From NCBI GenBank assembly GCA_011503125.2, contig WWBZ02000062.1:992001-1056000 (forward strand): 64,000 nucleotides of DNA. The letters are read 5' to 3'. The position numbers and the translations under genes were made by a program. The notes under the pieces were generated by a model. It was not told the DNA's origin. It searched no databases and saw only the letters and a program-made list of their open reading frames with translations. Source of the DNA: Botryosphaeria dothidea (Eukaryota; Ascomycota; Dothideomycetes; Botryosphaeriales; Botryosphaeriaceae). This document shows positions 1 to 64,000 of the stretch, piece after piece; position 1 is the first letter of the stretch; each line of letters starts with the position of its first letter.

Positions 1-211
1 TTCTGCCAAAGACTCCACATCCATGTAGTTGACCGCGACAGCATTGTCAACAGCCTACCATGTATTCAGCAATCATCCACTACATCTGAACGTGAGCAGT
101 GATTACCTTCCTAGATAAGGCGATAAATTCGTGGCGGGATTGATCTTTCAAGACATCGACGATGGTCCTGCCCACGTTTCCCTGCCCTCCCGCGATAGCA
201 ATTTTGACCAT
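1..211 (-). CDS. NmrA-like NAD(P)-binding protein, N-terminal part (runs off the window)
   Basis: The 5' end of a gene read leftwards. ATG is at 211-209, the first exon is 107-211 (35 codons), a GT-AG intron spans 55-106, and the second exon begins at 54 and leaves the window. The first residues form a Rossmann strand and glycine loop (VKIAIAGGQGNVG), followed after the intron by AVAVNYMDVESLAE. This matches the start of NmrA-like / isoflavone-reductase-like proteins, which bind NAD(P)H and act as redox sensors or small-molecule reductases in the cytosol. Only 53 residues are visible, so substrate and subfamily cannot be told. Confidence 0.7.
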
Positions 212-1169
212 TGTGGAAATTGTGTTGTATAGTGGGCAGATGAAAAGCGTTCAACAGGATTGTTCGGGCATATGCAGTCGAGAGTAAGCTGCTACGTTAC
301 TCGACCTCTTTTATAGCACTAATGAGGCCCTGGGATACTCCATGTGCCTGTCACTGGCTACTCGAGACTCACGTCCACAATAGGGTTCAATTATTAAGCT
401 TGACCATATTTTGGGGTTGCAATTCCCGAATTCCGAGCAGCCGAGCTTCGGGCAACACAGACCCGTCTGATGCACTTTCTCCGGGTACCTTTGATGCAGC
501 AACTGGATAAGTAGGGTGCAAGTGCCATATGATTACAAAGATGATTGTCTTGACCAAGCCGGAATGCATTGAAGTTGCAAGTGCTGTGATTGGCCATGTG
601 TACTCGGATGTGGCTATCCGCCGTCTTCCGTGCAGAGCAGAGGCTACCCCTCAGGGATGACAAAGCGTTTCCGGGGACTCCGGATGCGTCGACACCATGT
701 GATAGTAACAACTTGTTGTCTCACAAAGTCAGGAAATCCTACCAACACGCAATTGCGAGCAAATCACAGAAATCGATGTAATGATTTTGCACACAACTGT
801 TTTACTTAACACCATCATCTTTGATACGTCCCGAGAATCTCTAGTTCAAATAGCAAAGAAAAACGTCAAGTTCAATCTTCACAATATCCAATGCCTTCGT
901 CGTGAAATCAGGCATAAAGATTTTACTACCCAATCACTGTGAACCACCTTCGATGGGAATGATACTCTCAGAAATTGTTGCACTGACAGTCCATCCTATC
1001 AGTCCGAGTGCCGTCTCTCTTTTCTTTTCCCAGTCCATGTTCGCACTTCAACGTCTGTGGACAGAACTGATAGGAGAAGACTGGTGCTGGAGTATCAAAA
1101 GTTTGGAATCTGTTACAAGAGGTTTTGAACTCATTCGAAATATTAAATTCGTCATTATGCGGTGGTTGC
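212..1169. other. Intergenic, no gene seen
   Basis: 5' flank of the NmrA-like gene and 3' flank of the secreted-protein gene. Short open frames here (for example 902-1183 +) show no family signature, splice logic or compositional bias. I see no repeat or RNA gene. Confidence 0.6.
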
Positions 1170-2105
1170 CTACAGAGAATTAGATTGATCAGGATAACAT
1201 GATGTAGAATTACGACGTACGGTGGACGAAGTTGTCAATTTACCATTGGGCCAAATTATCGGCCCATGCTTGGTGCTCTTCTCGGCCACGGCGACTGAGA
1301 GTAAGGTATCGGTAAAAGTGGCAGCAGGATCAGTGGCATCCTCGGCAGCGCCAAGACCTAGAGCTAACATTTGGGATAGGGAAGGAATAACCGAAGTAGT
1401 TAGTGTCGCTACTCCATCAACATTCACTCCAAGCTGTGCATTCCTGGCAGTGCAAGTTGAGATATTGAACAGGAGAGAGATCGATGGATCGTGCATGATC
1501 GATTCCACGACCGGCGATGGGACTGGCATGAGACTCTCTGGAATCGCGTTCGTTGGAAACAGGATCGGATTTTGTGCAGTTATTGTTGTTGGGGCGAGGA
1601 TACATTCAGAGCCGCCACTGCAGTGACTCCATGTGGCGGCTTGAAAGGAGCTGTAAGCCAGGTACGCAGTCGGCCATGTCCTGAAACTTGTCAGATAACC
1701 CAAAAGACATATGACACCGTAAGCTTACAGATGGTTGCTGCCATATTCCCAGGTGAGTGATTGTGTTATGGACTTCTGAGTGAAGGTATATGGACAGACA
1801 TCGTAGCTAGTGCAGCCATCCGACAAGATGTAGGTATATTCAATCCATGCTGCCACGGTTGTAGCTGACGTGATTGTGACACAAATGACTGGTCGAGGAA
1901 ACGTAATTTGAGTAGGCTTAATTGCCTCGAGTACGCATCCCGTGCATTCTGGTCCATCGGTGATTGTGTTATAGAGCGTCTTCGAAGGCACTATGTTGGT
2001 GGTCGGAATTGTTGGAACATCAGTGATATGAGTGACCTGGGCAAAAGCTCGAGTACATTCAAAAAGGAACGAGAGTAGAATCAACCCAAAGGTAAATGAT
2101 CGCAT
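1170..2105 (-). CDS. Predicted secreted protein of unknown function
   Basis: Two exons, 1729-2105 and 1170-1680, joined across a 48-base GT-AG intron (1681-1728), give 295 residues. The ATG at 2105 is chosen because it is followed at once by a signal peptide (MRSFTFGLILLSFLFECTRA, cleavage probably after AFA). The mature part holds several cysteines (ECTGC, DGCTSYDVC, SHCSGGSEC, STCTARN), is rich in Thr/Ser/Ile, and is predicted extracellular. I recognise no catalytic motif or named domain. The last 40 residues are less protein-like, so a further unrecognised intron near the 3' end is possible. Confidence 0.65.
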
Positions 2106-3817
2106 CGTGATGGGCGTGGGGGCTTTGAAGAGCGGCCTGGTTTGTTCAATGTTTGACTGAAGGCGCGGACATCCGCTGAAATATTGGGCTGAGGAGGATA
2201 AAAGCTGAAAATTTACCAGGTAGTCGTGAAAATCCGCTTGAGTATGTGAAACAGAAAGAAGGAACCACATTGGCTTGATGTCGTGCCTGCATCTACCCTG
2301 GCTGACATGTCCTTTCAGCAGGTACTGGGCCTGCCGCAACATTAGATTGAGGTATCCTGCATACTTGCAGTGGTGTATACTGTGGCTGCTGAAATTCGGA
2401 GGCTGGTTACGGATGGGTGCTTAGAAACACTTCCATAGGTTGAACTGGTAACAAAAGATGCTGATCTGGAAGGTGCACATGCGAATGCAACTCAATTGAT
2501 GCAGGACTCACCTTCCACAGAATTCCGGGAACGGGACGCCACAGATACCTAGGGCAGATTATCAGGCCACAAATGAGCTGGCTCAATTTAATTGGATGTG
2601 GTGCAGCCCAGTCTCATAGTTTCTACCTTCTCCTTACCGGCTGAATCATCCAGCAATCTTCTGCTTGCACGTTTGTCGGATGATCGCATAGCATCATGTT
2701 CGTACCGCGTCAAACCACTATTGGAATGCCATTCCTCACTGCCTGAGAGTAAAGACACATCTGGAGATATCTTATCATGAGCAGGCAATCGGAGATCTTT
2801 TGTGAGATCTAGGACCTTCAAGGTAGTGAATCAGTCGATCGCATACCGGTCTCCGAGAGGTGCAAAGCATAGATTGTGTTTGTCGAGGGTGGACGTGGAG
2901 CTGACGGCGAGGCGGCCAAGCTGCGCTGCTGCCTATGTGCTACCCTCTAGAATATGGAGGCTGGGATGCCTGACTGCAACAGTAACACAAAAAAAGCTCC
3001 CTGCAATTCGGTAAATTTTACAGCAGGCGTGGAACAACGAACTAAAAGAAGTCGTTTGAGATGTAATCAAAGCTCTATGATTATCAAAACCAACAAGTTC
3101 TTGACAGTAAGTGCACATGTTTTTTCCTCCCGAACAATCAGTACCGTCCATTGTTGTGTCAACTATCAAGCCAAAAGTCTTCACCATGCTGTGTCTACGA
3201 AGGTGTTTCCGAGCTTGCAGAGTGTCATATGCACCTTTATCGATTCTAATATTACCTAGGAACGTCTTTAAGGCCTTAGCCGCTCAGAAAGTTGTTCTGA
3301 TCACAAAAAAAACTGAGAACTCAGTTACGTATTGCTTAGAACTCAGATTCTGTGACAGAAGGATACATTGGGTCAGTCAGTATGGAAACGGGTTGTTTAC
3401 CACAAATATTCAGCTCTATGGGGTTACCTATATCATATTACGCTTTGCCAAAGTGTAATACATGCCCAAAATTGCCAGGGTGAGTGTCTGAGTTCGCGCT
3501 TGTGGTAGTAACTTGAAGAAGCCTGCCGGGTGCTAGGGATCACAAGTGACACTGATACACAGCTTCGAGCCCATCAGCTCTGAGGAACATGAAGCGTGAC
3601 TAGTTTCAAGTGATTACTGGGGCCCCTCTTCCCTGCTCCGCAACTTCAGAACTGGTTCAGAGGTAATATCAATCACGCTTCAAACCCACATCTCTCCACT
3701 TTGACCCAGTAGTCATCTGCTTTCTGATGACCTATTTCCGCGTCTTCACAGCTCATACGCCTCCGAATTGCATTTTGAGGTCATTTGGGGCTCCTTATCG
3801 ATACACTCGTGACGAAC
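2106..3817. other. Intergenic, divergent promoter region, no gene seen
   Basis: Separates the leftward secreted-protein gene from the rightward aspartic-peptidase-like gene, so it should hold both promoters. A spliced upstream exon carrying a signal peptide for the latter gene may be hidden near 3700-3780, but I cannot support one. Confidence 0.5.
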
Positions 3818-5671
3818 ATGACTGCAAGCTCAACCTCAATTCCTTCGCCATTCCATGTCAGTCCGACCACAGAATGGGATGGAATGGATGGCAATTGGTC
3901 TAGCTTTCGCATCTCGGTCGGAACTCCTCAACAGAACTTCCGTGTACTGATCTCAACTCGCGGGTCCGGGCCATGGGTACCTGACCCAGACGCCTGCCAA
4001 GACGACCGACGCCCAGACTGTGCTTTTTGGCGCGGCGCTGAGCCTTTCAATAGCAGGAACAGTTCTGGATTTCAGCAAACATCAAGCACCTGGAACAGAA
4101 TCGCTATGTATGGTCTCTCACTTGAAAAAAACCTTGAGTTTGATGGTACGGGAATTTACGGCACTGACGCTGTGCACCTGGGTTACAATGGGGAGACTGG
4201 TGCTCTGGAGCTGGACAAGAGTCTCGTGGTAGGCACTATCAGCGATTATTACTATATGGGTTTGTTGGGGCTCGGCACGCGTGAGACAGCGTTTTCGGCC
4301 GCAAGCCAGCCTGTGAAAAGCTTTATCACAAGCCTGAAGGAAGCTGATAAGATTCCAAGCTCGGCATACGGATATACTGCCGGTGCTTTCTACAGTAGGT
4401 TGAAACAGTACCTGGTCTATATTCTTCAAAGCGAGGGTTAACATAAAACAGAGGGGAAGTCAGTGCTTGGGAACCTGGTGATAGGTGGCTATGACCAGTC
4501 CCGCTTTAAACCGGCGGAATCCAACTTCACCTTCGGACCCAATCCAGATCGGCCACTCAAAGTTGGGGTCCAATCCATTGTCACCAACACAAGTCTTTTA
4601 CATCAGACGCAATCAAATTTGGTGGACTCCGGCCATTGGTCATACATCGACTCCACTGTTTCGCAGCTATGGCTTCCTGAAGCTATTTGCGATCAGTTCG
4701 AGAAGGCATTCCATCTCACCTACAACAACGAGTCGGGATTATACTTCGTCGATGACAAGACGCATGAGCAGCTGGTCGAATTGAACCCAACTATAGCTTT
4801 CCAGTTCGGAAATGACCTTTCTCCAAGCTCTTCCAACAGTACCGAAATCGTGCTGCCGTACGCCGCCTTTGACCTTTGGATCCGCGCTCCCAATAGCTCC
4901 GCCAGTAATGCTCTACGCTACTTCCCTATACGTCGGTCAAAAGATGACTCACAGAATACCATTGGCCGTGTCTTACTTCAAGAAGCGTACTTAATTGTTG
5001 ATCATGATCGGAAGAGTTTCAACCTCTCGCAAGCCAACTTTTCAGACCCAATGCCGGACTTCGACATTAGATCGATCTTCTCCCCAGGGACCGTTTTCCC
5101 ATCCGATGATCACGGTCTCAGTTCGGGTGTCAAAGCCGGGATTTCCATTGCCGCCCTGACAGCCGGTTTGCTCGTGCTGGTGGGCGTTCTGCTCTGTTGG
5201 TGGAGACCCCGACGCAGCAAGAAGATGAGGCAACGAGAGGCAAGTGTGGCTAGCGCGGCTCCGCCTTACTTTGAGAAACAGGACCACCACCCACCGCTAC
5301 CACAATACATGCCATCAGAAAACAAGCCGTACGATCCTTGGGTCGAGATGTCAGCGGACCAGAATCAGCAGAGGCCGGAGCTGGAAGGTACTCAGAGCAT
5401 GTCCTACGAGCTGGCTGCGGTCCATGTGCCCGCTCCTGTGCACGAGATGGAAGCCGATGTTACCAGCGAAGGCAACGCTACGAGTGATAGTAGCACTGGC
5501 GGCGAGAGTATCACGAGCGGTGAGAGGAGCAATGGCGGTGAGAGAAACATTGACAGGGAGAGAAACACCGATGGAGAGAGGGACACTGATGGGGAGAGGA
5601 AGGCTGGGAGTGAGAGTAACGTTGACAACGGACGCGAGAGGCGACCCTCAGAGCCATTTTCATCCCCTTGA
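3818..5671 (+). CDS. Membrane-anchored aspartic-peptidase-like protein, probably inactive
   Basis: Exons 3818-4394 and 4464-5671 around a 69-base intron give 594 residues. A pepsin-fold (A1) domain covers roughly residues 15-425. A single TM helix (AGISIAALTAGLLVLVGVLL) follows, then a basic stop-transfer WWRPRRSKK and a cytoplasmic tail with imperfect GER/DGER repeats. The usual first active site DTGSS is replaced by STRGSGPWVP and the second reads IDSTVSQLWLP, so neither catalytic Asp-Thr/Ser-Gly triad is intact. Fungal pseudo-peptidases of this type have such DST motifs. The first in-frame ATG is at 3818; no signal peptide follows it, so a short upstream exon is likely. Role unknown; a surface receptor or binding function is only inference. 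Confidence 0.75.
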
Positions 5672-6585
5672 TTCATGCGTGTCTGATCTGTTTCTGTCTT
5701 CCAGTTTCTGTCTCTCGTCTTCCAGTCCTGTATCCTGCGTATTCTCGTGCAGTACTTTGACACAAGTATTTGACATCAGGCCCAAGACTGAGCAGAAGCC
5801 AGTGATGAAGCCAGCGATGAAGCCAGCGATGAAGCCATCCATGAAAAAAGTTATCTCTTAACATTCTTCCAAGTGATGGAGCTTCGGTTGAACAGTTGGG
5901 TGTTTCCCAACCGCCGCGAAGCTGAAGGTTGTGTTCATCGAGTGAAGCCAGCTTCCATGCAAGGGTTGGCGTCGTAGTACTACGAGGTTCAAGGCTGGGC
6001 CTAAGGCACAACCAGCCGGATGAGGAATCATCATTTGACTTGTACACCTTCTTCAGCGGCTGATATTGGGACGCGCACTAGTGGGTGGAACCGGTATTGG
6101 TGCAAGTATACCTCACTTTCAGGCATAATATCATTCCATAGCTCCTGCCTTATTCTCTCCTGAGAAGGCGAATTCTCTGTACATCCAGTGTAACAGCACT
6201 GCTGAGGAACATGGTGATATGTTTCAAGAAACCATCGTGTTCTCATGCTGCGTCCTTGAGAGCTTGGATCATGATTCCAAGACTGCGAAGCGTCTGCTAC
6301 GGCTGGAACCTGCGTTTATCTGCCTCCTCTGCAAAGCAGAATCAATTCCGGGGACACTCCGATGCGGAAAGCGTCAAATCCTCCCGTATGTGGTGAACTC
6401 TTGTTGTCTTGCGTGTGTGTCGAGGAGTCCGTGGTTTGGACGCGGCTGGGATGCCCCGCATCCCGAGCAGTTGCCAAAGGGCGCGGCGGAGCAGCTGCTC
6501 TTCCGAACGTCAAACCTCCGCCCAACATGGCACCATCGCTCAGTGAGTCAGCTCTTTCGCATTCCTGTCCTCTCCTCTGCAAGCA
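5672..6585. other. Intergenic with one short tandem repeat
   Basis: 3' flank of the peptidase-like gene and promoter of the PLP enzyme gene. Apart from the 12-base repeat at 5795-5842 I see no gene. Confidence 0.6.
5795..5842. repeat. 12-base tandem repeat, four copies
   Basis: Four head-to-tail units: GAAGCCAGTGAT, GAAGCCAGCGAT, GAAGCCAGCGAT, GAAGCCATCCAT. They lie about 125 bases past the stop codon of the aspartic-peptidase-like gene, probably in its 3' UTR. The unit length is a multiple of three, so frames through it read MKPA or GFIA repeats, but no convincing gene includes it. Confidence 0.85.
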
Positions 6586-7834
6586 ATGGCTGACATCTCG
6601 GAGTGCCCGCCGCTCTCTAGAGAGTCGGTCGCCGCAGCGCACCAGAAGATTAAGGACCACATCCACCTCACTCCAGTCCTCACCTGCACCACCCTCTCCA
6701 ACTTCGCCTCCGCTCCGCAGACCGAGAATGACTTGAAGGGCACGCCATTTGAGGGCCAGGCCCCTGCCCGCCCCAAGATCAATTTGTTCTTCAAATGCGA
6801 GAACTACCAGCGCGTAGGCGCCTTCAAGGCCCGCGGCGCTTTCCACGCTCTCTCGCGCCTGACCGACGAAGAGGTGAGCAAAGGCGTCGTCACCCACAGC
6901 TCAGGTATACACCGATCCATCCAGTCCACATGCAGTCGGTTCGCTGACACCAACAGGCAATCATGCCGCTGCCCTCGCGCTCGCCGCCAAAACGCGCGGC
7001 GTCAAGGCCTACATCGTCATGCCCACCATCAGCACGCCCTCCAAGATCGCCGCAACCCAAGGCCACGGCGCCGAGGTCATCTTCAGCGGCTCCACCTCCC
7101 AGGAGCGCGAGGCCGTCGTGAAGGACGTCATTGCCCGCACCGGCGCCATCCTCGTTCCGCCCTACGATCACCCGGATATTATGTTGGGACAGGGCACTGC
7201 TGCTCTGGAATTTGAGGGACAGGTCAAGGATCTGGTGGCGCAGCAGCCCGCATTGAGCGTGCGCCCTGAAAGCCAAACTCTCGATGTCGTCATCACACCA
7301 TGCGGTGGGGGCGGCCTGCTCTCTGGCACGGCAACAGCGCTTTCTGGCACTGGTATCCGCGTCTTTGGCGCCGAACCCTCATTCCAGGGCGCCGATGATG
7401 CGCGTAGAGGCCTGAAAGAAGGCAAGCGTATCACGACTGTCAAGTCGCTGACCATTGCCGACGGTGTGAGAACGCCGGTGGGAGAGATCCCTTGGTCAGT
7501 CATCAGCGACAAGAATAAGGTGAAGGGCATATTCGCCGTGACGGAGGATCAGATCAAGTCTGCCATGCGGCTTCTCATGGAGCGCATGAAAGTCTTCATA
7601 GAGCCCACTGCCGCTCTTGGCCTGGCCGTGTGCCTGTACAACGAAGAGTTCAGGCATCTGGTCGAACAAGAAGCTGGCGAGAAGGGCTGGAACGTTGGTG
7701 TTGTGCTGAGTGGGGGAAATACCACCATGGAGGCAATTGGCAAGCTCTTCGCCGCGCCCGAGAATAAGGCTGAGAGAGCTGAAGGTGTTGTAGGCCAGCA
7801 AGGAGAGCGCAAGGCAGAGAATATTGCCGGCTAG
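6586..7834 (+). CDS. PLP-dependent serine/threonine dehydratase or serine racemase family
   Basis: Exons 6586-6904 and 6957-7834 (intron 52 bases) give 398 residues of a fold-type II PLP enzyme. Such enzymes deaminate L-serine, L-threonine or 3-hydroxyaspartate, or racemise serine, in the cytosol. The Schiff-base lysine lies in VGAFKARGA (K81), the substrate loop SSGNHA at 105-110 is completed exactly across the splice junction, and the phosphate-binding glycines CGGGGLLSG lie near 222-230. Length and motif order resemble serine racemase / yeast SRY1 (threo-3-hydroxyaspartate ammonia-lyase) rather than biosynthetic ILV1, because there is no C-terminal ACT regulatory domain. The exact substrate cannot be settled from sequence. 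Confidence 0.9.
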
Positions 7835-7861
7835 ATAGACCCATCTATAGAAGTCCAATCC

Positions 7862-8695
7862 TCAAGACTGCAACCTCCCACACAAGACCACATCCTCCCC
7901 CAAAGGGCACCACTTGACATCCTTCAGCCTAGCCGCCGCCACCGCCTTACCTTCACCATCCTGTCTCCTCGGCGGTGACACCACGACGCCGCCCTGCCCC
8001 AACCACGTCGGCGCAATCGTGACAATGACCGAATCCACCAACCCCATATTCCCCGGCTCCAACAGCTTGTTTATCACGCCCGCACCCCCCTCGACCATCA
8101 CGCTATCGATCCCCTCCCTCGCCAACACCTCGAAAACATCCGCCCACTCCATCCGCCCATCCGCCCCCGCCCTGACCTCCAAAACCTTCCCCCCCACCGC
8201 CTCCAACGCCTCCACCCTCTCTCCCGCAATCGAACCCTTCACCCCCTCCCGCACCACCACCCACGGCCCCCGCCCCCGCCCCTCCGCCGCCAGCCCCAGC
8301 GCCTTCTTCCCCCGCCACTCCCACCGCGCCCCCGGATCCACCACCACCGGCCGCGGCTGCCCCGCCAGCCGCTCCGCCCCGCCGTACCCGCCCGTCCCGG
8401 CGATCCTGCAGTTCAGCGACGGGTCGTCGGCGGCGGCCGTGCCGGCGCCGACCAGGATGGCGGCGTGGCGCGCGCGCAGGTGGTGCGTCATGGCCTTGGA
8501 GGAGGGGCCGGAGAGGGGCGTCTGGGCGCCGGGCGCGAGGGCGAGGGCGCTGTCGAGGGAGGTGGCGAAGGTGAGGGTGACGAAGGGGCGGCGGTCCCGG
8601 GTTGGCCGGAGCGGGGGCGGGCGCGGTGGGATGTAGGGTTCGAGCGGCTCGGCGAGGGCGGGGGGGAAGTGGAGGGCGTCGCGGGAGGACGACAT
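7862..8695 (-). CDS. RIB7: 2,5-diamino-6-ribosylamino-pyrimidinone 5'-phosphate reductase (riboflavin synthesis)
   Basis: A single exon of 277 residues. RIB7 uses NADPH to reduce the ribose side chain of the pyrimidine made from GTP by cyclohydrolase II, the second step of riboflavin synthesis in fungi. Family marks are the N-terminal strand VTLTFATSLDSALAL, the loop AMTHHLRARHAAILVGAGTAAADDPSLNCR that binds the nucleotide, and the C-terminal VMVEGGAGVINKLL...VDSVIVTIAPTWLGQGG. The gene is very GC-rich (third positions nearly all G or C), which creates long meaningless open frames on the other strand. Its 3' end lies 27 bases from the stop codon of the convergent PLP enzyme gene. Confidence 0.92.
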   Translation of the reverse strand: MSSSRDALHFPPALAEPLEPYIPPRPPPLRPTRDRRPFVTLTFATSLDSALALAPGAQTPLSGPSSKAMTHHLRARHAAILVGAGTAAADDPSLNCRIAGTGGYGGAERLAGQPRPVVVDPGARWEWRGKKALGLAAEGRGRGPWVVVREGVKGSIAGERVEALEAVGGKVLEVRAGADGRMEWADVFEVLAREGIDSVMVEGGAGVINKLLEPGNMGLVDSVIVTIAPTWLGQGGVVVSPPRRQDGEGKAVAAARLKDVKWCPLGEDVVLCGRLQS

Positions 8696-10298
8696 CGTGG
8701 GAATGTGGTTGTGGTGTCGTGGGCGGAGGGTTTTTTTTCTTTCTTTGTGTGGTGGTGATGCAAGGGATCGTCGGCTGGGGGAAGCTTGCTTCGGTGGGGT
8801 CTTTGCGGGTTAAGCTTCACGGTAGGGTTAGCGGGCTTTGTTTTCAACATGGAAGGGGGGGAAATGCAAGCATCGACTTGGAGCATTGGTGCGGCTGGCG
8901 TGGTGGGGGATGCCAAAGCATATTGCTTCCTGCATGCGGGTTGCCGACCACGCTCGTGGAAACTTACCTTTCGACGTCTCGCAAGCGGCAGGAATGTGCG
9001 AGTCAGCAGGAGATCTTCAGATGGAGCAAGGGACTCGGTAAGGCTGAGGAATGTCTGTTTCTGTGGAGACACAGCGTCGTCAAGTGGACTTAAAATTATA
9101 CTCTATCTCGGCGTACGTTGTTTGCTCCGGCCGATCCCTCCAACACATCGGCCCGCATTGCATATATTGCCAAAGTATCGAATTGGGCCAACAGCAGTCA
9201 CACGTACACGCGTAACGAGGCCAGTATTTATTGAAAATGTCCAAACGGAGGGAAAGGGGAGCCCAAAATTGGAGCGGAAACGCAAGCGTTGGCAAGGGAC
9301 ATGGAAGCTATGACCTGGCGGGCCAACGTCCATGCAGAATTCCGTGCCAGGGAGCTGATAATCAAACTACCGGCCAACTTCAAACGTCGATAGGCAAGAG
9401 ATGCCGGTCTGGATAGGCGTGCGACAGGGTCCTTCGCCGCACGGTGTCCCTCGGCTCTGCCCTTCCATCCTTCGTCAATCGGGGTGCCATCAACGGCCAC
9501 CAGCGTCGCAGCCGTGCGGGGCAAACAAAAAAAGGTCCGCTTTCAACTCGACTTGTTCAATTGGAGAGCATCACTAGCAACATGCACGACGGGTGCAAGA
9601 AAGCAGACCTCTTGATGTATGTGCCACGATTGTTTAACATTTACCTGTACATGCTTGCTCCCACATCCCAAACATACTTTGCAGGACGGCCGCCCCTCAA
9701 TCCTCCTTTCCGCAAAGCAGCCCTCCCGTTTCACTAATATGCTTGACATGGAAGCTTAGTCTCGCCGAGAGATTGCCTTCATCTCACCTGATCCCACCTG
9801 CGGTCCTGTCTTGCCCTCGCGTGCCGATCACCATATTTCAAACTGTGGGCGCGAAGCCTGGAATTCTTTTTGAAGAGTCGCTGATTAACTATGCCAAGAA
9901 AAAACAAAGAGATACAGGTGCTTCCCGACTGACCAAAATTCGACCAAAGAAATGTTTCGAGGAGAACCGACGGACATTCATCATGGCTAGATTATACAAA
10001 GAGACACCGGCCTGGTTCGACTATACGCCCCGTTTTTTAGTTTCCAATGTATGAGAGAACTCGAGTACAGGTCCGGGCCAGCCAGCACGTTACGTGTAAC
10101 AGCAAAAGCCCCTGAGATATGCCAAAAATGAGGAGAGGAAAGAAAAGAAACCAGCAAAGGAAAAACACCCAACACGCCTAGATTTCTCCCTAGGGGGCTG
10201 ATTTGATTCGTAGCCATGGAAGAGCTAGAGACCTTGGGCGTCAAGCTGCTTCCGAAGCAAGTCTCCGAAATGGCGGGTATCGTTTTGAAGGTCATCGT
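8696..10298. other. Intergenic, no gene seen
   Basis: Holds the RIB7 promoter (left) and the chitin synthase 3' UTR (right). There is a T8 run near 8730 and AG-rich sequence near 9895-9960. Short open frames have no supporting features. Confidence 0.55.
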
Positions 10299-13060
<2,762 letters not shown>

Positions 13061-15072
13061 GTGGTGGTCTTCAAAAGGGCTTGGATGAAGGAGTGAGTCG
13101 CCCTCGTAGGCAGCGTCGTGCTTTGATGGTGGTTAGCAGAAACAACGGCGGAGAGCTGCCGGGAAGAAATCGCACTTGATCTTGACGCGGGTGGTCGAGG
13201 TCGCCCATCTTGTACTGCCCCTGCTCGTGAGCCATAGCGAGCGATGTCCCAGGGTTGATCGATGTGATATTTTGCTGTGGCCGCGGCGCCAGCTGATTTC
13301 CCTGGCTGATCGGGGAGCGTTAAGGAAGTTATAAAATAGGAGAACTCCCTACGTAGGGAGGAAACTAAGTCAGACAAGGATCGATCTGCAGGCGAAAGGC
13401 CGGTGTGTGGAGAAGAAGGCGGCTGGCACTGGCACGGGAGGCAGCCCCTCGTAAGCACCGTTTCAACAGCGGGAGCAGGGTCACTTGTCAGGCCGACCCT
13501 CAGTGGCTACAGCTCGGAAAACGGGAAAGCGCAGGCAATCTGGCGAGACAGACGTGACTTGGCGCCGATGCCGTTCTTTAATGCTTTTCGCGCTCCAGCT
13601 GTCAGCCGCCGTTGCTGCGGTGCTGCAGTGGACAGGCGCGCACGCCTTTGTCCTAAGAATAGCCCGGTGTGTGTGCGCACGCAGTAATGTCGCTCACCCT
13701 TTTTCCACGACTTCTCCAGAAGGCGCACGGGTCACCAAATCACAGCGCTCGCTCGGCTCCGGCAAAGACCCCTTTTATCGCTTTCGACGTATCGATACAC
13801 GCACGCGCCCGAGCGCCTGGTGGCTGTGCTGTTGGCTAAAACAGAGCTTGCAGCCGTGCTGACGCCTCTCTCTCCTGCACGCGGTGCGACCGTCGCTCCC
13901 AAGCGCGCTTGCCCGCTCGCGGCGAGCGCGGCCAGAGAGAGGGCTGTCAGTCAGCCATCTGCGCATGACCGGCCAATTTCACCTCTCCCACGCGCTGCGC
14001 GGCTGCTGGGGCGAGCGCATTCTGTCGCGGCCTGCGAAAATCGGCGGTAAGAAGCTCGTGTCAGGAGTGAAGCGCAATCTAACGTCGACAAATACGACTG
14101 AGTCCCCGCTTGAAATTCGGCCACTCTGCTGCGCAGTAGCTGAAAATCCCGGCGCTTTGATGCGCTGGCCCTGTCTGCGTCTCCTCTGTTTTTCCTGCTC
14201 CATCATGCCATTGGTGTGCCCTATCGTATTCGGCCGCTCTGAAACGTCGCGATAAGACGGTACGTTGTAGAGCCTCTCCTTCGAGGAAACTGTTTCCCCG
14301 CCACAACTCGCTGCGCTGCCTTGGAGTTGGCGGTGAGCCTCTGGTATGTACATGCGCCGTACAGTCAGCCGTGTGGCTGAATCCCAAAATTCATGTACCT
14401 GAGCGGGCGCAGTCCAATTGCCTCATCATCCAACACTCGAGCCTCACCATTGCCCTAACCCTTTCCTCGCCGAGCGTACGTCAGCCGCCTCGGTGAAGGC
14501 GAAAAGCAATATTACACATCGGCCAATTTACCGAATGAGCAAGTACGTTTTGGTCCAGCGTCAATATTCTTGGACGGACACGTCCGAGTCCCTTCTCTTA
14601 TACAACCACAACTGTGGTGATGCTGTAGATCTACCAGGTATAAAGGCGACCTGCTGTTGCAATTTCATTCAGGAAGGAGCCACGCACGTCAGGCCTGCGC
14701 TGTGCCACACCGTGCTAAAATGGCCGATACGAATGTTGCTACCACGGGGGGCTCGGATGCAACGGCCAAGACGTCGAAAACACCACGATCGGCAGACGCA
14801 TCAATACAGGGCATAGTGCATCAGAATGCTGCACATATAGTTTGAAGAAGCCAACCTGAACAGCAACTGCAACAGTAGCGTCCTTTTACTAGTTGACAAT
14901 CGACGTATTATTCCTACAACCGGACGAAGAGCTTTGATTGTCCAATAAATCCTTCTCAACCCCACACTATTTGCAGCCATTCGATAGCATATCAACTCTG
15001 CTGCTTTACTTCCCACTGATGCGATCATGCTGATATAATTTCCCAGGGACGGCACCATTTGCACGCTTCATC
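13061..15072. other. Intergenic, about 2 kb, no gene seen
   Basis: Upstream region shared by the leftward chitin synthase and the rightward DUF218 gene. Many short frames exist on both strands but none has family motifs. It is the likely 5' UTR and promoter of chitin synthase. Confidence 0.5.
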
Positions 15073-16011
15073 ATGAGCTCGAAATATAGGGATCTTGTGG
15101 TGGTGGCCTGCCACGCTATATTTCTTGGTAACCCCGAGACACTCGCTTGCGATGTATATTCGCCGCTCCAGTGGAATCTGCAGCCCTTCCAACAGCCTTG
15201 TGGAAACAAGCCCGGAGAGCATGAAACATTCTTGCGGCACATCCAAGCTGGCTTAGACATTTTGTCTTACGGCGCCATCAAAGACAGCAGCATCTTGATA
15301 TTCTCCGGCGGGGTCACGGCCAGTCGTATTAAACTAAGCGAAGCTCGTAGCTACTATAATGCGGCTGTCGCACTGACAAAAGCTTCTGCACGAACTGAAT
15401 CATGTACTGAAATGCTCGGTTCGAGGATCTTGCTGGAAGAAAACGCGACAGACAGTTTTCAGAATCTGTTGTTTTCTATTTTGCTGTTCCGAAGAACGAC
15501 GGGAAACTATCCAGAGACCATTACGGTCATCACGCACGCTTTCAAAACAGAGAGGTTCATGGTGAGTCATTTATTCGGAATATTCCGTATTATCTCCGAG
15601 ACAGTCCTTGAGTACGTGGTGTGGAAGACTGTGAATTCTGATAAAACACCAGATATCGCACGCCAACGCTATCCGATGGCCGCAAGAAAGCATTCGAGTG
15701 CAGGGCATCAATCCAGTCATGTCAGGTGGGCAACTCTGTGAAAGAAATTCTTCGTATGCATGGCTTACCAATGCGCAGTGAGTGATTATGAGAACACATT
15801 AAGCGGTGAGAAGCGCGCATTTGATTCATGGAAAGAAGATTTATACGGCGCGCGGCCGCCCTTGAGCTCGAAGCGCGATCAAAGAGGATGGCGAAAAACA
15901 TCAATGAACGCATTAGGTGATGGTTTTGAGGAAGAGGTCAAGAAACTTCTGAAGTATGATGGAGGAGAGAATGGTCAAACATTGTTCGAGGGCTCTTTGC
16001 CTTGGTGCTGA
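15073..16011 (+). CDS. DUF218-family (YdcF-like) protein
   Basis: Three exons, 15073-15561, 15653-15725 and 15779-16011, give 264 residues. The start MSSKYRDLVVVACHAIFLG, the GAIKDSSILIFSGG strand-loop, SEARSYYN, an acidic ENATDSFQN and the ITHAFKTERF strand are the usual DUF218 order. Splicing restores ISHANAIRWPQ and VQGINPVMS, then SGEKRAFDSWKEDLYGARPPLSSKR, which is the typical ending of the fungal members. Bacterial DUF218 proteins include YdcF and the envelope protein ElyC, but no reaction is established for the fungal group. No signal peptide or TM helix is seen, so it is probably cytosolic. Confidence 0.85.
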
Positions 16012-16614
16012 TAGAGGAAAGTCCGGGTTGAACCAGTGGGTTGCTGATGGCCCGATGATGGCGAACTGAAATTTTTTTTCCTGGAGAAATAGACATAGTA
16101 GAGCACTTCTTCCGCAGATCGTGTGAGTTTGAGTTTCGCATTGTTTGGATTTTTCTTGCGATAGGTCGAAATGTTGAGATGCTCTCGACATTGTAGCTTG
16201 GATTATTGCTCTGCACGCACATTAATGAAGAGGATGGCTCTGTAATTATTCCAGATCATACGGCGATATGTTGCAATCATGTTTTAGGAAGTCGACGACT
16301 ATTTTTGAAGAGCTCGCGTGTGCGATGACCGTGCTGGATGGGCATGTCAATGCAGTAGGTGCCTGGAGCGGCAACCGGCCCTAGTCTTGGCGCTTCGGAG
16401 GGGCCAAGTGACGCACTCTCTACTACTGATCACCTCCTCCGCTTCCGCAACCTCTTTACGCCGCACACGCCTGGCGCGATCTACCTCACTGGAGCCCGGC
16501 TCTGCTCTCTATTTGCGCTTCATCACTCTCCCGCTGCACGCTCCGGGTCTCGTCGCACTTCCTTTCCGACTCTCGCTGTTGCCGCCGCCGCCCAGGCACC
16601 GCCCCCCGCCCAAG
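16012..16614. other. Intergenic, UBC12 promoter side, no gene seen
   Basis: Between the DUF218 stop and the UBC12 ATG. Pyrimidine-rich sequence near 16480-16610 suits a UBC12 5' UTR. No other gene supported. Confidence 0.55.
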
Positions 16615-17345
16615 ATGCTCAAGATATGGTCTATGGTTCGCCGACAACCCAAACGCGGAAAATAACTGCATCTGCTGGGTCGCTAACAGCCTGCGCAGAA
16701 GCAGAAGCAGCAGCAGGAAGAAAATGCTGCTGCAGGCCAAAAGAAGAAGAAGGTCACAGCTGCTCAGCTGCGAGTACAGAAAGGTGCGCTGATCCGCCCC
16801 CGCCACCAGCAATGATGGCGCGTTCTGACTCTAGCTTCCTCAGATCTTTCCGAACTGTCGCTAGGCTCGACGATGAAAACTGAATTTCCAAACCCTGACG
16901 ATATTCTTAACTTCGTCCTGACCATCGAGCCGGACGAAGGTATGTACAAGGGCGGCCGCTTCAACTTCAACTTCTCCATCAACCAGAACTTCCCCCACGA
17001 TCCGCCCAAGGTCAAGTGCACACAGAAAATCTACCACCCCAATATCGACCTGGAGGGTAATGTCTGCTTGAATATCCTGCGTGAAGATTGGAAGCCTGTG
17101 CTCAACCTGAACGCCGTGATCGTTGGTTTACAGGTGAGTGGAGACTATTTCTGCTCAAGACCAGGGCCCTGATGCTGATGGCCAAACAGTTCCTTTTCCT
17201 CGAGCCCAACGCATCGGATCCGCTGAACAAGGAGGCTGCCGAGGACCTCAAGTCGAACCGGGAAGGCTTTAAGCGCAACGTGCGGTCTTCGATGACAGGC
17301 GGACAAGTCAAGGGGCAGTCGTTCGACCGCGTGCTGGTGAAGTGA
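16615..17345 (+). CDS. UBC12: NEDD8-conjugating enzyme E2 (UBC12)
   Basis: Four exons, 16615-16635, 16699-16783, 16844-17133 and 17190-17345, give 183 residues, the same length as human UBE2M. It takes NEDD8/Rub1 from the Uba3-Ula1 E1 and passes it to cullins, activating SCF-type ligases. The first exon is only 21 bases and encodes MLKIWSM, the N-terminal peptide that docks on the E1. A lysine-rich linker and [10 protein letters not shown] follow, then the E2 core with [15 protein letters not shown], catalytic Cys110. [21 protein letters not shown] is the family signature. The donor of intron 1 (GTTCGC) is weak, so exon 1 is chosen partly from the family pattern. Confidence 0.93.
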
Positions 17346-17956
17346 AGGGACGATACAAGCATTCTATAAAGGTGCGAGCGAGCATTAGGGCAGGGCGTAT
17401 CTGGAGCTGGCGTCTTTGAATGGGAATGCTGGGCTTCCTGCAACTGGCACCCAGCGATTGGGGTTATGATCGAATAGAGTCTGTATACCAATGAGAAGCA
17501 ACAAGAGATGCACGTGCTGGCTGGGAAACTAGCAGTTGAGGAATGAAGGAAATGCGAGCGTCGGGCACCGCTTAGCTTTTTTGCAGGACATGCACCAACG
17601 ATACGGCTTTATGCAGCGGGGAATGGTACGCACGTCTGCTTCATGGTGCCGCAGCGCGGTTACACACGATCGATACTCTGCCTGTGCGTTTATGAGATTA
17701 AACAAACCAACACGACACGCATACGATGCCGGAAATAAAATAGACGACTCGGCGACACTTGTAAATGCGGCCGTAGGTATTGGTCGAGTTACACGTGACA
17801 TGTCTCTGCTCCGATCTCGGCGGAGCTCGGGCGCGCTACACGGCGGCAGAATTCACCCAGTCCCCAGATTTTTGATGTCGTGAATCACACCTTGCACACC
17901 TCATCCCATCCTCTCCCCTCATCCCCAAGCGCTCTCTTTGCTGCTTTACCTTCGCA
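17346..17956. other. Intergenic, no gene seen
   Basis: 3' flank of UBC12 and promoter of the ketol-acid reductoisomerase gene. Nothing else recognised. Confidence 0.55.
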
Positions 17957-19395
17957 ATGGCTTCCCGCACTGCTTCCAGGGCCCTCCGCGCCTCCGCCAG
18001 GCAATTGGCCGCTCCTTCCGTCCAGCGCCGCACCTTCGTCTCTGCTCTCAATGCCGCGACCAAGGGCGCTGCTGCTGCTGCCCCCCGCGCCGCCGTTGCT
18101 CTGCCCAAGCAGCAGACCCGCGGCATGAAGACCATTGACTTCGCCGGCACCAAGGAGGTGGTCTACGGTGCGTTCTGAATCCCGCGCACGTCCGCCGCCG
18201 ATTGCTAACACGTAGCTTCCAGAGCGTGATGACTGGCCGAGGGAGAAGCTCCACGTGAGTCACTTAAGCATTTCTGACATCGAAACACTTGTTGACATGT
18301 CTGCAGGACTACTTCAAGAACGACACCCTCGCCCTCATCGGCTACGGCTCCCAGGGCCACGGCCAGGGTCTTAACCTCCGTGACAACGGCCTGAACGTTA
18401 TCATTGGTGTCCGCAAGAACGGTGCTTCGTGGAAGGAGGCCCAGCAGGATGGTTGGGTCCCCGGCAAGAACCTCTTCGAGGTTGACGAGGCCATTTCCCG
18501 CGGTACCATCGTCATGAACCTTCTGTCCGATGCTGCCCAGTCTGAGACCTGGCCCGCCATCAAGCCCCAGCTCACCAAGGGCAAGGTAAGCTACTCCGAA
18601 ATTCGGGTGGTGGTGGTGTGAGCAGCCTGATTGACTGATGATTCAGACCCTCTACTTCTCTCACGGTTTCTCTCCCGTCTTCAAGGACCTCACCAAGGTC
18701 GATGTCCCCAAGGACATTGATGTCATCCTCGTTGCCCCCAAGGGCTCCGGCCGCACTGTCCGCTCCCTTTTCAAGGAGGGCCGTGGCATCAACTCCTCCG
18801 TTGCTGTCTACCAGGATGTCACCGGTAAGGCCGAGGAGAAGGCCATTGCTCTCGGTGTCGCCGTTGGCTCTGGTTACCTCTACAAGACCACCTTCGAGAA
18901 GGAGGTCTACTCTGACCTCTACGGTGAGCGTGGTTGCCTGATGGGTGGTATCCACGGTATGTTCCTTGCTCAGTACGAGGTCCTCCGTGAGCGTGGCCAC
19001 AGCCCCAGCGAGGCCTTCAACGAGACCGTTGAGGAGGCTACCCAGAGCTTGTACCCGCTCATTGGCGCCAACGGCATGGACTACATGTACGCTGCCTGCT
19101 CCACCACCGCCCGCCGTGGTGCCATCGACTGGAGCAAGAGGTTCCAGGAGGCCCTGAAGCCCGTCTTCAACGACCTGTACGACTCTGTCGCCAACGGCAG
19201 CGAGACCCAGAGGTCGCTCGACTACAACAGCCGCCCCGACTACCGCGAGCTGTACGAGAAGGAGATGGAGGAGATCCGCAACCTCGAGATCTGGAGGGCT
19301 GGCAAGGCTGTCCGGTACGTAATCCTTCTATATTGTTTGTTGCTGGCTTTCATCTGACGAACCTGAACAGCTCTCTCCGCCCCGAGAACAACTAA
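17957..19395 (+). CDS. ILV5: Mitochondrial ketol-acid reductoisomerase (branched-chain amino-acid synthesis)
   Basis: Five exons, 17957-18167, 18223-18254, 18307-18585, 18647-19314 and 19371-19395, give 404 residues. It converts 2-acetolactate or 2-aceto-2-hydroxybutyrate with NADPH and Mg2+ in isoleucine, valine and leucine synthesis. The first 60 residues, rich in Arg/Ala/Ser with RRTFVSALNAATKG and ending in RGMKTI, are a mitochondrial targeting sequence. IGYGSQGHGQGLNLRDNG is the NADPH-binding loop, and GERGCLMGGIHGMFLAQYEVL and MDYMYAACSTTARRGA belong to the all-helical metal-binding domain. Exon 2 is only 32 bases. Codon use is strongly biased to C-ending codons, as expected for high expression. 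The yeast protein also helps maintain mtDNA; that is not visible here. Confidence 0.96.
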
Positions 19396-21343
19396 GCGAA
19401 GCAGCCTACTATGGATTAAGGAGATTCATTGTGGCAGACATCGAGCCAATGCAGGTGGGAATGTACGACAATCGCTGATCCGGGAGCCTTTTTACTAGAC
19501 TGGGCGCGGCTTTTTGGCGGGATACTGTATTTTCAGGTTTCTTATGGGGATCAAAAGTAAATCACTTGAATGCGGTTTTTGGAATGCGAGATTTTCATCG
19601 TCAGCGGGATACTCAACATCAGGCGTTTTCAAGCCTAGTCAATTCGTTTGACATTGCATCTGAATGGCTGTGCCAGAAGAACGTGAACCACTTGTGGGAC
19701 GTTGACTCACTCTATTAGATTCCGCGTCCAACCTGTGAGTCCGCATATTCACGGAAGCCTACTTCAGTGTTTCAGCCATCGCGATAAAGCATTCTGACAC
19801 ATTCATCAGATAAGTCAGCCAGACCCCATGCGTCAGTAAGCGAGGACTTGCAGCAATCTGCTCAGGCTTTGGCTTTTAGCCTCGTGGGCTTCGCACCTGC
19901 TTGCTGCGGCTTGGGGATCGTCGTCCTAGACCATTCATATCCTGTTGCCAAATCACAGCGAGATAGTCTGCAGAATGATCGATGCAGCTTTTCGGAGCAT
20001 ATGGCCAACCCAGAACGAAGAACGGCGTCGCCGAGATGGCTTCGCCCAGTTCGGTGGGGTGACAAGGCGCAGATGCATGCAAATGGCCGGGATGCTTCAA
20101 GACGCGACCCTTGAAGGCGATCGCAAGCTTTAGGCTTGAACAGCGATGAGCGAGCCCTAGTCCCCACCGCTGGTTCGAGTGCTTGTCTGCCCATGTTTTT
20201 TTCCCCCGGGGCGTGGTCCAGCAACGAGCAGGGTGCTACCCCAAAAATTACTTCCGTTTTGGCGACACCGTTCGCTCCGGTCGAGGGCGGTGTTAGTCGA
20301 GCGCGCAGCCCCCAGCTAGCACGGACGATCGGTGGAGGCTGTGATTGGATCCGCCTGTTGACTCACGCCCGCCAGCCTCCACTAGCGCTGACGCCGGAGG
20401 GCCGCAGGATGCGGAGCTGAAGAGATTGTGGCCGCTCGTGACGCGAGGGATGGCCGTGGTTAATTGCTTCCCGTTGCTTACCTACCGATATAACCAGTAT
20501 TTTACCCTGATCGACGACTGATGTACAGGTCTAACATGTGCTTGTTGCTCGAGAAATGCAGGCATTGGAATTCGTGGAAGTGCGGGGTCTCGGCGGTCCT
20601 GATCAAAGCTCTCAGGCTTGTGGGTCAAGCGACATGTATAGAATTCGAGGACTTCGTTGATTTGCTAGTGCTTTTCCAGGCGTTGCGTCTTGTTAGAGAA
20701 TTGCAACGAGCATTTGCAAAAACCGCAAGAGAATTTCTGGTTTCGAAGTCTGTCCCAATGACGCAGGCTTTCCGTAAATATTCAAACAGAGCTTCCATTC
20801 TTCTGCACCCTTTCCCGAGTCTTTCGAGCGTAGCTGTCCGCTATCGCCGGGTCGAGGCGGCATAAAACTGTATCAGCCTAGCCATTAGTAGTATGGATCT
20901 TTCCACACCACGGCCACTGTCCGTACGATGTCCAGGTGCCGACGCACGGCTACCACGGCCACCAATTCGTGCTCGAAGTCTAACCAAACTAGGACACCGC
21001 AGCACCCCGACACCGTAGGCAGAAACGTACGTAGAGTTGAAACCGGGCATCCAGCAACTCCATATCAGCCAGCGGTATCCTCAGGCATGTTGAATTTCTT
21101 TCAACTCCCTCTCCTCCTCTTTGCGAGACGTCTAGCCCCTCGTTGCGCCCATCGCGACGTGGCCCCCTCGCTGCCAAAAACCCAAGTTGCGCGGACTGAC
21201 CACCCCATCAGCCGCTTTTCCACCCGTACTATAATCCCAATTCACCCCTTCGGCACTCGACCGACTCCGCTGGCGTGGAGTCACCAGTAGCAATAACGCA
21301 TTTCTGTTCCCACCCCGTCCTCATTACTCCCACTCCTGTCATC
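19396..21343. other. Intergenic, about 1.9 kb, no gene seen
   Basis: 3' flank of ILV5 and promoter of the half-zinc-cluster gene. Short frames such as 20521-20865 (+) lack any recognised domain. I saw no RNA gene or repeat. Confidence 0.5.
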
Positions 21344-23704
21344 ATGAAGGCCTTCCGCATCTCACGTGCTCCGGCTGCCGCCGGCGAGGCTACCTACGAC
21401 GCGTTCGCGAAACTTGTCTTTGAGCCCCCGCTTGAGTCCGACGAACTGTTCGACGCCCTGAGGGAGGCTTATCCGTCCCTGAAGACACATACCGAGAGAA
21501 AGAAGCAGGCCGTCCTGGACTTCCTCATGGAGGAGCGCCAGGCTATTGAGCAAGAGATCACCGCCTTTGTCCAGCAGACCGGAACACCTGCTCCACAGAC
21601 CGACATCTCGTACTCGACAAGACCGTCCCCTGCATTCTCAGCAGCGTCCAGCCTTGATCTTCGCAAGCTCTCGACCTCGAACTCTGCTTCGTCCTCTAGC
21701 TCGTCCAATCGTAGCGCAGGTTCTAGCCCCGAAACCATGTCTCTGAAGGACATGACCTCGGTATGGACCGCCGCAGGACACGGAAAGCCCAAGATTCACA
21801 CCCGCAGATCCATGACGACTAAGGAGAAGGAGGAGTACCGGCGGAGACGGCAGATGAAGGCATGCAAAGAGTGCCGATCTCGGAAGCGGAAGTGTAACCA
21901 CGACCCTTCTAGTGCCTCATCTGCCGCCTCCCCGCATGCAGATGCGAAAGTGAAGAAGCGGACATCTACAGCTGCTCCTTCACATCCGCATTCTCAACAA
22001 TCCTTTCTGAGCGCCGAGTTTGACACCTCCTTTCTCGCCGACTCGATGTCTACCGACAGCCCCATGGACTTCTTAGACTTCTCTCCGGCCACAGGAACTG
22101 AAGGCTCATTCGACGACTTCCTCCTCCTCCCTCAAGACGACTTCTCCTCGATTGACTTCTCCACGGGCCCTCTCTTCCAGCCTGTTTCACACGACTTCTA
22201 CGATCCATTCCTCCGGTCGCAAACACATCAACAATCACATGCCCTCTCGACTGGCTCTAGGTCACCAACTTCCACTTACCAATCATCTGGAATGTCAAGG
22301 TCTGGATCGAACGCAATGACCTTTGACGCGTCACAGAGTTGGAACTTTGATCTAGATCCAACAACAATGGATCTATCAAGTCAGCAGGTGCAACATGCGC
22401 CATTCGCAACTAGCTCGACCGATGGGAAGCAGACAGGCCTGGCTGCAGGCCTATCACCAACTTCACGCCGCTCCCCGACTCAATCGTCTCCAACAGAGCA
22501 GCTATTAATCTCTGCTGATGAGCTAATACCAACACCTGCGGCGAGCCCGGGACTTGTGAGAAGCCCATCCACATCTCTTCGTTTTACGGAGAGCACCCTA
22601 AGGCAAGCTCAGTCCAGCGGTGGCAGGAGCCGCCGGGAAACATGGCAGTCTGCCGCCGAGGCCACGACTGCCACACACACCCTAAACGCTCATACCTCAA
22701 TTCAACTACCGAGCGACCTCGATGTGATACCACATGCATCGCCAGATTGGTTCAACGATGGAAGGAGCGACAACGATGCTCGCCGCGACGGCCTGGTGCT
22801 GGGCACCGATCCCAGCGCTGCCGCCCGCTTCGGCGAGCATGGCTCTTCGCGCGCCCGTAACCTACCAGTGAATGGCGCGGCTGTCAAGATACCTGGAGAA
22901 TTACACTTAATCCCTGAAGGCTACAACAACCGCAGGCATATTGGCCGTTCTTCCGTTTCGGAATCACACGGCCACGAGGGCGAGGCACCACTCTCCTCGA
23001 GAAACCAAACCTCTGTCAATGATCCTCCCTCCAGCAACTCAGTGGCACTAGCAACAGGCCTAGATAATCACTCCACTCCAGCCCGCTTGAGACAATCGAG
23101 GACGACTGTCCTCGACCGCACTGTTGCCAATGGCCAGGTGCAAGAGGTTGTTCGCGATGAACGCCGCGGCGGTGGTAGCGCTGACGTGATCGCTCCTGCG
23201 ACCAACGTGGCTCATTGGGAGACACGTGAAATCTCCAACTCCTCCGCTGACCAGGCTCTTGCGACAAGCAGAGCTTGCAAGGGCAAGAATCCAGATCAAA
23301 CTGTCGCCTCATCTGGTCTCGAGAAGCAGTCCAAGAGGACTCTCTCCGACCAGGCACTCGTCGCCGTCCACACTCGTCCTTCCTCTCCACGCGAAGCTGA
23401 TGGCTCGAGCGTCAATCTACAACGACGCTCTGTGGTGACATCGGAGTCCGATGTCTCAGCACTAGTCTTCGCAGTCGCCTCTGTCGCTTCGACTGTTCTG
23501 GCCTCGGCTGTATCTGCGCTATTCTACTACTCTGGCGCGAGTCGGCAGACGTCTTCGATATCTTCGAGGTTACTAGATAACGCACGGAAAGCCATGGGCC
23601 GACCCAGCGTTCTGAGGCAAGAGAAGGCGAATATCCCTTCTCGAGCGACGGACGTGTGTGTTTCGCTACTGGCTGGGGTAAGCCGCAGTTGCGTGTTTGT
23701 GTAA
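21344..23704 (+). CDS. Protein with half a Zn2Cys6-type cluster and a C-terminal membrane segment
   Basis: Intronless, 786 residues. ATG 21344 is chosen because it sits in a good context (GTCATCATG) and starts the conserved-looking part; upstream in-frame codons contain no ATG. Residues 19-77 are predicted helical (LFDALREAYPSLK...LMEERQAIEQEI). A basic stretch EYRRRRQMKACKECRSRKRKCNHD (165-187) has C174, C177 and C184 in the C-x2-C-x6-C spacing of a Gal4 cluster, but the second three cysteines are absent and Ser/Ala-rich sequence follows. The middle is Ser/Thr/Pro-rich and disordered, with acidic FDDFLLLPQDDF and FLDF patches that look like activation segments. A hydrophobic stretch ALVFAVASVASTVLASAVSALFYYSG (about 706-731) could span a membrane. 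Function unknown; a membrane-tethered regulator is a hypothesis. Confidence 0.8.
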   Translation: MKAFRISRAPAAAGEATYDAFAKLVFEPPLESDELFDALREAYPSLKTHTERKKQAVLDFLMEERQAIEQEITAFVQQTGTPAPQTDISYSTRPSPAFSAASSLDLRKLSTSNSASSSSSSNRSAGSSPETMSLKDMTSVWTAAGHGKPKIHTRRSMTTKEKEEYRRRRQMKACKECRSRKRKCNHDPSSASSAASPHADAKVKKRTSTAAPSHPHSQQSFLSAEFDTSFLADSMSTDSPMDFLDFSPATGTEGSFDDFLLLPQDDFSSIDFSTGPLFQPVSHDFYDPFLRSQTHQQSHALSTGSRSPTSTYQSSGMSRSGSNAMTFDASQSWNFDLDPTTMDLSSQQVQHAPFATSSTDGKQTGLAAGLSPTSRRSPTQSSPTEQLLISADELIPTPAASPGLVRSPSTSLRFTESTLRQAQSSGGRSRRETWQSAAEATTATHTLNAHTSIQLPSDLDVIPHASPDWFNDGRSDNDARRDGLVLGTDPSAAARFGEHGSSRARNLPVNGAAVKIPGELHLIPEGYNNRRHIGRSSVSESHGHEGEAPLSSRNQTSVNDPPSSNSVALATGLDNHSTPARLRQSRTTVLDRTVANGQVQEVVRDERRGGGSADVIAPATNVAHWETREISNSSADQALATSRACKGKNPDQTVASSGLEKQSKRTLSDQALVAVHTRPSSPREADGSSVNLQRRSVVTSESDVSALVFAVASVASTVLASAVSALFYYSGASRQTSSISSRLLDNARKAMGRPSVLRQEKANIPSRATDVCVSLLAGVSRSCVFV

Positions 23705-24508
23705 GGTTCTGTCGAGCGTTTAGCATCTGGCGTTTTGTTTTGGGTATCTTTCCTCATGATTTTTAATTTCGCTGATGGTTTGCTTGTGTTTTCACTGGCC
23801 GGGCGTTTGGTGTTCACGGGTTGGCAACGAAAAGGCCATGTATGTATGTTCTCCCCCCTCGGGGTATGAGGGGGTAGAGGACAATTAGCACGATACCTGG
23901 TTTGGGTGTTGAATGGACGGGATCCTTATTTCACGATTTTCGATAACTGTGATCGTGTTCCCGCCCTGGCAAGCATGCCTCATTTGGCGATCAAAAGTGA
24001 CTCATCAACAAACTGTCCCTCTCGTAGGTTTGCATTCAAACACCTCGACCCTCTTTTATACATGATCGATGCGGACAACAAAACGATAGTTGACATTGGT
24101 ATGGGGAACCACCGGCAAAGATAGTGTTGCTGCAAAAGACATTTCACAGCAATGCCTAAGCAAGGTGTCAAGTAGCGAGTACTCGCTGGGCGAGAGATGA
24201 CCGAAATTCGCATATCATTTCATCGTGATCCTGCAATCGACTTGAAGTCTGTCCATCTTCTTGTGAACAAAGTTCAGCATGAGCCTATACTCTATAAACA
24301 TCTTCCCCACATACACTGTGGTCTAGCTGTGACTCCTTGGCCCCTTTTCCAAGGACGTTTCGTATGCCCCTCCTTCAAACCCAACTCCTGTAGCTCTCTG
24401 CCGGCGGGACTGTACTTTGGAGAGTAGAACAGTATAGCCAATTCTATCTCGTAGGAATTTGCATGTCATCTAATCGACGTGGGTCCGTGTAGATTCCAAT
24501 TGAAGCAT
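23705..24508. other. Intergenic, no gene seen
   Basis: Tail-to-tail region between the half-zinc-cluster gene and the Mim2-like gene, holding both 3' ends. Nothing else recognised. Confidence 0.55.
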
Positions 24509-24892
24509 CTATAGCGAAGCGGCTGCCTCGACGGCTCCGGCGGCCTTGAAGGCGGGCTGGCTCGTGATCTTGACTTCGACGGGGTATTTCCACTCCATGA
24601 ATTTCGCCCAGCCTGCGGAGGACGCGGTTAGCTGCGTTACTTCATCCTGATATCGCTCCCAGAACATACCCCAATATGCGCATTTGCGGCCAAAATACTT
24701 GCCGAGGTAGGGGACAACGACCATGGTCAGGAGCAGCTCGAGCTGTTGCAAGCTCTCTCGCCACTCACGCTCGGCCTCATTCTCATCGTAGTCGAGGCTA
24801 TCGGTGGTGGCTTCGGAGGGCAGCGAGTCAACGTCGTCGTCGGATGAGTTCGAGGGCGGGACGACGAAGGAGGTGGAGTCCATGATGGACAT
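24509..24892 (-). CDS. Small single-TM protein, probably Mim2-like (mitochondrial outer-membrane import)
   Basis: Two exons, 24670-24892 and 24509-24612, joined across a 57-base intron (GTATGT...CTAAC...GCAG), give 108 residues. The intron happens to be open in frame, so an unspliced reading is also possible, but splicing restores CAYWGWAKFMEWKYPVEV. The protein has an acidic N-terminus (DDDVDSLPSEATTDSLDYDENEAEREW), then ESLQQLELLLTMVVVPYLGKYFGRK, one hydrophobic helix ending in basic residues. This arrangement resembles fungal Mim2, which with Mim1 inserts helical proteins into the mitochondrial outer membrane. The assignment rests on remembered pattern only. A second ATG lies three codons downstream. 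Confidence 0.6.
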   Translation of the reverse strand: MSIMDSTSFVVPPSNSSDDDVDSLPSEATTDSLDYDENEAEREWRESLQQLELLLTMVVVPYLGKYFGRKCAYWGMFWERYQDEVTQLTASSAGWAKFMEWKYPVEVKITSQPAFKAAGAVEAAASL

Positions 24893-25296
24893 GGCGGGCG
24901 GGGAATCGAGAACTAGCCGGAAGATACTCGTCGGCCCATCAAGAAGACCGCGGGGACAATGGACGCGGAGGATGCAGCGAGCGGGATGTGGCGAATGGCG
25001 GAGGAGCGACAGGCACGTAACTGCGACGCGCTGGAGCAGGCACCTGGACACAGCTGGTTGACGTAGCGGGGAGGCGCGCGACGGCCGGCCCGGGATATCT
25101 GCGGGTAAACGCGGCTTGGCACACCTAGGTCGGATTTTGCGAACAGTCATAACATTGATTGTCTGAGCGCCGCGGTGGGCAACTCTGGCACGACAAAAGC
25201 ACTGCTAGCTCCGAACCTCACTCCCTCCCCGCCACACCTGAACTCCACCGCCCACAGGCCCGTACACATCCCAGTAGCGCCTGTCTAGCAGCAATC
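24893..25296. promoter_or_regulatory. Divergent promoter between Mim2-like gene and eIF2-beta
   Basis: Only 404 bases separate the two divergent start codons, so both promoters and 5' UTRs must share it. No TATA box is evident on either side. A long open frame on the minus strand continues upstream of the Mim2-like ATG but lacks family support. Confidence 0.55.
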
Positions 25297-26395
25297 ATGG
25301 CGGACACCGAAGTACGTGTCTCTTGCCGTTTTGTCTCCCCACTTACCCCAAGCCTGCGTGCCCCTCTGCCCGATGACGTCCATCGTCTCTAACGGTGTGT
25401 GGTGTGCGCGCAGGTTCAACCTCCCGCCGGCGACGAGCGCAAGCCGCGCAAATCCGTGGCTTTTGCTGATGGCGCCCAGATTGTCGATAGCGACGGCAAC
25501 GTCAAGGATATCAACGGCGCCGGCGAGAACAACACGGCTGAGAGCCATGCCAACGAGGCTGACAAGGCCGTCGATGAGGTGACCGACATGTTCAGCAACC
25601 TGGCCAAGAAGAAGAAGAAGAAGTCGTCCAAGACCAAGGAGGGCGAGGAGGATGCGCCCGCCGCGGATGGCGAGTTCGACCCCTCGGCCCTCAAGAAAAA
25701 GAAGAAGAAGAAGAAGCCCGTCGAGACGGACGACTTCGAGGCCAAGCTGGCCGAGGCTGGTGCCACTGGCGACAAGGAGGAGGAGGAGAAGGAGGAGGAA
25801 GTGCAGGAGGGCGACATGGAGAAGGGCACCGGCATTTTCGCCCACGACGTCACCACGCCTATCAACTACAACCTCCTGCTCAACCGCTTCTTCACCATGC
25901 TGCACTCGCACCACCCCGACCTGGCCTCTTCCGGCGGCAAGAGCTACAAGATCCCCCCGCCGCAGTGTCTGCGTGAAGGCAACAAGAAGACGATCTTCGC
26001 CAACATCTCGGAGATCTGCAAGCGCATGAAGCGTAGCGACGAGCACGTCACCCAGTTCCTGTTCGCCGAGTTGGGTACCAGCGGCAGTGTCGACGGCAGC
26101 CGGCGACTCGTGATTAAGGGTCGTTTCCAACAGAAGCAGATTGAGAACGTGCTCAGGCGGTACATTGGTAGGTCTCCCTGCAACACAAGCTTGAGGAGCG
26201 TTGGCACTAACGCAGTTGACAGTCGAGTACGTTACTTGCAAGACGTGCAGGTCACCCGATACCGAGCTCAACAAGGGAGAAAACCGTCTGTACTTCGTCA
26301 CCTGCAACTCTTGCGGATCCAGGCGCAGTGTCACGGCTATCAAGACTGGTTTCTCTGCCCAGGTCGGCAAGAGAAGGAGGCAGCAGCAGGGTTAG
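25297..26395 (+). CDS. SUI3: Translation initiation factor eIF2 subunit beta
   Basis: Exons 25297-25311 (only five codons, MADTE), 25414-26167 and 26223-26395 give 313 residues. eIF2-beta is part of the GTPase complex that brings initiator Met-tRNA to the 40S ribosome; it binds eIF5 and eIF2B through N-terminal lysine boxes and contacts mRNA. Two lysine blocks, [10 protein letters not shown] and [12 protein letters not shown], are visible where yeast has three. The core has [21 protein letters not shown] and [33 protein letters not shown], and the C-terminal zinc ribbon has CKTC and CNSC with [19 protein letters not shown]. Splice phases agree throughout. Confidence 0.95.
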
Positions 26396-27099
26396 AGCGG
26401 AGCAGGTGTATTTTTCGAGGGTTCTCGGGTTACGACTTTGTGCGTTCTGGTTACATGGCAACGACTTCATGGGATCCGGGCTACGCATATGTGGCAATCA
26501 AAAAGCATGGCGGTCTACGGATTGGATTTGCAGAGGAAGGAGGGAAGGTGTATTGTAGCAGATACAAAATGAGAATGCACATGATACACACATAGCTTCC
26601 GCTGGAGCCGGCAGCCGGGACGATCTGGCCTGTCGATAGCCGCCGAGCGAAGACCCACCAGATGCTGGTGAGCGCTAAACGACGGAGGTGATGTGCGTAG
26701 GCGCTGTGGCTGGCCAATGGCAGCACGCGCGCCCCGGCCCCAGGCCGCGACGCGTCGAGGGCCGAGAGAGGATCAGCTTACCTTGTCAGAAACGAAATGC
26801 GCGTACGGCCTGGCGCCGCGAAACTTATGGCCGTGATAGCGGAAACACTGCTGACGTACGGCGGCTCGTTGCCCTATGGGGTATTCTGTGGAAATGTAAA
26901 AATACCAGGCCCAGCAATGGAGCTTTATATAGAGAGGCGCCCAACCGCCAACATGCGCCGACCATCTTCTCCGCTATTCCTCCCAGCCAAGCTCTCCAAC
27001 ACCCAGTAGTACAAAGCAGACGCACTGCGGGGTACAGAGCGCATCTCCCACAACCCTGAAGCTGCGCAGTCCCCATCTTCACATCCCGTGCATACCACC
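26396..27099. other. Intergenic, no gene seen
   Basis: 3' flank of eIF2-beta and promoter of the AIM24-like gene. A possible TATA-like TTTATATAGAG lies at 26923-26933. Nothing else recognised. Confidence 0.5.
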
Positions 27100-28600
27100 A
27101 TGTCGGCATACCCACCACCACCCGGCCAACAGGCGCAATACTTTCCGCGTAAGCCAGGTTGAGTTCTGAGGCAGTGACTCGCGACTAACGTGCTGCAGCT
27201 CCTCCGCAAGGTACAACAAGCTCAAGCAGCTCCGCCGAAGCTCCGCCCAGCTAACATGACCCGCGACCAGACGGCCAGCAGCCGCAGTTCGCCCCGCCGC
27301 CTGCACTCCAGCAGCAGCAGCAACAACAACCACAGCACCAGTACTACCCGCCCCCGCCCGCCCAGAGCCTACCCGCCAACCAGCAGCACTTTCCGCCGCC
27401 TCCGCAACCCCAGCACCAGCAATATGACCACCAGCGCGCATCCTCGTACCATGGCAGCCCCGCGCCGCAGCAGCAACACGCCCAGCCGCCCACGCCGGGC
27501 TACCCCCCGCCGCAGAGCGGCAGTCCCTTCCCCGTAGAGAAAGCGACGCCGCCGCCGCAGCCCGGCCAGATCCAGCACTCGCACACCTTCAATTCGAACA
27601 CACCCGCCCAGATGCCCGGCGGCGCGCCCGCTGCGGGCCACTTCGTGGGCGCCGGCGCGACGCAAGACGACGTGGGCACGTTCAACGGCGGGAGCTACCG
27701 CATCAGCCACCGGGACACCAACACCATCTTGACCGTCCAGCTGGCCATGGGGTGTCCGCTGACCGCGAGGCCTGGTGAGCGCGCGCGCTTTATCTTCGTT
27801 TTTTCTTTTTCTGTGGGCTTCGGAGCTGATTGGCTTTTAGGTGCTATGTTCGCCATGTCCCCCACCATCACCCTCAAGGGCACCGTCAAGTTCTCGCTGA
27901 AGAAGTTCGTCGCTGGCGGCGAGCTGGCCACCTCGACGTACACCGGCCCCGGCGAGCTCCTGCTCGCGCCGCCGTCCATGGGCGATGTCACGAATATTCG
28001 CCTGAGCGGCAAGGAGATGTGGAGTGTCAGCAAGGATGGGTTCCTGGCTTGCACGCAGGGTATCGTCAAGGAGTATAAGAGCCAAAGCTTGTCGAAGGCT
28101 ATGTTTTCTGGGGAGGGCTTGTTCGTGTACAAGATCTCCGGCTCAGGAATCTTGTGGGTTACGAGTTTGGGTGCGATTTTGAGGAAAGATGTGAGTGTAT
28201 TCCGCGCTGACGCACTTGTGCTATATGCTGACGATGTAACACAGCTCCAAGAAAACGAGAAGTATATTGTGGATAATGGCCATCTCGTCGCATGGAATTG
28301 CAAGTATGCGCTTGAGCGCGTTGCGAGCGGTGGTATCATATCCAACATGTCTTCAGGTGAAGGCTTGGTCTGCAAATTTACAGGTTTGTCTATCCTCCCG
28401 AGGCAGTTGGAGAATCCAACCAGGTTCAATGTCTTGATAAAAAAAGAAATGAGCTGAAAGGGCTCTTTGGCTGCCATTGGCAGTATTTGTTTGCGCTCAG
28501 CTAATATGTTATCTTGACAGGGCCCGGCACCATATTCATTCAGACCAGAAACCCCTCCGCTTTCGCCCAGTGGATCGGAGCCCACGGTGGCGCTGTCTAG
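27100..28600 (+). CDS. AIM24-family protein with a Pro/Gln-rich N-terminus
   Basis: Six exons, 27100-27148, 27199-27210, 27271-27774, 27841-28190, 28245-28383 and 28521-28600, give 377 residues. Exon 2 is a 12-base microexon. Residues 1-130 are low complexity (runs of Gln and Pro with Tyr), joined to a beta-rich AIM24/TIGR00266 domain: GGSYRISHRDTNTILTVQL, FAMSPTITLKGTVKF, GPGELLLAPPSMGD, GSGILWVTSLGAILRKD, IVDNGHLVAWNCKYALERV and a terminal GPGTIFIQTRNPSAFAQWI. Yeast Aim24 is a mitochondrial inner-membrane protein affecting MICOS, but fungal paralogues of this shorter kind have no targeting sequence; none is visible here, so cytosolic location is likely. Confidence 0.9.
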
Positions 28601-29431
28601 TTTCCGACGATTCATGATTCCCCTTGTACTTTTTGTCGATGTTCTAGCATGCATCAATCTGCTCGAGCGATAAAATTGAGATTCCCAACACCGATTGCAC
28701 TAAGAGTTGAGCCCTGTAATTTCTGAAATGACATGTATCTGTGTTGGCAAGAAAGAAAAAATACCGCAGCGTATTCAGATTCCTTATTTTTGTTGACTCT
28801 CCACGCCGGTGCAAAAACATCGTCTTCCGCCAGGGACGAGCCTCATCGACTTAGTTTCGGGCAATGTACCCGATTGACCAATCTCGCACCTGAAAGCCTT
28901 CTTGAAAAGGTCCTCGTATCGTTTATACAAAGGTATCCTTCCATCCCACACAGAAGTTTCTCGCTACGACAGTCATGCACATATCTGACATATACAGTGC
29001 TACCGGAACTTCAACAGGATGGTTGACAGGATTGTTCAGTGCAACAAAAGCTCGACTTAGGCTCTTCATGTGAAAGCAAACAATGCTTTTGGCCATATCT
29101 TAAGTTTTGTCGGCTCGGGCCGGTCCCAAAGGAACCATGGTTCATAGTGTGGATCTTCAGTCTTCTCCTCCCCAGAACCTAAGCCATGTTGACAAGCGGC
29201 CGTCGGTTGAGTAAAGAACCAGTGGAAGATCTCTTATCACTGGTTTATCTTACCTCGCGCCAGAAATTTCCCCGCAATCACCTATATCCCTCGTTTGCGC
29301 TGGTCCATCGAAATGGTTGATATCCCGCCGGGTCCTCAGATGAGTTGGGTAGTCCCCTCGTGCCCCTCTGTCTCCCCACCCCAATTGCCCTTGACACCTT
29401 ACTTGACGATACCCGTACATATCGACACAAG
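28601..29431. other. Intergenic, no gene seen
   Basis: 3' flank of the AIM24-like gene and promoter of the permease gene. Nothing else recognised. Confidence 0.55.
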
Positions 29432-31431
29432 ATGTCCAAGTTTGATTGCTCGCTCAGCCATGTTCCAATCAACCACGAAAGGTCAGAGTCCCGTTTTTCT
29501 GTTCCCGACTCTTCTTCTATCGAGATTGGATCTGTTCAGCGTTGTGTAGATCCGATTCCAAAACCCCAAGGGAACGCAGAAAATGAACCTGAGCTCAAGC
29601 GAGAGATGCTGCCCCGACATCTACAGATGATTTCGGTGGCCGGCGCTTTTGGAACTGGTCTCATCATCTCGTCCGGCACGGCTCTGCTGCGCGGAGGCCC
29701 CGGATCGCTTCTGATTTCTTACATTCTCATGGGGGCCAACGTTTACTTTGTCATGACCGCATTGGCGGAGATGGCGACGTATGCGAAGATGGACAAGGGG
29801 TTCCCGGGATATGCGACGAGATTCGCAGATCCGGCACTGGGGTGAGAGGAATTCCTCCCATCATTTGACAGATTTCCCTCACTGTCCGTTGGCTTTCTAT
29901 CATGGAGATGATGTGCTTATCCATTGCCAGCTTTGCAACGGGCTACAACTACTTCTGCAAATACGTCGTCGTCCTCGCCAACAACTTAACTGCAGCCGGC
30001 CTCATCGTCCAATACTGGCGCCCAGATCTGAACTCAGGCATCTTCATCACGACGTTCGCCCTGCCTATCATCCTGATCAACCTCTTCCACGTCCGCGTAT
30101 TTGGTGAGTCCCAATACATCGCCGGCGTGCTCAAGCTGGCAGTCATGGCAATGCTCATCATCTCGTGCCTCGTTGCCTCGCTCAAGCCCGTCGAAGGGCG
30201 CGGAGTCGTCGGTTTCCGCTACTGGCGAGACCCTGGCGCCTTTGGGGAGTATCTCGAGCAGGGCGACCTCGGTCGTTTCTTGGGGTTCTGGGCGTCCATC
30301 GTCCAGGCTGCGTTTGCGTATATTGGGACGGAGGTTGTCGGCGCGGCGTTCGGTGAGACACCGAATATCAAAAAGGAGGTGCCGAAGGCCATCTTCTGGA
30401 CTTTTTGGCGGATCGTGTTCTTTTATATTGGTGGGGTGGTGGTGCTCGGCATGTCGTGCCCGTATCAGAATGATATGCTTGTGGGAGCCACGCACACGAA
30501 AGCCAGTGCCGGTAGGTGGTACCGTGTGACTGGTTACCATGACGTTGCTGATGTGCATTCCATCTAGCGGCTTCCCCCTTTGTCATCGCTGTCAAGCTTG
30601 CGGGCTTCGAGGTCCTTCCAGATGTCATCAATGCTACTTTGCTCGTCTTCGTACTAAGCGCCGCATGCTCTGGTAACTTCACCTCCACACGGATGAGCGA
30701 CTCCGACTCCCTCAAGGCCTTGCTAACCACATGCAAAGACATCTACGTCGCCTCCCGCACCATCTACGCCCTGTCCAAAGACCACCAAGCCCCTCAAATC
30801 TTCAAACGCACCATCAAACAGAGGGTCGCCACGCTCTACCGGCCGCTGCCCCTCCGCCACCGTCTCTCCAACCTCTGCGTCGGCGTCCCGCTCGCCGCCG
30901 TCCTATTCACCTCTGCCTTCTTCCTGCTCGGCTACCTCAACGTGGCCAAGGCGTCCGCCACCATCTTCGGCTACCTCGTCTCGCTGGTGACGGTGTTCGG
31001 CGCGCTCAACTGGATCAGCATTCTCATCTCGTACATATGTTTTACCAGGGGCCTGCGCGCGCAGGGCATTGGCCGGGAAAGTATCCCGTACCGAGGGGTG
31101 CTGCAGCCGTATGCGAGTTATGTGTCGCTCGCCGTTACGGTGGCGGTCATACTGTTTAACGGTGAGTGGCCCCTGTTATTCTGAAGCGGTCCCGCATATG
31201 ACTGATCCCGATGGCGCAGGGTTCGATGCGTTCATCCATGGATTCAATACCCCGAAGTTCGTGACCTCGTATCTCGGGGTTCTGATATTCGTCGGGAACT
31301 ATGTCGGGTGGAAGGTGTTTGCGAAGACCAGTTGGGTCAAGCTCAAGGATATGGATCTCGCTACTCAATGCAACGTTGAGCTGTCGACTGAAGTCTTGAT
31401 GACACGGCGGGCGTCTGTGCTGAAGTATTGA
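29432..31431 (+). CDS. Amino-acid permease (APC superfamily, YAT group)
   Basis: Five exons, 29432-29841, 29931-30511, 30568-30672, 30739-31161 and 31220-31431, give 576 residues with about 12 TM helices. It is expected to import amino acids with protons across the plasma membrane. The first helix keeps the family pattern (LQMISVAGAFGTGLIISSGTALLRGGPGSLL), though the usual IGGxIGTGLF is altered. DPALGFATGYNYFCKYV is restored across intron 1, and GTEVVGAAFGETPNIKKEVPKAI is the conserved loop. Exon 4 carries an odd basic insert (KQRVATLYRPLPLRHRLSN) before VPLAAVLFT; a short in-frame intron there cannot be excluded. Substrate cannot be told. Confidence 0.9.
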
Positions 31432-32133
31432 TGTAGGGGACGAGAATGGCGAGTACGCGTCGCAAACATGGCATAGGCCCATGAAGATGCCCTCGTCACA
31501 CGGCTTTGTCTTCTGTGAGCTTGGCTGTGAGTTAATTAGCGATTGTGAGTATTGGAGCTAAAGAGGTGTCTTGTGTTCTTTGGCGTGCATGGAGACACTC
31601 GTATCTTTCACCATATTTAGACAACGCAACACCCCCTCTGAAAAAAAAAAAGCCACAGGAAGTAAAATGATCAGGTAAAGTAAACTGTAGAACCTGCTGT
31701 ACCATTCGTGCTGCTGTGCTATAACTATAACTAAATAGTCAAGTAAAGGATAAGCCTTGAGGATAGGTGCCAGAGTTTGGATTGCAGTTTGGCAGTACGC
31801 AGTCATAGGCATTATTTCCATGGAAGACCTCGAAGAACATGATATTGTTCGCAGCAAGATACTGCACACTTGGAGAGAAAGTCAAAGAAAAGACGTGTGT
31901 GCTGCAGTGGGGCGGCGTCCGGGCGTTCGGGCTTTCTCGCCTCAGCGGCACTCAACCGGCAAAAAAGCGGCAGCGCTCAACGCACATTCCTCTCGATATT
32001 CCACGATGGCTAGGTTGTTGTTTCACAGTTTGGCAGCCTTCCAAGTAGGACATGAAGAGCATGGTGGTTGTAGTACATGGTTGACACTGGCAAGTGGCGA
32101 CTTCAACAACCTTCCCCCAAGGAGGCCAACAGC
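31432..32133. other. Intergenic, no gene seen
   Basis: Between the permease and the tRNA gene. There is an 11-A run near 31640. No protein gene supported. Confidence 0.55.
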
Positions 32134-32140
32134 GGTCTTG

Positions 32141-32151
32141 TGGTCTAGTGG
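32141..32151 (+). promoter_or_regulatory. Internal Pol III A-box of the tRNA gene
   Basis: TGGTCTAGTGG fits the A-box consensus. It covers the D-arm just up to the first intron; the last G is supplied by the intron's own first base, so the element is intact in the DNA even though the D-loop is split. Confidence 0.75.
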
Positions 32152-32270
32152 TGAGTTCATCATCAATCATACCAATTCCACAACGCAATTCTAACAGGCA
32201 ACCAGGTATGATTCTCGCTTAGGGCACACCCTGAGTTGCTTGCGAGAGGCCCCGCGTTCGGTAAGTCATC

Positions 32271-32281
32271 CATTCGATTCC
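32271..32281 (+). promoter_or_regulatory. B-box-like sequence inside the third tRNA intron
   Basis: CATTCGATTCC matches 9 of 11 positions of the B-box consensus GGTTCGANTCC. The tRNA's own B-box (GTTCG / ATCC) is cut by the intron at 32260/32317, so this intronic copy is the best candidate for TFIIIC binding. In intron-containing fungal U6 genes the B-box likewise may lie in the intron. Confidence 0.6.
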
Positions 32282-32343
32282 TGATCGAGGAGCACCATCC
32301 ACTAACAGTGCCAAAGATCCGCGGCAAGACCCGTTGAACGATA

Positions 32344-32354
32344 TTTTTTTTTTT
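32344..32354 (+). terminator. Pol III terminator, 11 T
   Basis: A run of eleven T starts 12 bases after the tRNA discriminator base, the usual place for RNA polymerase III termination. Confidence 0.85.
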
Positions 32355-32680
32355 CAATCAGTTGTTGTTACTTTTGCAAATCCTTTTGCTCTGACTGTCA
32401 TTTCGATTGCAGACATCGGCCTACACGTAGGAGGTCCTCCGGTCTGCAATTTTGCTTGGTATCCGTTTCCCGGTGATGAAGCCCGGTAAGTGATACGTGC
32501 TAGCCGAGTATGGGAATTCGAACAAAGTTCGAGTGGGTCTTTATTTATGTCGAGACTCCATATCTTACTGTCAGGCGGGCCATTGATAAAGTTGATTGTA
32601 GGGGAACTCAATTATGATTATACATAAACCTGAAACTATTGCAAGCTGGAAAGACCCTGGAAGGACAGTATCTCAAAGAC
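32355..32680. other. Intergenic downstream of the tRNA, no gene supported
   Basis: Contains an isolated GTAAGT...CAAAG stretch (32486-32527) with an A-box-like TAGCCGAGTATGG and an inverted GTTCGAA, but I could not fold any second tRNA from it on either strand. Confidence 0.45.
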
Positions 32681-33709
32681 TCAAACGTGCAGAACCAACT
32701 TCGTTCCGCTCACTCCCCCCTTCAGTTCATCCAAACCCGCTTGCGCATCCTCCAATCCCCCAACGACCTTGACGCTCGGGCTAGGAACGAACTCCTTCGT
32801 CTCCAGCTTCTCCTTCAACCAGGTACCGAACACGTACCGGTAGAAGTCCATGCGCTCCTCCTCGCCATCCGGCGGCAGCACGAACTTGGTCTCCACGCCC
32901 TCAGTCTGCGGAGTCGGCTGCGGCAGCGGCGGCGCCGAGGCCAGCTTCGCGCCGCCACCGGGATTCAACTTGCTGAGAACCTCCTGGCACTGCTGCAGGC
33001 CGCCGTACGCGTCATACGCCATCTTCAGCACCACGCCATCGCCCTTCACCGCATCGACAACATCCTCCACCACATCCCCATCGCGGTAATCAAACACCCT
33101 CTTCGCGCCCAAGCCCTTCAGATACCCGTGGTGCTTCGGGCTCGCCGTCGCGTACACCGCGAAGCCCATCACCCGCGCCACCTGGACCGCGGCGGTCCCG
33201 ACGCTGCTCGCCGCGCCCCAGACGAGCAGCGCCTGGTTCCGCTCGGCGGGGCCCTCGCGCGGCACGCCCAGCGTCGCGTGGATGCCCGCCCACGCCGTCT
33301 GCACCGCCATGGGCAGCAGCGCGCCCGCGTCGAAGCCGACGTGGGCCGGCAGCGGCGCGACGGCGGCGGCCGGCACGCGCACGCGGGCCTGCAGCGCGCC
33401 GCGGTCCGGGTCGCCCTGCGTGTAGATGGCGGACGCGAAGGCGGCGATGCGCGTGCCGGGGGCGAGGGAGGAGGAGGCGCCGGCGAGGAGGACGGTGCCG
33501 GCGACGTCGGAGCCGAGGACGGTGGGGAAGCGCGAGATGTGGAAGCCGCTGGCCTGCTGGGCCACGTCGACCGGGTTGAGGGCGACGGATTTGACGGCGA
33601 TCAGGACCTCTGAGGGGCTGGGGGTCGGGGTGGGGCGCTGCTCGAGGCTGAGGGGCGAGCCGGCGCTGTGCAGGATGGCGGCGAGGTGGTGGGTGGTGGA
33701 AGAAGACAT
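32681..33709 (-). CDS. MDR-superfamily oxidoreductase (zinc-type alcohol dehydrogenase-like, enoyl-reductase type)
   Basis: A single exon of 342 residues from ATG 33709. An N-terminal GroES-like domain (EVLIAVKSVALNPVDVAQQ, FPTVLGSDVAGTVLLAG) is followed by a Rossmann domain with ALLVWGAASSVGTAAVQVARVMGFAVYATAS and KGLGAKRVFDYRDGDVVEDV. The structural four-cysteine zinc loop of classical alcohol dehydrogenases is absent, so it is a zinc-free NADPH-dependent reductase of the quinone/enoyl-reductase type. Proteins like this act in detoxification or as trans-acting enoyl reductases of polyketide clusters; no synthase gene is near, so the former is more likely. Strong GC bias at third positions produces long antisense frames. 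Confidence 0.88.
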   Translation of the reverse strand: MSSSTTHHLAAILHSAGSPLSLEQRPTPTPSPSEVLIAVKSVALNPVDVAQQASGFHISRFPTVLGSDVAGTVLLAGASSSLAPGTRIAAFASAIYTQGDPDRGALQARVRVPAAAVAPLPAHVGFDAGALLPMAVQTAWAGIHATLGVPREGPAERNQALLVWGAASSVGTAAVQVARVMGFAVYATASPKHHGYLKGLGAKRVFDYRDGDVVEDVVDAVKGDGVVLKMAYDAYGGLQQCQEVLSKLNPGGGAKLASAPPLPQPTPQTEGVETKFVLPPDGEEERMDFYRYVFGTWLKEKLETKEFVPSPSVKVVGGLEDAQAGLDELKGGVSGTKLVLHV

Positions 33710-35296
33710 GGCGAAGAGAAGATTGCAGGTGTTTTCAGTGTTCAATTGGTGCTTGGTTGGGTTCTGGACGCTGGGCAATCTTGGCTTCGTTATATAGATA
33801 TCTGGTGTGCTACGCGGAGTCGGTCTCATCTAAAAGCCGGTCGGTGGTCGGTAGGTAGGAGCTACGCAGTCAGCAGCTAGTGTGGTTGACGGTCCATCTT
33901 CGAGGTACTACTTTCCTAATTGGCGAGCAAGCAGTTGGTCGCAAACATGTTGTAGGATGGTGGTTAGCTCGTCGACGCGTATCTCCGTCCGTCCCATCTT
34001 TAAATCCGTCTCGCGCAAAGAAGCTGAAGGATCACCTTAACTCCTAAACTCCGCACCACAGTCACGCTCGGGGGTTGGTGGGCTCGGTGCCGACTTTCTT
34101 CAGCGACCGCATGCCACCATTCAGCCCAACAAGACCTTCCATTTCTGCACCGCCAGTACCAAAGACTCGACGTAGCGTTTCTGCCTTGAAAAATTTTCTC
34201 ATTGCAGCGCTCAGTGAAGGACAGGAGATCCGTTGTTTCTGTTTGGTTCATTCAGCCAAATGCGGGTGGCAATCATGGTCCCAGACGCCGAGGAGGCTGT
34301 CTGCATTTGCAGATGCACAGCTCCAAGATAAACAAGCCGAGACCTTATAAAAGTGCCTCTGGATCTGAAACATAGCAAGAAGTTGACTGACTCATTCGGG
34401 GCACCAGTATTCCCCAAAAAAGAAAAAAGAGGAAAGGAGATTTGTTGACAACCTCGCCCGCAGTAGCCAGTCCGATGCTGGCCCCACAGCACGCCATCCA
34501 TCACTATACTCTCGGTCGTCCTCCGCTTCTAAACCATCGAGCTGCATTGTGCATCCATAGCGCAGAGCAGATGCGCCTTCGCGGCTCATCAAGCAGCAAA
34601 TTGCAGACGGGCCGGGCAATGTAGCGTGCTTCTGCTCAACGGTCTGTCCTCGTTCCAGCAACTAAGACGCCAGGGTCAGACGCAACGCCACAGGGTAGTC
34701 TCAATGCGAGGAGAGGGGGCTCGGAATTGGGCGAGAGGCCACAGAGGCTTCATAGGGCTGCCAACCGCGGGTGCTCACGGTTCTCAAGCCGGCACCGTCC
34801 CCGAGTGTGGAGAGACGCAGCGAGTAGGAAAAGGCGTAAATCTTAGGTGTGGCTCCGGGCATGCGCAGATCACCCGATCACACCGCGCGACGCAGTGTTT
34901 ATGGCATGCATATGCCTGCAAGCTTCGCAGTCTGATGAAAGAGGCGCCGTGCGGCAAGAGTCTGCCGACCCTGTCAAAGCTTATTCGAACAATGGGGATT
35001 CCTACCGCGGATGTTCGGCCCCTATGCAATCCTTCCCCTTCAAGCTTCCAGCGTGGAGGTTGACGACTCAGTGCTGCTCGCCTTCTTTTATTTTTGTGCG
35101 TCGAGCTGTCACTTGGCGAGGCATCATCGCTCTGGCAATTGGCCACAGCGTGACTTCGCCTCCGCATTACTTTAAACTTCCACGATGTAAACTTCAGCAC
35201 CTCTCGCTTGGCTTTCCAAGGCATCCGGAGCAGGCGTCGGAGTACACATGTCAAAAAGGGGGATGTCTGTCGGCCCGGATCACAAATCTGTCAAAA
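33710..35296. other. Intergenic, divergent promoter region, no gene seen
   Basis: Separates the leftward oxidoreductase from the rightward MFS gene. Several short frames, none supported. Confidence 0.5.
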
Positions 35297-37034
35297 ATGG
35301 AGAAACAGCCAAATCCACACTCTTCAGAAAACACCAAGATGCAGGACAAGCCCCCGGTCATAGAGGTCACCCACTACAATTCAGACAACACGTCAGAAGA
35401 TGGCTGCTCCAACGGAGTGCCCGTCACTCCTCCACTTCGCCTCAAGGTCATCTCGACCCTTCTCGTGTGTCTCATGGGCTTCGGGACGTATTACAACCAC
35501 GGCGTGCTCGGAGCAGTGAAAACACCACTGAAGAAGGTGAGCATCAGACCAAACCCCCCAGTCTTCCCACTACTAACAACAGATTCCCAGGCCATGCACA
35601 TCGACAACACGCAGTTCTCCCTCATCCTTTGCACCCAAGACCTCGCCATCGCCCTGCTGATGCCCTTCAGCGGTCTCGTCACCGACTACATCGGCGGCGC
35701 TGGTAAGCCTCCTCTCTACCCTGCACCACCCCTTTTAAAGCGTTAACAATCCCCCATAGCCACCCTCGTCATCGCCAGCACCGTCGGCGTCATCGGCTCC
35801 ATCATCGTCAGCTCCGCCGTGCAAACCCGCACCTACGGCCTGATGCTGCTGGGCGCCGGCACGCTGGCGCTGGGCAACTCGGCCAACAGCACCGCACGCT
35901 ACCGCCTCTTCTCGGCGTGGTTCCCGCCGAACCACGGCTTCGCGCTGACGCTTGGGCTGGAGCTGGCGGCGGCGAAGCTGGGCATGCTGGTGTCCAAGGC
36001 GCTGGCCAACGTCATCGCCGAGGGCGCCGGCGACCTGGCCTGGGCGTTCTGGGTCGCCACGCTCGCCGACTTCTGCGTGCTGCTGCTGGGCGTCGCCAGC
36101 CTGTTCTTCGTGCGCGCCTGCCGCCGCAAGTACAGCGTGCTGGCCGACCCGTCGACGGGCGAGCGGCTGGTCGAGCGGACGGGCCGCTTCGAGCCGCGGC
36201 GCATCGCCGAGCTGCCGTGGACGTTCTGGTGCATCGTCGTGTATCACGTGTTCCAGACGACGACGCTGCTCACCTTCGCGCAGAACTTGACGGAGATCAC
36301 CGAGAAGAGGTTTGATGTCAGCTCCAAGACGGCCGGGTGGGTGTCGGGCGTGGTGATTGGGGGCAACTTCCCGCTGATCCCCCTCGTCGGGGGCTTCATC
36401 GATAAAGCGGGTCATCGGTTGTCCGTGATGGCTTCCCTGGGGCTGTCGATGGCCATGGCGATGGCGATCATGCGGTGGGATAGCAGTAGGGTTGCGACGG
36501 GCGTGTCGCTGGGCTTTGTGAGCCTCGCCATTTGTCCCACTTTGCTGGTGGCGTACGACGGGGTGCGGTCGAGCTTGTGGCATCAGGAGCTGTATGGGAC
36601 GGCCAATGCGGTAAGTGGATACTTCTTCAAAAAGCTTTCTGAATGCGTTGATATTCATGTGCCCTTCGCAGATCAAAGTCTCGACCGGTTATGCGGTCGC
36701 CCTGATCGTTCGGGTTGGTATCGGCATCCTTCAGGACCGCGACCACGACGGGTACCAGAACGTGATAATCGTATACCTGGTCCTGGCGATTGGGTCTCTC
36801 CTCACTGGAATAGCCATGATCATCGGTTCCATGTTCACGCTGGACCTCGGGCGCTTCCAGTGGTCCAAGAAGAAGAGGGCGGCTCGGGGAGAAGAGATAG
36901 CGGCTCGCACAAGACTCGAGGACGACAAGCTGTCTGTCGGGAGGAGCAAGTTCAACTTCATGGCCTGCTCGACTGCCTTTACCTTCCTCCTCGGAGCAAT
37001 AGCAGCGTACATCTACGCCTGCATCCGGGCCTGA
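35297..37034 (+). CDS. MFS transporter
   Basis: Four exons, 35297-35536, 35591-35702, 35760-36610 and 36672-37034, give 521 residues with about 12 TM helices. ATG 35297 opens a hydrophilic N-terminus (MEKQPNPHSSENTKMQDK) before TM1, LKVISTLLVCLMGFGTYYNHGVLGA. MHIDNTQFSLILCTQDLAIALLMPFSGLVTDYIGGA spans helix 2 and the cytoplasmic loop 2-3 signature. The central loop RRKYSVLADPSTGERLVERTGRFEPRR splits the two six-helix halves. The pattern is closest to monocarboxylate-type or SLC43-like fungal MFS proteins, but no substrate can be assigned. The end is tail-to-tail with the ankyrin-CorA gene. Confidence 0.88.
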
Positions 37035-37915
37035 TATGGAAAGCAGAAGACGTGAGCAATTTTGGAGCGCTGGAAAAAATAAAACAATACCAATTGGAAA
37101 GGCTCGAAAAGGCGACCGGGATATTTGTTTTTGGCGAGTGTTTACTCTGTAGGGCTGTAATCGGGTTCACGGGTGGTCGTTCTCACCTCCAGCCTGAGGC
37201 CCCGTTACTGTAAAAAAAAAAGAAAAAAAGAAGATCAAAGCGTGGCCCGAACAATCTTGAAACGTGGAAGGCTGAGAGACTGATGGTTTCATTGATCTGC
37301 TCCCAAGGGCGACCCAGAGAGCATCTGGAGAGGAGGTCTCGGGGCCGAATTATTCCTTCCAGAGCTTATTGGCTGGGATGTGAAGGCGGCTTTACCGTAA
37401 ACAGGAGTCCGGCAGGGCTTCAAGGTAAGGCCGTTCTCGAACTGCTGGGTCGCGATCCGTAAAAGGCGTGTCAAATGAAGTTGGGCAGCATGTGTCACAC
37501 CAAGCCGGCGACCAAATGGCGGAAGCGTCTAGACCGAGACCAACATGGCGGAGGGAGAGGTTGGCTGAGAACAAGGGAAACCTCGTCACGGTCCTGTTCT
37601 GAATGACGTGAAGAAGGAATATGCTTGATTCGAGGTAAGACTGGAAACTGAAGTTTCCGGTTGCGCATCAATAAATTTACAGTTCAGGAATCTAGCCAGC
37701 GGGCGGCTGGAAAGGCGAGGCTGCCCCGAAACAGCCGGGCTAAGCCGAAACCGAGGCCACCTTAGGGTGCTGACACCTGCAGCCCAAGAGCTCCTGCGGA
37801 GGTCAAAATGCATGCACGTCGCCTCAACTGCTGTTGTCAGTATGCTTGCGTCGACATGTGGCATCCATGCCTAGCGCTGGCGACTGCATTAACTCCACTT
37901 ACCTCTCCTCTCCGC
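37035..37915. other. Intergenic, convergent 3' ends, no gene seen
   Basis: Lies between the tails of the MFS and ankyrin-CorA genes. An A-rich tract at 37213-37231 is the only notable feature. Confidence 0.55.
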
Positions 37916-40900
37916 TCAACCCTTCATCCACGTCAACAGATCGCTCTGTCTCCGCCGTTGCCGCATGACCAAGGCATATTCCTCATCATCCGTCTCCTCT
38001 TCTCCTCCCGAGCTCGAATCGGAGTAGTACACCCACTCCGGATTCGGCGGGTCCGCGGCCATTTTCTCTCCTTCCATCTCCGCTTTCAACCGCTTATCCA
38101 TTTCCTCGTCCGGCTTGAATGGTAGGTCGTGCTTTGCTATCCAGCTGACCCATTCCTTGTACCACTTGCTGCCAGTTTCGCGGATGCGCTTGCTCCGGAT
38201 CCTCCGGCTCTCGCGGAGCGGCTTGAGGAAGAGGAAAGCAGTGAGTTTATTGGTCGTGTGCTTCAAGCGAGTCCAAGTCACGGAGAATTTCTCAATATTG
38301 AAGGCGAGGATGACAAATGGAATGGAGAAGGCGAAAGATATGCCGAAGAGAAGAGCGGAGACCCAGCCCAGCGGAAAGTTGTTCTCACCCTCGGTTTTCG
38401 GGAATATGGAGATCCCGAGGGCGAAGAAGGATGCCATGAACGATAGAGGCAGGAAGATGATTGTGACCACGGTGAATACCAATATCGTCTGGTTGTGTCA
38501 GTGAAACGGTTGAAGCTGGAGTGGTGGGGTAATCGTACACTTCCTTGCCGGGCGGCGTGCTCCGCACCTTCACGGGAAGAGCGAGCCTCCCACAGATTTG
38601 CTTGTTTCTGTTTGAGATCGAGAAGATGCTCGAGCTGCAGAGAGTCAAAAAACCATATATCATCGAAGAGGTAAGTGGATCACTTACACCTTTTTCCACT
38701 TCTTTCGCATGGGATTCCATGAGATCGAAACTTTCTTTGGTTTCTTCAAGCAGATTCACAACCTCGGAAAACTTGTCGACCTCAAAGACATAGCTTGAAC
38801 CAATACTTCCTCGCGTGATGCTCCGTCTGTCGGCGACGATTTTTTGAAGAGTCTTGACAACCTTGGTCTGATCATTGATGACAGCTTTTATCATCTTGAT
38901 CTCATCCAGGATATCCTTGATCTCCTTGAGAAGCTTTGACTCTTTGAGGATATCCAGAAGCTTCTTAAGAAGCATGCTTCGGTGTTTGGAATAAGTCCGG
39001 TGCATCTCATGGAGAGCATGGAGCATCTTGGCTCGTCGGCGGAAGCGCCTGAAGAGGCGAGTTTCTTCCTCTTCCTGGAATGCTATCAGCCTATGCTCAA
39101 ACGAAAGGGAGTTAACTCCGAGCATACCGCGCGCCCGATGGCGCTCTCGAAAAATTGCAGAAAGTTGATTGGATCAAGATGTTGGTGGCGATCGAAAGAA
39201 TTGCAACAAACAGACAAGATCCGGGAAACAAGATCTGTGCTATCCTCAATTGACAGTCTGTTATCATCATTGAGCACAGTACTTTCAATATCGTCGGCTT
39301 CACGTGAAGACTGGGGAAAGATCGCTCCTTTCCGTGACGGGAAGCTGGTGATGATAGTATCAGGCTGGCCATCTTTTCCCTTGACGAACCACAGCCATAA
39401 CTGGTCTACCATCAGGAGATTGTGATCCTGTTGGTCTGGCCATTCCGATTTAGCCCAGCGGGAGACTACTTGCGTTCGATCTCTATAGGATGTGTCTTTC
39501 AACATGTAATAGTAGGACTGATCAAGAGTTCTGTGTCTGTTAATGACCATTGCTGTAGACACCGAATTCGAAGTATTTACACACCTTCTTGGATGCAAAG
39601 TGAGATGTTGGTTCTCGTTGTGGTTCTGATCATTCAGGTAGCCTCGGATTGCTAATGCCTCATGATCTTGGTCGGGAATCAAGTGAGTCCTGATGTCATT
39701 TGTGCTGCGACGCGGCGGTTTCAAACGAGGACGATTGAAAGGTAGGTTTGGCAGCAAGAACATTTTCGTCGGTGAGGGTCCAATTCTGTCAGCTATTTCC
39801 GCAAGGCTTCTTTGTCGGATGGAGCTTTCGTAGCTCACATACGGCATCTAATGGATTAGTTATCGGTAAGTCGAAATTTTCAGCTAGGGTCCAAGAACTC
39901 ACAAAAAGCACCCAATTGTCATTACTGTTGGTGCCCGATGCTCTTTGAAGGCCGGGTAATCTGGTGGCTTCTGGATTCATGTAGCGCTAGTTTGATGGAC
40001 AATCAGCACAGGCAACATGCGTATGAGGCTTCCATCGCGTGGAAATGAGGGGTTCAACTTACACCATGAAAGATTTTGCTGCGTTTGTGAGGTTTGGGCC
40101 ATGGCCAGTGAGGCAATTCAAGTTTCGCAAAAAGATCCTAAGAAGTCAAACAATGCAAAAAAGTAGAAGAAAAGAGCCTTACATGAACCCAAGCCATCTA
40201 TGAAACATGTCAGCATTACCTGCGTGGACTTTCGAGTTACACATACATTGTTCATTGGAATGTGGTACCATTGACACAAGGCCTTTGCAGACTTCTTGTC
40301 ACGAGCGGATTGGAACCAGTCGTTGATCTTGTCATTCGTGTATATCAAGTCGTGTACCGTCTTATACACAGGTAGATGAGTGTCAGGCTTATCACCCTCG
40401 GCTGGAAATATTTCGCGAACGCTCATGCCGGTGAGATGGCAAGCAGACCGAGCCTTTTCATTAGCTGGATTTCCTCTGACCAGACGACGAGGCCCAGAGG
40501 GTCCTTCTACCAACGGGGGCCTTTCGATGAGGTCCTTAATTCCTGGAAAAACCGAGGTATCGTGAAGGGCAATGTCCTGAGCCGATTTGCCGCGTTTATT
40601 CTTCACTCCTAATTTCGCTCCTGCTTTCAGAAGACAATGTACCATAACCGGGTCGTTGGGGTACCTCGGATCAACAGCAATATGCAGTGTCGTGTTGCCT
40701 GATTCATCTTGACGATCCAAATCGACTTTGCCGCTGTTGACAAGGTGTTGCATGAGTCTTGTATGCCCTCGCTCAGCGGCAATGTGCAAGATTGTCTGGC
40801 TCTTCCGGTTCTCGAAGTTCAAATCGTCTGAGGCTTTGATCAAGTCTCCCATGGAACTCTCATCCCGCGTCTCGGCAGCAGAAAGCAGTTGATGGAGCAC

Positions 40901-42367
40901 TAGGGACTCGGAAATGGCTTTCGAAATATTCCGAAAACGGTTGTCTTGAGGGCCAGAGAATCTTGCCACATCGTCAACTTCTAACTCGCACATCCAGATA
41001 CGGTCAAGGCGGTATGGAGCATGCTCAGCTAACTTGGTGTCCTTGGATTCCTGGGTTTTGTCAATGTATCCAAGCGAAGGAATATTGTGCTTTTCTATAC
41101 CATCGAAGAATCTCTGCCAGATGACCTTTGGAATGTGGTTGTTGTCTTTCCGAGCTTCAAACACTCTTGTTGACTTTCTTGAGATGTCAAATGTGGACGC
41201 TGTCCAGTTGACCAAGTCATCGAAATTTTCTAGCGGCGGAGCAAACATAGTTACGGCTGCAGTGGCTTCAACTATGTGGGTCCTCGAATTCTTGTCCACG
41301 GTCTCTAGAAGGTCGCCGAAAAGGATTTGCTCGATGACAACGTTGCCATACCCGTGACCAATGAAAACAATGGGATCTTTGCGTTGCTGACTTCGTGCTT
41401 CAAGAAGTTGAGCGAGTATATTGGTTGCTGCATGTTTCAGATGAATAGGGGCATTGTTTGCGATGCATTTGTTGATATCCAAGCCAAACCCGGTTATTCG
41501 TGCTGTTGGAAGGGCTTTCGGTAGCATGTCGGAGTCTTCCAACCAGCACATGACACCAGAAGTTTGAGATCTGGAACGTCTGGCAATCGTCAGTCAATGG
41601 ACTGGACCAGGGGCGGTTGCCATACTTGATACTGGGGCGCTTTGTATGACCTTTGGAAGCCTCTTCCTTAGGGACAGTCAATAGTCCTGAAGCATCTTTG
41701 ACACGCGCCTGGGGTTCTCCGACAACGGTCCTTTCTTTCTTATCCTTCTTTTCGAGGAACACAGAGATATCCCAGTCTTCGTCTTTCTTCTGATTCCCAC
41801 ACATGTAAATTACAAAAACATCAATTGGACATCGGTTGTCTTTGATTTTGGGTTCGCGAAATCTGCGAACTGTAATATCGGGAATCATATGCTGAAATCC
41901 GGCATGGTTCGCAGGTGTTGGAGATTGAGCGCTACAATTTCATCAGTATCACTAGTTAGGACATATGCAAGACATCTTACCGTCGTTCCACCTTGCTTGC
42001 CCTCCTCTCGGAGGCCCGTCTCCCATTTTGGGTAGGCGTTCTGACGCCATCCGGAATTAAAAGAGACAGGCGATTCCGCTCAGGATGTCCTTTGGGCGAG
42101 GATGGTCTCTCATTATCTATCAAACTTTTGCTGCGCTTGCGGTGGACTTGCAGCAAAGAGGTCGGAGCTGGTGGATCAATGGGGCCAGGTTCGTCGGTCA
42201 ATGAAACCGATATGTCTGGAGGCAATATGGACACGCTCGGACGGGGGTGGCCGTTGTCCATAGAACTCCTGAGAGGCGAACCACCATCTGAAGATTGATT
42301 AGATGAATGTCTCACGTGAGGAAAGTCATCGGATACAGTACTCACGTTTCTCCTGTGATGAATCCAT
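37916..42367 (-). CDS. Hydrolase-like / ankyrin / CorA-like membrane protein
   Basis: Twelve exons with consistent phases (42346-42367, 41981-42287, 41626-41931, 40247-41579, 40183-40197, 40063-40137, 39903-39986, 39585-39847, 39128-39530, 38688-39074, 38539-38634, 37916-38488) give 1287 residues. Order: a disordered N-terminus; an alpha/beta-hydrolase-like region with the elbow IVFIGHGYGNVV (286-290), where the nucleophile serine is Gly; about two to three ankyrin repeats (471-554, TILHIAAERGH and TTLHIAVD); a conserved linker with RRTLDQSYYYML and LLMVDQLWLWF; a coiled-coil; and two CorA-like TM helices (about 1098-1121 and 1138-1160) without the GMN motif of true Mg2+ channels. Exon 5 is 15 bases. 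Fungal proteins of this architecture are linked by inference with NLR-like recognition; no function is proven. Confidence 0.85.
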
Positions 42368-43329
42368 AGGGAGCGCGCGTTTGCCAACAGGAAGCAAAGC
42401 CAGGAAGATGGCAGGAAAAGCGTTGGAAGAGTGGGTCGCATCGGCTTTGATCCATAGTTATCACCCGGCTGCGGCTGAGCTGCATTTTGGCCCCCACATC
42501 AGAGCGGGACGACGGGGTGTGCCGAACAATCCTGCAGTTGGTTGCACATATCAATACTTGAAGTCTAGCCACTACAAGCCATGGCTGTTCTTCCGCGTAT
42601 GTGTATGGCTGCAAGGAAAACAAAGGTGGTGTCGTGCCACAGTCTGGCGGCTCAATTGGTTAGGCTGGCCGGGGCGCCATCTATTTGGGGGCCATTAAGG
42701 GCGGAGAAAATCAGCAGAGGCGGCTGATGACTTGTCAGCATTTGCAGATAATCTGTGGGGATCGAGAGTACAGCAGTACCAATTCTTTGGCATAAGACAA
42801 GACATTGAGCAACATTGTCACATTCAAAGGGTCAGACGCCATCTGATTGAACTAGAAAACAGGATCCCAACTACCAGTATCCTGACGGCGATTGACAGTA
42901 ACAGTGGATTGATGATATGCGACGGCTGATTTTCAAGGAGAGGAGGACAGAGATGTGAGGTGAGTTGAGGTGGAAGCTCTGGGCGGGAACAGTGCGGGCG
43001 GGAAGGCAGCAGGCGGGGATCCCTGAAGCCCGGGGTCGGCCCGACCAAGCAAGCTCGACTTTCGCCACCCGTCGCAGTTCTACAACCACTCAACTCGACC
43101 TCGAGACCTACCGAGCTCAATCTCACGCACCAATTCGAGCACAGGGCTACCTGCTGATTCCACAAGCCAGCAACGACTCCTCAGTCCACAGCCGTCTTGC
43201 AAACCTCTACACGCATCCACGTCCGCTCCAGCATCCGCTCTACCACCTTTGCCAACGCGCGACTCCACCTCGAGCGCTCCTCACACCGATTCTCCTGCCT
43301 ACGAACTCAGCGTCTCCTCTAAAATCACC
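42368..43329. other. Intergenic, divergent promoter region, no gene seen
   Basis: Between the leftward ankyrin-CorA gene and the rightward SNU23 gene. A stretch near 42644-42665 (GGCGGCTCAATTGGTTAGGC) resembles a tRNA D-arm but no partner arms follow. Confidence 0.5.
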
Positions 43330-43974
43330 ATGTCCGGCAAAAAGCCCGGCGCCTACGGCGCCAACCACGCTTCAGACACCTCCTTCCGCAAGACCTGGGA
43401 CCGCGAAGAATACGCCGCCAAAGCACGCCAGCACGACGAGAAACAAAAGGAGGAAGGCCGCGCGCGCTACGAAGCCAAGCTCCAGGGCAAGAAATACGTG
43501 CGGCGCGCCTCGACTCCGCCCGATGCGAAGGAGACCGAAGCGCGGAAGTCGCGCCTCGATGTCGGCGCCATGGTCGGCAAGACGATGCTGGTGCCGGCGG
43601 GCGCGGCTACGGGGAAGAGGGGCCGCGGCGCGGGTTTCTACTGCGATGCCTGCGATTTGACGTTCAAGGATAACTTGCAGCTGGTGGAGCATTTGAATAG
43701 TAAGCAGCATTTGGCGGCGACGGGTGAGAGTGGAGAGGTGAAAAAGGCGACGGTGGAGGAAGTGAGGGAGAGGCTGGCGTGGTTGAAGAGAAAGAGGGAA
43801 GATGAGAAGAATGATGAGGTGGTGGATCTGGGTGCGAGGTTGGAGCAGGCGAGGGAGAAGGAGCAGAGGGAGCGCGAGGAGAAGCGGAGGAAGAGGAATG
43901 AGAAGCGGAGAAAGACGGCTGGCGGTGTGGGTGTGAAGACCGAGTATGATCCCAGTGAAGGAATCATTGCGTGA
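43330..43974 (+). CDS. SNU23: U4/U6.U5 tri-snRNP zinc-finger protein Snu23 (ZMAT2 family)
   Basis: A single exon of 214 residues from ATG 43330 (context ATCACCATG). Snu23 joins the pre-B spliceosome with Prp38 and Spp381 and acts near the U6/5' splice site helix. Marks: DTSFRKTWDREEYAAKA near the start, VGKTMLVPA before the finger, a matrin-type C2H2 finger FYCDACDLTFKDNLQLVEHL..KQH, VEEVRERLAWLKRKRE, and a charged Arg/Glu/Lys-rich helix ending RRKTAGG. The gene is tightly purine-rich at its 3' end because of that helix. Confidence 0.94.
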   Translation: MSGKKPGAYGANHASDTSFRKTWDREEYAAKARQHDEKQKEEGRARYEAKLQGKKYVRRASTPPDAKETEARKSRLDVGAMVGKTMLVPAGAATGKRGRGAGFYCDACDLTFKDNLQLVEHLNSKQHLAATGESGEVKKATVEEVRERLAWLKRKREDEKNDEVVDLGARLEQAREKEQREREEKRRKRNEKRRKTAGGVGVKTEYDPSEGIIA

Positions 43975-44763
43975 GCCTCAAGTCGCATTGCGAGACGTGT
44001 GGGCGCGGCGTTAAACTGGATATGAGCATTTCAAAGGCGTTCCGGTGGGTCGGATCAATCGGCATAAAGGCCTGGGAAAAGATACGGATTGCATGACAGG
44101 GAACATGAACTTAACAAGGATTCGTCCTGCGGATCTGCGGATCATTTCAAGATGGTGATGAGAAATTCACGACTGTGTTCCGTGTTGAATCAAAATTACA
44201 GAGAATCCTCCTCATCTTGGCCCCAAGCCGCTAATCCTCACCTACATGAACCACAATAGACTACCAATGATATCTATGATTATAGCCGGAATTCCCAGGT
44301 CCACCCTCAGAGTGGATTGATTTACTGTTCAAATTGGTACGAAGTTTGTGTTCCGTTAATGTCTGCCAAGACCGAGTCGATGCCATGAAAGAAAAGCACA
44401 CCATTCAAACTCTTGCGCAACAAAGGCAATGGCCTGGAGTCCTAACTCAAGTAGGCTACAAAGGGACCGCAACATTGGAGTGCTGCATGCAGCTCTTTGG
44501 GATTTTGAATTAGAGCGCTGAATTGTGACTTCTCCGGGTGCGATCCGTGATATCAAGGTATCATATTAGGCAGATAGTGCCCTTCTGTAGTGACAATTAT
44601 GCCGAACAAAGCCCTCTATTCAGTTCTTGAATGCAGCTATGAGCAGACAGCGTGATGGATAACAGTCACTCCAGTGTTTAAGATCGTAACATTACACAAT
44701 CTCCTAAAGAACATTGCAGTATCTATCGGCAGAAAAGAAGACATTTCCTTGGCCAGACAAACC
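43975..44763. other. Intergenic, no gene seen
   Basis: AT-richer stretch after SNU23. No open frame with features and no RNA gene recognised. Confidence 0.55.
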
Positions 44764-45291
44764 ATGTCCCTATTCGCACAAACCCCGGGTCCGAAGGCTC
44801 CAGCGGACGCGCCGGCCGCCATCAACCCTCCCGCAGTCCGTCCTCGACCTCGAGGCAAAGCTCTTTGGCACCAGAGCGACCATCCACAGGAGACCCGGCT
44901 CCCTCTTCGGGACCTCGACCTCCCGCTCTCCGCAGAAGCTCAGAGACCTCCCTCCATCTACAGACTCAAAAACGGTGTCTCCGGCGCCAGCACCAGCACC
45001 AAGCCCTGTCTCGACCTGCCGCTTTGGGTCAGGAACGTCGATATTGCAGCTTCCTGATACGAAACAAGAAACCCGTATTATTCGATCCACGAGTATAGAC
45101 ACTCAGACGATTGCCGAACTGGATGGAATGACAAGCTACCGGAATCGGTCTTCGTCAAAGAGGCGGCTAAATTCATGAACTCAAGGTTGGTCAACGTCAA
45201 GTTTGTACGATCAGATGGATCGGGTCCATTGGGCGAGGTGTTTCCGGAAGTGTGTGCCATGCCTGAATACGATCCTGAGGCTTGGGTGTAG
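44764..45291 (+). pseudogene. Possible small gene, frame interrupted (broken or with an unrecognised intron)
   Basis: ATG 44764 opens MSLFAQTPGPKAPADAPAA and stays open to a TGA at 45055. The same frame then resumes and gives a convincing ending, including LPESVFVKEAAKFMNSRL and GEVFPEVCAMPEYDPEAWV, up to the TAG at 45289. A different frame (VLDLEAKLFGTRATIHRRPG) is open across the middle. I could not find a splice pair that joins them in phase. It may be a small gene with an unusual intron, or one with two frameshifts. No family recognised. Confidence 0.3.
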
Positions 45292-46995
45292 GCCTGTAAT
45301 ACTCAATTTTGTTTTGTTTTGTCGGTTAAGTTGGGAGCGATTCGATCAGTTGTTGTTTCTTGGGTCGAGTACAGCCGAACTCCTTTCAAATTTTAATGAA
45401 GCCATGCTCTTCTGTATTCCTTCCACTTCCACTATATTCTCGGGATTTTCCGTTATTTCTTATGCTATGTTGAAATCCGCTGATAGCGATTGGTCACCCG
45501 TCAAGCGCTCGTCGAAGCGAGCAACTGCTCAAGTTGTGGGCTCCTGCTCTAGCGCTGAGTCCTGCTGAAGTCTGCGCACCCTAAAGGGCCCCCTTATCTG
45601 CTCGGATGGGATATTTGGAGGGATGACTGCGCCGCGCTGCAGGATCTCGACCTCGCGTGCGGCTCTCGCTTGGAAAACGAGGGCGCGGATGGTCGGCATC
45701 AGGTCGCGCCACTCGCGCGCCCCTAAATGCTGCAGTTCTCGAGAAGACAGCGAGCGAGCGAGCGACCTCTGAGAGACAAATGGTCTTTGGATGGTGGCGG
45801 TGGTCCAGCAAGGCTTGCAGGCGAGGGCGCAGCAAGGCGCCCGTGGGATCCATTTGAGTGTCAAGTGGGGCGCACGTTGGCGGCGGGCAGTCGTCTGATG
45901 AGGACGGAGCGGCATCGAGATATGGTTTAGATTAAGTTTAAACGAATGACGTCTTCCACTCTATCTACCCAAAGACTGTAGATGGAAGCTGAACAAAGGG
46001 CGGAGGCCCCCCACGGGAGCGGAAATAACTTTGAAAAGACGCCGAGGTGCTCGGGCCGGCGATCGATGCCAGCCCCGGGACATGGCCCCGACTGCGCCAG
46101 AAAGGGCGTCCCCCAAACACCATCACGAGATGCGTCGCCGTCTTTGGCACTGAGGGCTGTCGTTGTTTCCGGTTTCTGCTCAGCATCGTTTCATCGCCGA
46201 CTTGGCGTGTCGAACGGGAGCCCCTTGCCAGAAGAGCCGACGTTTGTTGTTTCTGCCGACGACCGATGCGGGATACGAGCTGCAACACCGCTGCCACCAC
46301 CGGCCACCACCATCGCAGCAAGCGCCGTGTCCAACGGGGCCTCCCGAGCAGTCGGGGGGCGGAAGAGCCTGGAAGGAGTCTGGAAGTGTCGGTCACGCCA
46401 GGGGAAATTTGCGGCTCAGTGAAGCGAGCAGGTCGCCACTCCGGCATCTCACCGCCGGGCTGTAGTTGCTCCCTATGCTGGGGCTCTGGAGCGCTGGAGG
46501 CGTGGTGTAGCGCGCGCAGGAGCGTTCCGCATCATTTCGTTTCGCGGGACGGAAAAATGGCTGCACAGGATGCGCCTCATGCGTAGGCCTGGCCTGTTTC
46601 ATGTCCAAGCGATTGGTGTTCCTGACGCCGCCCGAGCCACGCCCTCCCGCATTCGGCAGTCCTGCCGCCAGTCTGGTGGAGCATCGCAGCCGACTGCACC
46701 GTGTAGATGAAACCCACGTCTTGGCACCGCTCTGTCCGCTCTCCACTTCGCGCTGGAGGCGCGGGCACAGCGAGGAAGGTGAAGTCTTGGCAATGCTTCA
46801 GCCCTCTGGAAGTGGCCGATCGCCCTGGCGGAGGACCCCCCCGATTGTGCTGTATAAGAGCTGCCTGCCCGGCCGGTGACCATGAGTTTCTCCCATCAAG
46901 CCTGGATAGCTTAGCATTCCCTCTCACATTCTTCTGCTTTCTGCAAACTTTCGTTCGTTTTAGTCACTCTTTGACAACCCACACTCTTTCCCAAA
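45292..46995. other. Intergenic, GC-rich promoter region of the AA9 gene
   Basis: About 1.7 kb upstream of the AA9 gene. It is GC-rich with many short open frames on both strands, none with family features. Holds the TATA box listed separately. Confidence 0.5.
46853..46858 (+). promoter_or_regulatory. TATA box of the AA9 gene
   Basis: TATAAG lies 143 bases before the ATG at 46996, and the intervening sequence is pyrimidine-rich like a fungal 5' UTR. This suits a strongly induced secreted enzyme. Confidence 0.55.
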
Positions 46996-48132
46996 ATGAA
47001 GACTCACACTTACGGACTGCTCGCTCTGGCAGCGGCAGCTAAGCTGGCCAGCGCCCACACTACCGTCTTCGCCGCCTGGATCAACGATGAGGACCAGGGC
47101 CTCGGCAACTCTGCTGATGGCTACATCCGCAGCCCTCCCAACAACGACCCCGTCAAGGATGTCACCTCCACCGACATGACCTGCAACGTCAACGGCGCTA
47201 CTGCCGCCGGCAAGACTCTCTCCGTCAAGTCCGGTGACAAGTTCACCTTCGAGTGGCACCACAACGGCCGTGATTCCTCGGACGACATCATTGCCTCTTC
47301 CCACTTGGGTCCCGTCATGGTGTACCTGGCCCCCACCGAGAAGGGTTCCAGCGGCAGCGGCTGGGTCAAGATTGCCGAGGAGGGCTATGCCGATGGCAAG
47401 TGGGCGGTCGACAACCTGATCGCCAACAAGGGCAAGCACTCTGTCACCATCCCCGACATTCCCGCCGGCAAGTACCTGCTCCGCCCGGAGATCATCGCCC
47501 TCCACGAGGGCAACCGCGAGGGCGGTGCCCAGTTCTACATGGAGTGCGTCCAGATCGAGGTCACCTCGGACGGCGCCAACACCCTGCCCGAGGGTGTCTC
47601 CATCCCCGGCGCCTACACCGCCACCGACAAGGGTGTCCTCTTCGACATCTACAGCACCTTCGACTCCTACCCCATCCCCGGCCCCGCTGTCTGGGACGGT
47701 GCCTCCTCCGGCTCGTCGGGCTCCGGCTCGACCGCCTCTTCCTCCTCCGCGGCTGTTGTCGCCGAGACCACCGCCGCCGCCGCCACCACCTCGGCTGCCG
47801 TGGCCACCTCTGCTGCCTCCACCCCGGCTACCTCTGCCGCTCCGGCTACCACCGCTGCCCCTGAGGTCAGCACGAGTGCTGCTCCCGTTGCTACCAGCAC
47901 TGCCTACGAGACGGAGAACGTCGCTGAGACCACCTACGCCACCGTCACTGCCACCCCTACCCCCGCCGTCGAGACTCCCACCACCCCCTCTGTTGGCGGT
48001 GCCGTCGGCGGCGCTGTGAAGAAATACCAGAGGTGTGGAGGCAAGGGCTACAGCGGTGCTACTTCCTGCGAGGACGGCACCACGTGCAAGCAGTGGAACG
48101 ATTACTACAGCCAGTGCGTCGAGAGCTCTTAA
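46996..48132 (+). CDS. AA9 lytic polysaccharide monooxygenase with CBM1
   Basis: A single exon of 378 residues. AA9 enzymes are secreted copper enzymes that oxidatively cut cellulose. The signal peptide [20 protein letters not shown] ends just before His21, which becomes the N-terminal copper ligand; the second histidine-brace ligand is H103 in [13 protein letters not shown], and H170, Q179 and Y181 ([11 protein letters not shown]) complete the copper site. A Ser/Ala/Thr-rich O-glycosylated linker (about 245-340) leads to a C-terminal cellulose-binding CBM1 ([25 protein letters not shown]) with its four cysteines. Codon use is strongly C-biased. Regulation is probably by cellulose and carbon repression, but I did not verify specific sites. 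Confidence 0.96.
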
Positions 48133-49846
48133 ATGGCGTCTACAAGAGAATGGCTCCGTAAAAGGAGGTGTTGGAAATAGACTTGGTGGGGGAGTTCACG
48201 ATGTTTACAAGATGCGGCCACTTTCGGCATTTCTCACGGGCCACAACCATTTGGAAGCGTTTTCCGTTGCACGGTAGCGTTCTTTGGCATAATCGTCTTC
48301 ATTGTACATATAGCAAATACATTGGAATGCTATCTGGGCGTCCTCCTTGAGAGGGATCGTCCCAGGTTTGACCAAAAGGTTCACATCCCCCTAACTGTTG
48401 AAGTGATCTCCCGTTTCATGTTTTTCCCAGTATAAAACGCAACAGCAGCAGCGAATGACGGCGCTCTCTTTGCAAATGACGGCAGGACCGTGTGCTGTGC
48501 CAACGCACCGGGCTGGACTGCCCCATCGTTTCCTTATAGGCGAATTTTCCCCGACGTCCTCATTAAGCTGCGGGTCCGTGCACCCGGGGCTCGCCCTTAG
48601 CCTGTTTTAGCTGAAACATTGCAGCGGCCGTGCGTCTTGCGTCTTGCGTCTTGCGCCCGCTCCGCTAGCTTTTGGCGAGACTTGGCGCGCCTAACTGCCC
48701 TGCCGCCGCAAGCTGTTGTGCGAGACGATGACAGCGGCGTGCGTCGCGGAGGCCCCCGGAGCGGACGTCGTGTGCGGCACAGCAATGGTGCAGCGGTCGT
48801 GAAATGAGATGGTGTGGTGTGCTCTGCATGAGCGCCAAGCGCGAGGGAACGCTGGCGAGGGATGAGGCGAGCACGCTGCTTGCTTTCGCTGTTTCTCTCT
48901 TCGTGTTTTTTTTTTTTTCCATCGTCCAATTTATGCTGATTACCTTGCCTCTGCCCGTATATTTGGCTTGTGCAGTGCAGTTAAGGTAAGCAGGGATCAA
49001 GCCTGAAGCCGTCTTTCCGTATTCGTTTCCATAAAGCAGTGAGGCCCTCTACCTACGCGTCACCCTTGTCAATACACAACTGGGGCCTGAAGACGTCATG
49101 CGGACGAGAATCCTGATGATGGCGAGAGCTGTTCGTACGTAGTACGTGCTAGTGCTTCGTGTTCCAAGTTGCGACTATCACGCCGCCGTTTCAACAGCTA
49201 CTGAGTTCCTACCCGGCGATTGAAGCTCATATCTGCGCTTCTCTCCATGCGCTCGCCAATCACGGGCACTTGGGGAAATCCGCAGTCATCGGGAGTTTGA
49301 GCTACCAGGCTCCTGTATTGATCCTAAGAATATCCCACTTTACCAGCTTACCGTGAGGAGTCGAAACATTCATCCGGACGTAAGTGTTCAAACAAAATGG
49401 TGACACTTCCCACGCTTCAAGTTATGTACCGTTTTAGAGCTGCTGGATCTACTATCTGTCTCATGGCATCGATAATATTTTACCGTCGATTTTCCAGATG
49501 CTAGAGAGTCACCATGCCTGCGTCTTCAGCGGAATTCATTTTCCCCTCTCGTCTGCACTGAAGCCCTTCACGTTGTTCCCCCCACTTCCCTGGTCTCTAT
49601 TAGACAAGGCCTTCACTTCAGAGGCCTTTCATTCCCTGGAGCCCAATAATTATCTCTTTCACACTTCTCCCACCCTCCATGCTCCCTTGACCCATCATTT
49701 CCAAAAATATGTTGGCTCTTCCCTTTGCAGTAACGCGCCCGCTCCGCCGCCCCGCTTAAGCATCAGATATACGACTTTCATCCTCAAAGCTCAATTTTCA
49801 ACTTCAAACCTCATCTACATCCATACCACACCTATCGTCAAAGGCA
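48133..49846. other. Intergenic, two simple repeats, no gene seen
   Basis: 3' flank of the AA9 gene and 3' flank of the NLR-type gene. Contains three copies of GCGTCTT and a 13-T run (48906-48918), but no gene I can support. Confidence 0.5.
48632..48652. repeat. 7-base tandem repeat, three copies
   Basis: GCGTCTT repeated three times head to tail in otherwise unique intergenic sequence. Confidence 0.8.
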
Positions 49847-52662
49847 TTACGACTCACGAAGATTGTCCATGACAGCCTCCCTGTTCAGCTCCATCGCAAG
49901 GTCCAATGGTGTCCGAGACTCGTTGTCTTTCAAGTCCTTCCGAGCTCCGAGCTCAACAAGCTGCCGCACCACGAACGGCCGTCCATAGTAAGTTGCGACG
50001 TGCAACGCCGTCCAATTTTTCTCGGGATCCACGATCGCATCCACGCCCTGCAGCTTCTCAAGCAGAATCTCAAAAACAGCTGGAATTTTCCGCTCAATGG
50101 AAAGACACAGCAGCTCCCCGTTCTCAACGTTGCCGAGCTCAGCCCGATCAATCAGGATCTTCACCAACCCACTATTACGCTTGACCATCGCGTCCTTGAG
50201 CGTGTCCACATCAACCGTCGCACCGTTCTCAAGCAGCAACTCCGCTGCCCGCTTGCGCCGGTTGCGCGCAGCTCCACGCAAGGCATCATTCAGTCTCTGC
50301 TGGTAATTCGCACCCTTGGCCTTCTTGCCCTGCAGACACCGGAGAACAAGCGGCCTGATGCCTTTCTCGGCGAAGTGACGGAGGCGCGACACATCCACGT
50401 CGTCATGAGCAGCGGCGCGGATGTTCTCACGCAGCTGCTTTCCCGAAAAGATGGTCCACGTAAGATCCAGTAGATCGTCTGTCTGGTCGCTGCTGCGTAC
50501 CGCCGCGCGCAGGTGGCTGTCCCAGCGCGCGGCTGCATATACACACGCTGGAAGACGCTTGATGTCTTCCGGGCTGCGCAGCTCGCGGAGGTAGAGGAGA
50601 CAGTAGCGGGCGAGCAGGGCGTGGGCGAGGGTTTCTCTGGTTCCGAGCGTGGTTGCAGCGGGGTCACTCTCCAGGAACTCCTTGAGATGCGGTTGGGCAA
50701 GACGGACGAACGAGACCTTTATGGTAAAGGGGTTCGGTGTAGCCTCAGCAGCATCGGCGCGCATACGCTCTTTCTCCGCGTCATTGAAGTCTTCTGAGAG
50801 TTCGTCGACTTCCATGCTATACATTTCGATGAAACTGGGGCAGCAGTCAAGCACGTCGCTGGGTGCTCTCAGCCTCTCGTTTTCGTCGAACCCGTTCGAT
50901 GAGTCAGTGGCGAGGAGATCCCGGAGCTCTAGAGCCGCCAGTGGACGTTTGGAGAAAGAGAGCCATTGGAAAGTGCGGATTGCGTAAGCCCGGTACGCCT
51001 CGTTCTCAAGGATGCCTTTAAGAATGGTGCCGTAGGCCGCCTTCGTATCCTTTGGAAGCTTGCGTAAAGCCTCCCTGAGCTTTCCCGGGGTTCGGTGTTG
51101 TTTGAGCTCGTTGATGCAGTTCGCTACTAAGCTGAATCTGTTTATGGGCACATGTCAACAAATTTCGGGGTAACTCCAGGCAACGGCGATGCAGTGAAGG
51201 ATACTTACGTTCCACAGGCCCTTTCGACAAGGCAATCCTTCATCTCCTTCTGAATATCTACTGGCCACTTGCACAGGCTTGTGTCATTTTCCAGCTGCTC
51301 GGTGACGTAACGCTTTATGTCTTCTACCACTTCCGCACGCTGGTCGAGATCGATGACGCGGACCTCTTGATGGTCGAGCAGGTCATGGTCGAGATGGCTC
51401 TGTGTGCTCGATAAGATGATACTCAGGTTGGACGAGGAACTGGTGACATTGCGCAGCCATTCAACATCCTCTGCACCAGGATTGCCCTTGAATCCGTCAA
51501 TGACCAAGAAGACCTGGTCGAACCTGCGGAGAATTGCCCGGCTTGCCTCAGCAAACTCTCCGTACATTTCCTCCAAGTCATCCTGCATCTCGTCATCAAG
51601 ATTGAGAATCTCCTCAGGAACCTCGCTCCGTTGCTCAATGGCCTGTTTGATAATGGACCGAAGGATGATTTCTTGTTGGCCGTGCTTAGGATCCAGATCA
51701 TCGAAGAATATGTGGATCACAGCATTTTCATCTTTCTTGTGCTCATAGAGCCATCTAACAGTGGTGCGACTAGGAATATATCAGCTTCGCTTGTGTGAAT
51801 TCATGGTCTCTTAAGCTTACCACAGTGTGGACTTTCCACAGCCCGCTATCAGGAGGTCAGCAGAATTTTTACCTGAGAAATGCCATACGTGGGGTAGACA
51901 AACGCTTTCCGGTCAACCACAATACCATACCAGGCGTGTCAACACAGTCCAGAAGGTCTTTCCCTTCTACAAACCAGTCATTCGTACCGCGTGCGCGCTT
52001 GAATCGAGGATCATCCCGCAGAGCCGTTGCCACACCCGGAGCGTTGAGTCTGTGCAAGATGCGCTCACGCTTCTCCTTGCGCCCGCCATCCTCCTGGACC
52101 CGCAAGACAGTATCGACTTGCTTCTCAATGCGGCCGATGGCCTGAGCCATGATCCTGTTGCCCATCAGCCAGACACCAAAGCACCGACAACCGGAGACAC
52201 AAACGCCGTATCCCCCACCATCGCCGCAACCAAAGCCTCCCTCAGCCTCGCCATCTCCCCCACCCGCGCCTCCAGCGTCTCCTTCTTGAACGGCCACGCA
52301 ACCTTCCCCGCCGCCTCCCTCGTCTTATACAACCCCTTCTTCCACGCGCTACCGTGCTCCTTTTTCATCTGCCTCTCGTTCTCCGCTTCAAACGCCCCCG
52401 CCAAATCTTTCAGAATGCCCCGCAGCTGATCGACCAGCCTGTTGTCGCCGATAAGCAGTTCCTGCGTCATTTCGAGCCCGCCTCCATCCTCCCCGACCGC
52501 CACGACCAGGCTCTCGAGCGTGCCTCGCGAGGCGCAGATCTCGATCAACAACCTATTCTTGTCTTCCCTGCGGGCCTTCGCGTTGTTGACGTACCAGACG
52601 AGGTCTTTCGTGAGGTCGATCGCGAGGGCTATGACGCCGACGGCCAGGCCTGTGGCTTCCAT
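49847..52662 (-). pseudogene. NLR-type NTPase with ankyrin repeats, broken by a 2-base frameshift
   Basis: Exons 52192-52662, 51904-52141, 51821-51845, 51209-51771 and 49847-51137. Order: a helical N-terminal domain like those on fungal NACHT proteins (MEATGLAVGVIALAIDLTKD), a P-loop rebuilt across two introns (VLWLTGKPGCGKSTL, about 229-244), the Walker-B-like FLVIDGF, a winged-helix region (TFQWLSFSKRPLAALELRDLLA), and C-terminal ankyrin repeats (NWTALHVATYYGRPFVVRQLV). In exon 4, WLYEHKKDENAV and VIHIFFDDLDP should be continuous but lie in different frames: an extra GT at about 51718-51722 (GTGTG for GTG) shifts the frame and gives an early TGA. Exon 4 is 2 bases too long for phase. So this is a pseudogene, a segregating null allele or an assembly error. 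The donor of intron 1 is uncertain. Ignoring the shift it would encode about 861 residues. Confidence 0.75.
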
Positions 52663-53297
52663 TTCGCCCTTCTGCGTGCGGGTGGGATTAAAGTCGCAAG
52701 GCGGACGGGGCGTTCTCCTCGTCAGTGCGAACGACTACTACCTGGATTGTCCACCAAGATAAGCGGCCTGATGGATTATCAGCTTGAGACGTATACAGGG
52801 CGCCTCGTCAGCTGAGGGCTGCAACGGGTAGCACAGAAGCGGGGAGCAATACCAACATACCTGCTTAGGAGCTGCGTGTAAGCTTTATAGAAGGCTTCAA
52901 GCCTTGTACTTCACGTCGATCTGTGCTCGGAAATCCATTCAATTGGTGCACGTTGATGATCTCTCAACCAGATCTACACGGCGACATATGCTTTGCAGAC
53001 GCCTCTGACGTCAACGTCATCGGCCCCCACGTGGAGCAACGCAGTCATAGAAGGAAAAAGCAATGCTTATCTAGGATGTCATCTTGTACCTTTTGCTAGT
53101 CCCGTCTTAAGATCGTTGGAATAGTGAGATGTGAGGCGCATTGAGAGTTGAATCACTCGTCCCGGGTACGTTTAAAGGAAATCCATCATATCGCAAGTCG
53201 CGCAGGACACAAGATATAAAATATTCATTACAATATTCATTCCGAAGCGAAGGATTTTCTCAAAAGCTACTTCATAGCCTTCCCTCTGGGACCTCTC
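52663..53297. other. Intergenic, no gene seen
   Basis: Upstream of the NLR-type gene and downstream of the DPP-IV gene. Nothing recognised. Confidence 0.55.
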
Positions 53298-55622
53298 TCA
53301 AACAACAATCTCCCTCCTACTCCACTGATGCACCTCCTCCCCCTCGCCCGGCACGCGATTCTTCTCCTCATAAATCCGCTTTGTCAGCAACTTGTACAAA
53401 AATGCGCTATCACCGTTGTACCTGATATTATGATCGGAGTCCGTAAACCACTGGCTGTCGAACTTATCTGGCCCAATACCATCGCCCATCAGCACGTCCG
53501 CCAAGACCGCCGAGTGCTGGAAATGCACGTTATCATCGCCCAGCCCATGCGTGATCAAGAAGCCACCCTCAATATTCTTGAACCCTGCCGTCTTCCTCAC
53601 CGCCGTAGTGTTGTATCCCGCGGGGTTTTGGGTGTACGTCTTCATGTACCGCTCTGTATACATGCTGTCATAGAACCGCCAGTCCGTCACCGGCGCCGTG
53701 ATGAGACCCAGCGTGAACACGCCGCTGTCCAGCTCCACCACCTTCGAGGAAAGGTATCCGCCGAACGACCAGCCCCAGATAGCCACGTGCTCCGGGTCGG
53801 CCCACTCGTTCTGCAGAATCTGCTCCGCTGCCCAAACCTGGTCCTCGGCCTCGAGCGTGCCAAGTTGCTTGGCTACGAGAGCGCGGAAAGCGCGGCCTTT
53901 GTACCCAGTGCCACGGTTATCCACGACCCACTGCACGTACTCAAGTTCCGGGTCGGACGAAATGTACGCATTCCAGTTGAGGGACTTCCAGGTCTTGGGG
54001 ATCTGCTGGGCGCCGGGACCGCCGTAGGGGTTGAAGAGGACCGGATATTTCTTGGTGGGGTCGAAGTTGGCCGGGAGGCGTTGCATCACATTGAGCTTCT
54101 CACCGGAGGGATGATCCAGCTCGAGCCAGCTGATTGCGGGAAGCTTGTACTCGTTGATACGGGCGTAGAAGGCGGCGTTGTCGACGAGAATGCGGAGCGG
54201 GGTGGTGGTGCTATTGATGGAGTAGAGTTCCTGGTAAGGCACGTCGGGGCCTTGATAGGAGAGGGCGTAGTACGAGCCACCAGAGGAAAAGGATGCAGAC
54301 CAGTAGCCAGCAACGGTGTCGTCAACCAAGGGCGTCTTCTTGAAGGTCTTATACGAGACGGAGTAGAGATGAGATTCGGTGCTGTGGTGCTCGGTCGACG
54401 TGTAGTAGACCAGGCTCCGTGCGGTGTCCACTTTCAGGATTGCACGAACCTCCCACTCGCCGGAAGTGAGTGGAATGGCAGAGCCGCCATTAACTGGGTA
54501 CAAGTAGATGTGGGTCCAGCCAGAGACGTCCGAAAGATCGAGGTAGTAAGTTCCATTAGTGCCATTGCCGGCTGCAGCGCCTACGTAGGTGATGGCGAGG
54601 TTATTGTCAAGCCAACCCTCATCCTCAGAACGCTCACGTACAACAGAGGTGGATCCAGAGGCAACATCAACATTGACAATCTTCTCCGAATCCTGAACTC
54701 TGTTGTAAGCACGGAAAAGAACATTGGAGTGGTCGTTTGTAACCCAGGCGACCTCCCCAACGATCAAGTCGTCTGCGGGGAAAGCATCGATGGGAATAGC
54801 GGTGATTTCTGCCGAAGCAACGTCCAGAAGGTTGAAAGCTACAGTTGGGTTGGTAGCGTCGACCTTGGGATACCTGAGCTCCAACTCGCGAGGGTAAGAA
54901 TTGCCGTACTGTGTGTTGTCCATGTAGTACGGCACACGGAAAGTGGGAACACCCGTTTCATTGAAACTGAGGTACGCAATCTTCTCGCCATCAGGGCTCC
55001 ACCAAAGAGCGTAGCGGTCACCAAGAATTTCCTCCTCCATGACCCAATCAGGGACTGCATTGAACGTGTCTGGATCTCCGTCGGACGTGATACGTGTGAT
55101 TTCACCGTCTCTCCAGATGTAGAGGTCATTTCCGCGGACAAAGGCAATTACTTCGCCATTGGGGTCCCACTCGGCATACTGAATGTCGCCAATCTGGTCG
55201 TCCACGAGTGCATCGAGGCTACCAGAGGCAATATCAAGAATGAAGTAGTCGGCGAAGTAAGAATGCCGATACTGCTTGGTGTAATTGGTGGCCCACAGGA
55301 CGCGAGTCAAGTCGGAGCTGATCCAGTAATCCCAGTAGTCGGCGGGCACCTGGTCGGCGGCAACGAAGGTCTCGTTTTCGCCGGTGACAGCATTCGCAAG
55401 GATCAGGGCGCCGTCGCCTCCGGCATAGATGAATTGACCGTCGACGTCGCTTGCCACCCAGGCCAAGGAAATGGAAGAGGGAGAGAGACTTGCCGGGACT
55501 GTTTCGTTGAAAGTCAAGAGTCTGGTGCCGTTTCCGGTGGGTGGAGTGGTGCCACGAGGCGGAGAGATTGCGTTTACGCCAACGGCTGCGGCGAGGGCAG
55601 CAAGCAACAGAGAGGCCTGCAT
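53298..55622 (-). CDS. Secreted dipeptidyl peptidase IV (prolyl oligopeptidase family S9B)
   Basis: A single exon of 774 residues; ATG 55622 is preferred to one 24 bases upstream because it starts the signal peptide [23 protein letters not shown] removes N-terminal X-Pro or X-Ala dipeptides from peptides outside the cell. A beta-propeller domain contains the substrate-clamping double Glu in [21 protein letters not shown]. The C-terminal alpha/beta-hydrolase domain has nucleophile S619 in GWSFGG (GWSYGG in many relatives), D696 in [11 protein letters not shown] and H731 in DSDHNI. Several N-x-T/S sites fit secretion. Length matches Aspergillus DPP-IV; there is no internal TM anchor like that of vacuolar DAPB. 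Confidence 0.95.
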
Positions 55623-56769
55623 GGCGGTGAGCCGGCAACAAGGCACAACCGAAGGAGCGAAGAGAAGGACCTTGAAGCAGCGGGTGAAAGCGAAGAAGAA
55701 GATGCGCAGTAGTGCTCACTTTATAGGCAATGCAGGCTGCATTGAGCCCAGGAACAGTAGCGGAGATCTCGCCATCGTCTGCAGTTACGCGCAGCGATAG
55801 ATTTGCGGGTTGCTTGGCAGGTGCATCGTACACCACTTGTGAATATCCCAATCAGGAAGCTGGCAACCTGCGCGATGTGAGACCGGCCTGCTTGGCAGCT
55901 TGGCCGGCGGGACACGAGCGGCGACGCGAGGAGGCGCCCTGTGGCCGCCCGGGGATACAGTCGGTTTAAAGAAGCTGGAGGATTGTCCGGGTACGAACGG
56001 CGCTGGAATCGACGTGCGCGGGATCTCGTAGCACACGATAGCGTGGACAGAGCGGGGCCACCCATCAAGTGGGCAGCGTTGGCGTGCGCGGAGACAAAGA
56101 AGGAGCATGATGCAGTAACACTGGAAAAAGGAAAATCGTTGCCGGCTGCGGAGGCCGTTGTGCTCGAACGGCATCCGCTACCGAGCTGCCCATATCGCTT
56201 ATCAGTGACCCTGCTATTGCTCCGGCATCCCTGCTCAGGAGCTTGGTCAATTAAACAGTCTCATTGCTTTGATTCGCATCTCAGAATGCAGCCAAATGAG
56301 AAATCCCCAATATGCAAGGGACGCTGCAACCACGGCTCGGTCTACTACAGATGTGGAACCGGCACCCCACAGTGATCGTGCCCACCCCTCAGCCGCAATA
56401 GTTCAGTTTTGTTCTCAACCGCACGAGGAATTCCGTCAAAAAGGCCGAAGGCGGTGAGATATACAACACCCAAACACGGCCGTTGCGGGAGTTAGGCGGC
56501 CGATTGAAATGGAATCCTTGCACAAACCATTCAAGTGCATAACGAACACGTGATTTCCTCTATACCTGCATGGGACACTTCTTCATTCCCTGGTATTTCG
56601 ATGCTAAGCAAAAAACAAAAAGGTATCATAACCCGTTATTCTCGTCAAGCCCAAACTCCGGGATATCTCGTACAATGCTCACGTAAAACCCGCAAACCCG
56701 GAAAGAATTCTCCGGTAATAATTCTCACCCTTCTCCTCCCGATCACCACAAGACCTTTTCATCACCTTT
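55623..56769. other. Intergenic, no gene seen
   Basis: Promoter side of DPP-IV and 3' flank of the four-TM gene. Short frames only. Confidence 0.55.
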
Positions 56770-57799
56770 TCAATGCCTACCCGGCATCTCATGCGCACCC
56801 CCCTTCATCGGCGGCGGCAGTACATAAGGTCCTTGTCCGGTGGAAGGATGGCTCGCCGGCAGCGGGCTCGTTGGGGCCGGGCTAACAGACGGATGCGGCG
56901 GCGGCATGACGTAGCCGCCGGCGCTCTGCGGGCTCACAGGCGTAGCGCCCACGGAGCTGGGGGAGAAGTATTCGGTGGTTTGGTGGTGTTGTTGCTGCTG
57001 CCGGGGCATGGGGATGGGCTTGAGCTCCTCGGCGCGGGGCGCGTACGCCTCGTTGTAGGTGTAGGTCGGCGCTTGGCCGTAGGTGGGTCCGTTGCCATAG
57101 CTGCCGGCGTAGGTGGCCTGGCCGTACTCTTGCGCGGAGAGGTTGTTGTTGACGGGGTTGGTGGTGGGCGCGTAGGCGCCGCCGGTGCGGCGGGCCTTGC
57201 GGTCGCGGTGGTAGACGACGCCGGCGTAGATGAGGAGGCCGAGGTAGAGGAGACTGTGGGTACCATTGTTAGATTGGGCGTGTCTCTTCATTGTGGTGGA
57301 GCTTGAATGTTCGATTCTGGGAAGGGAGTTTGAGGAGGACTTACAAGCAAGCGATTGCAAAGATGAACACGAAAGCGCGGCCGTATGCAGCACCGCCAAT
57401 GAATATGAGAATGAGGACTACGGTCCACCAGGTGGTTTGGAGGACGTTGATGATCAAGAATGTGCGCGGGCTCAAGCTGTGGCAAGTTGCCCTAACCATG
57501 CAGTAGATGTCCAAGAGCAGCGAGACAGCGAAAAGGCTCATGTAAACTGCAACAATGCTATTGGAGCATTAGTCATCGGGACCCTGTTGATGCGAGCGGA
57601 CATTAACTTACACCTTCGTAGATTTAATCTCCCTGTCAGAGAAGTTGTCTTCGAGAGTATCGTTCGGGTCATCGCTTATGGCGGAGAGGATGATGGCGTA
57701 GCTCGCGATAAGGATAATGGTCAATGCATCGCGAAGAATCCAGAAAGGAAGCAGGACGCGCTTCTTCCATGGCGACGTTTCGTGTGAGTAGCGCGCCAT
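56770..57799 (-). CDS. Four-TM membrane protein with a Pro/Gln/Tyr-rich tail
   Basis: Exons 57612-57799, 57345-57557 and 56770-57253 give 294 residues. Four hydrophobic helices are seen: LLPFWILRDALTIILIASYAI, VIVAVYMSLFAVSLLLDIYCMV, FLIINVLQTTWWTVVLILIFIGG and FVFIFAIACFLLYLGLLIYAG. A tail of about 150 residues follows, rich in Pro, Gln, Tyr and Ser (YGQAPTYTYNEAY, PVSPQSAGGYVMPPP). The first intron's acceptor is chosen (CAATAG) because it keeps a full second helix; a second possible acceptor 11 bases on would remove a few residues. The topology resembles MARVEL-type fungal proteins, but I recognise no specific family or function. Confidence 0.75.
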
Positions 57800-58918
57800 T
57801 GTTGATCTGACGTATGCGACGGTGTATGTAGTGCGACTCTTGGAGGCGATGCGGCTGGCGCGAGTTATTTACCAAATCAGGTTGTCGCGAGGGAACGGTT
57901 GTGAAAGGCCGTGAAAAAAGAAGTACCGAGTACAAGAAAATCCTTGGGAGAGGCCCGGCTCATATAATCAAGCCACCGAACAAAATCTCGCTTTCAACCG
58001 CCTGGATTTCAGTTTGTGGCTGCGGCTGAGCTGTCTCGATCAGTGGTCCTTCGCTGCTCAGCCTCTCATGCACCAGGCCGTCAGGCACCAGCGACCCTTG
58101 GCTGCTAGGAAACAGCGCCGCTCCCGTACGCTAATCTCAAAGAGTGCCGGAAATGGCATGCGGATTTCCCGAATGAGGCAAGCGTCGTCTGCTGGTCCCT
58201 CATGTGAAGCGGGGGCCTGCAAAAATGCTGCCGTGTCACTGGTGGACAGGCGCGTAGGATTTGGGGGCTATTTTTTTGCTCCGCTCCTTCGCCTGTCACG
58301 CGTCTTGGCGAGGTCGTTGATCCCTACACAGCCATTTGCTACGAACTACTCCAGCCCCATGATATAATAATCCACTTCCTGGGGCTGTGCCGAACGTCGG
58401 CAGATGTCGATCTGGGTTAGGGTTTCAACTGTTTGCTGCTTAGCGGATACTGGCATAGGGAGTCGAAGCATTCTGAAGAATCCAAGTGTTGAGGAGGGCC
58501 GTTTACATGCACGTCCGAACGAATTTCTCCACTTCCTACGTATAGCTGCCTACCTTCCCGTTCTAGAGAATGATTCCACTCCTCAGAGCCAAGGCCATAT
58601 TGCGATTATCTTGGACCGACTTACTAGATGGCGTGACAAAACTGGCCTCAGTACAGCAGACAAGGAAGAAAACGCCGATTTATTGATGAGAAAAGACGCC
58701 GTCTATTAGACTTTAATGAGGACATAAAGGTGTATTACAGTCGTAGGACGTCAGTGCGGAGAAGAGGTGCAGGGTTACTTCTTCATCCACGTTCCATTCC
58801 CCGAGGCCAAAAGCGGCACGCCAACGCCACCAGGTCCATCCGTATAGCCCAACACAAGCACTACAGGAAACCAACGGCTATGATCAACGGACCAGACAAA
58901 TTTGCTGAAATTCTGTGA
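57800..58918. other. Intergenic, no gene seen
   Basis: Promoter side of the four-TM gene and 3' flank of the disordered-protein gene. Short frames such as 58404-58709 (+) have no supporting features. Confidence 0.5.
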
Positions 58919-59806
58919 TCATGACCCTCCTGAAGCCACCTTGCGGGCTGCCCGTTCTGCCTTTTTCTGCATGATTTTAGCGATGAGACGCCGCCACAGA
59001 GCTCTGATACGGTCCCGCTTCGACTGCTTGCTTGCAACGGATGTTTGTTCTGTCTTGTTTTTGAGGATCGATTGAGGTGCCTCCGTCCGAGTACTGTCTG
59101 CAGGGGTGGCGAAGACAGTTTGTTCAGAAGGGACCTGAAGCGTGTGGGTAGGAGATTCACGAGCGGGCACCAGGCGCTCATCAGACGAATTGGCGGGTTC
59201 AATGACAACTTTGATCGTGGTAGACCGACGCCTAATTGGGCCCTCGGATTCGTTTTGTGGCTCCTCGGGGACTTGAATCACGAAAGTTGTGCTCCGATTC
59301 GCTGTATGATCCCCAGCAAAGGTCACCGAGCTCTTGCGTTGAACTTCGATTGGAGAAGCCGGTTCAGCTGGCCGCGTAGTCGAGGATGACGAGCTAGAAG
59401 GACTGGACGAGCCTGATCTCACGCGTTCACCTTGGGTGATGACAGGCGATTCATGGATAATAGCAGTGCCGACAGGAACTTGCTCGACATGAACAGCTTC
59501 AGGGCCATCAGTTGACTGGGGAGCTTCATCAGGATCGGTAACAACAGTGGCCCTACGAGATTGCCCAACAGGAACGGCTTCAGGCACTTCAGTCGACTCG
59601 GGAGCTTCGACTGCCTCGGGCACAACAAAGAGCTCGGGTACTGTGGTAGTAGTTACGTTGTCTGCACTGGGTTCCGGCGGGTTGGCGAAAGGCTCGGAGC
59701 TGACGTCGCCATCATAACCGAAAGGTGACAGTAATAAGGCCAAGGGCTCGTGATGCTTGATGTGAGGAAGGGTGGGTGACCAGGATCCAATGCTCTCGCC
59801 GGACAT
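58919..59806 (-). CDS. Disordered hypothetical protein with a basic C-terminal helix
   Basis: A single exon of 295 residues from the first ATG (59806); the open frame continues about 26 codons further upstream without an ATG, so a 5' exon may be missing. The sequence is rich in Pro, Glu, Ser, Thr and Val, with a loose repeat around VPEAVEAPESTEVPEAVPVG and APQSTDGPEAVHVEQVPVG, and strands such as RSTTFVIQVPEEP and RRSTTIKVVIEPA. It ends in a strongly basic amphipathic helix (RDRIRALWRRLIAKIMQKK). No domain, signal peptide or TM segment recognised. Function unknown. Confidence 0.55.
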   Translation of the reverse strand: MSGESIGSWSPTLPHIKHHEPLALLLSPFGYDGDVSSEPFANPPEPSADNVTTTTVPELFVVPEAVEAPESTEVPEAVPVGQSRRATVVTDPDEAPQSTDGPEAVHVEQVPVGTAIIHESPVITQGERVRSGSSSPSSSSSSTTRPAEPASPIEVQRKSSVTFAGDHTANRSTTFVIQVPEEPQNESEGPIRRRSTTIKVVIEPANSSDERLVPARESPTHTLQVPSEQTVFATPADSTRTEAPQSILKNKTEQTSVASKQSKRDRIRALWRRLIAKIMQKKAERAARKVASGGS

Positions 59807-60934
59807 CGGATTGGCGCTTTGATGGGTCGGCTGAATAGCTGACGATGACGGCCGGAGCTTGGGAAGACGACGTCTCCACGGCAAGTCGGCGAAAGGATGG
59901 TGATGGAGTAAACGAATATGACTGTCAAACGGTAAGATGGGAGGAGAGAAGAGGATTGCGTCTTCTCAGCGAAGTAGAACTGCATTCTAGGAAACACCAT
60001 GTGTTGTTCCTACCCGCGCTGTACGCAGGTGCGACTTCTGAGCGAGAGAGATTACAAGCAGACCACCATGTACCTTCCCAGGCCCAGGACCTGCCACCAC
60101 AATCAGGTGCAAGGTAGCTCCACAACTCACAAGTATGGCTGTCATGCCGTCTTGACTAGAATAAAATTGGAGTCGTCACAGTGGATATGGTTTGCCGTCG
60201 GTAAGGATCGGGATAGTCTTATTCAACACGGGCGCGTCACTCCGCGCTGCATGGTGGCCTTTGCTGCAAGTAAATAGGCATTTACACCGGTCCTGCCTCA
60301 CTTTTTCCAGTAAACATGAATCATTTCGAAGGGGCGATGTGCGCGCATGCAACGCGACACTGGATCCATCGGATTGCGCTCAGCGACTCGGGAAGCGCGG
60401 GGTTGCTATTGGAGACGAAATCATTGTAGCACCGGGCGTGGCAGCAGTAGCCGGTTGAGGAGTCGTGGTGACGATGGGGGAGGAAAGAAGGAGGCAAGGA
60501 CGAATGACGCTTTGCTCGCTGGTCGGCGTTCATTCCTGGCTCCCGTCTTTCGTCGGAAAGGCGGGGCGCGCCAGAGCCAGAGAGCCCGCTGGCCGAGCCG
60601 TCGCCGGAAATGCAGGGTGCTTCATCCCGGCGCATGCTTTCACTTTCACGTCCAGTCGCCTCCACATCCGACGGCCTGCTTTTCTTGTGTCCTGCCCTCG
60701 CCGTGCTCTCCTCCTCCTCCTCACACTCCGTGCGACGGTGACCCCGCTGTTTCCCACCACACCGAGTCCCGGCGCAGCCCTAGCCCTACTGCTGCCCCGC
60801 CGCCTCCACCCCGCTGCCCGACGAAGAGCTTAGCTCAGCTCAGCGCATCGCACAAACCGTCATCGCCACTTCTCGACCCTCGCGCGCAAGCCCACTCTAG
60901 CATCCGAGACATACGTCGCTAGCCTCCTATCGCC
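59807..60934. other. Intergenic, divergent promoter region, no gene seen
   Basis: Separates the disordered-protein gene from the E2 gene. The stretch 60650-60930 is pyrimidine-rich and probably the E2 gene's 5' UTR. Confidence 0.5.
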
Positions 60935-61693
60935 ATGGCCTCGACCTCTGCCGCTGCCGGCCTTTTGGGGCGCCAGTTGAAGCACATGCAAACAGATAAG
61001 GACATTCCTGGCATCAGTGTCGGGCTCGTGGACAACAACGTTTTCGAGTGGGAGGTCATGCTCATGATCAACGATGACTGCAAATTCTATGGAGGTATGC
61101 GGCAAGAAGGACGACTTCCATAGTATGGAAGTGTCGTAGTCTCTTCAAGGACTTGCGGCGCACCCAACAGCTGCGACCTCGCCTTATACGGCTTAAAATG
61201 TAACATGGCGCTGACATGGTTGCAGGTGGCTTCTTCAGAGCACGTCTTTCCTTCCCGCCCGAGTATCCTCTGCTTCCTCCTAAGATGAAGTTCGAAACTC
61301 CCATTTTCCACCCTAACAGTATGTCGCCCCACAAGACTTGCAGGCGCAAAGATCGCGCCGCCTTACATACCCATGTGCAGCTTTTCCTAGGGAACTAACA
61401 GTGCCGATTTTGAATCTGACTAATATTTCATAGTCTATGCGAACGGCGAAGTCTGCATTTCCATCCTCCATCCTCCCGGTGATGACAAATACGGCTACGA
61501 ATCTGCTTCCGAGCGCTGGTCACCCGTCCAGACGCCCGAGACCATCCTTCTTTCCGTCATCTCCATGCTTTCGTCACCCAACGATGAGAGCCCGGCCAAC
61601 GTGGAGGCCGGCCGGTTGTGGCGTGATGACCCGAAAGAGTTTAAGAAGAGGGTCAGGAAGTGTGTGAGGGACAGTCTAGAGGAGGGTATGTAA
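60935..61693 (+). CDS. Ubiquitin-conjugating enzyme E2, UBE2G1/Ubc7 group
   Basis: Exons 60935-61094, 61226-61318 and 61434-61693 give 170 residues, the same length as human UBE2G1. E2s of this group build Lys48-linked chains, often in ER-associated degradation. The catalytic cysteine is C92 in NGEVCISIL, and the acidic loop of this group is present straight after it ([22 protein letters not shown]). HPNIYANGEVC is restored across intron 2, and [22 protein letters not shown] follows. S. pombe Ubc15 and budding yeast Ubc7 are the likely relatives. There is no TM tail, so membrane recruitment, if any, needs a partner such as Cue1. Confidence 0.93.
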
Positions 61694-63112
61694 GAGGAAT
61701 ATACATTGTTTCATAGAAAACATGGCGATTTCTAGCATTTGGCCTTCCGGATCAGATTCGTACAAGCGTACATATATAGGGGGTAGGGATGGCTCGGTCG
61801 GCGTATTAGCTTCATGCATGGTGCGGGCGTTAAGGGTTCTTCTTTTTCTTTCCTCAACCGCTTCTTCCGCCTCTAGTCTCCCCACAAAGCAATTGAAGGC
61901 TAGTGTGATGAGAATGTTGACTATCCGGACTTGGAGAAAACGACGTGGAGGTCTACTAGGCAGGCTACCTTCCCTCTATATAGCTCTCTAATCGTACTGC
62001 ATATCTCTCTGCTTTAATACATACATTTCTGCCTAACGGTGAATTTTTAGGATATAGTAACCCCTGTCTTTCCCGCATAGAGGGTGGCTGCAGCTGACGG
62101 GTTGTGCCAGACGCGAAACACCCATAGAAAAGCTAATATGGGGGATCGAGGTATTCATCCAGATAGCATCGTCAATGGAAATGAAATACAATTGTATGCG
62201 GACAAATGATTGCACTACCGATGATTACGTGTTTCTTGGATGCCACTGCTGCAAATCAGCTGCCGCACCCCTCTGGATATGTCTGATGTTTTCCGGGATT
62301 CCGAGCTGGACTACAGCGCATAGCATCTGAAAACTCTTACCGGAACACGAATCTGGAGCGGAGCGAAGCTTGTTGAATTCGAATCTACTTTCTCCCAAAC
62401 CCGTTGGGTGCGAGCGATTGGAGATGGAATATGGGAAATATGAAGTCTGAAGTCGGTATGACCAAGGTAAATCCCTGGGATCAACCGTTTTACAAATATT
62501 ACTCCGCAAAGGCTCTATGTATCAGAAGTACTTTTTACACATATTCCAGAGTTGCCTAGACTTTGCAATGACGGCACAATATGAACTGCATCTCAGTCGC
62601 GCGTGGAACTGGCACGACACTGAGGCAATGGGCTTCTGGCGGACATTGATCTCAAAAAGGAAAATCGGATGACGTCAGACCAGCCTTTTTTGGCAAGTTG
62701 TGCAAATTGCGTGGGGAGGCTGTGGGAAGCATGGCGGCAGCATCGCGACCGAGTTTTTCTCACTTGCAAAGGTGTATAGTGGTGTGGGAGCAGAAGCGAG
62801 CTTGTGAGGGGGCAAAGAGGTGAGACGTCGCGGGCGCTGATTGGGTAAAAACGGGATGCAGGCGCGTCACGGGAAGATCGGCGGCCTGAGTAAGGAACCG
62901 CGTTCAGACCCTAGCATGCGCGAACACAGCAATCCTCTGTTCACCTCCGCCGACGCACCCTCTCCTCCTGCGAAACTACAAACTCTGCGCGCCCAACGCG
63001 TCGATCCCAACCACCATCACTCCATCGCCCGGGCCTTGCATCAGCGAGCGCATTCGACGCGTGCGCCTCTCAAAACATTTAAAGCAAAGGTCCGCGTGCC
63101 CAAACGGGCAAT
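61694..63112. other. Intergenic, no gene seen
   Basis: 3' flank of the E2 gene and promoter of the ISWI gene. A short TA-rich patch near 61770-61790 is the only feature noted. Confidence 0.55.
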
Positions 63113-64000
63113 ATGGCGCCCTCGCGCAATCGCAATTCTGAGGCCGCGTCGCTCACCGACGTGTCCATGGTCGATGCCCCCGACGCGACCGATGACTACA
63201 CTCCCGACCCGCAAGATACGCCCGACTACACTGTACGCGTCTATCACCATTACTGCGACGCGCTAAACACTGACGTCGCGTTAGGACTCCGACTCGAACC
63301 TCAACACCGCCACCCCCAGCGAAGCCGGTGATGCGGCTCCCGCTGACGGTCGCAGGCGCCGTTCTGAGGCTTTACAGCTGCGCAAGAGCGTGCTGGGAAG
63401 GAAGCATGACCGTCTAGGCGAATCTAAGGTGCGTCAGTCATCTCATCCTCCGTCTAGACACTTTTCTTCTCGGGGCTTCAGGTTTAATATATTCGCAGGA
63501 AGATGATTCCATCCGCCGATTCCGCTACCTCCTGGGCCTCACAGACCTGTTCCGCCATTTTATCGACTCGAATCCAAACCCACGCATTAAGGAGATCATG
63601 GCTGAGATCGACCGTCAGAATGAGGAAGAGGCCAAAAGGGCAGCAAAGGGACACGCGCGTAAGGGTGGCGCTAGCGGCGAGCGTCGCAGAAGAACCGAGA
63701 AGGAGGAAGACGCGGAGTTGCTTCGTGAGGAGAAGCATGGCGGTGCCGGCGACCTGACCATCTTCCGCGAGTCACCTCCGTTCATCCAGGGCCAAATGAG
63801 GGACTACCAGGTTGCTGGTCTCAATTGGTTGATATCGCTTCACGAGAACGGTATCTCCGGTATCTTGGCCGACGAGATGGGTCTTGGTAAGACGCTGCAG
63901 ACCATTTCGTTCATTGGCTACCTCCGCTTCGTCCGTGGCATCACCGGACCCCACCTGGTGGCCGTACCCAAGTCTACACTCGATAATTGGAAGCGGGAGT
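63113..64000 (+). CDS. ISWI-type chromatin remodeling ATPase, N-terminal part (runs off the window)
   Basis: Exons 63113-63232, 63285-63428 and 63499 onwards. ISWI ATPases slide and space nucleosomes in the nucleus. A disordered acidic start ([24 protein letters not shown]) is followed by the AutoN-like basic stretch and [23 protein letters not shown]. The DEXD/H-type SNF2 domain begins at [25 protein letters not shown] and shows the Walker A motif [21 protein letters not shown] and motif Ia ([16 protein letters not shown]). The layout is that of yeast Isw1/Isw2 and human SMARCA5. The helicase C lobe and HAND-SANT-SLIDE domains lie beyond the window. Confidence 0.95.

Follow-up and report, generated by a model that had tools for sequence, protein, structure and literature searches.

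A tRNA-Pro gene interrupted at three sites

The window analysed here, a 64-kb stretch (C58:992001-1056000) of an assembly of 51.68 Mb in 78 contigs, carries a tRNA-Pro(AGG) gene with three interruptions (32134..32332), all parts of which lie on the plus strand, recognised from the sequence, from the cloverleaf obtained after in-silico splicing and from three paralogues elsewhere in the genome. Exon 1 (17 nt; 32134..32150) runs from the 5' strand of the acceptor stem to G18 and is identical in the paralogues L059, L060 and L061. It is followed at tRNA position 18/19 by a spliceosomal-type intron of 55 nt (intron 1; 32151..32205; GTGAGT...CTAAC...CAG), located at a site shared with L060 and L061, where the interiors have drifted; its putative branch site CTAAC (32191..32195) places the branch A 11 nt from the intron end. 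The A box, TGGTCTAGTGG (32141..32151), has as its last base the first G of this intron. Exon 2 (19 nt; 32206..32224), which extends to position 37 and contains the anticodon AGG, and exon 3 (20 nt; 32241..32260), which ends with G57, were delimited from the sequence and the cloverleaf and flank an ordinary tRNA intron of 16 nt at the canonical position 37/38 (32225..32240), also present, with one base different, in L059, the copy without GT-AG introns. The second spliceosomal-type intron (intron 3; 56 nt; 32261..32316; GTAAGT...CTAAC...AAG) is inserted at 57/58, where it splits the B box, and its site is common to the tRNA-Ala genes L098, L116 and L132. Its putative branch site CTAAC (32302..32306) again lies with the branch A 11 nt from the intron end, and its interior includes a B-box-like element, CATTCGATTCC (32271..32281), which matches TTCRANYC and is without the consensus G53. 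Exon 4 (16 nt; 32317..32332), defined in the same way as exons 2 and 3, covers A58 to C73, and a run of 11 Ts (32344..32354) is the predicted Pol III terminator. The promoter boxes were identified throughout by comparison with the A-box and B-box consensus sequences.

When joined, the four exons form a 72-nt tRNA in which a structure-only cloverleaf finder detects Watson-Crick pairs at 7/7 positions of the acceptor, 5/5 of the anticodon and 5/5 of the T-stem, with a D-stem of two Watson-Crick pairs and one G-U pair. The finder returned no cloverleaf from the unspliced locus and recognised a tRNA-Pro(AGG) with a 16-nt intron at 37/38 once the first and third gaps were removed. These results reproduce to the base what the first-pass annotation had described, namely the coordinates, the segments of 17, 19, 20 and 16 nt, the gaps of 55 and 56 nt and the stem pairs, and its expectation that a standard tRNA search would miss the gene was also borne out: ARAGORN, and Rfam at the gathering score, reported no tRNA in the 64-kb window as it stands. 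A permissive Rfam scan of 31900-32500 yielded three below-threshold matches, with tRNA not among them, and ARAGORN applied to the spliced window sequence called tRNA-Pro(AGG). Elsewhere in the window, the closest named relatives of a dipeptidyl-peptidase gene come from Elsinoe, at 72 and 70% identity, from which the fungus is probably a Dothideomycete close to Myriangiales, the lineage of Elsinoe.

A chance resemblance to a tRNA was rejected on account of the paralogues and of an excision scan, in which 4,513 candidate GT..YTRAY..AG segments were removed one by one from 624,942 bases on both strands. The window was scanned in overlapping pieces, with some bases counted twice; most of the other sequence had been picked for its tRNA genes, and 13 presumed mitochondrial-contig loci and L142-L147 were left aside. 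Considering the best hit of each class per sequence, a full cloverleaf emerged at 17 distinct tRNA loci, the window locus being one of them, and from no other piece of the 64-kb window.

Copies of the tRNA-Pro(AGG) gene

A genome search with the spliced sequence, in which every first-look candidate (4/4) was scored, recovered four tRNA-Pro(AGG) genes with identical exon letters. The two copies on C5 (L060 and L061) have the D-loop intron at 18/19 and are without the T-loop intron, which is unique to the window gene among the four, and the copy at C12:1451332 (L059) has neither GT-AG intron, only the canonical one. The C12 gene has a 32-nt 5' flank in common with the window gene (local score of 21 versus 7 to 10 for other pairs), which makes it probably the copy most closely related to that gene; in the downstream flanks, no Pro pair stands out by local score. 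Assuming homology of the D-loop introns, the gene on C12 would have lost its intron rather than being primitively intronless. The first-pass annotation had named a lack of spliced reads, combined with intact tRNA-Pro(AGG) copies supplying all decoding, as an observation that would speak against splicing of the window gene. One unsplit gene, C12:1451332, does exist, which bears out half of that objection and for this locus only, so that the case rests on the genome-wide set rather than on the window locus alone.

Split tRNA genes in the genome

At least 23 split tRNA genes of eight isotypes (Ala, 6; Phe, 5; Pro, 3; Leu, 3; iMet, 3; Val, 1; Glu, 1; His, 1), spread over eleven contigs, contain 27 GT-AG introns of 51-60 nt at non-canonical sites, and all but the three iMet genes (20/23) also possess the canonical tRNA intron. 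The GT-AG introns are inserted at 8/9 in His, 18/19 in Pro, 19/20 in Ala, 24/25 in iMet and Val, 25/26 in Leu, 30/31 in Phe and Glu, and 57/58 in the window Pro gene and three Ala genes, with the T-loop (57/58) introns numbering at least four. Similar inserts in one iMet and one Phe gene were first indicated by ARAGORN on the flanks of other tRNA loci, and matches to a B-box plus T-run pattern (94, versus 17 for the reversed control), together with the regions read, added Leu(CAG), Val(CAC), Glu(TTC), His and Ala(AGC). Forty stretches from the pattern searches were read; those left out were C2:831828, C12:3030555, C12:3137573, C12:3254383 and three places on C78, six of the seven lying in stretches seemingly redundant with ones that were read. 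The tRNA family search of the genome scored 63 of 1,497 candidates, which makes the number of split genes a lower bound.

Searches with exon sequences, in which no intron motif was required and all first-look candidates were scored (Pro 4/4, Ala 3/3, Phe 5/5, iMet 4/4, Leu 3/3), identified 17 interrupted loci (3 Pro, 3 Ala, 5 Phe, 3 iMet and 3 Leu), with GT-AG ends in 17/17. An unbroken copy would be expected as the top match in each such search; multiply split copies may escape. Indeed, three two-intron Ala genes were missed by the Ala exon search, so that the counts of split genes are again lower bounds. All five tRNA-Phe(GAA) genes found are split at 30/31 by a GT-AG intron of 51-58 nt in addition to the canonical intron. 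A GT-AG intron also splits all three Leu(CAG) genes found, at 25/26, and all six distinct Ala(AGC) genes read, at 19/20. The Ala(AGC) exon search of the genome gave no unbroken match, and a seventh Ala(AGC) pattern match (C12:3254383), within a redundant segment, lies outside the six. Under the standard decoding rules, tRNA-Phe(GAA) reads both Phe codons and, to our knowledge, no other tRNA does. For iMet and Pro(AGG), 3/4 genes each are split, and unsplit genes also exist for His (L123) and Glu-TTC (L096). Because of these unsplit genes, the split copies of Pro(AGG), iMet, His and Glu-TTC could be dispensable. The coexisting split and unsplit genes for Glu-TTC (L122/L096) and His (L124/L123) form natural pairs for expression comparison.

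After in-silico splicing, ARAGORN reported a tRNA at 21/21 loci, with the expected identity at 17/21; the remaining four received another identity because the canonical intron was placed differently. For L143 the cloverleaf finder gave one false alternative, with a supposed canonical intron of 87 nt. GT-AG introns are absent from many of the tRNA isotypes sampled, and all 25 of the 5S genes listed, from 47 of 2,704 candidates scored, are uninterrupted.

That the split genes arise from misassembly or contamination has a negligible probability in our estimation: the assembly does contain redundant stretches (C3 versus C12, C36 versus C78), but the loci are distributed over eleven contigs, intron sequences differ at shared sites and 27 introns exhibit these signals.

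Several other features were encountered in the course of the survey. Near-constant match offsets between C3 and C12 and between C36 and C78 suggest long near-identical segments, either haplotigs or a recent duplication. A tRNA-Ala 3' half with intact T arm and acceptor and no clear 5' half lies about 200 nt behind the split Ala gene L116 (C36:2124317). A dispersed repeat with the B box GGTTCGAATCCGGGTGGGGACTGTTGC and a T tail, found for example at C1:12703 (L063) and C6:859674, is possibly a tRNA-derived SINE, and L072, L101, L121 and L128 belong to a family of Pol III-like units with the B box GGTTCAAYYCC and a T run, three of which (L072, L121 and L128) also have an A-box-like TAGTGC.

Intron signals compared with mRNA introns

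A set of 25 introns was analysed for length and splice signals. They measure 51-60 nt (mean 55.2, s.d. 2.1), and their 5' sites are most often GTAAGT (11), followed by GTTAGT (4), GTAGGT (3), GTCAGT (3), GTGAGT (2), GTTCGT (1) and GTAAGC (1). GT-AG ends are present in 25/25, by construction at the loci found by GT-AG excision, not at the 17 exon-search loci. The tRNA sequence alone leaves one to five possible boundary pairs per locus, and a GT-AG pair was among them at 19/19 single-intron loci, the GT-AG option being given by construction for the loci detected by excising GT-AG segments. CTAAY occurs 6-22 nt from the intron end in 24/25 introns, compared with a mean of 1.9 and a maximum of 6 in 500 shuffles, and the branch A is separated from the intron end by 11 or 12 nt in 23/25. 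Two introns found later, of 57 nt with CTAAC and of 54 nt with CTGAC (the latter in iMet L147), bring the CTAAY branch site to 25/27 GT-AG introns overall; the T-loop intron of L132 has TTAAT at the branch site. With a GTRAGT-like 5' site, a CTRAY branch site and mRNA-like size and spacing, the GT-AG tRNA introns match the U2-type description.

The resemblance to mRNA introns of neighbouring genes, claimed in the first-pass annotation, holds for an intron of the chitin synthase gene (Pfam PF01644) at 12184..12233, which is 50 nt long (GTAAGC..CTAAC..AAG), has 11 nt between the branch A and its end, and on excision reduces the stops in that frame from 6 to 0. It is one of seven candidates in the window picked for a length of 45-75 nt and a GTAA or GTGA start, in which the branch A lies 6-11 nt from the end and excision clears one frame of stops in 4/7; the other six span 46-58 nt, with one frame cleared in 3/6. 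By itself the motif proves nothing, because GT..CTAAY..AG is not enriched in the window (20 occurrences versus 56 in mononucleotide block shuffles); its position within a tRNA does.

Self-splicing introns of group I or II were rejected, with no Rfam match in the window at the gathering score and a length of 51-60 nt that would be very short for them. Alternatively, the tRNA splicing endonuclease could cut outside its canonical position and remove the extra introns, their GT-AG appearance being incidental; passages of PMC4090602 describe ectopic introns removed in this manner in red algae and archaea, at similar positions such as 25/26, 30/31 and 56/57. Four pairs of the central helix are possible at 7/25 junctions in a relaxed register, but all four form in register at only 3/25 introns, and in a crude test the mean number of in-register pairs, 2.6 of 4, was barely distinguishable from the 2.5 obtained with exon 2 shuffled; bulge-helix-bulge introns were discarded on this shuffled-level pairing. 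Moreover, the GT-AG gaps are located at 8/9, 18/19, 19/20, 24/25, 25/26, 30/31 and 57/58, not at 37/38, and the endonuclease would leave the conserved 5' site, the CTAAY element and the 11-12-nt spacing unexplained. We regard this explanation as quite improbable compared with excision by the spliceosome.

Exon conservation and intron drift

The first GT-AG introns of the Pro, Ala, Leu and Phe genes have an overall identity of 0.51-0.70 within an isotype, and the interiors of intron 1 average 0.55-0.61, versus 0.49-0.51 for shuffled interiors. Among the exons, by comparison, those of Pro and of Phe are identical within the isotype and those of Ala are similar, and one of the three Leu genes, L103, has diverged (77%). 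Selection preserves exons and splice signals and hardly anything beyond them. Since splice signals persist at a shared site while the interiors of the paralogues are near random, intron 1 is not young. The three T-loop introns of Ala, with identities of 0.79-0.98, are younger or homogenised.

Nine distinct compensatory pairs were recorded in the stems, three each in iMet, His and Leu. The split iMet genes (all three with the same changes) and the split His gene each differ from unsplit relatives by three compensatory pairs, as do the Leu genes L103 and L105, both split, from one another; six of the nine pairs join exons on opposite sides of an intron. Glu and Pro show no stem change. Unpaired stem changes were absent from ten gene comparisons, partly by construction given that the finder requires full stems, and all 17 exon-similarity loci passed this full-stem finder. 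A tRNA-Lys(CTT) copy with a T-arm deletion (C58:2826308, L058) is apparently a true pseudogene, unlike the undamaged split genes.

These data bear on the two options that the first-pass annotation had left standing, processing of the pre-tRNA by the spliceosome or a very young dead copy. The latter is disfavoured by the compensatory pairs and by intron-1 interiors that have drifted to near randomness; the former gains support from splice signals kept despite the drift and from the observation that every Phe and Ala(AGC) gene found is split. A more general proposal would make all split copies pseudogenes, with unsplit genes doing the work, and there is indeed one unsplit gene each for Pro(AGG) and iMet, besides those for His and Glu(TTC), and most eukaryotic insertions in the D or T arm are presumed to mark pseudogenes, according to passages of PMC4090602. 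However, unsplit Phe, Ala(AGC) and Leu(CAG) genes were not found in the genome exon searches, and the nine compensatory pairs, the absence of unpaired stem changes in the ten comparisons (subject to the finder's full-stem requirement) and the retention of splice signals over drifting interiors all speak against decay, making this proposal highly improbable.

Pol III signals and an intron-containing U6 gene

The GT-AG introns are positioned differently with respect to the internal promoter. In Pro, the first G of the intron supplies the last base of the A box, which in Ala lies entirely within exon 1; the introns of the iMet, Leu, Val, Phe and Glu genes fall beyond the A box, and that of His is at its edge. 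TTCRANYC occurs inside three of the four T-loop introns that split the B box and in 0/21 other introns, the fourth T-loop intron (L132) containing a one-base variant of the B-box core. Furthermore, GGTTCAATTCC follows the tRNA at a distance of about 10 nt in each of the three Ala genes whose B box is split, and the other three Ala genes, in which the B box is intact, carry altered versions at that position, first spotted by eye. On this sequence evidence, introns that break the B box mostly bring a replacement. A run of at least four Ts is present within 60 nt downstream in 21/21 loci examined. The trailers of the Phe (L029, L142-L145) and Ala (L098, L116, L132-L135) genes extend for 33-48 nt before the first such run, versus 3-11 nt for other tRNAs; those of Phe contain hairpin-like CCAGTC..GACTGG-like elements, and those of Ala contain CTGG..CCAG or CTGG..CCGG-like elements around the B-box-like core.

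For the window gene in particular, intron 3 may have silenced transcription by splitting the B box, leaving only the other Pro copies active. Intron 3 is missing from these three copies, its B-box-like element is without G53, and no external TTCRANYC occurs within 60 nt downstream. On the other side, none of the 72 exon bases is damaged, the gene retains its T-run, and an intron occupies the identical site in three tRNA-Ala genes. We judge silencing of this one locus to be unlikely and prefer the reading in which it gives rise to a spliced tRNA.

The first-pass annotation had invoked fungal U6 genes as an example of Pol III transcripts with mRNA-type introns, and the analogy proved valid within this genome. 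The U6 gene at C18:304005 (L141) is interrupted by a 58-nt intron (GTAAGC..ACTAAC..CAG) which contains the B box GTTCGATCCC (GCCGTTCGATCCCGGC), and the U6 intron of S. pombe likewise carries a B box. An uninterrupted U6 gene at C3:1474133, with a near-copy on C12, has a B-box-like sequence downstream.

Discussion

We place the probability at roughly 0.88 that the window gene is a tRNA-Pro(AGG) gene from whose Pol III transcript the spliceosome removes the two GT-AG introns before the endonuclease takes the third. As judged from the A box, the B box and the T-run, Pol III would transcribe a precursor with both kinds of intron, in which U1, U2 and U6 would recognise the 5' site and CTAAY as they do in the mRNA introns of this genome. 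The spliceosome would then excise the GT-AG introns in the nucleus as lariats, and the cloverleaf could fold only after their removal, to be followed by end trimming, export and removal of the canonical 37/38 intron by the tRNA splicing endonuclease and ligase. The origin of the introns is a matter of speculation, for which reverse splicing followed by reverse transcription, the route proposed for U6 introns, would be our first guess.

Canonical nuclear tRNA introns (37/38) are represented by the 16-nt middle intron of the window gene, unlike the other two gaps, which lie elsewhere and have spliceosomal signals. An mRNA-type intron of the U6 gene is known in fungi, for fission yeast from passages of PMC10484740, and it is similarly a spliceosomal intron in a small-RNA gene transcribed by Pol III. 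Here, in contrast, the host is a tRNA rather than a spliceosomal RNA, many genes and isotypes are involved, and the intron is mostly found alongside a canonical tRNA intron, so that each such transcript would need both splicing machineries. Ascomycetes, lichen fungi in particular, have short spliceosomal introns in their nuclear rDNA that the host machinery removes, and one of these, of 57 bp, has been transplanted to yeast (PMC8527467). Such introns are likewise short, ectopic and spliceosomal and interrupt fungal genes for structural RNA, but their host is rRNA transcribed by Pol I, as opposed to tRNA transcribed by Pol III. In position, the introns resemble those in the tRNA genes of Cyanidioschyzon merolae, nucleomorphs and Crenarchaeota, which according to excerpts of PMC4090602 and PMC3978253 occupy non-canonical sites of the D arm, the anticodon stem and the T arm and may accompany a canonical intron; the same excerpts present a strikingly parallel tRNA-Pro of Pyrobaculum, interrupted at 25/26 and 56/57 as well as at the canonical site. 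Those ectopic introns are of the bulge-helix-bulge kind or are inserts of 3-24 nt with no known route of removal, whereas the introns reported here have GT-CTAAY-AG signals and bulge-helix-bulge pairing not above chance. Among the papers listed in searches of 5.39 million open publications, a set with few subscription papers, none announced in its title or the opening of its abstract that nuclear tRNA genes contain spliceosomal introns.

In genomes of this kind, tRNA annotation is liable to miss genes and to assign wrong anticodons, which may hide the phenomenon in other fungi. In this genome, scanning of the unspliced sequence miscalled iMet L003 as Cys, Pro L060 as Ile, Pro L061 as Ser and Phe L029 as Arg. 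The split genes would make it possible to ask whether spliceosomal action requires a cap, a long transcript or Pol II, how TFIIIC handles a split B box, how introns come to enter non-coding genes, with reverse splicing as a route, and which of nuclear and cytoplasmic splicing comes first.

Taking the gene set as a whole, we consider it likely that the spliceosome has become an obligatory tRNA-maturation enzyme in this Dothideomycete lineage, such that all cytosolic Phe, the main Ala and the Leu(CAG) tRNAs would be made only through the spliceosome and then the endonuclease, with introns that carry the Pol III box they destroyed, and with the unsplit Pro gene as a gene-converted fossil of a nuclear intermediate. 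Teaching keeps the introns of nuclear tRNAs apart from those of mRNAs, each kind with enzymes of its own, and here both would meet in one RNA. If this is true, translation in this organism depends on the spliceosome, and splicing load could limit the supply of tRNA.
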